42,002 bases of DNA from Verrucomicrobiota bacterium. Its GTDB lineage: Bacteria > Auribacterota > JABMQX01 > JAFGEW01. The notes under the pieces were generated by a model. The model was given only the letters and a program-made list of their open reading frames with translations, made no database searches and had not been told where the DNA came from. The translations under genes and the position numbers were made by a program. The stretch spans positions 1 through 42,002 of the forward strand of contig JAFGEW010000023.1 of the NCBI GenBank assembly GCA_016931415.1, given 5' to 3'. Positions 1 through 42,002 of the stretch are shown one piece after another; the first letter of the stretch is position 1; every line of letters starts with the position of its first letter.

Positions 1-1608
<1,608 letters not shown>

Positions 1609-1621
1609 CCGCGCGCAATGG

Positions 1622-1737
1622 AGGGCGGGCGCCCCCGCGCCTGCCGAAGCGCCGAAGGCGCCTCGCGCCGCCCGACAAGGCTGTCGGGACTGCCACGCGC
1701 GGTGATTCTGGACGGCGGGTGCAGAAGCGCCCGCCCT
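1622..1737. repeat. Structured intergenic inverted repeat after gyrA
   Basis: An 11-bp perfect inverted repeat (AGGGCGGGCGC at 1622-1632, GCGCCCGCCCT at 1727-1737) encloses two smaller hairpins: GCGCC-GAA-GGCGC at 1649-1661 and CCCGACA-AGGC-TGTCGGG at 1671-1688. No T-tract follows, so this is not a classical intrinsic terminator, although it may end or stabilise the gyrA transcript. No gene is seen in the 279 bases between gyrA and the DoxX gene. Confidence 0.5.
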
Positions 1738-1887
1738 GCCATGCCGCCGCGCCAGCCGCGCCCCACTCATTCTTGCCCACCGAGCCGGGAACTTCACGAC
1801 CATCCTTATCTGTTGAGTCATCAAAGGGCATTTGCAGTGGGCGGATGCTCTTGTGCTCCGACGGATGTGATCCAGGAGGTCGTGGCC

Positions 1888-2352
1888 ATGTATGAGCAAC
1901 CCAGACAGAAGACGGAGAAGACCGCGTCGGTCGTCTCGCTGCTGATCCGGCTTGTCGTGGGCGTTGTGCTGCTGTTTGCCGGGATCAACAAGCTCATCAC
2001 GATCATCGGCGGCACGGTCGGCTACGGCACGTTCATTCAGAACTTCGTAGACGGCGTCAAGGGCACGTGGGCGTACAACTGGCCGTTCCGCGCGTTCATG
2101 TACGCGTTCTTCGCCCTGTTGCCGTGGCTCGAGACGGGGCTGGGACTCACCATCTGCATCGGCTACAAGACGCGCATCGTGCTCATCGCCGCCGCCGTGC
2201 TGCTCGGCCACCTCATGTTCGGCATGATCCTCCAGGGCAACCACGTCGTCGTCGCCAACAACAGCCAGTACGTCGTCTACGCCGCCATCGCCTACTACTT
2301 CGCCACCCAAGGCAACCGCTACTCCCTCGACGCCCTGCTGAGGAAGTCATAA
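1888..2352 (+). CDS. DoxX-family integral membrane protein
   Basis: A small membrane protein of 154 residues. The start at 1888 is chosen because AGGAGGT at 1874-1880 sits seven bases upstream. The frame is open further upstream, but that part lacks membrane character. About four hydrophobic segments are visible. The first (VSLLIRLVVGVVLLFAGINKL, about residues 14-34) matches the first DoxX helix, which normally reads LLLRLxxGxxFlxAGxxKL. The Gly/Leu-rich third segment and the LLGHLMFGMI region also fit. DoxX-like proteins are linked in various bacteria to sulfur or thiol metabolism and oxidative stress, but the biochemical role of this member cannot be read from sequence. It is probably monocistronic: gyrA ends 279 bases upstream and a nested palindrome follows immediately. 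Confidence 0.75.
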   Translation: MYEQPRQKTEKTASVVSLLIRLVVGVVLLFAGINKLITIIGGTVGYGTFIQNFVDGVKGTWAYNWPFRAFMYAFFALLPWLETGLGLTICIGYKTRIVLIAAAVLLGHLMFGMILQGNHVVVANNSQYVVYAAIAYYFATQGNRYSLDALLRKS

Positions 2353-2429
2353 CCACGGGGACTGCTGGCCTCCTGATGTAGGGCGGCCGCCCCCGCGGCC
2401 GCCGTTCTCTGTCCCAGTGTCCCCGTGGT
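2352..2429. repeat. Nested palindrome of the ACCACGG/CCGTGGT type
   Basis: An outer 11-bp perfect inverted repeat (ACCACGGGGAC at 2352-2362, GTCCCCGTGGT at 2419-2429) encloses an inner 9-bp hairpin (GGCGGCCGC at 2382-2390, GCGGCCGCC at 2395-2403). It begins at the stop codon of the DoxX gene and may act as a transcript end. The CCGTGGT ends recur at 24842-24902 and, as a half-site, near 4897-4910. Confidence 0.55.
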
Positions 2430-2450
2430 GAATAATCCTCTTCTCCGTCA

Positions 2451-2479
2451 TTGCCGAACACCTTCCGCCCAGCTACAAT
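2451..2479 (+). promoter_or_regulatory. Candidate sigma70-type promoter for the STAND ATPase gene
   Basis: TTGCCG at 2451-2456, a 17-base spacer, then TACAAT at 2474-2479 (context AGCTACAATG). It lies about 65 bases before the GTG start at 2546. Confidence 0.5.
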
Positions 2480-2545
2480 GCGCATACCTGAAGCGCATTC
2501 ACGTGTTGCGCACCGCTTATTGCGCAATCGCTTCCGAGGTGGCCC

Positions 2546-4591
2546 GTGGCAGACCAACGCATCTTCGTCGGCCGCAAAGCCGAACTCAAACGCTTCGACG
2601 AGATCCTCCGCGACCCCGCCGGCCAAGCCATCCTCGTCGTCGGCCAACAAGGCATGGGCAAGACGTGGCTCGTCGAGGAGATGGCCCGGCGCGCCATCGA
2701 ACGGGGCCCAGCCTTGGGACTCAAGTGCGGCTGTGTCAAGTACCATGTTGCCCAGACCGACTCGGTCGACTCCACGATGGAACTCATGATCGAGGACGCC
2801 TATGCTGCGGCGCTGAAGAACCCGAGGCCCTGGGACGCGGCGAATCCCAACATCCCACAGTGGAAAGCCCTCTTCAGCGCCCTGGGCCTTCTGAGCCCCC
2901 GTCTTGAGAAGCTGGGCGAGCTGGCGCTGAGCCTCAGGCGGCAGGAGAGCCGAGAGACGCGTCAGCAGTTCATTGAGCGGCTCACTCTGATCTCGAAGCG
3001 GATGAAGGATGACCAACGGGCGTTGTTCATAGTCGATTCGGACAAGTACATGCCTGATAACAGCGACCAGGCGTGGCGCATCGTTGTTGAGCAACTCCCT
3101 GACAAGGTCAAGCTCGTATTCGCCCAGCGGCCCGACGATGCTCTGGCGAGCAGCCGCGACTTCCTCGCGCTACCCAACATCCTGCGGGTTCCTCGAGAGG
3201 ACCTCCATGTGCTCGACGAGGAAGCGGTCGAGAACTTGATAGACATCTACGCAAGGAATCCGGGCATGCCCGCCGTCGACGAGCTTCGCCATGCGGTCGC
3301 GCGATACAACGGCCATCCATATGCGGTGCCGGCAGCTCTCAACCTGATTGCCGACGGTGTGGCGATCGAGGAGCTCCCAGCGGACCCGACAAAGGAGAAG
3401 ATCGCCGAAGCCCAATGGCAGCGTATTCGCGACCGAAAGAAGGATGCGATCCCGCTGTTCGAGGCATACGCGATCCTCGAAGTGCCGGTGCCCGACGAAG
3501 TCGTCGAGGCCGTTTCCGGAATCGAGGCAACAAGCCGGAAACACGTCCTCGCCGATCCATATATCGGGACACTGCTCAAGGCCGAAGGGGACAGCCGTCA
3601 GATCTACCACTCGATTCTCGCCGATCACGTCCGCGACCAGATAGGCGAGAAGAACGCCGAGCCCTACCACCGCCGAGCCATCGACGAGTATCGACGGCGG
3701 CTGAGGGCGGACGGGAAGCCGGACGCCCTGGCAGCCACCAGGCTTGCGGAGCACGTTCACGTCGTTCATGGTGACAAGGGCCTCATCGACTGCGTCATCA
3801 GTGAGTCCGGCCGGGTTCTTGCCAACTTAGGATTGCTTGAGCCAGCCGTATCTCTTTTTGAACGGGCTCTCAGCGTTGTGCAGGAAGGGTCATCCGAGGG
3901 TGCAACCCTGCTCGGCAACTTGGGTGTAATCCGCCGCATGCGTGGCGAACTCGACCTAGCGGAGGCCGCACACAAGATGGCTCTCCACTTCTTTGAGCGA
4001 AGCAAGAATGCCGAGGGAATCGCCAGTCAGTGCGGCAACCTTGGCTTGGTATACCGCGCCCGCATGGACCTGGACGAGGCCGAGCATATTCACAGGAGAG
4101 CACTTGAGATCGCAGGCCAGCTTGGTCACCTTGCGGGGCTGGCCGACCAGTACAACAACCTGGCTGCCGTCTACGTAATGCGCGGGCAGCCGGACCACGC
4201 CGTAGCTATGCTCGAGAACGCCCTCGAGATCAACGAGCCTCTTGGCCGCCTGGAGGGGATGGCGAGCCAGTACGGCAACCTGGGCCTGATCTGCCTCACG
4301 CGCGGCGACTTGGACCGTGCCGAGAAGATGCTCGCGAGGTCGCTCGAGATCCAGGAACAGCTTGGCCGCCCAGAAGCCATCGCTAAGGGCAGCGTGGCTC
4401 TCGGCCTGATCCTATGGCAGCGCGGCAATGTGAGCGGGGCGCGTAAGCTGTGGACCAAGGCGCGCGATATCTCTGGGCAGATCGGCATGCCGCATATAGT
4501 CGAGAAGGTAGAGGGCTTGCTCGACGACCTGCCCGATGCAGATCAGGAAGGTGATGCGCCACCCGACGAGGGCGGTGAACCCAGCGAGTAG
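2546..4591 (+). CDS. STAND/AAA-type ATPase with C-terminal tetratricopeptide repeats
   Basis: A predicted soluble NTPase of 681 residues, GTG start. Residues 7-45 have the usual N-terminus of STAND ATPases (FVGRKAELKRF) and a Walker A motif GQQGMGKT at 33-40. A hydrophobic strand ending in Asp (LFIVDS, about 159-164) is the likely Walker B. The middle is helical, with WHD-like regions that are not clearly assignable. From about residue 430 to 640 there are at least five TPR units of about 40 residues (for example GNLGLVYRARMDLDEAE and NNLAAVYVMRGQPDHAV). STAND proteins are ligand-gated oligomerising switches used in signalling, transcription control and phage defence. Unlike defence STANDs, no effector domain precedes the ATPase: the P-loop starts at residue 33. 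Codon use looks less GC3-biased than in neighbouring housekeeping genes. The gene stands alone, with its own promoter upstream and a GC hairpin downstream. The ligand and output are unknown. Confidence 0.82.
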   Translation: MADQRIFVGRKAELKRFDEILRDPAGQAILVVGQQGMGKTWLVEEMARRAIERGPALGLKCGCVKYHVAQTDSVDSTMELMIEDAYAAALKNPRPWDAANPNIPQWKALFSALGLLSPRLEKLGELALSLRRQESRETRQQFIERLTLISKRMKDDQRALFIVDSDKYMPDNSDQAWRIVVEQLPDKVKLVFAQRPDDALASSRDFLALPNILRVPREDLHVLDEEAVENLIDIYARNPGMPAVDELRHAVARYNGHPYAVPAALNLIADGVAIEELPADPTKEKIAEAQWQRIRDRKKDAIPLFEAYAILEVPVPDEVVEAVSGIEATSRKHVLADPYIGTLLKAEGDSRQIYHSILADHVRDQIGEKNAEPYHRRAIDEYRRRLRADGKPDALAATRLAEHVHVVHGDKGLIDCVISESGRVLANLGLLEPAVSLFERALSVVQEGSSEGATLLGNLGVIRRMRGELDLAEAAHKMALHFFERSKNAEGIASQCGNLGLVYRARMDLDEAEHIHRRALEIAGQLGHLAGLADQYNNLAAVYVMRGQPDHAVAMLENALEINEPLGRLEGMASQYGNLGLICLTRGDLDRAEKMLARSLEIQEQLGRPEAIAKGSVALGLILWQRGNVSGARKLWTKARDISGQIGMPHIVEKVEGLLDDLPDADQEGDAPPDEGGEPSE

Positions 4592-4599
4592 CTCAGGGT

Positions 4600-4611
4600 C
4601 CCCCGCGGGGG
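4600..4611 (+). terminator. Possible terminator hairpin after the STAND gene
   Basis: CCCC-CGCG-GGGG nine bases after the stop codon, followed by a weakly T-rich CTCTCTTG. The stem is short and the T-tract poor, so this is tentative. Confidence 0.3.
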
Positions 4612-4630
4612 CTCTCTTGATGGGTCTTGT

Positions 4631-4814
4631 CACCGGCTTCAGTCGGTGGTTCAAGGGCCGCCGGGGCTCTGCTCGAAGCCGGCTTTTAGCCGGCTTCTCG
4701 ACAAGGGCCTTCAGGCATCAGACTCAATGGCTGAAGCCTCCGATTGAAAAGCAGGCTGAAGCGCGCTTGTAGGATGGCTTTCCCATTCCCCCCTACCACC
4801 GACTGAAGCCGGTG
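4631..4814. repeat. Palindromic repeat element, copy A (184 bp, 20-bp terminal inverted repeats)
   Basis: The left end CACCGGCTTCAGTCGGTGGT (4631-4650) is the exact reverse complement of the right end at 4795-4814. Each end is itself an imperfect hairpin. Internal palindromes include GAAGCCGGC-TTTTA-GCCGGCTTC near 4675-4697, followed by CTCGACA, and an AGGCTGAAGCGCGCT segment near 4752-4767. Just outside, ACGGCCGG-N7-CCGGCCGT (4828-4850) adds another CTGAAGC-looped hairpin. The same order of motifs recurs at 30277-30454. No coding sequence is credible here. This element and the glyQS promoter account for most of the 388 bases between the STAND gene and glyQS. Confidence 0.8.
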
Positions 4815-4909
4815 GCATGAGGACCGGACGGCCGGCTGAAGCCCGGCCGTTGTATCAGCCCGCTTGTCGCGTTGTTCCTGAAGCCCCGTGCCCTCCGTGC
4901 TCCCCGTGG

Positions 4910-4939
4910 TTGAACGCCTTATCCTCCGCGTGCTACTGT
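4910..4939 (+). promoter_or_regulatory. Candidate promoter for glyQS
   Basis: TTGAAC at 4910-4915, an 18-base spacer, then TACTGT at 4934-4939 with an extended -10 (TGC immediately upstream). It lies about 40 bases before the GTG start. A CCGTGGT half-site overlaps the -35 region. Confidence 0.45.
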
Positions 4940-4979
4940 CCCGCCTGTTTCATCCATGACCTGAGAGGAGATCAGCCTG

Positions 4980-6473
4980 GTGGCGTCGGATGTGATGGAG
5001 AAGTTGATGTCGCTGTGTAAGCGGCGGGGGTTCATTTACCCATCGAGCGAGATTTACGGCGGGTTCGGCGGGTTCTGGGACTACGGCCCGATGGGCGTGG
5101 AGCTGAAGAACAACGTCAAGGCGGCCTGGTGGAAGTACATGGTCCAGGAGCGCGAGGACGTGGTCGGCATGGATGCCTCGATCATCGCGCACCCGCGGGT
5201 GTGGGAGGCGAGCGGCCACGTCGAGGGCTTCCACGACCCGATGGTCGATTGCCGCGAGTCGAAGATCCGGTACCGGGCCGACCAGGTGATGGTCTACGTG
5301 CCGAAGGACGACGACGGGAAGAAGTTCCTGTTCGCGTTCGCCGAGGGCGATCCCGAGGCGGTCGCCAAAAAGATCGACAAGATGACCAAGGGCGCGTTCG
5401 ATCCGGACGCGTGCACGGTCGAGCCGCTGACGCACGTGCCGCTGGACAGGTTTGCTCGCGTGGTCGGGCCGGACACGAAGACGCCGGGCACCCTGACCGA
5501 GCCGCGCCAGTTCAACCTGATGCTGAGCACGCGCATCGGTGCGCTGGAGAGCAGCCAGACGACTGCCTATCTGCGGCCCGAGACGTGTCAGGCGCTGTTC
5601 TACCAGTTCCTCAACGTACTCAACGACTCGCGCCAGCGGATCCCGTTCGGCATCGCGCAGATCGGCAAGGCGTTCCGCAACGAAGTGACGCCGCGCAACT
5701 TCACGTTCCGCAGCCGCGAGTTCGAGCAGATGGAGATGGAGTTCTACGTCTCGCCCGACCTGGCCAAGAAGCAGGAGTGGCTCGAATACTGGCGCGATCA
5801 GCGCTACAAGTGGTACCGCCACATCGGCGTCCGGCCCGACAAGCTGCGCTTCCGCCAACACGAGGCCGATGAGCTGGCGCACTACGCGGCGTGGGCGTGC
5901 GACATCGAGTACGAGTACCCGTTCGGATGGAAGGAGCTCGAGGGCATCCACGACCGCGGCTGCTACGACCTGACGCGCCACGCCGAGTTCAGCGGCAAGA
6001 AGATCGAGTACTTCGACGATCTCACCAAGGAGCGCTACGTGCCGCACGTGGTCGAAACCTCCGCCGGCTGCGACCGCACGTGCCTCGTCGTGCTCTGCGA
6101 CGCCTATGCCGAGGAGGCCGACCCCGAGCGCACGGTGTTGCACCTGAGCCCCGTCGTGGCCCCGATCAAGGTGGGCGTTTTCCCGCTGATGCGCAAGGAC
6201 GGGCTCGATGTGAAGGCGCGCGAGGTCCAGGCGATGCTCAAGTCGCACTACACGGCGTTCTACGACGAGCAGGGCAACATCGGTCGGCGCTACCGGCGCC
6301 AGGACGAGGTTGGCACACCGTGCTGCGTCACCATTGACCATCAGACGCTCGAGGACAACACGGTGACGCTGCGCAACCGCGACACGCTCGAGCAGATCCG
6401 CCAGCCGGTCGGCCCCGAGCTGGTGCGCCACATCCAGCGCTTCCTCGACGAAATGTCGGCGGAGAAGGCGTAG
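4980..6473 (+). CDS. glyQS: Glycyl-tRNA synthetase, dimeric (alpha2) type
   Basis: A cytosolic class II aminoacyl-tRNA synthetase that charges tRNA-Gly with glycine at the cost of ATP. It has 497 residues, normal for the alpha2 form. The GTG start is supported by GAGAGGAG at 4962-4969. The N-terminus matches the family closely (LMSLCKRRGFIYPSSEIYGGFGGFWDYGPMGVELKNN, about residues 8-45). Motif 1 region (HPRVWEASGHVEGFHDPMVDC), motif 2 (FGIAQIGKAFRNEVTPRNFTFRSREFEQME) and motif 3 are all recognisable. The C-terminal anticodon-binding domain (LSPVVAPIKVGVFPLMRKDGL, then VGTPCCVTIDHQTLEDNTVTLRNRDT) is complete. The alpha2beta2 GlyQ/GlyS type is not seen. Probably a single-gene unit. Confidence 0.97.
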   Translation: MASDVMEKLMSLCKRRGFIYPSSEIYGGFGGFWDYGPMGVELKNNVKAAWWKYMVQEREDVVGMDASIIAHPRVWEASGHVEGFHDPMVDCRESKIRYRADQVMVYVPKDDDGKKFLFAFAEGDPEAVAKKIDKMTKGAFDPDACTVEPLTHVPLDRFARVVGPDTKTPGTLTEPRQFNLMLSTRIGALESSQTTAYLRPETCQALFYQFLNVLNDSRQRIPFGIAQIGKAFRNEVTPRNFTFRSREFEQMEMEFYVSPDLAKKQEWLEYWRDQRYKWYRHIGVRPDKLRFRQHEADELAHYAAWACDIEYEYPFGWKELEGIHDRGCYDLTRHAEFSGKKIEYFDDLTKERYVPHVVETSAGCDRTCLVVLCDAYAEEADPERTVLHLSPVVAPIKVGVFPLMRKDGLDVKAREVQAMLKSHYTAFYDEQGNIGRRYRRQDEVGTPCCVTIDHQTLEDNTVTLRNRDTLEQIRQPVGPELVRHIQRFLDEMSAEKA

Positions 6474-6612
6474 CGGGCGATTCGCGCGTCTCCCGTGCAT
6501 GTGCACCAAGCCCTGACGGTCCCTTCGGGGCGTATTGAGCCTGTCTGCGTGAGCTGCGCATGGCGGGGGTGCCTCTGGACTGGTCCTATCCTGGCAACTC
6601 GGATCGAAAGCA

Positions 6613-6642
6613 GTGCCGCTCAGGGCCGCGCTGTGCTACACT
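6613..6642 (+). promoter_or_regulatory. Candidate promoter for the ASH-domain gene
   Basis: GTGCCG (6613-6618), an 18-base spacer, then TACACT (6637-6642) in the context TGCTACACT. It lies about 57 bases before the chosen start. The rest of the 226-base gap after glyQS shows nothing further. Confidence 0.35.
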
Positions 6643-6699
6643 TGTACGGACGGCAGACGGAGCTGGGATCCGGTGGCGACGAGCAGACAGGAAGCACTC

Positions 6700-7731
6700 G
6701 TGGCGAAGCGCAAGCGCAAGCGTGTGCTGTTTCTAGTCAAGATTGTCGTTTTCCTGCTCATCATCGGGAATCTTGGACTGCTTGGGTGGTACGTGCTTCG
6801 CGACAAGAGCGGCATCCGTCTGGGCGAGCACGGCCCCGAGCTGCGCGCTGAGCCGGAGGCGATCGAGTTCGGCGAGTCGGCGGCGGGCACGGTGCTCACC
6901 AGGGACGTGACGATCCGCAACCGGACAGCCCGTGATCTCGAGGTGGCACAGGTGACGTTCACCAGCGACGTGTTCGGGCTCAGGGAGCCGTTCGGCGGCT
7001 GTCGGCTTCCGCCGCGGGGCCAGACGACGCTGACGGTTGTCTACGCGCCGCGCGGCGGCGGCGACGACGATTGCGAGATGCGCGTGCAGCTCGCGGGCGC
7101 GAGCAAGCCGTGCCTGCGCGTGCCTGTGCATGGAAGGACGCTGCGGCCGCAGCTCGGCGTGTCGGCGAACTCGCTCAATTTTGGCGACGTGGCGACAACG
7201 GGCGGCGCGCGGCTCACGCTCAAGATCAGCAACAAGGGCAACGCGCCGCTGCGCATCGCCGGCGTCACGGTACAAGGCGAGGGGTTCGGTCTCGTGACTC
7301 CGTTTGCGGCGCAGACGCTCGGGTCGAAGCAGGTCATCACGCTTGAAGTCGCGTTCGTGCCTGCGCGCATGGGTGCCTGCCAGGGCAGCCTCGTCATCGC
7401 GAGCAGCGACCCGGATCAAGCGAAGAAGACGATCCCGCTCAGTGCGTCCTATCGCCGTGCGGAGAGCAGCGGTCGAGAGATTGCCCAGGCGCAGGACGTG
7501 CTTCGGAAGGCCAAGGAGGATCTCACGACCGCCTACGCGCTGCTCACGTTCGAGTCGACGAACAAGTCGCTCATGGCGACGAACCGCCGGATGGGCCGCG
7601 AGAAGCTCGAGCAGGCCTGGCCGAACTACGAGCAGGCGAACCGGATCCTCAGCTCGATAGATCCCAGGCTTGTCGACACCGAGTTCTACGTCGACAAAGA
7701 CGACATCCTCCACAAGCGCTCGGCCGAATAG
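6700..7731 (+). CDS. Membrane-anchored protein with two ASH/DUF1573-type immunoglobulin-like domains
   Basis: The GTG at 6700 is chosen (343 residues) because an AGGAAG ribosome site lies seven bases upstream and it begins directly with the basic segment KRKRKR. GTG 6673 is an alternative. A single membrane helix (VLFLVKIVVFLLIIGNLGLLGWYVL) follows at about residues 8-32, with the rest predicted outside the cytoplasm. Two beta-sandwich domains are visible: one opens with IEFGESAAGTVLTRDVTIRNRT, the other with LNFGDVATTGGARLTLKISNKGNAPLRIAGV. Both show the DUF1573/ASH pattern 'FG.v..G......l.l.N.g..pl.I..v'. The C-terminal 90 residues are helical and charged. Such domains serve as adhesion or scaffold modules; no enzymatic motif is present. 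The specific function is unknown. Confidence 0.72.
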   Translation: MAKRKRKRVLFLVKIVVFLLIIGNLGLLGWYVLRDKSGIRLGEHGPELRAEPEAIEFGESAAGTVLTRDVTIRNRTARDLEVAQVTFTSDVFGLREPFGGCRLPPRGQTTLTVVYAPRGGGDDDCEMRVQLAGASKPCLRVPVHGRTLRPQLGVSANSLNFGDVATTGGARLTLKISNKGNAPLRIAGVTVQGEGFGLVTPFAAQTLGSKQVITLEVAFVPARMGACQGSLVIASSDPDQAKKTIPLSASYRRAESSGREIAQAQDVLRKAKEDLTTAYALLTFESTNKSLMATNRRMGREKLEQAWPNYEQANRILSSIDPRLVDTEFYVDKDDILHKRSAE

Positions 7732-7809
7732 CGCCGAGTTCCGCCTTGACGTTGAGCCGCCGCCTTCAGATCATGGTGGGCGTTGTCGCGTTCACTCACG
7801 GAGGATGAC

Positions 7810-8841
7810 GTGGTCGAGATCACTGGCGCTGAGCTTACGGCGCCCTACACGGTACGAATGCGCACGTGGCCGGCAGACGCGCTCCGGCGGCACGAGACGC
7901 TCGTCGAGGTGCGGGCCGCCGGCGTGTGCGGGACCGACATAGCGATCTACACCGGTTCGTACGCGGTGCCGTTGCCGCTCGTGCTCGGCCACGAGTTCTG
8001 CGGCGTGGTGCGCGAGGTAGGCGAGGGCGCCGATCGTTCGCTCGCCGGCAAACGCGTCGTCGGCGAGATCAACACGACGTGCCTTGCCTGGCGCCGGGAC
8101 GACCCGTGCCCGGCGTGCAGGGACGGGCGGCCCAACCACTGCACGCAACGCGACGTGCTTGGAATCGTCGGGGCGAGCGGGGCGTTCGCCACGCACGTGT
8201 GCGTGCCGGAGGGGTCGCTCCACGTCCTGCCCGACGAAGTGAGCGACGAGACGGCCGTGTTCATCGAGCCGCTCGCCGCGGCGATTCGCACGTTCGAGCT
8301 CTCGCCGTTTGCCGAGGGGAGCTGCGTCGTCGTGCTCGGCGCGGGGCGGCTCGGCACGCTCGTCGTGTGGGTGGCGCGGCAATTGGGCGGGCAGGTGATC
8401 GCCGTTGCCCCGTCGGAGAAGAGCCGCACGCGGGCGCTCGAGTTCGGGGCCGAGCTCGCGTTCTCGCCGCACGACGACAAGCTCGCGAAAGCCGTCGCTG
8501 CGGCGACGGGTGGTCTGGGCGCCGACCTCGTCGTCGAGGCGACGGGGCTGCCCGAAGGCTTCGGGCGCGCGCTCGAGCTCGTGCGTCCGCGCGGGACGAT
8601 CGCGCTCAAGACGACCTGCGGCCTCCCGTCGGGCGGCGTGGACGCGACGAAGCTCGTCGTGGACGAGATCACGGTGCAGGGTTCGCGCTGCGGCCCGTTC
8701 GACAAGGCGATTCTGTTCCTGACGAGACACAAGCCGGATATCGAGTCACTCGTCGAGCGCGTCTTTCCGCTCCACGAGACGGCGGCCGCGATCGAGGCCG
8801 CGCGCACGGCAACAAAGGTGCTGATCAAGCAGGGCAACTGA
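7810..8841 (+). CDS. Zinc-dependent alcohol dehydrogenase (MDR superfamily)
   Basis: A cytosolic NAD(P)-dependent medium-chain dehydrogenase of 343 residues. The start at GTG 7810 follows GGAGG at 7800-7804; a TTG at 7783 would add nine residues. Catalytic zinc ligands appear as Cys40 (GVCGTD) and His61-Glu62 (GHEF). The structural-zinc loop has four cysteines (91, 100, 103, 111), but the first is eight residues from the second instead of the usual two. The Rossmann motif GAGRLG occurs near residue 177. The substrate cannot be assigned; threonine, sorbitol and glucose dehydrogenases all share this fold. The methyltransferase gene starts one base after the stop codon, so the two are almost certainly cotranscribed. 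Confidence 0.88.
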   Translation: MVEITGAELTAPYTVRMRTWPADALRRHETLVEVRAAGVCGTDIAIYTGSYAVPLPLVLGHEFCGVVREVGEGADRSLAGKRVVGEINTTCLAWRRDDPCPACRDGRPNHCTQRDVLGIVGASGAFATHVCVPEGSLHVLPDEVSDETAVFIEPLAAAIRTFELSPFAEGSCVVVLGAGRLGTLVVWVARQLGGQVIAVAPSEKSRTRALEFGAELAFSPHDDKLAKAVAAATGGLGADLVVEATGLPEGFGRALELVRPRGTIALKTTCGLPSGGVDATKLVVDEITVQGSRCGPFDKAILFLTRHKPDIESLVERVFPLHETAAAIEAARTATKVLIKQGN

Positions 8842-8842
8842 C

Positions 8843-9577
8843 ATGCCGAACGAACAACTATTCTACGACTTGCTCGCCAACGTATACGAACTGCTGTTCC
8901 CGGTGACCGAGGAGCAGCGCGGGTTCCTCACGGAACTCGTCCGAGAGCACAGCGTGCGCCGCGTGCTGGACGTCGCCTGCGGCAGCGGCGAACAGGCGGC
9001 GCTGTTCCGCGAGTTGGGCCTCGAGGTCGATGCGCTCGAATACAACGAGAGGATGACCGAACGGGTGCGGGGCAAAGGCTTCAACGTGCGGTTCGGCTCG
9101 ATGGAGCGCGTCGTCGAATTGTTCGCGCCCGGCTACGGGCTCGTGCTGTGCATCGGGAATTCGCTCCCGCACCTGGAGAGCCGGGGCGCCGTCGAGCGCG
9201 CCGTGCGCGGCATGGCCTCGCTGCTCGACTCGGGCGGTGTCCTCGTGCTGAGCATCGTCAACTTCGACTGTGTCGTGCGAGAAGCCATCACCTCGTTGCC
9301 GCCCAAAAGGGTTGTGGACGATGCGGGCCGCAGGATTGCGTTCGAGCGGTTCTACGACCTCGCGCACCTGGAGGACCGTATCACGTTCTCGACGCGGCTC
9401 ACGATCGAAGGGACCACACGGACCGCCAGCGTGCCGCTGCTGCCGATCCCGGTGAAGTGGTTGGAGGACCGCGTGCGGGCGGCCAAGCTCCGGATCATCG
9501 GGCAGTATGGCGACTTCGCGCGTGCCCCGTTCACGCCGGACTCGGCGTCCCTCATCCTTGTGGCGACGCGCGAATAG
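8843..9577 (+). CDS. Class I SAM-dependent methyltransferase
   Basis: A 244-residue protein with a standard Rossmann methyltransferase core. Motif I is VLDVACGSGEQAALF (about residues 35-49), and an acidic residue ends the next strand (LEVDALEYNERM). LVLCIGNSLPHL carries the substrate-side 'GNSLPHL' seen in small-molecule methyltransferases of the UbiE/glycine-sarcosine type. It is unrelated to rRNA methylases with extra RNA-binding domains. ATG 8843 follows the dehydrogenase stop by one base. The pairing suggests both act on the same small molecule, which is not identified. Confidence 0.85.
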   Translation: MPNEQLFYDLLANVYELLFPVTEEQRGFLTELVREHSVRRVLDVACGSGEQAALFRELGLEVDALEYNERMTERVRGKGFNVRFGSMERVVELFAPGYGLVLCIGNSLPHLESRGAVERAVRGMASLLDSGGVLVLSIVNFDCVVREAITSLPPKRVVDDAGRRIAFERFYDLAHLEDRITFSTRLTIEGTTRTASVPLLPIPVKWLEDRVRAAKLRIIGQYGDFARAPFTPDSASLILVATRE

Positions 9578-9580
9578 GTG

Positions 9581-9609
9581 TGGCCGCTGCCGGCACGACG
9601 GGGTATACT
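9581..9609 (+). promoter_or_regulatory. Candidate promoter for the paired TPR genes
   Basis: A strong -10 TATACT at 9604-9609, with a poor -35 (TGGCCG 9581-9586) at 17-base spacing. It lies 30 bases before ATG 9640. Confidence 0.35.
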
Positions 9610-9639
9610 CTGCCACAAGGGTCTTGTAGAGAGGACACG

Positions 9640-10932
9640 ATGAGGCTCTATCACGCATTCCTCCTTGCGATGTTCGTCTCCTGGGTTGCGCCCCCGTGTG
9701 TGCAGAGCCAAGACGCCGCCGTTGATGAGAGAAACTCTGTCGCAGACAACGTCGCTGGCGATGCGAGTGAAGAGACGCCGGCGACCGACGGGGAGGCCTC
9801 GAGTAAGCCGGGATCGGAGACGGAGACGGACGAGCGCCTGAGCAAGCTTGTCGAGCAGGCAGCACGGGAGCGGAAGAACAGGGAGTATGAGGAGGCCATC
9901 AAGCTGCTGGACCAGGTTCTGGCGCAATCCGCCGGGCACGCGAAGGTGACCAAGGATGCGCTCTACGCCCGTGCCTTGAGCTACCTCGCCGTGTACCGCT
10001 ACCCTGAAGCGACGGCCGATGTCGAGCGCGCCATCGAAATCGATCCGCAGACAAGGGACTACGCCTACACGCGGGGCGTCATCGCCAGAGACACGGGCAA
10101 CTTGGACGAGGCGCTCACGTGGTTCGGCAAGGCGCTGGGCGGTAACCGCTTTCACTCCGAAGCGCTGCGCGCGAGGATCAAAGTCTACCGCGAGCGCGGT
10201 AACTACGACGCCATGTTGCAGGACTGTGAGTGGCTCAGGAAACATGAGCCGACGGCACGTGAGATGATCTACCGCGCTCAGGCGCTGCTCGGGCTCGGCC
10301 GACTCGACGAGGCGCTTGAACGGTGCACCAAGGTTCTTGTTGCCGGCAAGGAGGGCGACCGCGAGGGGTGGCACTACGTGACGCGTGCGGACGTCCACCT
10401 CGCGCTCGGCAAACCCAAGGAAGCGTACTACGATCTGGCATACGCGACGGCGAAGTACTTCCCAACGCGTGAGGCGCTGGTCAAGCTCGCCGAGTTTTTC
10501 ATGGAGATTGAGCCCGACCTTCATGAGGCGATCGCCTACTGGACGGCGCTGATCGAGGTGAAGCGCTTCCACGAGCCGGAGACGGTGCCGGAAGACAAGC
10601 GCCACGAGCCGGCCGTTGCGCGGCTCCGGCGTGGGCAGGCATACATGCGTCTCGACAAGAAGCGTTTTGCCAAGAACGCGCTGGCGGACTTCACGAGGTA
10701 TATCGTGCTCGAGCCCGGCGACGCGACCGGCTATGCCGAGCGTGCCCGCGTCCACATCCTGCTCCGTCGTGATGCAGAGGCCGAAGCCGATCTCGTCAAG
10801 GCCCTCCAGCTCGACGAGGGGAACGAGGAGTATACGAAGGAGCTCGAGCAGCTCAGGCGCGGCGCGTCGGGCGCCGCTCCGGAAGAGAGCGGCGCGCACA
10901 CACCATCCGGGAATGGGGGAGAAGGACAATGA
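9640..10932 (+). CDS. Secreted tetratricopeptide-repeat protein
   Basis: The start at ATG 9640 (430 residues) is taken because a signal peptide follows at once (MRLYHAFLLAMFVSWVAPPCVQSQ) and AGAGAGG precedes it. The open frame extends much further upstream but there overlaps the methyltransferase. After an acidic low-complexity linker (about residues 25-65), TPR units run from about 70 to 410 (for example YARALSYLAVYRYPEATADVERAIEIDP and YTRGVIARDTGNLDEALTWFGKAL). There is no enzymatic domain. Its stop overlaps the next ATG by ATGA, so it is translationally coupled to a second TPR protein of similar design. Likely a periplasmic scaffold; partners are unknown. Confidence 0.8.
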   Translation: MRLYHAFLLAMFVSWVAPPCVQSQDAAVDERNSVADNVAGDASEETPATDGEASSKPGSETETDERLSKLVEQAARERKNREYEEAIKLLDQVLAQSAGHAKVTKDALYARALSYLAVYRYPEATADVERAIEIDPQTRDYAYTRGVIARDTGNLDEALTWFGKALGGNRFHSEALRARIKVYRERGNYDAMLQDCEWLRKHEPTAREMIYRAQALLGLGRLDEALERCTKVLVAGKEGDREGWHYVTRADVHLALGKPKEAYYDLAYATAKYFPTREALVKLAEFFMEIEPDLHEAIAYWTALIEVKRFHEPETVPEDKRHEPAVARLRRGQAYMRLDKKRFAKNALADFTRYIVLEPGDATGYAERARVHILLRRDAEAEADLVKALQLDEGNEEYTKELEQLRRGASGAAPEESGAHTPSGNGGEGQ

Positions 10933-12032
10933 AGCGTGTGGCGATTCTCGCAGGACTGACGATGCTCGTACTGGTCTGTGTGCAGCCGGCGGGGGGGCAG
11001 GACGTGGGTGCCGCGGTCGCTGAGGCGGAAGCGCTGCTCGCGAACGGGCAGTTCGACGCCGCGCTCGACTCTGCGAACAAGGCCGTCCGCGCCAGCGGAT
11101 CGGATCCCGAGGCCTACCTGTGCCGGTTCCGTGTCTACGTGGCGCGCGCCCAGGACGAGGATGCGCTTGTTGACATCAGCCGCGCCATCACGCTCGCAGC
11201 GGGGAATCCGAAGTACCTCGCGGCGCGCGCTGAGCTGCGTCTCGATCGTGGCGAGTATACGTCGGCGCTCAAGGATCTCGACGCCGCCATCGCCGCCGAC
11301 GACGCCTTCACGCCCGCCTACCGGTTCCGCGCGCGGGCCAACCTGGGCGCGCGGCGTCCCGATGCTGCGATCGAGGACGCCGACACGGCCGTGATTCTCA
11401 CCCCCGATGACGGCGAGGCGTACGTGGTCCGGGGCGGCATACGCGCGGCCCGGGGTGAGACCGCGGCGGCTCGGGGCGACTACGTCAAGGCCACCGAGCT
11501 GTTGCCGGAGAATGCCGTCGCGTGGTGCGGTCTCGGCGTGTCCGAGCTGGCCCGGGGCGAACATGAGGCGGCCGTCAAGGCGCTCGATATGGCGATTGCG
11601 CTCAACCCACATTGCACCATGGCCTACGTCAAACGCGCTGAGGCGCGGCTCGGGACAGGCCAGGAATCGCTCGTCGAGCCGGCGATGGAGGACCTCGGCA
11701 AGGCGCTCGAACTGAACGGCGCGTGCGCCCCGGCTCGCTATCTACGCGCCACGGTCGAGCGCCAGCGGGAGGACTATGCGGGCGCGGTGGCCGACCTGCG
11801 GATGGCCATGGCGCTCGAGCCTGGCAACGCCGCCTATCGCGCGCTGTGGGACACCATCCACCGCGACGACAGTACACGGCTCATGGACGAGGCGGAAGGT
11901 TTCCTCAACGACGGGGAGTTCGGCGAGGCGGCCGCACGGGTACGCAAGGCACTCGAGATCGCCCCGGCGAGTAGGGCGTTTCACGAGGCACTGCTCATCA
12001 TCGAGGTGCAACGCGAGAGAAGCGGCACGTAG
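10929..12032 (+). CDS. Secreted tetratricopeptide-repeat protein, second of a coupled pair
   Basis: A 367-residue protein beginning with a signal peptide (MKRVAILAGLTMLVLVCVQPAGGQ, cleavage likely near residue 23). Nearly the whole mature part consists of TPR units of about 34 residues (for example ARAELRLDRGEYTSALKDLDAAIAAD and AWCGLGVSELARGEHEAAVKALDMAIALNP). The ATG overlaps the stop of the upstream TPR gene (ATGA), and GGGGGAGAAGG lies just before it. The two are diverged relatives, probably from an old tandem duplication. It converges with the minus-strand lipoprotein gene, with 32 bases between the stops. No catalytic motif is seen. Confidence 0.8.
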   Translation: MKRVAILAGLTMLVLVCVQPAGGQDVGAAVAEAEALLANGQFDAALDSANKAVRASGSDPEAYLCRFRVYVARAQDEDALVDISRAITLAAGNPKYLAARAELRLDRGEYTSALKDLDAAIAADDAFTPAYRFRARANLGARRPDAAIEDADTAVILTPDDGEAYVVRGGIRAARGETAAARGDYVKATELLPENAVAWCGLGVSELARGEHEAAVKALDMAIALNPHCTMAYVKRAEARLGTGQESLVEPAMEDLGKALELNGACAPARYLRATVERQREDYAGAVADLRMAMALEPGNAAYRALWDTIHRDDSTRLMDEAEGFLNDGEFGEAAARVRKALEIAPASRAFHEALLIIEVQRERSGT

Positions 12033-12064
12033 ACCGGGCCTGCGAAGTCCCGGTGGGCGTCCCT

Positions 12065-12694
12065 CTACTGCCGCGGCGGGCCCTGGATCTCGAGAAGCTG
12101 CTGCTCGGCGAGCGCGGCGTAGGGGGTGTCGGCGTACTCGTTCTTGACGCGCTCGAGGATGGCGACGGCTTCGCCCCCGCGAAACTGCTGCTTCTTGAGT
12201 ACGCCCTGCCTGTAGAGATCGCGTGCCTGCCATCTCCTCGACACGACGGCAGCCCTCTTGGAGGCTTCGTCGCGTTTCGCCTCGATGTGTTCGTGGATCC
12301 ACTGGAGCCGCGCGTAGGCCTCCTCATAGCGTTCGACGCGGATGTCCGAGAGCTCCTCAGCCTGCCGGAACACTTCGTCGGGGAGGCCGTTCTTCTTGTA
12401 GGCGATGGACTTGAACTCGATCTCCTTGTACTTCTTCGCGAGCTCGTCGAGCTGTGTCCAGGCCGCGTCGTACTCGCCGCGCGCGACCATATCCTTGATC
12501 TGCTGATACTCGCGCTCGCCCGTCTCCTGCGTGGTCTCGATCGTCTTGCGATCCTGCTTGAGTTCGGCTTGCTCCTTCTGCAGCTCGCGTTCCTGCTCAC
12601 GCGTGCTCTTGCGGCAACCGGGCGCTAGGCCGACTGCGACGGCGAGAAGACAGGCAGCCGCGGTCCCGGCAGCGCGCATGCAGGAGTTCCTCAT
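12065..12694 (-). CDS. Lipoprotein with coiled-coil and TPR-like helices
   Basis: The start at 12694 gives 209 residues with a lipoprotein signal (MRNSCMRAAGTAAACLLAVAVGLAPGC, lipobox LAPGC). An upstream in-frame ATG at 12727 would put a polar stretch before the signal and is rejected. The mature part opens with a charged coiled coil (EQERELQKEQAELKQDRKTIETTQE) and continues with helices that resemble degenerate TPRs, ending in YADTPYAALAEQQLLEIQ, a form common in outer-membrane assembly and tol-associated TPR lipoproteins such as YbgF/BamD-like proteins. Orthology to any of these is not established. It is the last gene of the minus-strand group after the aconitase. Confidence 0.68.
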   Translation of the reverse strand: MRNSCMRAAGTAAACLLAVAVGLAPGCRKSTREQERELQKEQAELKQDRKTIETTQETGEREYQQIKDMVARGEYDAAWTQLDELAKKYKEIEFKSIAYKKNGLPDEVFRQAEELSDIRVERYEEAYARLQWIHEHIEAKRDEASKRAAVVSRRWQARDLYRQGVLKKQQFRGGEAVAILERVKNEYADTPYAALAEQQLLEIQGPPRQ

Positions 12695-12796
12695 ACTGCT
12701 CTCGACCTCGTGTGTGTTCCGTTCCATGCGTCTCGCAATGCGCCTATCCCGACACGATGTCCCGGACAGGCGGAGGCATGCCCGCGGGCAAGCGGT

Positions 12797-13186
12797 TCAC
12801 GGCGCGACCTCCTTGATCTGGTGCGCCAGATCCCTGGCGTTGGACGGCATATGGTAGAGGCGCCGCCCCTCGCTTTGGCACACTGGGCAGAGGATTTCCT
12901 CGCCGGGCGCCGTCTCTCCGGTATCGACGGGAAAGATCGTACCGCAGTCGGGGTCTACGCACTGGTAGGCCAGGTAGGCGGCCTTCTCCCCGCACTCAGG
13001 GCACACGTACGGCGCACCGCCCGTGCCGCCGCGCAGATCGACCTCGAACACGTTCTGGCACCGCTCGCATACCACAACCTCGTCGCGAGTGGGTGGCTCC
13101 GTGTCGAAGATGCGAGTGTAGACGAGAACACCCGCACCAATGACAGCCAGGAGGACGAAGATCGCGATTGCCAGTTGCCTGCCCAT
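12797..13186 (-). CDS. Membrane-anchored double zinc-ribbon protein
   Basis: 129 residues: one N-terminal membrane helix (LAIAIFVLLAVIGAGVLVYT, about residues 5-24), then a cytoplasmic or periplasmic domain with four Cys-x2/4-Cys knuckles (CERC, CPEC, CVDPDC, CPVC), enough for two zinc ribbons. It starts 29 bases after the aconitase stop on the same strand and is probably cotranscribed with it. Function unknown. Such small rubredoxin- or zinc-ribbon-like anchors are usually protein-interaction modules. Confidence 0.65.
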   Translation of the reverse strand: MGRQLAIAIFVLLAVIGAGVLVYTRIFDTEPPTRDEVVVCERCQNVFEVDLRGGTGGAPYVCPECGEKAAYLAYQCVDPDCGTIFPVDTGETAPGEEILCPVCQSEGRRLYHMPSNARDLAHQIKEVAP

Positions 13187-13215
13187 GCGTTCTCAATGCC
13201 GCGTGCGGCGGCGCG

Positions 13216-15147
13216 TCATGTCGCGGCGCTCTTGGTGTAGTTCAGCAATCCGCCGGCCAGGATGATGTCGGCCTCGCGCCGCGTCAACGGCAGCCTGACG
13301 TCAAACGAGGCGTTGCGCGTTATGTTGCGCACGGTGAGCGCACCGCGGTTCTGCACGAGCGCGTCTCGCACGCCTTCGATCTCGATCCGGTCGCCTTGCT
13401 CAATGTCATTATAGCCGGTCTCGCTCGCAAACTCCATCGGCAGGATGCCAACATTGACGAGGTTCGAGCGGTGGATGCGCGCAAAGCCCTTTGCCAGCAC
13501 ACCCTGGACGCCGAGCGCCATCGGCGCCAGTGCCGCGTGCTCGCGGCTCGAGCCCTGGCCGTAGTTCATGCCGCCGACGATGAAGCTTGTGCCCGCTCGG
13601 CGGGCGCGCTCGGCGAACGTCGGATCGACGTTGACAAAGACGAAGCTCGACATCGCCGGGATGTTCGAGCGCAGCGGGAGGATCCTGGCCCCCGCCGGCA
13701 TGATGTGGTCCGTCGTGATATTGTCCTCGACCTTGAGCAGCACCTCGCCGCGCACCGTGTCGGCCACCGGCGCGCGCGTCGGGCAGGGCTTGATGTTCGG
13801 GCCGCGGACAATCTCGACTCGCTCGGGATGCTCGCTCGGCGCGAGCACCATGCTGTCGTCGACGAGAAAACGCTCCGGTTTTTCGACGTGCGGCGGCTCG
13901 CCGAGTTCCCGCGGGTCGGCAATCTCGCCCTTGAGCGCCGCGGCGGTGCAGACTTCGACGCTGCACAGATACGCCTGCGCCGTCGGGCTGCCGGTGCGGC
14001 CGCGGAAGTTGCGGTTGAACGAGCGGAGCGTTACGGCGTTGGTCGGCGGCGTCTGGCCCATGCCGATGCACGGGCCGCAGGCTGACTCGAGGACGCGCGC
14101 GCCTGCCTTGACGATGTCGGCCAGTCCGCCCGAACGCGCGATCATCTCCAGGACCTGGCGCGAGCCAGGCGAGACGGTCATGCTGACGCCCGCATGGAGC
14201 GTCTTCCCGCGAAGCATGCCGGCCATGGTCATGAGGTCCTGATACGACGAGTTGGTGCAACTGCCGACGCAGACCTGCGCACACCCGGTGCCCGCAACGT
14301 CGCGCACGGGCACGACGTTGTCGGGGCTGTGCGGCTTTGCGATGAGCGGCTCGAGCGCATCGAGGTTGACCGTGAGCGACTCGTCGTAGGCCGCGTCGGG
14401 ATCGGCCGCGAACGGCGTCCAGTCCTGCTCGCGCTGCTGGGCGCGCAGGAAGTCGCGCGTCACCTCGTCGCTGGGAAAGATCGAGGTTGTGGCGCCCAGC
14501 TCGGCGCCCATGTTGGTGATCGTCGCGCGCTCGGGCACGCCGAGCGTGGCTACGCCCGGCCCGGCGTACTCGATGACCTTGCCGACGCCGCCCTTGACCG
14601 TGAGCCGGCGCAGGAGTTCGAGGATGACGTCTTTGGCCGACACCCACGGCTGGAGCCGGCCCGTGAGCTCGACGCGCATGACCTTGGGCATCGTGAGGTG
14701 AAACGCGCCGCCGCCCATGGCGACGGCCACCTCGAGGCCGCCGGCGCCAATGGCGATCATGCCCAGACCGCCGCCCGTCGGCGTATGGCTGTCCGAGCCG
14801 AGCAGCGTCTTGCCCGGCGCGCCGAAGCGCTCGAGGTGCACCTGGTGGCAGATGCCGTTGCCCGGCCGCGAGAACAGGATGCCGTACTTGGCCGCGATGG
14901 ACTGGAGATAGCGGTGGTCGTCGGCGTTCTCGGTGCCGGTCTGGAGCATGTTGTGATCGACGTAGCTGACCGAGAGCTCGGTCTTGACGTGCGGGATGCC
15001 CAGCGATTCAAACTGGAGGTAGGCCATTGTGCCCGTCGCGTCCTGGGTGAGCGTCTGGTCGATGCGGATCGAGATCGGCTCGCCCGCGCCCAGGTGGCCC
15101 GAGGCGAGATGTGCGCCGATGACCTTCTGCATCAGGTTCTGACCCAT
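13216..15147 (-). CDS. Aconitate hydratase, short Aquifex-type
   Basis: A cytosolic [4Fe-4S] enzyme interconverting citrate and isocitrate in the TCA cycle. 643 residues is shorter than AcnA or AcnB (about 860-900) and matches the 'putative aconitase, Aquifex family' class. Cluster cysteines are clear: one in CVGSCTNSSY (about residue 298) and two in ESACGPCIGMG (about 357-360). Other signatures are TGTMAYLQFE, GSDSHTPTGGGLGMIAIGAGG (about 115-137), the swivel-domain stretch DNITTDHIMPAG and GMNYGQGSSREHAALAP. A ferredoxin gene lies 124 bases upstream and a zinc-ribbon gene follows, all on the minus strand. A homoaconitase or isopropylmalate isomerase role is less likely, because both domains are in one chain with the aconitase motif set. 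Confidence 0.92.
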   Translation of the reverse strand: MGQNLMQKVIGAHLASGHLGAGEPISIRIDQTLTQDATGTMAYLQFESLGIPHVKTELSVSYVDHNMLQTGTENADDHRYLQSIAAKYGILFSRPGNGICHQVHLERFGAPGKTLLGSDSHTPTGGGLGMIAIGAGGLEVAVAMGGGAFHLTMPKVMRVELTGRLQPWVSAKDVILELLRRLTVKGGVGKVIEYAGPGVATLGVPERATITNMGAELGATTSIFPSDEVTRDFLRAQQREQDWTPFAADPDAAYDESLTVNLDALEPLIAKPHSPDNVVPVRDVAGTGCAQVCVGSCTNSSYQDLMTMAGMLRGKTLHAGVSMTVSPGSRQVLEMIARSGGLADIVKAGARVLESACGPCIGMGQTPPTNAVTLRSFNRNFRGRTGSPTAQAYLCSVEVCTAAALKGEIADPRELGEPPHVEKPERFLVDDSMVLAPSEHPERVEIVRGPNIKPCPTRAPVADTVRGEVLLKVEDNITTDHIMPAGARILPLRSNIPAMSSFVFVNVDPTFAERARRAGTSFIVGGMNYGQGSSREHAALAPMALGVQGVLAKGFARIHRSNLVNVGILPMEFASETGYNDIEQGDRIEIEGVRDALVQNRGALTVRNITRNASFDVRLPLTRREADIILAGGLLNYTKSAAT

Positions 15148-15271
15148 GACCTTGAACTCCTTCGCATCGCACGCCGCGCCGGAGCCGGCGCGGTGCTACG
15201 CCGGTGGAGAACAACAGAGGCGGCCTGTATGCTCCAGGCCGCCTCGATAACGCTTCGAACGAGCGATGGAC

Positions 15272-15475
15272 TCACGACTCGCTGTACTTGATCACCGCCT
15301 CGGGGCAGTCCTCGGCCGCTTCTCGGATCGCGTCCTCGTTCTCCTCGAGATCGGCGCCTGAGACCACCTTGGCCGTATCGGCATCCTCATCGAGCTCGAA
15401 AACCTCGGGACACGTGTCGGCGCACAGGCCGCACATGGTGCACCCTTCATCGATCCATACCCGGGTGATTGCCAT
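15272..15475 (-). CDS. Single-cluster ferredoxin
   Basis: A 67-residue electron carrier with the start at 15475, where GAGGAGA precedes ATG at good spacing. Cysteines occur at 12, 15, 18 and 22 (CTMCGLCADTC) and at 57 (CPEAVI). Cys12, 15, 18 and 57 are the expected ligands of one [4Fe-4S] cluster, while the second cluster site of 2[4Fe-4S] ferredoxins is lost, as in Thermotoga- or Desulfovibrio-type monocluster ferredoxins. The protein is highly acidic. Its partners are not shown by context; it lies between lexA and the aconitase gene with its own likely promoter. Confidence 0.92.
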   Translation of the reverse strand: MAITRVWIDEGCTMCGLCADTCPEVFELDEDADTAKVVSGADLEENEDAIREAAEDCPEAVIKYSES

Positions 15476-15545
15476 CTGCCGTTCTCCTCTACGAATGGCG
15501 TTGCTGTCGTCCCGCCGCGGCCTGCCGCGGCACCTTCGAGCGCGC

Positions 15546-15573
15546 ATCTTACCAACTCGCACGGGCGGGGCAA
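15546..15573 (-). promoter_or_regulatory. Candidate promoter for the ferredoxin-aconitase group
   Basis: On the minus strand: TTGCCC (15573-15568), 16-base spacer, TAAGAT (15551-15546). It lies about 70 bases upstream of the ferredoxin ATG, and nothing else is seen in the 202 bases between the ferredoxin gene and lexA. Confidence 0.45.
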
Positions 15574-15677
15574 ACCACATTTTTCGGCCGATGCGCCGAT
15601 CACCGTCCGTGCCGCGACGACGGCGGAGGAGGCCCGGAATCTCCACGCCCTCTGCGATCTCTGGGTCGGACCCTGTC

Positions 15678-16292
15678 CTAATACTTGCGCAGGATGCCGA
15701 TCACGATGCCCTGGATCCGCAGGTCGTCTCTCTTCTTGTCGAGGTAGATAGGCTCCATCTCGGGGTTCGCGGGCTGGAGCCGGATGCGGCTGCCCTCGTC
15801 GAAGTACTTCTTGAGCGTGACATCGGTGCCGTTGAGTAGCGCGACGACGGTCTGGCCGTTCTGGGCCGTTTGGCGTTCCTCAATGATGACGAAATCGCCG
15901 TCGCGGATCTGCTCGTCGATCATCGAGTTGCCGCGCACCTTGAGCACGTACGTGTGGCCGGCGCCAAGCAGTTCCTCGGGCAGCCCGATGCGTTCCTCTT
16001 CAGCGATGGCCTCGATCGGCTCGCCGGCAGCGATCGTGCCGACGAGCGGCACCTCGACCACGCCGCCGCGGTTGAAGTCCGTCGTCGGCATCAGCTCGAT
16101 CGAGCGGCTTTGGTTCGGCTCGCGCCGGATCACGCGCTTGCGCTCGAGCGTGAGCAGGTGCTTGTGCACCGTCGCAAGCGATCCCAGGTTGAAGTGCCGG
16201 CGGATCTCGTCGATACTCGGCGCGTAGCCGTAGTTCTCGATGTGTTCGGTCAGGTAGTCGAGGATCTGCTTCTGTCGCCTTGTGAGGTACAT
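15678..16292 (-). CDS. lexA: LexA repressor, SOS response regulator
   Basis: 204 residues, starting MYLTRRQKQILDYL at 16292. The longer frame to 16361 adds a non-conserved leader and is rejected. LexA represses DNA-repair genes and cleaves itself when RecA filaments form. The N-terminal winged helix (about 1-70) includes YGYAPSIDEIRRHFNLGSLATVHKHLLTLERKRVI. The cleavage site is not a canonical Ala-Gly: the nearest candidate is the AAGEP stretch (VPLVGTIAAGEPIEA), as in other LexAs. The S24 domain carries the catalytic Ser in VRGNSMIDEQIRDGDFVIIE and the Lys in GQTVVALLNGTDVTLKKYF. It is transcribed divergently from the LysM lipoprotein gene, and a palindrome lies within its promoter. Confidence 0.95.
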   Translation of the reverse strand: MYLTRRQKQILDYLTEHIENYGYAPSIDEIRRHFNLGSLATVHKHLLTLERKRVIRREPNQSRSIELMPTTDFNRGGVVEVPLVGTIAAGEPIEAIAEEERIGLPEELLGAGHTYVLKVRGNSMIDEQIRDGDFVIIEERQTAQNGQTVVALLNGTDVTLKKYFDEGSRIRLQPANPEMEPIYLDKKRDDLRIQGIVIGILRKY

Positions 16293-16367
16293 GGCTCCGG
16301 TCCCCCGAGCGTGGTGTGACCCGATCTGCTGGATCGGCGTTGTTGGTACCTCCGATGTCACGCCATA

Positions 16368-16396
16368 GTGTTAGGCGAAAGTTCAGCGAACGTCAA
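16368..16396 (-). promoter_or_regulatory. lexA promoter with candidate LexA operator
   Basis: On the minus strand: TTGACG (16396-16391), a 17-base spacer, and TAACAC (16373-16368). The palindrome GTTCGCTGAAC (16391-16381 on this strand) lies just after the -35. Related GTTC/GAAC half-sites with a short spacer are used by LexA in several phyla, so autorepression is plausible. The three-base spacer differs from the four-base spacer of known GAAC-N4-GTTC or TGTTC-N4-GAACA boxes. Confidence 0.4.
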
Positions 16397-16406
16397 GCCA
16401 AAAAGA

Positions 16407-16434
16407 TTGCCGTTTTTGCCTTTCCTTTGATAGC
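16407..16434 (+). promoter_or_regulatory. Weak candidate promoter for the LysM lipoprotein gene
   Basis: TTGCCG (16407-16412) followed at 16 bases by GATAGC (16429-16434), 31 bases before the chosen start. The -35 matches others in this window, but the -10 is poor. Confidence 0.28.
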
Positions 16435-16465
16435 CTCGGACGGGAGATTCCGGAAGGGACCTGTG

Positions 16466-17575
16466 GTGGATCTGCGCAGCATACGCTCGGTTGGCCGGGC
16501 CGCGTTTGTGGCCGCTTGTGCTGCCCTGCTCGTCGCCGGGCCGGGCTGCGCGAAGCGCAATGGGGCCAAGTCGACGACGATCATGGGCGACGCCGAGGAG
16601 GCTCTGGCCGCCGGCAACATCGGGCGCGCCGTCAGTTGCCTCGAGAAGGAGATCGAGCTCAACCCGAGGAACCCGGCCCCGTATCTGCGCCTCGCCCTTG
16701 TCTACGAGCACATCTACAAGGACCCGAAGAAAGCCGACGCCCAGTACGGCCGCTACCTCGGGATCGAGACGAGCGAGGCGAAGCGCGAGATGGTCGAGCG
16801 CTGGCGCCGCGACCTCGGGACCGCCGCGGGCGCCGGCGACCTGCCGATGCTGCCCGAGGACGGGGTCGCCGGCGATACCTCGCTTGCCCGCCAGCTCGAC
16901 GAGGCGCGACGCAAGCTGCGCGAGACCGAGAAGGCCCGCGACGGGTTCGCGCAGAAGCTCATCGCCCTCGAGAGCGTGCAGGACCAGCTCAAGCAGAGCC
17001 AGGCGACGGTGAGCCGCATCAAGGCCGAGCTCGGGACGCTCAAGGCAGGCATCGAGGCGCGCGACACCTCGCTTGCCGAACTCCAGGAGGCCTACGACAG
17101 TCTCAAGGCGCAGGGGGACACGGCCCAAAGCACCTCGACGGGCGAGATTGCCCGGCTCGAACGGCAGATCGCGGACCTCGACGCGCAAAACAAGACCCTC
17201 TCGGCCCGCAATGCGGAGCTCGAGGACGAGCAGAGCCGCGCCGGACGTCGCACGCTGAACGACAAGCTCGACGAAGCGCGCACCGCGCTCAAGGCCGCCG
17301 AGAAGCAGAACGAGCAGTACGCGCGCCGCATCCGCGAGCTCGAGGCGCGCGTGGTCCAGCTCGAAAGCGGTTCCAGCGCGGCGACCACGATCACGGGGGA
17401 TGCCAGGGCGCACGTGGTCAGAGAGGGCGAGACGCTCAGGACGATCTCGCTCAAGTACTTCGGCACGAAGGACCGGTGGCGCGAGATCTACGACGCCAAC
17501 CGCGACGTGCTGCCCGATCCCGACCACGTCCGGGTCGGGCAGAAACTCATCATCCCGGCGAGCGGCTCCCGATGA
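16466..17575 (+). CDS. Lipoprotein with TPR, coiled coil and C-terminal LysM domain
   Basis: 369 residues from GTG 16466 (an adjacent GTG at 16463 is equally possible); GGAAGGGA precedes both. A lipoprotein signal is seen (VAACAALLVAGPGC). A TPR-like pair follows (ALAAGNIGRAVSCLEKEIELNP), then a long coiled coil (about residues 145-300, heptads such as LRETEKARDGFAQKLIALESVQDQL). The C-terminal LysM motif (HVVREGETLRTISLKYFGTKDRWREIYDANRDVL..VGQKLIIP) binds peptidoglycan. The protein probably sits in the outer membrane and grips the cell wall, a division- or envelope-scaffold layout. Its stop codon overlaps the ATG of the next lipoprotein gene, so the two are coupled. Confidence 0.82.
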   Translation: MDLRSIRSVGRAAFVAACAALLVAGPGCAKRNGAKSTTIMGDAEEALAAGNIGRAVSCLEKEIELNPRNPAPYLRLALVYEHIYKDPKKADAQYGRYLGIETSEAKREMVERWRRDLGTAAGAGDLPMLPEDGVAGDTSLARQLDEARRKLRETEKARDGFAQKLIALESVQDQLKQSQATVSRIKAELGTLKAGIEARDTSLAELQEAYDSLKAQGDTAQSTSTGEIARLERQIADLDAQNKTLSARNAELEDEQSRAGRRTLNDKLDEARTALKAAEKQNEQYARRIRELEARVVQLESGSSAATTITGDARAHVVREGETLRTISLKYFGTKDRWREIYDANRDVLPDPDHVRVGQKLIIPASGSR

Positions 17576-18495
17576 TGGTGCGACGGCGACATCGACTGGT
17601 TGCGTGCAGCCTGCTCCTGGCGTTGCTCGTCGGGACGGGCTGCGGCGAGTCTCGCGACAGACGCGCCCGCGCCGGCATCCACGTCCAGCGCGGCATCGAG
17701 GCCTACGGCCGCGGCGACTATGACCGTGCGCTCTACAGCTTCCAGCGCGCGCTCCAGTTCGACCCCGACCGGCCGGAGACCTACCTCTACATCGGCCAAC
17801 TCTACGATGACTATCTCAACGACAACGCGAGCGCGATCACCTACTACGATGCCTTCCTCGAGCGCACCCAGGACAAGGAGCTTGCCGACTGGGTAAAGCA
17901 GTGGATCGCCAAGGCCCAGGCTGACATCGCTATCGGCAGTGAGCAACCCGTCCCCGAAACGCCCTCGGAGCTCGAGCAAGCATTCAGCGAGCTCCAGGAG
18001 AAGTACGCCAGGGCAATCACCGAAGGCCGGGAGACGCCGGCCGCCACGGAACGACCCGGCAGCCAACCGCAACTGCTGCCGTGGCTGCTGGCCGCCATCT
18101 TCGGCGGGCTTGCGGTGGCCGTGTTCGTGCTGGCGCGCTTCGGTTGGCTCGGGCGGCGGACGCGTGTTGCCGAGGCGGGTCCGTCCGGGCCGGTGTTGAG
18201 ACCCGACGCCGTGGTCGGCCGGTTCTTCTGGGTCGAGAACGAGTTCAACCTGGGAACCGTGCTGGTCGCCGAGGAGGACGGGCGACTGCGCGTCGAGTCG
18301 ACGTCGCTCTCGACCAACGCGCGCTCGATCGGCTATGGCACGCTCGACAACGGCGTGCTGAGCACCGAACTGACCGACGAGAGCGGCTTGAAGGCACCCA
18401 CGGTGTTCCGCTTCGCCCAGGACGGAAACAGCTTCACGGCCGAATGGGCCGACGACCTCGGCCCTGGTATCGCTATCGGCGTGCGAGAGCGCTAG
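17572..18495 (+). CDS. TPR lipoprotein with internal membrane helix
   Basis: 307 residues starting at ATG 17572, which overlaps the previous stop (ATGATG). The lipobox is LLVGTGC (about residues 18-24). A TPR pair follows (HVQRGIEAYGRGDYDRALYSFQRALQFDPDRPETYLYIGQLYDDY). A second hydrophobic helix (LLPWLLAAIFGGLAVAVFVLARFGWLG, about 162-190) precedes a C-terminal beta-rich domain of about 110 residues with no recognised relatives (FFWVENEFNLGTVLVAEEDG). Both a lipid anchor and an internal helix are predicted, which is odd and leaves the topology open. Coupling to the LysM lipoprotein suggests a joint envelope role. Confidence 0.7.
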   Translation: MMVRRRHRLVACSLLLALLVGTGCGESRDRRARAGIHVQRGIEAYGRGDYDRALYSFQRALQFDPDRPETYLYIGQLYDDYLNDNASAITYYDAFLERTQDKELADWVKQWIAKAQADIAIGSEQPVPETPSELEQAFSELQEKYARAITEGRETPAATERPGSQPQLLPWLLAAIFGGLAVAVFVLARFGWLGRRTRVAEAGPSGPVLRPDAVVGRFFWVENEFNLGTVLVAEEDGRLRVESTSLSTNARSIGYGTLDNGVLSTELTDESGLKAPTVFRFAQDGNSFTAEWADDLGPGIAIGVRER

Positions 18496-18502
18496 GCGCA
18501 GT

Positions 18503-18582
18503 GTCGCGCCGGCGTCCCGCGAGCTGTATCGGGGGCGTCTCGCCGCCACCTGATATGCACCCGGCAGGCAAGACGCCCACCG
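18503..18582. repeat. Intergenic hairpin with GGCGTCCCGC and GGGCGTCT/AGACGCCC arms
   Basis: The 222 bases between the TPR lipoprotein and the HEAT gene hold GCGCCGGCGTCCCGC followed by an inverted pair GGGCGTCT...AGACGCCC. The first motif recurs almost unchanged at 20870-20884 after the HEAT gene, which points to a dispersed intergenic repeat. The remainder shows no gene. Confidence 0.4.
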
Positions 18583-18717
18583 CGACTGCCGGCAGGATGT
18601 CGGCGCTGCAACCGGCGCAGGAATCCCCTGGCGCGCCCGCGTGTCTCAGTGTAAGTGAATAGACGCCCGGTTCCCTCCGTCTCGTAAGGAGAGAGTGGCA
18701 ACCAAGGGAGATCCACG

Positions 18718-20844
18718 ATGGCGCGCATCTGCTGTCTTATTGCCCTGCTCGCGACCCTGCTCGATCCCGCCCTAGCCCCGGGGGCCGACGTCCATCCCAC
18801 CGAGCGCGATGAGATCCTCAAGGCGGTCGGCGCGCTCGCTTCGGCGACGGAGAGCCAGGTCGAGGCCGCCCGGCAATTCCTTCTCGAGAAGGATGCCAAG
18901 GCCGTGCCTTTCCTGCTCGATGCGCTCAAACGCGCTCTCTCTGAGGCGATTCGGATTGAATCGGCCACATTGCTTGGCGAACTGCGCGATGCGTCGGCAC
19001 TGACGCCGCTGTTCGTCACCTCGCAGGTGGACGCGAGCGCCCGAGTGCGCATGGCGGCCCAGCTTGCCCTGGATCAGCTTGTGGCCGATCTCAAAAACCC
19101 GCGTCTGGAGGACACGCGCCACCGTGCCTATGAGCAGATCACGCGGGAAGCGATCAACGAGCTCAGGAAGGTCCTGCGCCAAGGCTCGAACGACGCCGAC
19201 CGCGTCAAGGCAGCCCAGAGCCTCGGCACTTACGGCTCGGAGAGGGAACTCAGCGACCTGCATAACGCCGCCAGACGCGACACGTCGGTCGCGGTGCGTA
19301 TCGCCTGCTACGAGGCCATCCGCCGCATCACCTATCCGCTCGTGCTCGCGCGCGACTTCCAGGCTTTGAGCTGGGATCCTGCCCGGCGCCCGCGCAACCC
19401 GGTCGCCGTCGTTGCCTCTCGTGAGCTGCTTCGTCGCTTCCTCGATGAGAAGGACGCCGATGTGAAGGCGGCCATCGTCGAGAACCTTGCCGAGATCGTC
19501 TACCCGGTCTTCCTGCTCGGCGAGCGCCGCTTCCGCAGCAGCTCGGGTGCCCTCGACGATCACCGCAAGATCATCGAGGAGGTGACCGACCTGCTCCGGC
19601 GCGACCTGGCCAACGAAGAGCGCGGCGCGGTCCTCCGCGCCGAGATTCGTGCGCTCACCCGCCTGCTGTCGGCCTACTACCGGGTCGGCGATGTCGACGT
19701 CCAGGACGAGATCCGGCGCCGCATCACAAGCGACTACCGGCGCGTTTATCTCGAGCACGGCGGCGATTACCGCAGCATCATCGTGCGCACACGGTTCGAC
19801 CGTTTCTACCGGACCACGCCGCCGAAGAACGACGTGATCGCCGGGCGCTTCGTTGCCGCGCTGCTCGACCTGTACAAGGGCCACCCCGACTCGCGCGTGC
19901 GCCTGCTCGCCGCCGAGGGCGTCGGCCTGTTCGGCGACCGATCGGACGCGATCGCAATCACGCGGGGCTTCGCGCAGGAACGCAACGCCGAGGTGCTCGA
20001 GGCCGGCATTGTCGCGCTCGGGCTGCTCGACCGCGCCTCGTCGGCCACCTACCTGTTCGACAACGTCTACTCGAACGTGCAGGTGGCCTCACGCTTGCGC
20101 TTGGCCGCCGCGCAGGCGATTGGCCGGATCAATTACCCGCGCGAGACGCGCCGCTTGGCTGCGCTCCTGACGCGCGAGCCCAACAAGGACGTACTGCTGG
20201 CCGGCATCGTGGCGCTCAGCTACTCCCGCAACGAGAACACGGCGCAGACGCTCGTCTCGCTGCTCGATCACGACGACGCCCAGGTGCGTGTCGCCACGCT
20301 CGAGGCGTTGCGCTACAACCCGCATCGCGCCGCTCTGGCACGCGCCGAGGCGCTGCTCGCAGGCGATGCCGATGCCTTGGTGCGTGCCGCGTCAGCGGCC
20401 ACGCTTGCCGTGTACCGCGGCGAGGCCGCGCTGCCGGCACTCGTCGCCGCGGTCAAGGACGAGAGCCCCGACGTGCGGCGCGCCGTCGTGATCGAGCTGG
20501 GCCTGCTCAAGTCGAGCAAGGCCGTTGACGTGCTGATCGGCGCCGCCACGACCGATCCGGATCCCGACGTGCGCATCGAGGCGGCGGCCTCGCTCGGACA
20601 GATCCGCGACCAGAAGGCCATCGAGCCGCTTGTGCAGTATGTGCAGACCGAGCCCGAGCCTGAAAACCGCCGCGCCATCTACGACGCCCTGCTCGCCATG
20701 CGCCAGCCCAACACGGTCATTGTCTCGATGTGGGCCAAGCTGCCGGCGCTGCAGAAGGACAACGCCGGCATCTACCTCGAGTTCCAGGAGGTCCTCCTTT
20801 ACCTGCAGGACCAGAAATTCGGCTACTCGGCCGCCGCGAGCTGA
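18718..20844 (+). CDS. Large secreted HEAT-repeat protein
   Basis: 708 residues. A signal peptide is visible (MARICCLIALLATLLDPALAPGA), and AAGGGAGA precedes the ATG. The mature protein is built of HEAT/PBS-lyase-type helical repeats throughout, clearest in the N-terminal 100 residues and from about residue 385 to 665 (for example SPDVRRAVVIELGLLKSSKAVDVLIGAATTDPDPDVRIEAAASLGQIRDQKAIEPLV). The central section (about 230-370) is less regular. HEAT arrays are protein-binding scaffolds; no catalytic motif is seen. A shorter HEAT protein is encoded at 22986-23921. Confidence 0.82.
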   Translation: MARICCLIALLATLLDPALAPGADVHPTERDEILKAVGALASATESQVEAARQFLLEKDAKAVPFLLDALKRALSEAIRIESATLLGELRDASALTPLFVTSQVDASARVRMAAQLALDQLVADLKNPRLEDTRHRAYEQITREAINELRKVLRQGSNDADRVKAAQSLGTYGSERELSDLHNAARRDTSVAVRIACYEAIRRITYPLVLARDFQALSWDPARRPRNPVAVVASRELLRRFLDEKDADVKAAIVENLAEIVYPVFLLGERRFRSSSGALDDHRKIIEEVTDLLRRDLANEERGAVLRAEIRALTRLLSAYYRVGDVDVQDEIRRRITSDYRRVYLEHGGDYRSIIVRTRFDRFYRTTPPKNDVIAGRFVAALLDLYKGHPDSRVRLLAAEGVGLFGDRSDAIAITRGFAQERNAEVLEAGIVALGLLDRASSATYLFDNVYSNVQVASRLRLAAAQAIGRINYPRETRRLAALLTREPNKDVLLAGIVALSYSRNENTAQTLVSLLDHDDAQVRVATLEALRYNPHRAALARAEALLAGDADALVRAASAATLAVYRGEAALPALVAAVKDESPDVRRAVVIELGLLKSSKAVDVLIGAATTDPDPDVRIEAAASLGQIRDQKAIEPLVQYVQTEPEPENRRAIYDALLAMRQPNTVIVSMWAKLPALQKDNAGIYLEFQEVLLYLQDQKFGYSAAAS

Positions 20845-20871
20845 TGTGCCTGGAATGAAGCGCCGGCGTCC

Positions 20872-20888
20872 CGCCGGCTGTGGCGGCG
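20872..20888. repeat. Hairpin GCCGGCG-TCC-CGCCGGC after the HEAT gene
   Basis: A 7-bp perfect stem with a 3-base loop 27 bases after the stop codon. No T-tract follows. The surrounding motif resembles that at 18503 and may serve as a terminator or be a mobile palindrome. Confidence 0.4.
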
Positions 20889-20916
20889 GACATCGTGCCC
20901 GCCGCGTCCTTTTGGC

Positions 20917-20944
20917 TTGCCGACGAGAGCGTGAGTGCTAGAAT
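20917..20944 (+). promoter_or_regulatory. Candidate promoter for aroE and the prepilin peptidase gene
   Basis: TTGCCG (20917-20922), 16-base spacer, TAGAAT (20939-20944) with an extended -10 TGC upstream. It lies 30 bases before the aroE ATG. Confidence 0.5.
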
Positions 20945-20974
20945 GCCGCGAATCTCGGGCACGGGACTCCTCTA

Positions 20975-21850
20975 ATGCAGATTCGTGGCGATACACAACT
21001 CACCGGGCTCTTCGGCTGGCCCGTTAGGCATACGGCCTCACCCGCCATGCACAACGCGGGCTTCGAAGCGCTCGGGCTTCCGTGGGTCTACCTGCCCCTC
21101 GAGGTCCGGCCCGAACGGCTCGCCGACGCCGTACGCGGTACGGCGGCGCTCGGGTTTCGCGGCTTCAACGTGACGATTCCGCACAAGCAGGCCGTGATGC
21201 CTTTTCTCAACGAGGTTTCAGACGAGGCGCGTCTCATCGGTGCCGTCAATACGGTGCGCATTGACGAGGGCGGCGCGTGCCGGGGCTTCAATACCGACGG
21301 CAAGGGCTTCATCCGCAGTCTGCGCACCGACGCCGCCTATGACCCCGCAGGCGCGACGGCGTTCATCATGGGCGCCGGCGGGGCGGGACGCGCCGTCGCC
21401 ACGCAGCTCGCCCTCGAACGCGCCGCGCGCGTCATCGTGTGCGACGTGGACGCCGCGCGGGCCGCATCGCTCGCCGGGAGCATCGCCTCCGGCATGCCGA
21501 ACGCCCGTGTCGAGACCGTGCCGCACGAGGCCGGCGCGGTCGCCCGCTCCCTCGGCGAAGCCGATCTCTTTGTCGACGCGACACCGCTCGGTATGCATGC
21601 CGCCGAGCCAACGAGCGTCCCGGCCGGCGCGCTCAAGGCGGCGACGTTCGTCGTCGATCTCGTCTACAATCCGCCCGAGACGCCGTTGCTCGCTCAAGCC
21701 AAGGCCAAAGGCTGCCGAACGCTTAATGGGCTCGGCATGCTGTTGTTCCAGGGCGTCGAGGCGTTCGAGCTCTGGACGGGCCGTGACGCGCCGGTCGACG
21801 TGATGCGTCGCGCCCTGCATGACGCCGTCTACGCGAAGGGACCCGCCTGA
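20975..21850 (+). CDS. aroE: Shikimate dehydrogenase
   Basis: 291 residues. A cytosolic NADP-dependent enzyme that reduces 3-dehydroshikimate to shikimate in aromatic amino-acid synthesis. Substrate-site motifs are SPAMHN (22-27) and NVTIPHK with catalytic Lys71; catalytic Asp108 lies in NTDGKGF. The nucleotide-binding loop GAGGAG is at 133-138. The C-terminal NGLGMLLFQGVEAFELWTG is typical of the family. The stop codon overlaps the ATG of the prepilin peptidase gene, an operon arrangement also known elsewhere for aroE and pilD. Confidence 0.96.
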   Translation: MQIRGDTQLTGLFGWPVRHTASPAMHNAGFEALGLPWVYLPLEVRPERLADAVRGTAALGFRGFNVTIPHKQAVMPFLNEVSDEARLIGAVNTVRIDEGGACRGFNTDGKGFIRSLRTDAAYDPAGATAFIMGAGGAGRAVATQLALERAARVIVCDVDAARAASLAGSIASGMPNARVETVPHEAGAVARSLGEADLFVDATPLGMHAAEPTSVPAGALKAATFVVDLVYNPPETPLLAQAKAKGCRTLNGLGMLLFQGVEAFELWTGRDAPVDVMRRALHDAVYAKGPA

Positions 21851-22887
21851 TGCCGCTTGAAACGCTGCTGTTCGTCATTGCGTTCGTGTTCGGCTGCGTC
21901 TGGGGCAGCTTCTTCAATGTGGTCATCTACCGGCTGCCGCGCGAGATGTCGGTCGTCAAGCCGGGTTCGCACTGCTTCGCCTGCAATACGCCGGTGGCGT
22001 GGTACGACAATATCCCGCTCGTGAGCTGGCTCGTGCTGCGCGGCAAGTGCCGCCATTGCGGCGCGCCGTTCTCGTTCCGCTACTTCATCGTCGAGCTCAT
22101 CACCGGACTGCTCTTCCTGGCCGTCATGATGAAGTACATCGATCCGATCATGACCAAGGGCCGGACCCTCGAGGGCGTCGTCGCGCTCGTGCTCCATTGG
22201 CTCATGGTCGGCGGGTTCGTCGTGCTGACGTTCATCGACTTCGACCACAAGATCATCCCCGACTGCGTTAGCCTGCCCGGCATCGTGCTGGGGTTGATCG
22301 CGTCGTTCGCCGTGCCCGACCTCGTCGCGCGGTATCGCGGCCAGGTGGCGCCGGAGCACGTCTCGCACCTCAAGTCGCTGCTCGAGGGCGCGATCGGCAT
22401 GCTCGTCGGCGGGGGCAGCTTGTGGATCATCGCCGTCGCCGGGCGCGCGGTGTTCAAGAAGGAAGCGATGGGCGGCGGCGACATCAAACTCATGGCCATG
22501 ATCGGCGCCTACATGGGCTACTGGCTCATCCTGCCCATCGTGCTGATCTCAGCATTCACCGGCGCGATCGTGGGCGTGACGCTCATCGTGATCTCGCAGG
22601 CGCGCGGCGCCCGCCTCATCAAGCCGCTGCACGCGGTCGCCGAGAACGATCCCGACCCCGCCGCGCGCGAGAAGGCGAAGGCGGAGATCGCCGAGATCGA
22701 GGAGGCGCAGATGGCGTGGTCGAGCCAGATCCCGTTCGGCCCCTACATCGTGCTCGGCGCGTTAATCGCTTACTTCTTCGGCGACCGGCTCATTCGGTGG
22801 TACTTCGGCTTGCTCATGCCCGTGCAGCCGGCCATGCCGGCGCACAACCTCGTCGGGACCGTCCTACGCCTGCTCGGGGTAAGCTGA
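21850..22887 (+). CDS. pilD: Type IV prepilin leader peptidase / N-methyltransferase
   Basis: 345 residues. An inner-membrane A24 aspartic protease that cleaves prepilin or pseudopilin leaders and usually methylates the new N-terminus. The N-terminal domain has the zinc-type cysteines C42/C45 and C67/C70 (CFAC, CRHC) and the start GCVWGSFFNVVIYRLPREMSVVKPGSHC. Catalytic aspartates are Asp130 (FIDFDHKIIPD) and Asp211 (GGGDIKLMAMIGAYMG). Seven or so hydrophobic segments are seen. An insert of about 30 charged residues near 256-290 (DPDPAAREKAKAEIAEIEEAQ) precedes the conserved IPFGPYIVLGAL. It implies type IV pili or type II secretion elsewhere in the genome. It is translationally coupled to aroE. 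Confidence 0.95.
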   Translation: MPLETLLFVIAFVFGCVWGSFFNVVIYRLPREMSVVKPGSHCFACNTPVAWYDNIPLVSWLVLRGKCRHCGAPFSFRYFIVELITGLLFLAVMMKYIDPIMTKGRTLEGVVALVLHWLMVGGFVVLTFIDFDHKIIPDCVSLPGIVLGLIASFAVPDLVARYRGQVAPEHVSHLKSLLEGAIGMLVGGGSLWIIAVAGRAVFKKEAMGGGDIKLMAMIGAYMGYWLILPIVLISAFTGAIVGVTLIVISQARGARLIKPLHAVAENDPDPAAREKAKAEIAEIEEAQMAWSSQIPFGPYIVLGALIAYFFGDRLIRWYFGLLMPVQPAMPAHNLVGTVLRLLGVS

Positions 22888-22904
22888 GGCGACGCGGCTT
22901 CGTA

Positions 22905-22925
22905 GCATGGGCAGGATGCCCATGC
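22905..22925. terminator. Hairpin between convergent pilD and HEAT genes
   Basis: A perfect 9-bp stem GCATGGGCA-GGA-TGCCCATGC 17 bases after the pilD stop. The two genes converge, so it could end transcripts from both sides, although no T-tract is present. A second palindrome with a GAGCGGGACGCCCGTGCTC core follows at about 22950-22968. Confidence 0.45.
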
Positions 22926-22985
22926 CATTGGTGATGGGCCATGCGAGAGGCACGAGCGGGACGCCCGTGCTCCCTTCGGGGGACG

Positions 22986-23921
22986 CTAATCGTCTTCGCG
23001 GATGGCGGTCAGCGCATTGGCGGCCTGTTCGCGCACCCACTCATTCGGATCGCCTTCGGCGATTTTCTCCAGCGGTTTGACCGCCTTCTTGGCCTTGAGC
23101 TGGCCGAGGGCCGTGGCCGTCGTCCCGCGCACACCGTCGTGTGAATCCTGGAGCAGTTCGATGAGCGGGCCGACCGACTTGGAGCTGTCGATCCTCCCGA
23201 GCGCGCCCGCGGCCGCCCCACGTACCTCGGGGTGTTCGTCCTGGAGACAGGCAATGAGCTCGTCGACGGCGCGTTTGTCTTCGAGCGCGCCGAGCGCATG
23301 CGCGGCCTGTATCCGCACGCCCGGGCTCTTGTCCGACAGCGCCTGAATGAGCTGCTTCCAGGCGCGCCCGTCCTCCATCGCGCTGATCACTTCGGCCGCC
23401 TTGGAGCGGATGCGCTCGTCCGGGTCCATGATGAGGGCCTCGGCGAGAATCGCGCCCGCGCGGCGGTCGGCAATGACGCCGAGCGCCTGGATGACCGCGA
23501 CGCGGTTCTCCGCGTCCGGCTCCTTGCGCCACAGGACGCCGAGCGGCTCGACGGCGCGACGTTCCTTGAGCACGCCAAGCGCGATGGCTGCCTCGCGCCG
23601 CACGGCCGCCTCGCGGTCATTGAGCGCCCACATGAGCACGTCCGAAGCCGCCTTGACCTCGAGCCGGCCCAGCACCTTGGCGCACGCCGCGCGCACGGTG
23701 GGATCTTCGTGGCGTGTGACCGCGTTGCGCATCAGCCCGGTGCCGATCTGCAGCGTCGTATTGTCGCCGATGCCGATCCTCCCGAGCACCGCCCGGTCGG
23801 GCGCGTCGAGCAACAGCCAGGGGTTCTCCTTGACCGCCGTGTCCGGTGTGGCACACAGGCTCGGCATGGCGATGAGACTTGCACTGAGGGCCGCTGTGAC
23901 CAACAGGATCGCTCGCCGCAT
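22986..23921 (-). CDS. Secreted HEAT-repeat protein
   Basis: The start at 23921 (311 residues) is preferred over 23942: CGGAGA lies at good distance and the signal peptide follows at once (MRRAILLVTAALSASLIAMPSLCA). The mature protein is a regular array of about eight PBS-lyase/HEAT repeats of about 31 residues (for example DERIRSKAAEVISAMEDGRAWKQLIQALSDKSPGVRIQAAHALGALEDKRAVDELIACL). No catalytic residues are seen. Likely a periplasmic scaffold, similar in kind to the large HEAT protein at 18718-20844. Divergent from deoC. Confidence 0.82.
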   Translation of the reverse strand: MRRAILLVTAALSASLIAMPSLCATPDTAVKENPWLLLDAPDRAVLGRIGIGDNTTLQIGTGLMRNAVTRHEDPTVRAACAKVLGRLEVKAASDVLMWALNDREAAVRREAAIALGVLKERRAVEPLGVLWRKEPDAENRVAVIQALGVIADRRAGAILAEALIMDPDERIRSKAAEVISAMEDGRAWKQLIQALSDKSPGVRIQAAHALGALEDKRAVDELIACLQDEHPEVRGAAAGALGRIDSSKSVGPLIELLQDSHDGVRGTTATALGQLKAKKAVKPLEKIAEGDPNEWVREQAANALTAIREDD

Positions 23922-24065
23922 GGCGTGGGTTCTCCGCTGCATGCTCCTACAGCAATGGACGGACAGACTCCATCAGATGTTCATGGTAGCCCCAGAGAGG
24001 GCTGTTGCCAACCGCATTCTCGACCGCTCGGGCACCCCCCAAAGAGTGCTGAAACCGAATGACCG

Positions 24066-24094
24066 TTGCGCCGGCCCGAGGTGACCGGTATCCT
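24066..24094 (+). promoter_or_regulatory. Candidate promoter for deoC
   Basis: TTGCGC (24066-24071), 17-base spacer, TATCCT (24089-24094), 42 bases before the TTG start. Nothing else is recognised in the 215-base divergent gap. Confidence 0.4.
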
Positions 24095-24136
24095 TGTTGA
24101 CGAACCGAATCGCGGCGTGGCCCGGAGGGTGACCGC

Positions 24137-24817
24137 TTGCCGACGAACCTGGTGCCGGAACGACTCATAGACCACACGAACCTCAAGCCGGACGCGACGC
24201 GCGCCGACGTTGAACGCCTCTGTGACGAAGCGCTCGAGCACAGCTTCGCCGCCGTGTGCGTCAACCCGGTCTGGGTCGAACTGTGCGCCGAGCGCCTCGC
24301 CGGCTCGAACACGCGCGTTGCCACCGTCGCCGGCTTCCCCCTCGGCGCGACGCTGCCCGACGCGAAAGCCTTCGAGGCCGCGCGCTCCGTCGAGCGCGGC
24401 GCCCACGAGATCGATATGGTCATCAACATCGGCGCGCTGCTCGAGGGCGACGAGAAAGCCGTCGCGGCCGATACCCGCGTCGTGCGCGAGGCGTGTGCGG
24501 GCGGCATCGTTCTCAAAGTCATCATCGAGACCTGCTATCTCAGTGACGCGCAGAAGCGCACCGCGTGCCGCATCGCGCTGAGCGAGGGCGCCGACTTCGT
24601 CAAGACTTCGACCGGCCTCGGTCCCGGCGGGGCAACGGCCGCCGATGTCAGCCTCATGCGCCGCGTCGTCGGCCCCGAGATGGGCGTCAAAGCCGCCGGC
24701 GGCATCCGCGACGCCGCGACCTTCTGGACCATGCTCCGCGCCGGCGCGAACCGCATCGGGACCAGCGCCGCCGTCGCCATCATGCGCGAGATCCGGTACG
24801 GAGCCGCACCACGATGA
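24137..24817 (+). CDS. deoC: Deoxyribose-phosphate aldolase
   Basis: 226 residues from a TTG start, chosen for GGAGG at 24124-24128. A cytosolic class I aldolase that cleaves 2-deoxyribose-5-phosphate to acetaldehyde and glyceraldehyde-3-phosphate in deoxynucleoside catabolism. The Schiff-base lysine is Lys156 (FVKTSTG), the acid/base Asp is Asp93 (EIDMVINIG), and the second lysine is Lys185 (GVKAAGGIR). The N-terminus ([12 protein letters not shown]) and AGFPLG are family signatures. rsgA follows after 106 bases filled by a perfect hairpin. The other deo genes are not nearby. Confidence 0.95.
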
Positions 24818-24841
24818 TCCGGCATGCCGCAGATTCCTCCC

Positions 24842-24902
24842 TGCGCTCCGTGTTCTCCGTGGTGAGTGTCCGGTCTCTGAACCACGGAGAACACGGAGCG
24901 CA
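24842..24902. repeat. Perfect 22-bp hairpin between deoC and rsgA
   Basis: Arms at 24842-24863 and 24881-24902 are exact reverse complements with a 17-base loop. The inner end of the left arm is TTCTCCGTGGT. The sequence belongs to the CCGTGGT/ACCACGG family also seen at 2352-2429 and 4897-4910. It ends 21 bases before the rsgA start, so it could end the deoC transcript or fold in the rsgA leader. Confidence 0.7.
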
Positions 24903-24923
24903 CGGAGATTGGAGGCCGAGGAG

Positions 24924-25862
24924 GTGAGCGATTCGGTTCGTCAAGGTACGGTCGAGCGTGTGGATGCCACGTTGAGCCGCGTGCGCGTCGGCGACGAGGT
25001 GCTCGACTGCACCGTGCGGCGCAAGCTCGTCAAGTTCGCCAAGGGCGAGAAGACGGTTGTCGTCGGCGACCGCGTCGTCGTCGAGCAGACCGATCGCGGT
25101 GAGTGGATCATCAAGGAGGTGGCGCCGCGGCGCAGTCAGCTGGCGCGGCCGGGCTTTCGCGGCCGGACCGAGCGCGTTATCGTCGCTAACGTTGACGAGT
25201 TGGTCATTGTCGCCGCCGCCGCCGACCCCGACTACAGGACCGGCCTGATTGACCGCTACCTCGTCATCGCCGAGCGTACCGGTTTGCCGGCCGTCATCGG
25301 CATCAACAAGATCGACCTCGTTGATGGCGACGGCCGGCGCCGGATCGAGCAGGCGCTCGGCTTCTACGCCGACATCGGCTCGAAGATCTTCTACGTCAGC
25401 GCCCTCGACGGCACCGGCCTCGACGAGCTGCGCGCCCAGCTCACGGGCAAGGAGTCGGTGCTCTGTGGCCACAGCGGAGTCGGCAAGTCGTCGCTCATCA
25501 ACCGGCTGATACCCGGCGTCGACCTCGGCACCAGGGAGGTGAGCGACGTTACAGGCCGCGGCCGGCATATGACGAGCGCTGTCACAATGCTCGCATTGCC
25601 CGGCGGCGGGTACATAGTCGACACGCCCGGCATCCGCGAGTTCGGCCTCATCGGCATCCGGCGCGACGAGCTCTGGCACTACTTCCGCGAGTTCGTCGCC
25701 TACGACGGCCAATGCCGCTTCCACAACTGCGTCCACATCAACGAACCCGGCTGCGCCATCAAAGCTGCCCTCGACGAGGGCAAGATCCAGCCATCGCGCT
25801 ACGATTCCTACCAGCGCCTGTACGAAGAACTCCCCGCCACCGACTGGGAGCTCGGAAATTAG
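24924..25862 (+). CDS. rsgA: Small ribosomal subunit biogenesis GTPase RsgA
   Basis: 312 residues from GTG 24924, placed eight bases after GGAGG. RsgA is a circularly permuted GTPase that helps mature the 30S subunit. The N-terminal OB-fold covers about residues 1-80. The permuted G motifs run G4 NKID (128-131), G1 GHSGVGKS (182-189), switch region TGRGRHMTS (210-218) and G3 DTPG (233-236). The C-terminal zinc site is C264-x4-C269-x-H271-x5-C277, the canonical pattern. It converges with the kinase gene, whose stop is only ten bases away. Confidence 0.96.
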   Translation: MSDSVRQGTVERVDATLSRVRVGDEVLDCTVRRKLVKFAKGEKTVVVGDRVVVEQTDRGEWIIKEVAPRRSQLARPGFRGRTERVIVANVDELVIVAAAADPDYRTGLIDRYLVIAERTGLPAVIGINKIDLVDGDGRRRIEQALGFYADIGSKIFYVSALDGTGLDELRAQLTGKESVLCGHSGVGKSSLINRLIPGVDLGTREVSDVTGRGRHMTSAVTMLALPGGGYIVDTPGIREFGLIGIRRDELWHYFREFVAYDGQCRFHNCVHINEPGCAIKAALDEGKIQPSRYDSYQRLYEELPATDWELGN

Positions 25863-25872
25863 GGACGGGCAC

Positions 25873-27165
25873 TCATCTCCCCAAGCGCTTGCCGCACCAC
25901 GGGCAGTGTGACCAGAACTCGCCCGCGACGTGCGAGCCGCACGACGGACACTTCGCCTTTGTGCCGGCAATCGGCCACTTCTTCCTCACGCGCGTGTGGC
26001 ACCACGGGCAGTAGCGCATGAACGGCATCAGCTCCTTGCGCGCGCAGGCGTGGTTCGCACAGCGGCCGTCGTAGCGCGCGTCGGGGAACGCGCGGTGGCT
26101 CTTCGGGCCGATCGCTCCGCCCCAGCACCACGGGCAATAGACCCAGTCGAGCTTGACGCCCCGCTTGCAGCGCGGGCAGCGCGCCGGGAAGCGTGTCGAG
26201 TCGCGGTGCATGGCGCGGTCGGCGCCGCACCAGGGGCAGTGCTGCATCGCCTCGGCGACCGGCCCGCTGCATTTCGCGCACTTAAACCGCGTCCCGAGCG
26301 CCTTGCCGTACGTGCGCTGGAACTCGCGCCAGAGCAGCTCGCGCCAGCCGCGCGTCTTCGGCTTGCGGCGACGGGCGCGGCCGTTTACCCGCCGGATGGC
26401 CTTCGCCTTCACCTTGCGGAACACGGCCAGCATCTGCTCGCCGTCGCGGAACCTTCTGCGCGGGTCCAGCTCGATGGCCCGGCGCAGCAGCGCGACCAGA
26501 TCGGGGTGGTAACCGGCGCGCAGCTTGACCGTGCCGTCGAGCGGCCACTCGAACGGCCACTCCGGCAGCTTGCCGGAGAGCATCTCCCAGAGCACCAGCC
26601 CGACGGAGAACACGTCCGAGCGCAACGACGGCCTGCCCATCGCCTGTTCCGGCGCGATGTAGCCCACGGTGCCCGTGCCCGACGCTTTCACCGTCCGCGC
26701 CGCTACCTTGGCCACGCCGAAGTCCGTCAGCCGCACGCGGCCCGCCGCGTCGAGCAGGAGATTGCCCGGCTTGATGTCGCAGTGGATGATCCGGTGCCGG
26801 TGCGCGCAGGCGACCGCATCGAGGATCTGCTCGAAGAAATCGAGCGCCACCCGCCGCGACAGCCGCCGCGACAGCCGGTCGTGCAGCGACTCGACCAGCA
26901 GCGGCATCACGATCACGAACTGCCCGTCAATGAAGCTCGCGTCCTTGACCGGCAGGATGTTCGGGTGGTCGAGCGTGGCCGTGACGCGCACCTCGCGCCG
27001 GAAATCCTCCAGCAGCTCGGGCGTCACCAGGTTGGCGTGCGGCACCTTGAGCGCCACCCGCCGCCCCTCGACCGTGTCGAGCGCGCGGTACACGGCCGCA
27101 AAGCCGCCCTCATCGAGCCGCCGCTCAATCACGTATTTCCCAAACTTCTGCCTCGGCCGAAACAC
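25873..27165 (-). CDS. Hanks-type Ser/Thr protein kinase with four C-terminal zinc ribbons
   Basis: 430 residues from GTG 27165, just before the kinase fold; a TTG at 27207 is an alternative. Kinase domain (about 8-255): catalytic Lys40 (VALKVPHANL), HCD loop with Asp130 (IIHCDIKPGN), DFG at 148-150 and GTVGYIAPEQ at 166-174. The glycine loop is degenerate (LDEGGFAAVY, with the first and third glycines replaced), but all catalytic residues remain. After a basic linker (RRVNGRARRRKPKTRG) come four cysteine modules: C296/C299 with C310/C313, C330/C333 with C344/C347, C369/C374 with C386/C389, and C406/C409 with C421/C424. Each second pair reads CPWC. There is no membrane helix, so it is cytosolic. 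The substrate is unknown; the zinc tail may bind nucleic acid or a partner. Confidence 0.9.
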   Translation of the reverse strand: MFRPRQKFGKYVIERRLDEGGFAAVYRALDTVEGRRVALKVPHANLVTPELLEDFRREVRVTATLDHPNILPVKDASFIDGQFVIVMPLLVESLHDRLSRRLSRRVALDFFEQILDAVACAHRHRIIHCDIKPGNLLLDAAGRVRLTDFGVAKVAARTVKASGTGTVGYIAPEQAMGRPSLRSDVFSVGLVLWEMLSGKLPEWPFEWPLDGTVKLRAGYHPDLVALLRRAIELDPRRRFRDGEQMLAVFRKVKAKAIRRVNGRARRRKPKTRGWRELLWREFQRTYGKALGTRFKCAKCSGPVAEAMQHCPWCGADRAMHRDSTRFPARCPRCKRGVKLDWVYCPWCWGGAIGPKSHRAFPDARYDGRCANHACARKELMPFMRYCPWCHTRVRKKWPIAGTKAKCPSCGSHVAGEFWSHCPWCGKRLGR

Positions 27166-27405
27166 AGTCCTACCCCAAACAAGCTCAACCCAGAACCGCC
27201 ACCTCAACCGCAGCTATTCTGCGCCGCGCCACCACCCATGTCAACGACGCCTTGCGCCCCGGTGCAAGGCGGGCCGCCCCGGCCCGCCGGGGCCTTGCGT
27301 TGCCCTCTACCTCCAGGTTGCCCGGGACGTTCACCTGGCTGGTCAAAACATGTTTGAATAGTGCGTACTCGTCGCCCGTCATTCCAGTTGATGAGGAGGT
27401 GTACC

Positions 27406-28440
27406 ATGCCAAGGACCGCCATCGCCGCCCTGCTTATCTGTCTTGCCCCTCTCATTGCCGGCTGCGGGTGTGGCAAGCAGGAAGACCGTCCAGCCAGCCA
27501 AGCTCAGTCGCGTGGCGACACTCAGTCCCCTGCGGACGCGGCCACGCAGGAATCCCAGGACGGTAAGGAGGAGGAAACGCCGCCCAATCCCGTCATGTAC
27601 GGCCCTCATGCGGATGTCATCGCGGTTCTGATGCGCACGGATCCGTGGTTGACCGTGATAGGCTCGGACACACCAAGGCTTGTTGTCTACGCTGACGGGA
27701 CTCTCGTTCGCCTGGCCAAGCTTCCTGACGAAGCCAGATGGAGCTACCTGGAGAGCACGCTTCCCCAAGCCGAGTTCGAGGCCCTGAAGCGGCAACTGGG
27801 CCCCACCAAGCAGCTCATGGCGCTGGAGGGCTTCTACGACCTGGCGCCCAACGCCACGGACTGCCCGCGCACGAAGATCTACTTGTCCAACGGCGCGGAT
27901 GCCAAGGCCGTCTCGGTCAGGGGTTACTCTTCCAGAGCAGAGCGCAGGAAGGCCGAGGAGGAGTGGCCGGAGGTTAGATGGCCGGAGCTCTATAATGCCT
28001 TAGGCGAGTTTGACCGCGTCTACGATGCTTTGACTGGGCTCACCGGCACCGATCCGCACGAGTGGGAGCCCAAGTACATCGAGCTCTACGTCTATGGGTC
28101 CTGGCCGCTGGACGAGTGGCGGAAGCAGTATGAGTCTGGTTCTGGCATCGAACCGAGGAAGCCGTACGAAGATCCGCCATCGTGGCCGGAGGGCTGGTCC
28201 AAGTTCGACGATCCACTCGCCTACCGGTGGTCGGAGCGCTGCTACTCGCTCTATGTCCCTGGGTCTGATCTCGGCGAGGTGAGGGAGTTCTTCCGAACAA
28301 AGGGAAGTGACCGCGTCGTGCTCATCGACGATCAAGTCTACTGCGTCTCTTGGCGGTACGCGTTTCCCGGCGAAGGCCTGTACCGAGACGCCTTCGAGGA
28401 GGCCGAGAAGACGGACAACCCGAACCGGTTGGGCATGTAG
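27406..28440 (+). CDS. Lipoprotein of unknown function
   Basis: 344 residues from ATG 27406, preceded by GAGGAGGT. The lipoprotein signal is clear (AALLICLAPLIAGCGCG, lipobox IAGC). A low-complexity linker rich in Gln, Ser and Glu follows (about residues 25-60), then a globular domain of about 280 residues with many Trp and Tyr (for example YIELYVYGSWPLDEWRKQYESG, and WPEGWSKFDDPLAYRWSERCYSLYVPG). I do not recognise the family and see no catalytic motif. It has lower codon bias than its neighbours. The gene stands alone between the divergent kinase and the MDR gene. The 240 bases upstream hold no clear promoter. Confidence 0.7.
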   Translation: MPRTAIAALLICLAPLIAGCGCGKQEDRPASQAQSRGDTQSPADAATQESQDGKEEETPPNPVMYGPHADVIAVLMRTDPWLTVIGSDTPRLVVYADGTLVRLAKLPDEARWSYLESTLPQAEFEALKRQLGPTKQLMALEGFYDLAPNATDCPRTKIYLSNGADAKAVSVRGYSSRAERRKAEEEWPEVRWPELYNALGEFDRVYDALTGLTGTDPHEWEPKYIELYVYGSWPLDEWRKQYESGSGIEPRKPYEDPPSWPEGWSKFDDPLAYRWSERCYSLYVPGSDLGEVREFFRTKGSDRVVLIDDQVYCVSWRYAFPGEGLYRDAFEEAEKTDNPNRLGM

Positions 28441-28454
28441 TCCTCCTCATTCCC

Positions 28455-28484
28455 TTTACGCCGCCTCCCGCACTGTGCTATCTG
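28455..28484 (+). promoter_or_regulatory. Candidate promoter for the MDR-ThuA pair
   Basis: TTTACG (28455-28460), 18-base spacer, TATCTG (28479-28484) in the context TGCTATCTG. It lies 50 bases before the ATG at 28534, which is preceded by AAAGGAG. Confidence 0.4.
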
Positions 28485-28533
28485 GGCGCCGGTTCGTCAG
28501 GGGTCTCGACCGGCGGCAAAGGAGCATGACCGC

Positions 28534-29484
28534 ATGCATGGGGTTGTGACGCGGCTGCGGAGCGACAAGGTGCGCGAGAAGCTGCTCGTCGCCGATTGGC
28601 CTGACCCGGGCAAGCCGGTCGGGAACCAGGTCCGGACTCGGACGCTCTTCTCTGGCGTCACGAACGGCACGGAGCGCAACGACCTCCTCGGCGGCAACTA
28701 CGCGCACCGCGACGAAGAGCTGCCCGCCGGCTGGGGCTATCAGAACGTGGGCGAGGTGGTCGAAGTCGGCCCGGACGTGAAGGACCTCAAGCCCGGCGAC
28801 GTGCTCTATATGAGCCAGGACCACATGGAGTTTTGCGTCGAGCCGGAGGACGGACTGCATATCGTGCTGCCCGGCGAGGTGGACCGCCGGCATGCGGCGC
28901 TCTTCGGCATGTCGAGCGTGGCGATGCGCAGTTGTCGCAACGCCGGTCTGCGCATGGGGGAGGCATTCCTCGTCGTCGGCGCCGGGTTCATTGGGCAGAT
29001 GTCGGCCCAGATCGCCGCCGTGATGGGCGCGCGTGTCACCATCTGCGACGTCGACGAGCGCCGCCTCGAGCTTTCTCGTCAGATCGGCGCGGCCGAGACG
29101 GTGTTCAACTCGAGCGGCGACGGCTGGGCCACACACGCGCCGGACGAGACCTTTGACGCCATCCTCGATGTAGCCGGTGTGCCCGGCATGGAGGACAAGC
29201 TGATCAAAGCCGCGAAGTGCCATGGCCGCGTGCTCTTCATCGCCGGGCGCGACAAGGTCGAGTACACGTTCAACTTCGGCCAGTTCCGCGAGATCACCAT
29301 CAGACAGAACGGCCACTTCGACAACGACGACCTGGCCAACGTCTGCCGCCTCGTCGCGCGCGGTCTTGTGCGGATCGGGCCGCTCCTCCAGGACGTCGTC
29401 CCCGTCGCCGACGCGAAACGCATCTACGACACGCTGCGCGACGCGCCGTCGGAACTCCTCGGCACCGTTTTCGATTGGAGCTGA
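28534..29484 (+). CDS. MDR-superfamily dehydrogenase lacking the zinc sites
   Basis: 316 residues. The fold is that of zinc alcohol dehydrogenases: an N-terminal GroES-like part (LFSGVTNGTERNDLLGGNY, GYQNVGEVVEVGPDVKDLKPGDVL) and a Rossmann domain (FLVVGAGFIGQMSAQIAAVMGARVTICDVDERRLELSRQIGA). The usual catalytic Cys-His and the four-cysteine structural loop are absent: the position of GVCGTD reads GVTNGTE. This is typical of a subgroup seen in sugar and glycoside catabolic clusters. The stop is four bases before the ThuA ATG, so the two are cotranscribed. Oxidation of a sugar or cyclitol is the reasonable guess; the substrate is unknown. Confidence 0.85.
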   Translation: MHGVVTRLRSDKVREKLLVADWPDPGKPVGNQVRTRTLFSGVTNGTERNDLLGGNYAHRDEELPAGWGYQNVGEVVEVGPDVKDLKPGDVLYMSQDHMEFCVEPEDGLHIVLPGEVDRRHAALFGMSSVAMRSCRNAGLRMGEAFLVVGAGFIGQMSAQIAAVMGARVTICDVDERRLELSRQIGAAETVFNSSGDGWATHAPDETFDAILDVAGVPGMEDKLIKAAKCHGRVLFIAGRDKVEYTFNFGQFREITIRQNGHFDNDDLANVCRLVARGLVRIGPLLQDVVPVADAKRIYDTLRDAPSELLGTVFDWS

Positions 29485-29488
29485 CCCC

Positions 29489-30145
29489 ATGTCCCGCCAA
29501 CCGCTCAAGGTCGCCGTCGTCACCGGCGGCCACATGTACGACGTGCAGAACTTCCACCGTCTCTTCCGGCGCCTCGACGAGTTCGACGTCTACATTCAGC
29601 ACATGGACGACTTCGCGTCGTCCGACGAGCAAGTGCGCGACTCGTACGACGTCGTCATCTTCTACACGATGCTGATGGACACGCCGCCCGATGAGGACCG
29701 CTGGCCGCACGGCAACCCGCGCGCCGCCGTGGAACATCTCGGCGCGACGAAGCAGGGCCTCCTCGTGCTCCATCACGCCATCCTCGCGTATCCGCAATGG
29801 CCGGCGTGGAACGCGCTCGTCGGCATCCCCAAGCGCGACTTCCAGTTCTTCATCGGCGAGAAGGTCCACGTCGAGATCGCCGACCCCGCGCACCCGATCA
29901 CGAGGGGCCTTCGGGCGTGGGACATGACCGACGAGACCTACACGATGCTCGAGCCCGGCGACGACAGCCACGTCGTCCTCACCGTCGAGCACCCCAAGAG
30001 CATGAAAACCATCGGCTGGACGCGCCAACACGGCCGGAGCCGCGTCTTCTGCCTCCAATCCGGCCACGACAACGCGACCTGGGAAAACGCCGGCTTCCGC
30101 GCCGTCCTCGAGCGCGGCATCCTCTGGTGCGCCGGGCGGATATAG
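29489..30145 (+). CDS. ThuA-like domain protein
   Basis: 218 residues from ATG 29489, four bases after the MDR stop. ThuA-like proteins have a class I glutamine-amidotransferase-like fold and are tied to sugar metabolism (trehalose utilisation in Sinorhizobium), but their chemistry is not settled. Visible features are the N-terminal KVAVVTGGHMYDVQNFHRLF, the GLLVLHHAILAYPQWPAWNALVG segment around residue 90, the HPITRGL motif and W-x-R-x-H-G-R-S-R-V near 173-182. No signal peptide is seen. It pairs with the dehydrogenase as part of one sugar-related unit. Confidence 0.85.
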   Translation: MSRQPLKVAVVTGGHMYDVQNFHRLFRRLDEFDVYIQHMDDFASSDEQVRDSYDVVIFYTMLMDTPPDEDRWPHGNPRAAVEHLGATKQGLLVLHHAILAYPQWPAWNALVGIPKRDFQFFIGEKVHVEIADPAHPITRGLRAWDMTDETYTMLEPGDDSHVVLTVEHPKSMKTIGWTRQHGRSRVFCLQSGHDNATWENAGFRAVLERGILWCAGRI

Positions 30146-30276
30146 CCGCCCGGCGGGGAGGAATCTCTGACCGGCGAAGAAGGCCGCGCCGATGAGAAGG
30201 CCTTCGCGCAATGAGCGCCGAAGTCCCACCACAAAGGAGCCCGCTCTCAGCCATGGCAAAGCTCGATAGGTTCTGC

Positions 30277-30454
30277 CACCGGCTTCAGCCGGTGGTCTGC
30301 GGGCCACAGCCAAAATCCCTTTCAGCCGGCTTGAGCCGGCTTCTCGACACTTGGCTTCAGCCGGTTCACGCCTGAAGGCGTCTGTGGGGAAGCACGCTGA
30401 AGCGCGCTCCCGGGATGGTCAGCAAGGCACCGGGACCACCGGCTGAAGCCGGTG
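30277..30454. repeat. Palindromic repeat element, copy B (178 bp, 20-bp terminal inverted repeats)
   Basis: The left end CACCGGCTTCAGCCGGTGGT (30277-30296) and the right end (30435-30454) are exact reverse complements. Internal segments match copy A in order: GCCGGCTTGAGCCGGCTTC followed by CTCGACA, then GCACGCTGAAGCGCGCT and GGATGG. It occupies the gap between thuA-like and aminopeptidase genes. The 131 bases before it show nothing notable. Confidence 0.8.
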
Positions 30455-30530
30455 GCATCGAACACAGGATGGACGTTGAGGCGCCCAATCACTGGCGTGG
30501 CATGGGCCACGGACCGACTGGCGCGCAGAC

Positions 30531-30559
30531 TGGCGCAACGGGCCCCGACCTGCTATCTT
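30531..30559 (+). promoter_or_regulatory. Candidate promoter for the M29 aminopeptidase gene
   Basis: TGGCGC (30531-30536), 17-base spacer, TATCTT (30554-30559) in an extended TGCTATCTT context, 38 bases before the ATG. Confidence 0.38.
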
Positions 30560-30596
30560 CGCGCGAACTCATCACCGCAACCGCAGCGAGGGACCC

Positions 30597-31670
30597 ATGG
30601 CCGACGCACGCATTGAACAGCTCGCAGACATCCTGGTTGATTACTCGACGAAGATCACGAAGGGCGACGAGGTGCAGCTCCTCACGACGGCGCCGCTCGG
30701 ACTGCCGCTGTTCCGGGCCGTGTACCGGCGCGTGATCGAGCGCGGCGCGCACGTCTACACGCACATCGGTTTCGAGGACCAGCAGGAGATCTTCTTCAAG
30801 CACGCTTCCGATGAGCAACTGCGCCGGCTGCCGGAGCTGCTTTACGAGGAGACGAAACGCGCGACAGCCTACATCCGCCTCGATGCCGGGCTGAACAGCC
30901 GCACGCTATCGGCCATCGATCCGGCCAAGACGACGCTCTGGAACAAGACCATCGAGCCGATCTTCAGCGAGCGCATCAACAACACGCGCTGGGTGTGCAC
31001 GCGTATTCCGAACGAGGGCGTGGCGCTCGAAGCCGGCATGTCCCTTGGGGACTACGAGGACTTCTACTACGGCGCCTGCCTGCTCGACTGGAATGAACAG
31101 GCGAAGAAGATGAAAGGGATCGCCGCCGTGCTCGACGCGGCGAAGACGCTGCGCGTCGTGACGGCCGACACCGACCTCACCGTGAGCGTCGCCGGCCGTC
31201 CTGCCGTGTCCTGCTGCGGCGAGTGCAACATGCCCGACGGCGAGATCTACCTCGCGCCGATCGAGACCGAGACGCAGGGCCACATCCTGTTCACGTTCCC
31301 CGCGCGCGCCGGCGGCAACGAGATCGAGGACATCTACCTCGAGTTCAAAGGCGGCCGCGTCGTCAAGGCCACGGCCTCCAAGGGCCAGGACAAGCTTGAC
31401 AAGGAGCTCGCCACCGACGACGACGCGAAGCTCATCGGCGAGTTCGCTTTCGGCGTGAACTACTCGATCCAGAAGTTCACGAACAACATGCTCTTCGATG
31501 AGAAGGTCGGCGGGACGATGCACATCGCCCTCGGACGCGCCTATGCCGACTCGGGCGGTCTGAGCAAGTCGGCCATCCACTGGGATATCGTCAAAGACCT
31601 GCGCGACGACGGCCAGGTCTTCGCCGACGGCAAGCTCGTGTTCGAAAAGGGCAAATGGTTGGTGGGATAG
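30597..31670 (+). CDS. M29-family aminopeptidase
   Basis: 357 residues. M29 enzymes (thermophilic aminopeptidases T/AmpS) are cytosolic dinuclear metallopeptidases that remove N-terminal residues from peptides. Diagnostic stretches are the N-terminal LADILVDYSTKITKGDEVQL, the metal-site glutamates in NMPDGEIYLAPIE (about 217-230) and GEFAFGVN (about 281-288), and the block TMHIALGRAYADSGGLSKSAIHWDIVKDLR (about 305-335), which supplies His, Tyr, His and Asp ligands. All ligand positions appear intact. No signal peptide is seen. Probably monocistronic. Confidence 0.9.
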   Translation: MADARIEQLADILVDYSTKITKGDEVQLLTTAPLGLPLFRAVYRRVIERGAHVYTHIGFEDQQEIFFKHASDEQLRRLPELLYEETKRATAYIRLDAGLNSRTLSAIDPAKTTLWNKTIEPIFSERINNTRWVCTRIPNEGVALEAGMSLGDYEDFYYGACLLDWNEQAKKMKGIAAVLDAAKTLRVVTADTDLTVSVAGRPAVSCCGECNMPDGEIYLAPIETETQGHILFTFPARAGGNEIEDIYLEFKGGRVVKATASKGQDKLDKELATDDDAKLIGEFAFGVNYSIQKFTNNMLFDEKVGGTMHIALGRAYADSGGLSKSAIHWDIVKDLRDDGQVFADGKLVFEKGKWLVG

Positions 31671-31678
31671 GATTGGAG

Positions 31679-31735
31679 TCTCTCGCGGAGGCGCAGAGCT
31701 CGCAGGGACGCGCCGTCTCATTCCTCTGCGAGAGA
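31679..31735. repeat. Hairpin of the TCTCTCGCGGAG type
   Basis: A 12-bp stem with one G-U pair (TCTCTCGCGGAG at 31679-31690, CTCTGCGAGAGA at 31724-31735) and a 33-base loop, lying between the aminopeptidase and deacetylase-like genes. It could act as a transcript end. Confidence 0.45.
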
Positions 31736-31760
31736 GAAATCCTGATTCGCAGGGGGCAGG

Positions 31761-32705
31761 ATGTCGCACACCGGCATCGTCTACGACGACATCTTCATGA
31801 AGCACGAGACGCTGCCCGGCCACCCGGAGCGGGCTGAGCGGCTCGGCGCCATTCTGGAGATGCTCGACGCCACCGGCCTGCGCGACGAGCTTCACTGGCT
31901 CGCGCCGCGGCCCGCCGCGATCGAGGACCTTGCCCGCATACACGAGCCGCATTACGTGGACTTCGTCAAGCAGGCCGTCGCTGCCGGCGAGACCATGCTC
32001 GACTTGGGCGACACGTGCGTCGGCCCGCACTCATATGCCGCGGCGCTCATGGCCGCTGGCGCTGTGCTTGAAGCGATCGACGCCATCGTACGTGGCGAGA
32101 TCCGCAACGCGTTCTGTCCCGTGCGCCCGCCTGGCCACCACGCCTGTATGGGGCGCGCGATGGGCTTCTGCATTTTCAACAACGTCGCCGTGGGCGCGCG
32201 GTACGCCCAGGCCGTGCACCGGCTCGAGAAAGTGCTCATCGTTGACTGGGACGTTCACCACGGCAACGGCTCGCAGGAATCCTTCTACAACGACGACACA
32301 GTCCTCCTCGTCAGCCTGCACCAAGTGCCCCACTTCCCCGGCACCGGCGCGGCGGCGCAGACCGGCTACGGACGCGGCATCGGCCACACGCTCAACATCC
32401 CCATGCGGCGCGGCTCAGGCGACGCCGAGTTCCGCGCCGTATTCCAGAGTGTCATCGAGCCGCGCGCCGACGCCTTTGAGCCCGACCTGGTTCTCGTCTC
32501 GGCCGGATTCGACGCCCACGCCGCTGATCCGCTGTCCGGGCTCGAGCTGTCGTCCCCATTCTTTGGGGAGATGACGCGGATCGTCAAGGGCATCGCCGAC
32601 CGTCACGCGGACGGCCGCCTCGTGTCGGTGCTCGAAGGCGGCTATAACCTCAAGGCGCTGGCCGAGTCCGTCGAGGCCCACCTCCGCGCACTGATGGAGG
32701 AGTAG
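31761..32705 (+). CDS. Histone-deacetylase-superfamily amidohydrolase
   Basis: 314 residues. A zinc-dependent deacetylase of the HDAC/acetylpolyamine amidohydrolase/AcuC group. Active-site residues are all present: His126-His127 (PPGHHAC), zinc ligands Asp164 and His166 (DWDVHHGNG) and Asp251 (GFDAH), and Tyr295 in EGGYN. The N-terminal YDDIFMKHETLPGHPERAERL is the usual start for class II-like members. Bacterial members act on acetylpolyamines, acetylated enzymes or other amides; the substrate cannot be told here. Cytosolic, as no signal is seen. Confidence 0.92.
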   Translation: MSHTGIVYDDIFMKHETLPGHPERAERLGAILEMLDATGLRDELHWLAPRPAAIEDLARIHEPHYVDFVKQAVAAGETMLDLGDTCVGPHSYAAALMAAGAVLEAIDAIVRGEIRNAFCPVRPPGHHACMGRAMGFCIFNNVAVGARYAQAVHRLEKVLIVDWDVHHGNGSQESFYNDDTVLLVSLHQVPHFPGTGAAAQTGYGRGIGHTLNIPMRRGSGDAEFRAVFQSVIEPRADAFEPDLVLVSAGFDAHAADPLSGLELSSPFFGEMTRIVKGIADRHADGRLVSVLEGGYNLKALAESVEAHLRALMEE

Positions 32706-32757
32706 GGGAGCTGTTGACCTGGTCGGCGCACGCTTCGCAGCCACCACCTGGCCCACG

Positions 32758-33228
32758 ATGATGAAACGGCGAGCGATCCGGAGATTCTTCGCGCGAAGCT
32801 GGGCCTGGATGACGGCCTTCGTGGTTCTCGCGGTGGCGCTGACGCTGGCCATCGTGGCGTGGCGTTACCCGAGAGAGATGCCATCCCTCTTCGAGTTCTT
32901 CGGGGCCGCGGCCGGGGCCGTGGTAATCACCTGGCTTGTCTTTGTGACGCTGCATGCACTCGCAGTCCGGCTCAACGGCGGACCGTTCCGGAAGGGAGAC
33001 ACGGTCGAGATTCTTGTGGGGCCGCATCGCGGCAGGATCGGCCGGGTGTACGAGGAATGGAGGGAGCGGGGTGAAGTGCGCGTTAACCTCGGCGCAGCCG
33101 CGGAAGGCCGCCTCGAAGACGTGTTCGGACAGACGCAGTTGGTGCGGGCAAGGAAGCCTGAGCTGGCTGACCGACAAGCGTCTCCCGAGTCCACGCCGCG
33201 GCCGTCTGAGCCCAGTTCGATGTTTTGA
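32758..33228 (+). CDS. Small membrane protein with KOW-like C-terminal domain
   Basis: 156 residues; ATG 32758 or 32761. Two membrane helices are visible: AWMTAFVVLAVALTLAIVAW (about 16-35) and FFGAAAGAVVITWLVFVTLHAL (about 47-68). After them comes a short beta domain GDTVEILVGPHRGRIGRVYEEWRERGEVRVNLG (about 80-112), which follows the KOW pattern 'GD.V.i..G...G..G.V' known from NusG and ribosomal proteins, here presumably cytoplasmic. The C-terminus is Pro/Ser-rich. The function is unknown. Two hairpins follow the gene. Confidence 0.6.
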   Translation: MMKRRAIRRFFARSWAWMTAFVVLAVALTLAIVAWRYPREMPSLFEFFGAAAGAVVITWLVFVTLHALAVRLNGGPFRKGDTVEILVGPHRGRIGRVYEEWRERGEVRVNLGAAAEGRLEDVFGQTQLVRARKPELADRQASPESTPRPSEPSSMF

Positions 33229-33271
33229 CCGGAAAGCTGCGGTCAATCGCATGCGCGTCTATGGGTCTGGC

Positions 33272-33321
33272 CGATGCCCGATTCAGGGCATCGAAGACGC
33301 ATTAGCTCTTATAGGCTAATG
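33272..33321. terminator. Two adjacent hairpins after the KOW-like gene
   Basis: CGATGCCC-GATTCA-GGGCATCG (33272-33293) and CATTAGC-TCTTATAG-GCTAATG (33300-33321), both perfect stems, the second AT-rich. No long T-tract is present. The 330 bases from 33229 to 33558 contain these hairpins and the ars-type promoter; no convincing gene was found. Confidence 0.4.
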
Positions 33322-33501
33322 TATTGGTGGTGCGCCGCGTAGCAACCTCAAGGATCACTTGATGGCGCGGCATGCCGGAACCACGGACCGCCGTATCAGG
33401 TACTGGCATCACTCGATCCCACATGTAGGCCGAGTGGGGTCCTTCCGAGCCGAACACTCTGCCCGGCAGCCCCACGAACCACGAATTCCGAAGGAATTCG
33501 G

Positions 33502-33530
33502 TTGACATCCCGTGGCGATTGGGCCATATG
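33502..33530 (+). promoter_or_regulatory. Candidate promoter of the arsR operon
   Basis: TTGACA (33502-33507) is a perfect -35. After 17 bases comes CATATG (33525-33530), a self-complementary -10-like site. A palindrome GAATTC-CGAAG-GAATTC lies immediately upstream (33483-33499). An ArsR dimer would be expected to bind in or near the -10, but the operator cannot be placed with certainty. Confidence 0.5.
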
Positions 33531-33558
33531 ACCAAGTAGGCAGTCAACAGGAGGCTCT

Positions 33559-33879
33559 ATGGATCAGAAGACACAAGCCAGGTTCGAGGCGCGGGCGCGC
33601 ATCATCAAGGCGATGGCGCATCCGACGCGCCTGTTCATTGTGGACACGCTCAGCCACGCCGAGCGGTGCGTGTGCGAACTCACCGAGATGGTCGGCGCCG
33701 ACGCCTCGACCGTGTCCAAGCACCTGGCGGTGCTTAAGAACGCCGGCATCGTCCACGATGAGCGGCGCGGCGCGCAGATCTACTACTCGCTCGCCTGCCC
33801 GTGCGTGTTGAACTTCTTCCAGTGCGTTGAGTCCGTGCTTCGCGCCAACGCCGAAGCGCAGCTCGAGGCGGCGAAGTAG
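33559..33879 (+). CDS. ArsR/SmtB-family metalloregulator
   Basis: 106 residues. A cytosolic winged-helix repressor that leaves DNA when it binds a metal or metalloid. The fold is clear (IIKAMAHPTRLFIVDTL, then ADASTVSKHLAVLKNAGIV). Cys37 and Cys39 (ERCVCEL) sit where E. coli ArsR has its ELCVCDL arsenite site. Further cysteines Cys80, Cys82 and Cys89 (CPCVLNFFQC) lie at the C-terminus and could complete a three-thiol As(III) site or form a second one. CAACAGGAGG precedes the ATG. It is the first gene of a seven-gene unit that ends with acr3, so arsenite or an organoarsenical is the likely inducer. Confidence 0.9.
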   Translation: MDQKTQARFEARARIIKAMAHPTRLFIVDTLSHAERCVCELTEMVGADASTVSKHLAVLKNAGIVHDERRGAQIYYSLACPCVLNFFQCVESVLRANAEAQLEAAK

Positions 33880-33893
33880 GCGGGGGCCGGCGC

Positions 33894-35195
33894 GTGGACT
33901 GGAAGAAGGAATGGAAACCGCTGGCCGCGATCGCGGCCGTGTTCTTCGCGGCGTTCTACCTGCCCGTAGGTCAACCGCGGTTCGACAACGCCGTGGTCGA
34001 GGCGCTCGCGCTTGTGAAGTGGTACGCCCGGGAGCACGTCGTATTCTGCCTGCTGCCGGCGTTTCTCATTGCGGGCGGCATCGCCGCGTTTGTCAGCCAA
34101 GCCTCGGTGATGAAGTACCTTGGCGCGCGGGCGAACAAGGTGCTCGCCTACGGCGTCGCGTCGGTCTCGGGAAGCATCCTGGCTGTCTGCTCGTGCACCG
34201 TGCTGCCGCTGTTTGCGGGCATCTACCGCATGGGCGCCGGACTCGGCCCAGCGACGACGTTTCTCTATTCCGGCCCGGCCATCAACGTGCTCGCCATCAT
34301 ATTGACCGCGCGCGTGCTGGGGATGGAGCTGGGCGTCGCGCGCGCCGTGGGCGCCGTGGCGTTTAGTATCATCGTCGGCCTGCTCATGCACGTGATCTTC
34401 CGTCGGGAAGAGACGGAGAAGGCCAACGCGCAGGCCGTCATGCCCGCGCCGGAAGTCGCCCGGCCGCTGTGGCAGGAGGTGCTTTTCTTCGCCGGCATGA
34501 TTGCCGTCCTCGTCTTCGCCAACTGGGGGCGGCCGGAAACCTCGACGGGCCTGTGGCATTCCATCTGGTCGGCGAAGTGGATCATCACGTCGGTGGCGGC
34601 CGCAGGATTCGCCTTCGTGCTCTTCATGTGGTTCGGGCTGACATGGTGGAAGCTGCTGGTCGCGGCCATTCCCGCCGCGGTATTGGCGCTCGTGTTGCCG
34701 GATGTGCCGATGCTCGCCTTTGCAGCGGGCGTCGTTGGGTTGTGCGTGATCACGGCGACGGGCGGCGACGAGTCGCGCGAGTGGTTCGGCCAGTCGTGGA
34801 GCCTGGCGAAGCAGATCCTGCCGTTGCTGCTGTTCGGCGTGCTCGTGGCGGGCGCGCTGCTCGGGCGACCTGGACGCGAGGGGCTGATCCCGTCGGGGTG
34901 GGTGGATTGGGCCGTCGGCGGCAATTCGATCTGGTCGAACCTGTTTGCGTCGGTCGCGGGCGCATTCATGTATTTCGCCACGCTGACCGAGGTGCCCATC
35001 CTGCAGGGCCTCATTGACAATGGTATGGGCAAGGGACCGGCGCTCGCGCTGCTGCTGGCGGGACCGGCGCTCAGCCTGCCCAACATGCTGGTTATTCGCA
35101 GCGTGATCGGAACCAAGAAGACGGTTGTCTACGTCTCACTCGTCGTCGTCATGGCGACAATCAGCGGCATCGTCTACGGCTCAATCTTCGGATAG
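33894..35195 (+). CDS. Permease of the ArsP/DUF318 family
   Basis: 433 residues from GTG 33894, with about ten hydrophobic segments. It shows the hallmark of the ArsP/YraQ (DUF318) permeases: a CSC motif at 99-101 in SGSILAVCSCTVLPLFAGIYRMGAGLGPATTFLYSGPAINVLAII, and a second half-repeat LTEVPILQGLIDNGMGKGPALALLLAGPALSLPN near residue 365-400. ArsP exports trivalent methyl- and aromatic arsenicals; other members have other or unknown cargo. The gene follows arsR by 14 bases. It may correspond to the SaoE-like exporters described in organometal clusters of anaerobes, which I could not check. Confidence 0.85.
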   Translation: MDWKKEWKPLAAIAAVFFAAFYLPVGQPRFDNAVVEALALVKWYAREHVVFCLLPAFLIAGGIAAFVSQASVMKYLGARANKVLAYGVASVSGSILAVCSCTVLPLFAGIYRMGAGLGPATTFLYSGPAINVLAIILTARVLGMELGVARAVGAVAFSIIVGLLMHVIFRREETEKANAQAVMPAPEVARPLWQEVLFFAGMIAVLVFANWGRPETSTGLWHSIWSAKWIITSVAAAGFAFVLFMWFGLTWWKLLVAAIPAAVLALVLPDVPMLAFAAGVVGLCVITATGGDESREWFGQSWSLAKQILPLLLFGVLVAGALLGRPGREGLIPSGWVDWAVGGNSIWSNLFASVAGAFMYFATLTEVPILQGLIDNGMGKGPALALLLAGPALSLPNMLVIRSVIGTKKTVVYVSLVVVMATISGIVYGSIFG

Positions 35196-35205
35196 GAAGG
35201 ACACG

Positions 35206-35439
35206 ATGAAGAAGATCCAGATTCTCGGCACCGGATGCCCGAAGTGCAAGAAGCTGGCCGAGCACGCCGAGCAGGCGGTGAAGCAACTCGGCCTCGACTG
35301 CGAGATCGTCAAGGTCACCGCGATCAACGACATCATGAAGTTCGGCGTCATGATGACGCCGGCGCTCGCCGTGGACGGCGAGGTGAAGGTTGTCGGCAAG
35401 GTCCCCAGCGCTGAGGAGATCAAGGGGATGCTTGCCTAG
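35206..35439 (+). CDS. Small thioredoxin-like redox protein (MTH895/TM0996 type)
   Basis: 77 residues from ATG 35206, with TAGGAAGG upstream. The active site CPKC (residues 11-14 in LGTGCPKCKKLAEHA) and the cis-proline region MMTPALAVDGEV match the mini-thioredoxin family often encoded beside DUF318 permeases. It has no signal peptide, so it is cytosolic. It begins ten bases after the permease stop, and the next gene starts right at its stop. It probably hands electrons to, or carries the thiol-bound cargo of, the permease. Confidence 0.9.
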   Translation: MKKIQILGTGCPKCKKLAEHAEQAVKQLGLDCEIVKVTAINDIMKFGVMMTPALAVDGEVKVVGKVPSAEEIKGMLA

Positions 35440-36081
35440 ATGTGGCGGCTCCTGGCGCAGTGTCCGTGCAGCGGTGGCGGAGGAAGCGGCGCCGGAAGTG
35501 ACCCCCTTGGTGAGCTTGCCGCGCTGGCCGTTGTGGCCGGAGTCGTTGTGTTCGTCAAATGGGTAAGCGCTGTTCGGAAGCAGAAAGGTGTATCAGCTAT
35601 GCAGAAAGCCATGAAGATCGGCATCGTTGTGCTGCTGCTCGTTGCCGTTGGGCTTGTGGTCGCCATGAGGAATCGTGGTTCCCGCTCAGGGGCGGGTTCC
35701 TCCGTTGAGCCATCGGCTGACATCTCGACGGCCGGCGAGAACCAGGCGGGATTGCCGCGCTTGGTCGATGTTGGCGCCGGCAGATGCATTCCCTGCAAGA
35801 TGATGGCTCCAATCCTCGACGGGCTGAAGAAGGAGTACGCCGGTCGGCTGCGCGTCGATGTCTACGACCTGACGGTGGATCCAAGTGCGAGAGATCGCTT
35901 CAACGTGCGGCTGATCCCCACCCAGATCTTCTTCGATCCGGCTGGCAACGAGCTCTGGCGTCACGAGGGGTTCATGCCGGAAGAAGACATACTGGCCAAG
36001 TGGGAGGAGCTCGGCATCGATCTGAACGTCGGGACGTCAGCCCTGCCCGAGGACGAAGGAAGTGACCGTGAAAACCAGTAG
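35440..36081 (+). CDS. Membrane-anchored thioredoxin-fold protein
   Basis: 213 residues from ATG 35440, directly after the previous stop. An internal ATG at 35599 with AAAGGTG upstream would give 160 residues and one membrane helix. In the long form the N-terminus has a CPC pair (residues 8-10) in a Gly-rich stretch and a first helix (LAALAVVAGVVVFVKWV), then a second (IGIVVLLLVAVGLVVAM, about 60-76). The thioredoxin domain starts near 105: active site CIPC at 116-119 (GAGRCIPCKMMAPILDGL) and cis-Pro160 (LIPTQ). It closely resembles the thioredoxin domain of the next gene, so the two are paralogues. The domain probably faces the periplasm. The start codon overlaps nothing but choosing between the two is uncertain. 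Confidence 0.8.
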   Translation: MWRLLAQCPCSGGGGSGAGSDPLGELAALAVVAGVVVFVKWVSAVRKQKGVSAMQKAMKIGIVVLLLVAVGLVVAMRNRGSRSGAGSSVEPSADISTAGENQAGLPRLVDVGAGRCIPCKMMAPILDGLKKEYAGRLRVDVYDLTVDPSARDRFNVRLIPTQIFFDPAGNELWRHEGFMPEEDILAKWEELGIDLNVGTSALPEDEGSDRENQ

Positions 36082-37009
36082 ACATGTGGTTGTGCTCGCG
36101 CTTGCGTTCGTGTCGGCGGCTGCCTGTTCCGCCGATGGGACGGAAGCCGCTGCGAAGGACGCCACAAAGACGGTTGGGTCGGCGTACCGTGATCTCGCAT
36201 TGGGCTGCCTGACTCAGGCCGTTCTGGTCGACTTGCCCGCTGGCGTGCTGCTGCGCTCCGGGACGGTGGAGATCACTCAGAATGAGCTGGATCAACTGAT
36301 TGCCCAAGCGCCCGAGCCCGTGCGTGACCAACTCCGCAAGAACGCCTTCTTCGTCCTGGAGCAGACAGCGACCGAGAAGCTGCTCCTTGCCGAGGCTCAG
36401 GCGGCTCTGGACGAGGCGGGACGGAACCCTGGAGGCAAGCCGGACGCTGAGCTCCTTAACGAGTATCTGATGTCGGTCGTCGAAGATGTTCGCGTCTCTG
36501 ATGCAGAAGTCAGGGAGTTCTACGACGAGAACAAGGACATGGTTGGCGGGGCGCCGTTCGACCAGGTCAAGGAAGCGATCCGCCAGTACCTGAGCGGCCA
36601 GAAGAAGCAGGAAGCCGTCAGGAAACACATCGCCGCGCTGGGCAGGCGCGTCAGGATCGAGGTCGCTGCGGACTGGACCGGGCAACAGGCAGCGCTGGCC
36701 GCCGACAATCCCGTGGACAAGGCCCGCAACAGCGGCAAGCCCACCATGGTGGATTTTGGCGCCGATGGCTGCGGGCCTTGCGACCTGATGACGCCGATCC
36801 TGGCGGCCTTGAGGAAGAAGTACGAGGGCAAGGTCAACGTCGAGTTCGTCCACGTGCGCGAAGAGCAAATCCTCGCCGCGCGCTACGGCGTCGGCACGAT
36901 CCCGACGCAGGTGTTCTACGACTCGAAGGGTGACGAAGCCTTTCGGCATGTCGGCTTCTACTCGCAGGACGAGACCGAGAAGAAGCTCGCCGAGATGGGG
37001 ATCGAATAG
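36068..37009 (+). CDS. Lipoprotein fusing a SurA-N-like helical domain to a thioredoxin domain
   Basis: 313 residues from GTG 36068 (AGGAAG five bases upstream), overlapping the previous gene by 14 bases. A signal with a possible lipobox (VSAAAC, Cys20) is seen. Residues about 65-195 resemble the N-terminal chaperone region of SurA/PpiC proteins (VRVSDAEVREFYDENKDMVGGAPFDQVKEAIRQYL), but no parvulin isomerase domain is present. The thioredoxin domain (about 215-313) has CGPC at 235-238 in MVDFGADGCGPCDLMTPIL and cis-Pro279 in GTIPTQVFY. It is therefore a periplasmic thiol-redox lipoprotein with its own substrate-binding arm, presumably reduced by the CcdA-like protein encoded two bases downstream. 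Confidence 0.82.
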   Translation: MKTSRHVVVLALAFVSAAACSADGTEAAAKDATKTVGSAYRDLALGCLTQAVLVDLPAGVLLRSGTVEITQNELDQLIAQAPEPVRDQLRKNAFFVLEQTATEKLLLAEAQAALDEAGRNPGGKPDAELLNEYLMSVVEDVRVSDAEVREFYDENKDMVGGAPFDQVKEAIRQYLSGQKKQEAVRKHIAALGRRVRIEVAADWTGQQAALAADNPVDKARNSGKPTMVDFGADGCGPCDLMTPILAALRKKYEGKVNVEFVHVREEQILAARYGVGTIPTQVFYDSKGDEAFRHVGFYSQDETEKKLAEMGIE

Positions 37010-37011
37010 CC

Positions 37012-37707
37012 ATGGAACGCCTCTTCACGGAGCTGACGCGGGCGGTTGAGGGTACGCCGGCGATCGCGTTGGGTGCAGCGTTCGTATGGGGCGTGTTGAG
37101 CATTGTGCTCAGCCCGTGCCACCTCGCGAGCATCCCGCTCATCATCGGCTTCATTGACGAGCAGGGCCGGATGACGACCGGGCGCGCATTCCTGATCTCA
37201 TCGCTGTTCTCCGTTGGCATTCTGGCGACGATCGGCGCTATCGGCGCCGTCACTGCGGCGGCAGGGCGCATGCTGGGCGACGTGGGCCGCTACGGCAACT
37301 ACTTTGTGGCGATCATCTTCTTTCTGGTCGGGCTTCATCTGCTCGGTGTGATCCCCGCCCCGTGGTCCGGACCGGGCCGGGTCGGCATGAAGCGGAAGGG
37401 GCTTCTGGCGGCCTTCATTCTCGGTCTCGTGTTCGGCATCGCGCTTGGGCCCTGTACGTTCGCCTACATGGCCCCCATGCTCGGGGTGACATTCAAACTC
37501 GCGGCCACCAACTTGGCCTACGGCATCGTGCTGTTGCTCGCCTACGGCATCGGCCACTGCTCGGTCATCGTCGTGGCAGGCACCTCCACGGAACTGGTTC
37601 AGCATTGGCTGAACTGGACCGAGCACTCCAAGGGCGCTGTCATCGTCAAGCGCGTCTGCGGCGTGCAGGTTATTCTGGGCGGCCTGTATCTGATCTACAC
37701 GGCATGA
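37012..37707 (+). CDS. CcdA/DsbD-like membrane electron carrier, ArsG-like
   Basis: 231 residues with about six membrane helices. The two paired cysteines of the CcdA/DsbD transmembrane domain are present: Cys36 in SPCHLASIPLI and Cys148 in GPCTFAYMAPMLG. CcdA passes electrons from cytosolic thioredoxin to periplasmic thioredoxin-like proteins, which fits the redox genes on either side. The sequence also recalls the ArsG permeases annotated for aromatic arsenical efflux in arsEFG clusters, which belong to the same fold; that resemblance is from memory and needs a search. It starts two bases after the upstream gene. Two roles are thus possible: electron relay, or arsenical efflux. Confidence 0.85.
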   Translation: MERLFTELTRAVEGTPAIALGAAFVWGVLSIVLSPCHLASIPLIIGFIDEQGRMTTGRAFLISSLFSVGILATIGAIGAVTAAAGRMLGDVGRYGNYFVAIIFFLVGLHLLGVIPAPWSGPGRVGMKRKGLLAAFILGLVFGIALGPCTFAYMAPMLGVTFKLAATNLAYGIVLLLAYGIGHCSVIVVAGTSTELVQHWLNWTEHSKGAVIVKRVCGVQVILGGLYLIYTA

Positions 37708-37728
37708 ACCATCTTGGGGCCTGATCTG

Positions 37729-38907
37729 ATGGAAGAAGCGGCGCGAGGCAAAGGGCTCAGCGTTTTCGAACGGTATCTGACCGTGTGGATCATCGTGTGC
37801 ATCGGTGCGGGCATCATGCTGGGCAAGCTCGCGCCGGGCGTGGCGCGCACGCTCGATGCGATGGCGATCTCCGTCAACGGTGCGCCCGTCGTGTCGATCC
37901 CCATCGCCGTCTGCCTCTTCTTCATGATGTACCCGATCATGGTGAAGATTGACTTCGCCGAGGTGGTCAAAGCGGGCAAGAGCGGCAAGCCCGTCGGGCT
38001 GACGCTCTTTGTGAACTGGGCGATCAAGCCGTTCACGATGTACGCGATCGCCGTGTTCTTCCTCGGCACGCTGTTCTACACACTTATCGGCCCGGACGCC
38101 GTGGACTACGTCAAGGCGCCCTTTGGGCTCGACTTGCCTGTCGGAGCGCAGCACGGCGCGGGCACGGTCGTGATGCACGAGGGCGCTCGGATGCTCGAGG
38201 TGCCGCTGTGGCGCAGCTACCTGGCGGGCTGCATCCTGCTCGGCATTGCGCCCTGCACGGCCATGGTGCTCGTGTGGGGCTATCTCGCGCGAGGCAACGA
38301 CGGGCTGACGCTCGTGATGGTGGCCATCAACTCGCTGACCATGCTGGTGCTATACGGCGTGCTGGGCGGATTCCTGCTCGGTGTGGGGCGGCTGCCGGTG
38401 CCGTGGCAGGCGCTGCTGTTGTCCATATCAGTCTACGTGGCGCTACCGCTCGTGGCGGGCTACGTCTCGCGCAAATGGATTATCTCGGCCAAGGGCGCGG
38501 CGTGGTTCGAGGAGAAGTTCCTGCACGTGCTGACGCCGGTGACCATCATCGCGCTGCTCGTCACGCTCGTGCTGCTGTTCTCGTTCAAGGGCGACGTTAT
38601 CCTCTCCAACCCGCTGACGATTCTCTGGATCGCCATCCCGTTGTTCATCCAGACCAACCTCATCTTCTGGATCGGCTACGGCCTGGCGAAAGTGCTCAAG
38701 CTCAGCTACCGGGACGCCGCCCCCGCGGCCATGATCGGGGCGTCGAACCACTTCGAGGTCGCCATCGCCACGGCGACGATGCTCTTCGGGCTCTCGTCGG
38801 GCGCGGCGCTCGCCACCGTCGTCGGCGTGCTCATCGAGGTGCCCGTCATGCTCATGCTCGTGCGCATCTGCCTGCGGACGCGCGGCTGGTTCGGCAGCCC
38901 GGCGTGA
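37729..38907 (+). CDS. acr3: Arsenite efflux pump, Acr3 family
   Basis: 392 residues from ATG 37729; a TTG at 37714 would add five. Acr3 is a secondary transporter that extrudes As(III) from the cytosol. About ten helices are seen. The hallmark block with the essential cysteine is [21 protein letters not shown] (Cys176), and the C-terminal [22 protein letters not shown] with [13 protein letters not shown] is typical. An extracellular-type loop of about 40 residues (about 120-160, [28 protein letters not shown]) precedes the cysteine helix and looks longer than in short Acr3s. It closes the operon, 21 bases after the ArsG/CcdA gene. No arsC, arsA or arsM is present. Confidence 0.94.
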
Positions 38908-39172
38908 GTTGCCGACGGCCCGTCTCGCCTGCCTGTCTCTGTCTGATACCGGTGTGATGGTCATCCGTAGAGGTGATCGCATCGGATTGCGGCCTGTTGA
39001 AGACCCGATCGCAAGAGGAATGCAGGGAGCCCTGCGGACCTGTCTTGACGCATCCAGGGCAGGGGTTGTTGCGGGACGCTGACAGCGGTCAGGAGATCCG
39101 GAGCCCATTCCTGTTCGGGCCCGGTGACTATCATCTCCAGGCCGTGCCACGCTAAGGCAATCGACGCAGGTC
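38908..39172. other. Gap between acr3 and the truncated rhs gene
   Basis: 265 bases with no credible gene. It contains a small hairpin GCAGGG-AG-CCCTGC (39022-39035) that may end the ars operon. I found no promoter, no YD-repeat remnant in any frame and no clear ribosome binding site for the rhs frame; an in-frame stop lies at 39125-39127. Confidence 0.5.
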
Positions 39173-41080
39173 ATGACGGGTACGGACCTGGTGACGCGGT
39201 ACGCCTACGACGTGCGCGGCAACCTCAAGACGCTTACCGACCCGGCGAGCCAGGCGACGGCGTTCGCCTACGACCACCGCGACCGGCTTGTGACGACGAC
39301 CTACGAGGACGACTCGGTCCTGACCTACGAATACGACGCGAACGGGAACTTGATAACAAGAACGGGCCGCGACGACCAAGTGACCGAGTACGTCTACGAC
39401 GACCTCGACCGGCTGCTGCACGTCAAGTACATGAACGAATCGACGTCGGCCGTCGAGCGCTGCATCGTGCTCGGCTACGACGACGTCGGGCGCATGACGT
39501 CGGCCATCGTCAAGACGGGCGACCCGGACACGGGCACCGAGGTGAGCCGCATCGAGCGCGACTACAACGCGGTGGGCTGGCTGACGGCCGAGCGCCAGAC
39601 GCTGGGCGCCGACGAGAAAGAGGTTCTCTACTCAGCGTTCGACGATAACGGTGCGGTGACCGAGCTGAGCGACTCGACCGGCGCTCTTTCTCAGGCCTAC
39701 GAATACGACGCCTGGGGCATCGCCACCGTCTACGACCCCGACCACGCCTCGCGGAACCCGTACATGTACACCGGGCAGCGCTGGGACGCGGCCCTCGGCC
39801 TCTACTACTATCGCGCCCGCCACTACGCGCCACAACTGGGCCGCTTCATGCAGACCGACCCCGCCGGCTACGGCGACGGAACGGACCTGTACGCCTACGT
39901 CAGCGGCACGCCGACGGTGTTTATCGATCCGACGGGGATGGAGAAGTGGGACACCGACTGGGAAGGTGACCACGAACGCGCCAAGTGGATCACGCAGGAC
40001 GGAGGTGCCTGGTTTGGAGGCAACGTCGAGAAGATCGACATCGGCGAGGTGAAGGGCGGCAAGCTGCATCTGAGGGATGAGTACGGTGGTGCTGTCATTC
40101 CGATCAAAGACGCGCGGCGAATCATCAACACGCACATGTACATGGGAGCGCTCGCGGGGACCAAGACGATAAACCATGCGATCAAGGAAGCCTTTGCTGG
40201 TCGAGGTGTTACGCGCGGCAACAGCATGCTTTCGGAGGGGATCAAGGGATTTGGAAAGGGCGCGGGCGACTACTTCAAGGTGTTGGGCGATCACGCGACA
40301 CTCGGGTTGACGGGGCTGCATGAGGAAGCCATCGAAATCCAGGCCTCCTACGACGATCCGTGGTGTCAGGCCTCATTCGGCGCGGGGAAAGTCGGCGTCG
40401 AGCTTCTGCAGACGGCGTTAACGATGGGCGCCGGCAAAGCGCTGATGGCGACAGGTCGTGGTGTTCTGGCCGTAGCGCGGAACTCGCGCCACGTGGCCAC
40501 GGCGGTCAATGCGTTGTCGAAGGTACCAGGGCTGGCCCGCGCGGGCCGTGCGGCGCTCACGGGTGCTCGGGCGCTTGGGGCCATGGCGCCGCTGGCCGGT
40601 AAGGCGGTTGCCGTCGGCTTTACCGGCTACAGCGGATTTGAAGCCGGACGCGCTTTTGCCGCTGGCGATCTCAATGCCGGTGTGCATAATCTGGGGCGCG
40701 TGGGTCTGACCATCGGCGTGACGCGGGCGCTGACGAGGTCAAGCACCTATAGAGGTGGCGAGTATCGGAGGCTTGGAGCAAATGAAGGGACAGTCGTACG
40801 TCATCACATGCCGACCGATTCTGCAAGTCCCCTCCCCACAGGCCGGGGTCCGGCGATTCAGATGGCTCCCTCGGATCACATGAGGACAGCGAGTTGGGGA
40901 TCGTCTAGAAATGCGGTTGCATTCAGGGCGAGACACGCAGAGCTGATTCGGCAAGGGAGGTTCACGGAAGCGCAAAGGCTGGATATCGACGATGTCCGGT
41001 CGAGCTTCGGAAGCAGGTATGACGGTGCAATCCAAGAGATGCTAGACTACACCAGCGGCATGTATGGTGGAGGAGACTAA
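39173..41080 (+). pseudogene. Rhs/YD-repeat protein, 5'-truncated, with C-terminal toxin
   Basis: A 635-codon frame that starts abruptly inside the YD-repeat region (LVTRYAYDVRGNLKTLTDP, YEYDANGNLITRTG, YVYDDLDRLLHVKY) and lacks the N-terminal secretion part of full Rhs proteins. The conserved core end is present (YYYRARHYAPQLGRFMQTDPAGYGDGTDLYAYVSGTPTVFIDPTG, about residues 206-256). After the core comes a variable region of about 265 residues with hydrophobic Ala/Gly-rich stretches (pretoxin). The last 110 residues form the toxin, with HHMP near 544-547, then GPAIQMAPSDHMRT and a helical LIRQGRFTEAQRLDIDDVRSSFGSRYDGAIQEML. The paired histidines suggest an HNH-type nuclease, which is inference. 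It may be expressed as an orphan cassette or be inactive. Confidence 0.8.
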
Positions 41081-41082
41081 GC

Positions 41083-41508
41083 GTGATAGTACACCCATTG
41101 CGGGGAGTAGGCGCTCTGCGGTTTGGGATGACTCCGACCCAGGTTCGCAAAGTGTTAGGGGTACCCTACACCTCGTTCAGGAAGGGACCTTACGCGCAGT
41201 ACCCGACCGATGCGTTCGATTCCCTCGGGATCCATGTTTACTACAAGCAGGTAGGGACTTGTGAGGCCGTCGAGTTTTCTCGAGCAGGAACCGTGATATG
41301 GCAGGCAGAGAGTCTACTTGAGAAAACTCCGGCGAATTTGTTCAGCCTGCTTGCACATGAGGATCCAGAGATTGACGAGAACCCAGACGGCTTCGCATCC
41401 CATAAGCTGGGAATAGCAGCGTACGTACCAGGTTACAAGAAGGATCCAAGAAAGGCCAGGGTGGAAGGAATTCTCGTATTTGAGGAAGGCTATTACGCCA
41501 ACCAGTAA
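41083..41508 (+). CDS. Candidate immunity protein for the Rhs toxin
   Basis: 141 residues from GTG 41083, two bases after the rhs stop, with GGTGGAGGAG upstream. It opens with VHPLRGVGALRFGMTPTQVRKVLGVPY, a 'G.G...fGMt..eVr..LG.P' pattern common in small proteins encoded directly after polymorphic toxins. No signal peptide and no enzymatic motif are seen. Base composition is clearly less GC-rich than in the core genes, as is the toxin end upstream, which is usual for horizontally exchanged toxin-immunity cassettes. Position and size support an immunity role; direct proof is lacking. Confidence 0.65.
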   Translation: MIVHPLRGVGALRFGMTPTQVRKVLGVPYTSFRKGPYAQYPTDAFDSLGIHVYYKQVGTCEAVEFSRAGTVIWQAESLLEKTPANLFSLLAHEDPEIDENPDGFASHKLGIAAYVPGYKKDPRKARVEGILVFEEGYYANQ

Positions 41509-41597
41509 AGGTCTGTGAATAGACGCCAGGGTGGAGAGAGAAGGAGTTGGTGCAGCTTCTCGACGATGCAACCCCACGCAAGGTTGAGCTGTAAGTT

Positions 41598-41661
41598 GTC
41601 GAATCGGGGGACACCATACCTATTGCACGGTCGAATCGGGGGACACCATACCTATTGCACG
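41598..41661. repeat. Two perfect tandem copies of a 32-bp unit
   Basis: Copy one 41598-41629, copy two 41630-41661, identical. The unit begins GTCGAATCGGGGGACACCAT. GGGGACACCATAC motifs are often found beside RAYT/IS200-like genes, and this pair lies 85 bases upstream of one. The rest of 41509-41746 holds the transposase promoter and no gene. Confidence 0.85.
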
Positions 41662-41711
41662 GTGTTCAACAGCCGGGATAGGGTGGGTGCTGCGTTCTGC
41701 GAGATCGTTGG

Positions 41712-41740
41712 CTTGACCGACGGCACGGACGGGCGTACGA
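41712..41740 (+). promoter_or_regulatory. Candidate promoter of the RAYT transposase gene
   Basis: TTGACC (41712-41717), 17-base spacer, TACGAT (41735-41740). The ATG begins only six bases after the -10, so transcription would start at or next to the start codon (leaderless messenger). No ribosome binding site is seen. Confidence 0.5.
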
Positions 41741-41746
41741 TCTGCC

Positions 41747-42002
41747 CATGCCGAGGTTGGCGCGCATAGTGGCTCCGGGGTTTCCGCATCACGTCACGCA
41801 GCGTGGCAACCGCCGCTTGCGCACGTTCTTCTCCGACGAGGATCACGAGGCCTACCTGAGCCTGATTCGCGAGTGGTGCGACCGTTGCGGCGTCGAGGTG
41901 TGGGCCTACTGCCTGATGCCCAACCACGTCCACCTGATCGCGGTGCCGGAGTCCGATGACGGCCTGCGCCGCGCGATCGGCGAGGCGCATCGGCGCTACA
42001 CG
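41747..42002 (+). mobile_element. REP-associated tyrosine transposase (RAYT, Y1 family), N-terminal part, cut by the window end
   Basis: 85 codons are visible, starting MPRLARIVAPGFPHHVTQRGN, the usual RAYT opening. The HUH motif that binds the metal is PNHVHLI (about residues 60-66) in the block VWAYCLMPNHVHLIAVPES. The catalytic tyrosine should lie just past the end, after EAHRRYT. Y1 enzymes cut and rejoin single-stranded DNA at hairpins. RAYTs are single-copy domesticated relatives of IS200/IS605 transposases associated with REP palindromes, which fits the palindromic elements at 4631 and 30277. The 32-bp direct repeats lie just upstream. Confidence 0.92.

Follow-up and report, generated by a model that had tools for sequence, protein, structure and literature searches.

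A stranded Rhs toxin tip and its candidate immunity gene with predicted folds resembling the TseN-TsiN pair

An rhs gene that starts inside its own YD repeats and ends in a toxin tip followed by a further gene raises three linked questions: what the tip does, whether the gene behind it encodes the antidote, and what use such a cassette could have. We addressed them for a locus in a Verrucomicrobiota draft genome, for which the window, i.e., the whole stretch of DNA analyzed, comprises the entire contig C23 of 42,002 bp; the cassette therefore lies near a contig end.

As summarized in Table 1, the anatomy of the locus was in accordance with the first-pass annotation, which had described a cassette beginning abruptly inside the YD repeats with homology starting within about 20 codons of the ATG: the first RHS repeat was matched from residue 12, and the nearest upstream stop lies approximately 15 codons before the ATG, the stop-free stretch of the frame amounting to 650 codons. 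The Rhs core end, the toxin and the immunity gene were said to be retained, and indeed TIGR03696 matched residues 178-256, both ORFs are present, and the immunity candidate follows the rhs orphan ORF at a spacing of two bases. Where the N-terminal parts had been called lost, their absence is real; loss is a guess on direction, since the cassette may have come without them. Upstream of the rhs ATG, merely a weak AGG was found. The Rhs core is closed by two DPxG elements, and in T6SS Rhs proteins the DPxG-x18-DPxG motif has an autocleavage role. The G+C content, approximately 0.66 in the core, was lower in the tip (approximately 0.57) and lower still in the immunity gene (0.52), as is expected of an exchanged tip. 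Orphan rhs cassettes are a known kind, and those of Salmonella resemble the present one in consisting of a core fragment, a tip and an immunity gene without a delivery part (PMC3967940, PMC7043789).

Table 1. Features of the orphan rhs cassette and its upstream flank (window positions)
Feature	Position	Strand	Remarks
SBF-type transporter gene	37714-38907		upstream neighbour
131-bp repeat	38899-39030	+	spans the last transporter codons onward; second copy on contig C8 391-522 (L031), 89% identity
rhs orphan ORF, N-terminally truncated	39173-41080	+	ATG start, 635 aa: YD repeats, core end, linker, toxin tip
YD/RHS repeats	39206-39427	+	PF05593; first matched repeat from residue 12, E 3.7e-16
Rhs-associated core end, residues 178-256	39704-39940	+	TIGR03696, E 2.3e-22
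DPAG-x19-DPTG, closing the Rhs core	39857-39937	+	motif spacing computed
Linker/pretoxin stretch, residues 257-522	39941-40738	+	without Pfam match
Toxin tip, residues 523-635 (113 residues)	40739-41077	+	TseN-CT-like fold in the model
Invariant tip residue H545	codon 40805	+	
Invariant tip residue H569	codon 40877	+	
Invariant tip residue Y616	codon 41018	+	
Shine-Dalgarno-like GGAGGAG, good	41069-41075	+	7 bases 5' of the immunity GTG; read from sequence
Immunity gene, 141 aa	41083-41508	+	GTG start; TsiN/YfeY/BamE-like fold in the model

Relatives of the tip were collected by tblastn, which gave five plasmid relatives, and by a genome scan with a four-row alignment, which gave 82, of which 80 were kept; the resulting 85 loci thus comprise 80 relatives in named genomes and the five plasmids. 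The tip alignment (A4) contains 71 tips, namely the window and 70 of the 80 relatives, and excludes the five plasmid relatives as well as ten partial, broken or out-of-frame rows (L042, L055, L062, L063, L067, L098, L103, L111, L114 and L117). Throughout this alignment H545, H569 and Y616 are invariant (71 of 71 tips), and D568 is found in 70 and P547, P560 and M564 in 69 each. The 70 relatives in the tree fall into seven phyla (Actinomycetota 35, Pseudomonadota 23, Bacillota 5, Planctomycetota 3, Verrucomicrobiota 2, Myxococcota 1 and Chloroflexota 1), and the window tip belongs to no starred clade below half the tree. Neither the single tip nor the four-row alignment detected a relative on viral contigs, and phages likewise gave none.

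The carriers of these tips were diverse. Regex sorting of all 80 (Rhs 7, Hint 12, VgrG 0) proved too narrow and was replaced by a Pfam scan of 20, in which RHS was recognized in five (one with WXG100), PT-HINT in two, PT-VENN in two (one with DUF637), Tox-PAAR-like in one and ALF in one, nine having no recognized domain. On the plasmids, the Agrobacterium tip lies behind VgrG and DUF2169 genes and the Rhizobium tip behind VgrG and PAAR genes, and the Streptomyces tips reside in Hint-bearing proteins. The occurrence of one tip on different carriers is characteristic of polymorphic toxins, and such use of unrelated N-terminal carriers was apparent among the 20 of 80 scanned.

The first-pass annotation had called the toxin end recognizable but unnamed, and this description held: the family is real, and the tip matched no toxin family of Pfam or NCBIfam. 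More broadly, searches of both collections with the tip, the linker and the immunity protein, singly and across aligned members, gave nothing above cut-off, scattered single-member matches among the 71 tips being taken as chance. No paper naming the tip family was found in the open-access literature, in which the motif is not searchable as text; a search under TseN and TsiN returned PMC12574953 alone as relevant; and in the accessible portion of the toxin table of PMC3482391, no motif line fits GG ... HHxP ... GPAIxM ... DH with such an immunity partner. Judged from sequence comparison and these sources, the tip and its putative antidote are a widespread pair without a name in Pfam, NCBIfam or the accessible PMC3482391 table, and are new here.

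The candidacy of the 141-aa protein as the antidote was assessed over the 570 downstream ORFs. By itself, the window protein retrieved 30 ORFs in 29 of the 85 loci (E < 0.005), and an iterated profile placed an immunity homologue starting at most 450 bp after the toxin stop in 68 of the 85, a count that leans on a profile grown on downstream ORFs only. Free of this bias are the single-sequence search and a control in which the final profile was run on 6930 ORFs from both strands of the loci; the latter gave eight hits elsewhere, all of them extra copies downstream of a toxin. An immunity gene directly downstream of the toxin, a hallmark of polymorphic toxins, was thus found at 68 of the 85 loci, and this conserved adjacency supports the immunity candidate. 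Furthermore, the toxin and immunity distances were correlated (r 0.85 over 44 loci present in both alignments, the window included; 0 of 2000 permutations were as high), with values of 0.78 for the non-actinobacterial and 0.95 for the actinobacterial subset. Because joint inheritance alone gives some correlation, this value supports binding of the two proteins and does not prove it. The immunity alignment used (A5) is made up of the window and 49 of the 68 loci, with double-domain, very long, partial and plasmid rows and the near-identical L109 excluded.

The immunity homologue was absent from 17 of the 85 loci (L034, L051, L053, L067, L068, L069, L071, L072, L073, L077, L080, L082, L084, L099, L104, L116 and L117). 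One actinobacterial tip clade (L034, L068, L069, L073, L077, L080, L082 and L072) is without the immunity family, and in L034 an unrelated 161-aa gene lies behind the tip; a second antidote type therefore seems likely in this clade. As to gene architecture, at least three to four tandem immunity homologues follow one Streptomyces tip as an immunity array (L083, 6387-8028), and unusually long immunity genes of 281-381 aa lie behind Streptomyces and Actinospica tips (L033, L049, L057 and L100), that of L033 containing two domain copies.

To what the tip might do, sequence searches of the PDB gave no answer, as the single tip and immunity sequences had no match and their profiles gave chance-level rows, 9j9w not being named at E up to 10. 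We therefore turned to predicted structures. The AlphaFold2 model of the tip built from the tip alignment had a mean pLDDT of 92.0 and a pTM of 0.84, and is composed of three strands followed by three long helices. The motifs and helical tail noted in the first-pass annotation were located in it: HH (residues 544-545) ends the strand at tip positions 24-28, DH (residues 568-569) lies in a short helix at 49-52 after the strand at 43-47, and three helices make up the C-terminus. Foldseek with this model gave nothing significant (best E 4.5). When the model was aligned by VIA-align with Foldseek's best 211 chains, 9j9w_B was the sole chain at Z >= 2, with a Z of 7.7 over 109 of 118 residues and an rmsd of 4.2, a Z of a size that, by the tool's own guidance, models lacking clear relatives often reach. 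The model of the immunity protein (pLDDT 96.1, pTM 0.90) aligned with 9j9w_A at Z 9.2 over 125 of 141 residues. Its fold is not specific, in that YfeY (Z 11.3), two CAP-type proteins (9.7 and 9.3) and YjgB (9.2), which are not immunity proteins, reached equal or better scores. RhsI1 of the Rhs1-CT complex (6xtd_B) shares the overall fold of the 41083-41505 product as well, with a Z of 5.6 over 116 aligned residues. A viral fold library gave no match.

The 9J9W structure is the complex of TseN-CT (H254A) with TsiN from Acidovorax citrulli, in which TseN, a T6SS DNase, has a three-stranded sheet with seven helices and loses its DNase activity upon the H254A substitution, and TsiN has a seven-stranded sheet with a loop covering the TseN active site (PMC12574953). 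From the fit and the description in that paper, we infer which chain is TseN and which is TsiN; judged by the distance to the C-terminus, H569 would be the better placed counterpart of H254. That two separately built models each appear to pick one chain of 9J9W is the strongest single clue, at the level of predicted folds, and the tip and antidote are likely to be either distant relatives of TseN and TsiN or proteins that resemble them in structure alone. The outcome that the first-pass annotation had named as refuting, a fold without nuclease-like residues, was not seen: the predicted fold is similar to that of the DNase TseN, and two of the histidines never vary. The likeness extends to gene order, the toxin gene being followed directly by the immunity gene, to the histidine dependence that is reported for the TseN DNase and predicted for the tip, and to the Agrobacterium relative L035, which, like tseN, is preceded by VgrG and DUF2169 genes (PMC12574953). 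In contrast, neither the window tip nor the immunity protein has detectable sequence similarity to its counterpart, and TseN is described as a fungus-killing T6SS effector that has a FIX motif at its N-terminus and a nuclear signal (PMC12574953), whereas the window toxin forms the end of an orphaned Rhs protein, and a search of its genome did not find the T6SS sheath gene VipB, the E. coli control having been matched. As for the immunity protein, weak matches below cut-off to DUF7738 and BamE, together with the YfeY-like fold, recall the BamE/DUF7738/YfeY type; it differs from that type in sitting behind toxin tips, and a lipoprotein or envelope role is not expected.

A different reading of the same model places the tip among the HNH/EndoVII (His-Me finger) nucleases as a divergent member, the match to TseN reflecting only a shared core. 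The predicted succession of the HH strand, the second strand and the short DH helix would fit a beta-beta-alpha core, and several HNH toxin clades (Tox-AHH, GHH2, SHH and EHHH) are described as small C-terminal domains, borne by Rhs and other carriers, in which HH is followed further on by another H (PMC3482391). However, no Pfam or NCBIfam HNH/EndoVII toxin model matched any of the 71 tips, and hhalign of the tip profile against one AHH tip gave a probability of 0.8%, a weak test as it used a single sequence; AHH had been sought in 44 genomes of the phylum, where none was found and the control was silent too, and in 30 carrier genomes, where it occurred at four places. In addition, the authors of the TseN paper report no known DNase resembling it (PMC12574953). 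We thus regard an HNH/EndoVII identity as doubtful but worth keeping in mind. Since no sequence kinship with TseN was found, the tip was not filed as TseN, and since no HNH profile matched, it was not filed as an HNH toxin either; it may work like one or the other.

The surroundings of the cassette were also inspected. Upstream of it lie, besides the SBF-type transporter gene, a DsbD-like gene and a thioredoxin-domain gene. The 131-bp repeat between the transporter gene and the orphan has its second copy directly behind a truncated rhs fragment on C8, and the stretch 39031-39172 has no significant second copy in the genome. The first-pass annotation had seen no Rhs remnant in the 265 bases before the ATG; this stood insofar as no YD motif was read by eye in any frame, and it needs qualifying in that half of these bases are the repeat that abuts a broken rhs on C8. 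A 39-bp part of the repeat (GGCCTGTTGAAGA...) has two further occurrences, one each on C76 and C6; there, the ends resemble the inverted repeats of a small mobile element. Downstream of the cassette, two direct 30-bp copies (TCGAATCGGGGGACACCATACCTATTGCAC) lie at 41599-41660, and a transposase-like ORF at 41748-42002, which resembles a REP-associated tyrosine transposase, is cut by the contig end, with copies on C87 (83%) and C105 (80%). One 30-bp repeat is also found inverted near the C87 copy.

The remaining rhs sequences of the genome were also surveyed. Including the window, rhs sequence was found on eleven contigs of this 134-contig draft assembly, and in nine of the ten others, among them C8, C36, C53, C89, C94 and C119, the rhs frame hits the contig end; the exception, C39 (L022, 23600-25400), bears an rhs gene that is cut short, is interrupted by an in-frame TAG and carries a different tip. 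On C50 (1-7753, L026), three consecutive rhs frames share one core type but each have a tip of their own, forming a displaced-tip array, the cores of which differ from the window core. The full-length rhs with a similar core that the first-pass annotation had proposed to look for did not turn up: none with a near-identical core was found adjoining or elsewhere, nine of the ten other rhs contigs breaking inside rhs, so that a partner may be hidden. The nearest cores showed 73-78% DNA identity over 112-296 bases (best, 78% over 241 bp), all near the core end and followed by unrelated tips, and such core similarity followed by tip divergence is, as far as the alignments indicate, the pattern of tip exchange. 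The Salmonella orphan, in contrast, adjoins its main rhs and shares 522 bp with it at 95% identity (PMC3967940), and the window orphan has its own ATG start, unlike the Salmonella orphans as described. The tip family was absent from the relatives searched and from elsewhere in the genome (1 of 145 genomes; 1 of 192 when the single sequence was searched together with the linker), and no second copy of the immunity gene was present in either; lacking such copies, the tip looks acquired.

These surroundings could also be those of a decaying, functionless fragment left by rearrangement at repeated sequence, a view in keeping with the missing N-terminus, the repeat that also abuts a broken rhs on C8, the interrupted rhs on C39 and the transposase just downstream. 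We nevertheless consider decay unlikely, because the frame is free of stops over its 650 codons, every invariant toxin residue is retained and the immunity frame is intact. Still less is to be said for an intracellular type II toxin-antitoxin module, in which expression from an internal start would supply the tip and the immunity protein would keep it in check. Orphan rhs tips of Salmonella are reported to act in this way via internal promoters and a CTG start (PMC7043789), and the ribosome site at the immunity gene of the window is strong; on the other hand, no sigma-70-like site precedes the immunity gene on the + strand, the one in the region (41713) being at chance level, the rhs ATG has nothing better than its AGG, and the relatives reside on export carriers, which argues against a family of mainly toxin-antitoxin character. 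This use of the cassette is quite improbable in our view. That the N-terminus is missing through misassembly, a full-length rhs having been mis-joined at 39031-39172, would suit a fragmented draft with so many contig breaks in rhs, but is very improbable, as the junction is unique in the genome, which does not favour a repeat-driven misjoin, and truncated rhs copies also lie inside C39 and C50.

Taken together, we consider it probable that the cassette is a stranded Rhs tip that arrived by horizontal transfer, its toxin being a DNase of the TseN kind and its immunity protein a plug of the active site in the manner of TsiN. The anatomy, the conserved pairing of toxin and immunity gene, the variety of carriers and the twin fold match are what the analysis shows; that the tip cleaves DNA, which residues catalyze this, how it is inhibited and that the cassette serves as a store are what we infer. 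The module would consist of the final YD repeats, the end of the Rhs core, the linker, the toxin domain and the immunity gene, without an N-terminal delivery part. The toxin domain is predicted to cut DNA at a site around H545 and D568-H569 on a TseN-type fold, and the 141-aa protein to bind it and plug the active site as TsiN does. The Rhs orphan protein as it stands would not be expected to be exported, and since it has no export part, the cassette would be silent until recombined behind a full-length rhs, the Salmonella orphan being reported to act after such joining (PMC3967940), or would be kept for its immunity gene. Storage or immunity-only use is more likely than intracellular toxin-antitoxin use, because the ATG is poorly equipped and promoter-like sites are no more frequent than by chance.

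With regard to the family as a whole, we lean slightly towards placing the tip and its antidote in a large, unnamed polymorphic toxin/immunity superfamily that would reach across no fewer than seven phyla and all major export routes, with TseN-TsiN as a far outlier. If this is true, the "new DNase class", described once, for a T6SS effector directed against fungi, would be in general use as a weapon against bacteria, and the active site (HHxP ... DH) and plug-type immunity would have stayed together across a long divergence. A residue signature characterizes the pair, both partners have a confident model, and both are tied by fold to one recently solved DNase-immunity complex; two very diverged pairs matching one complex would offer a test of toxin-plug matching despite lost sequence likeness. 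If the assignment is right, many unannotated Rhs, CDI, T6SS and T7SS tips would gain a testable activity and an antidote at once.
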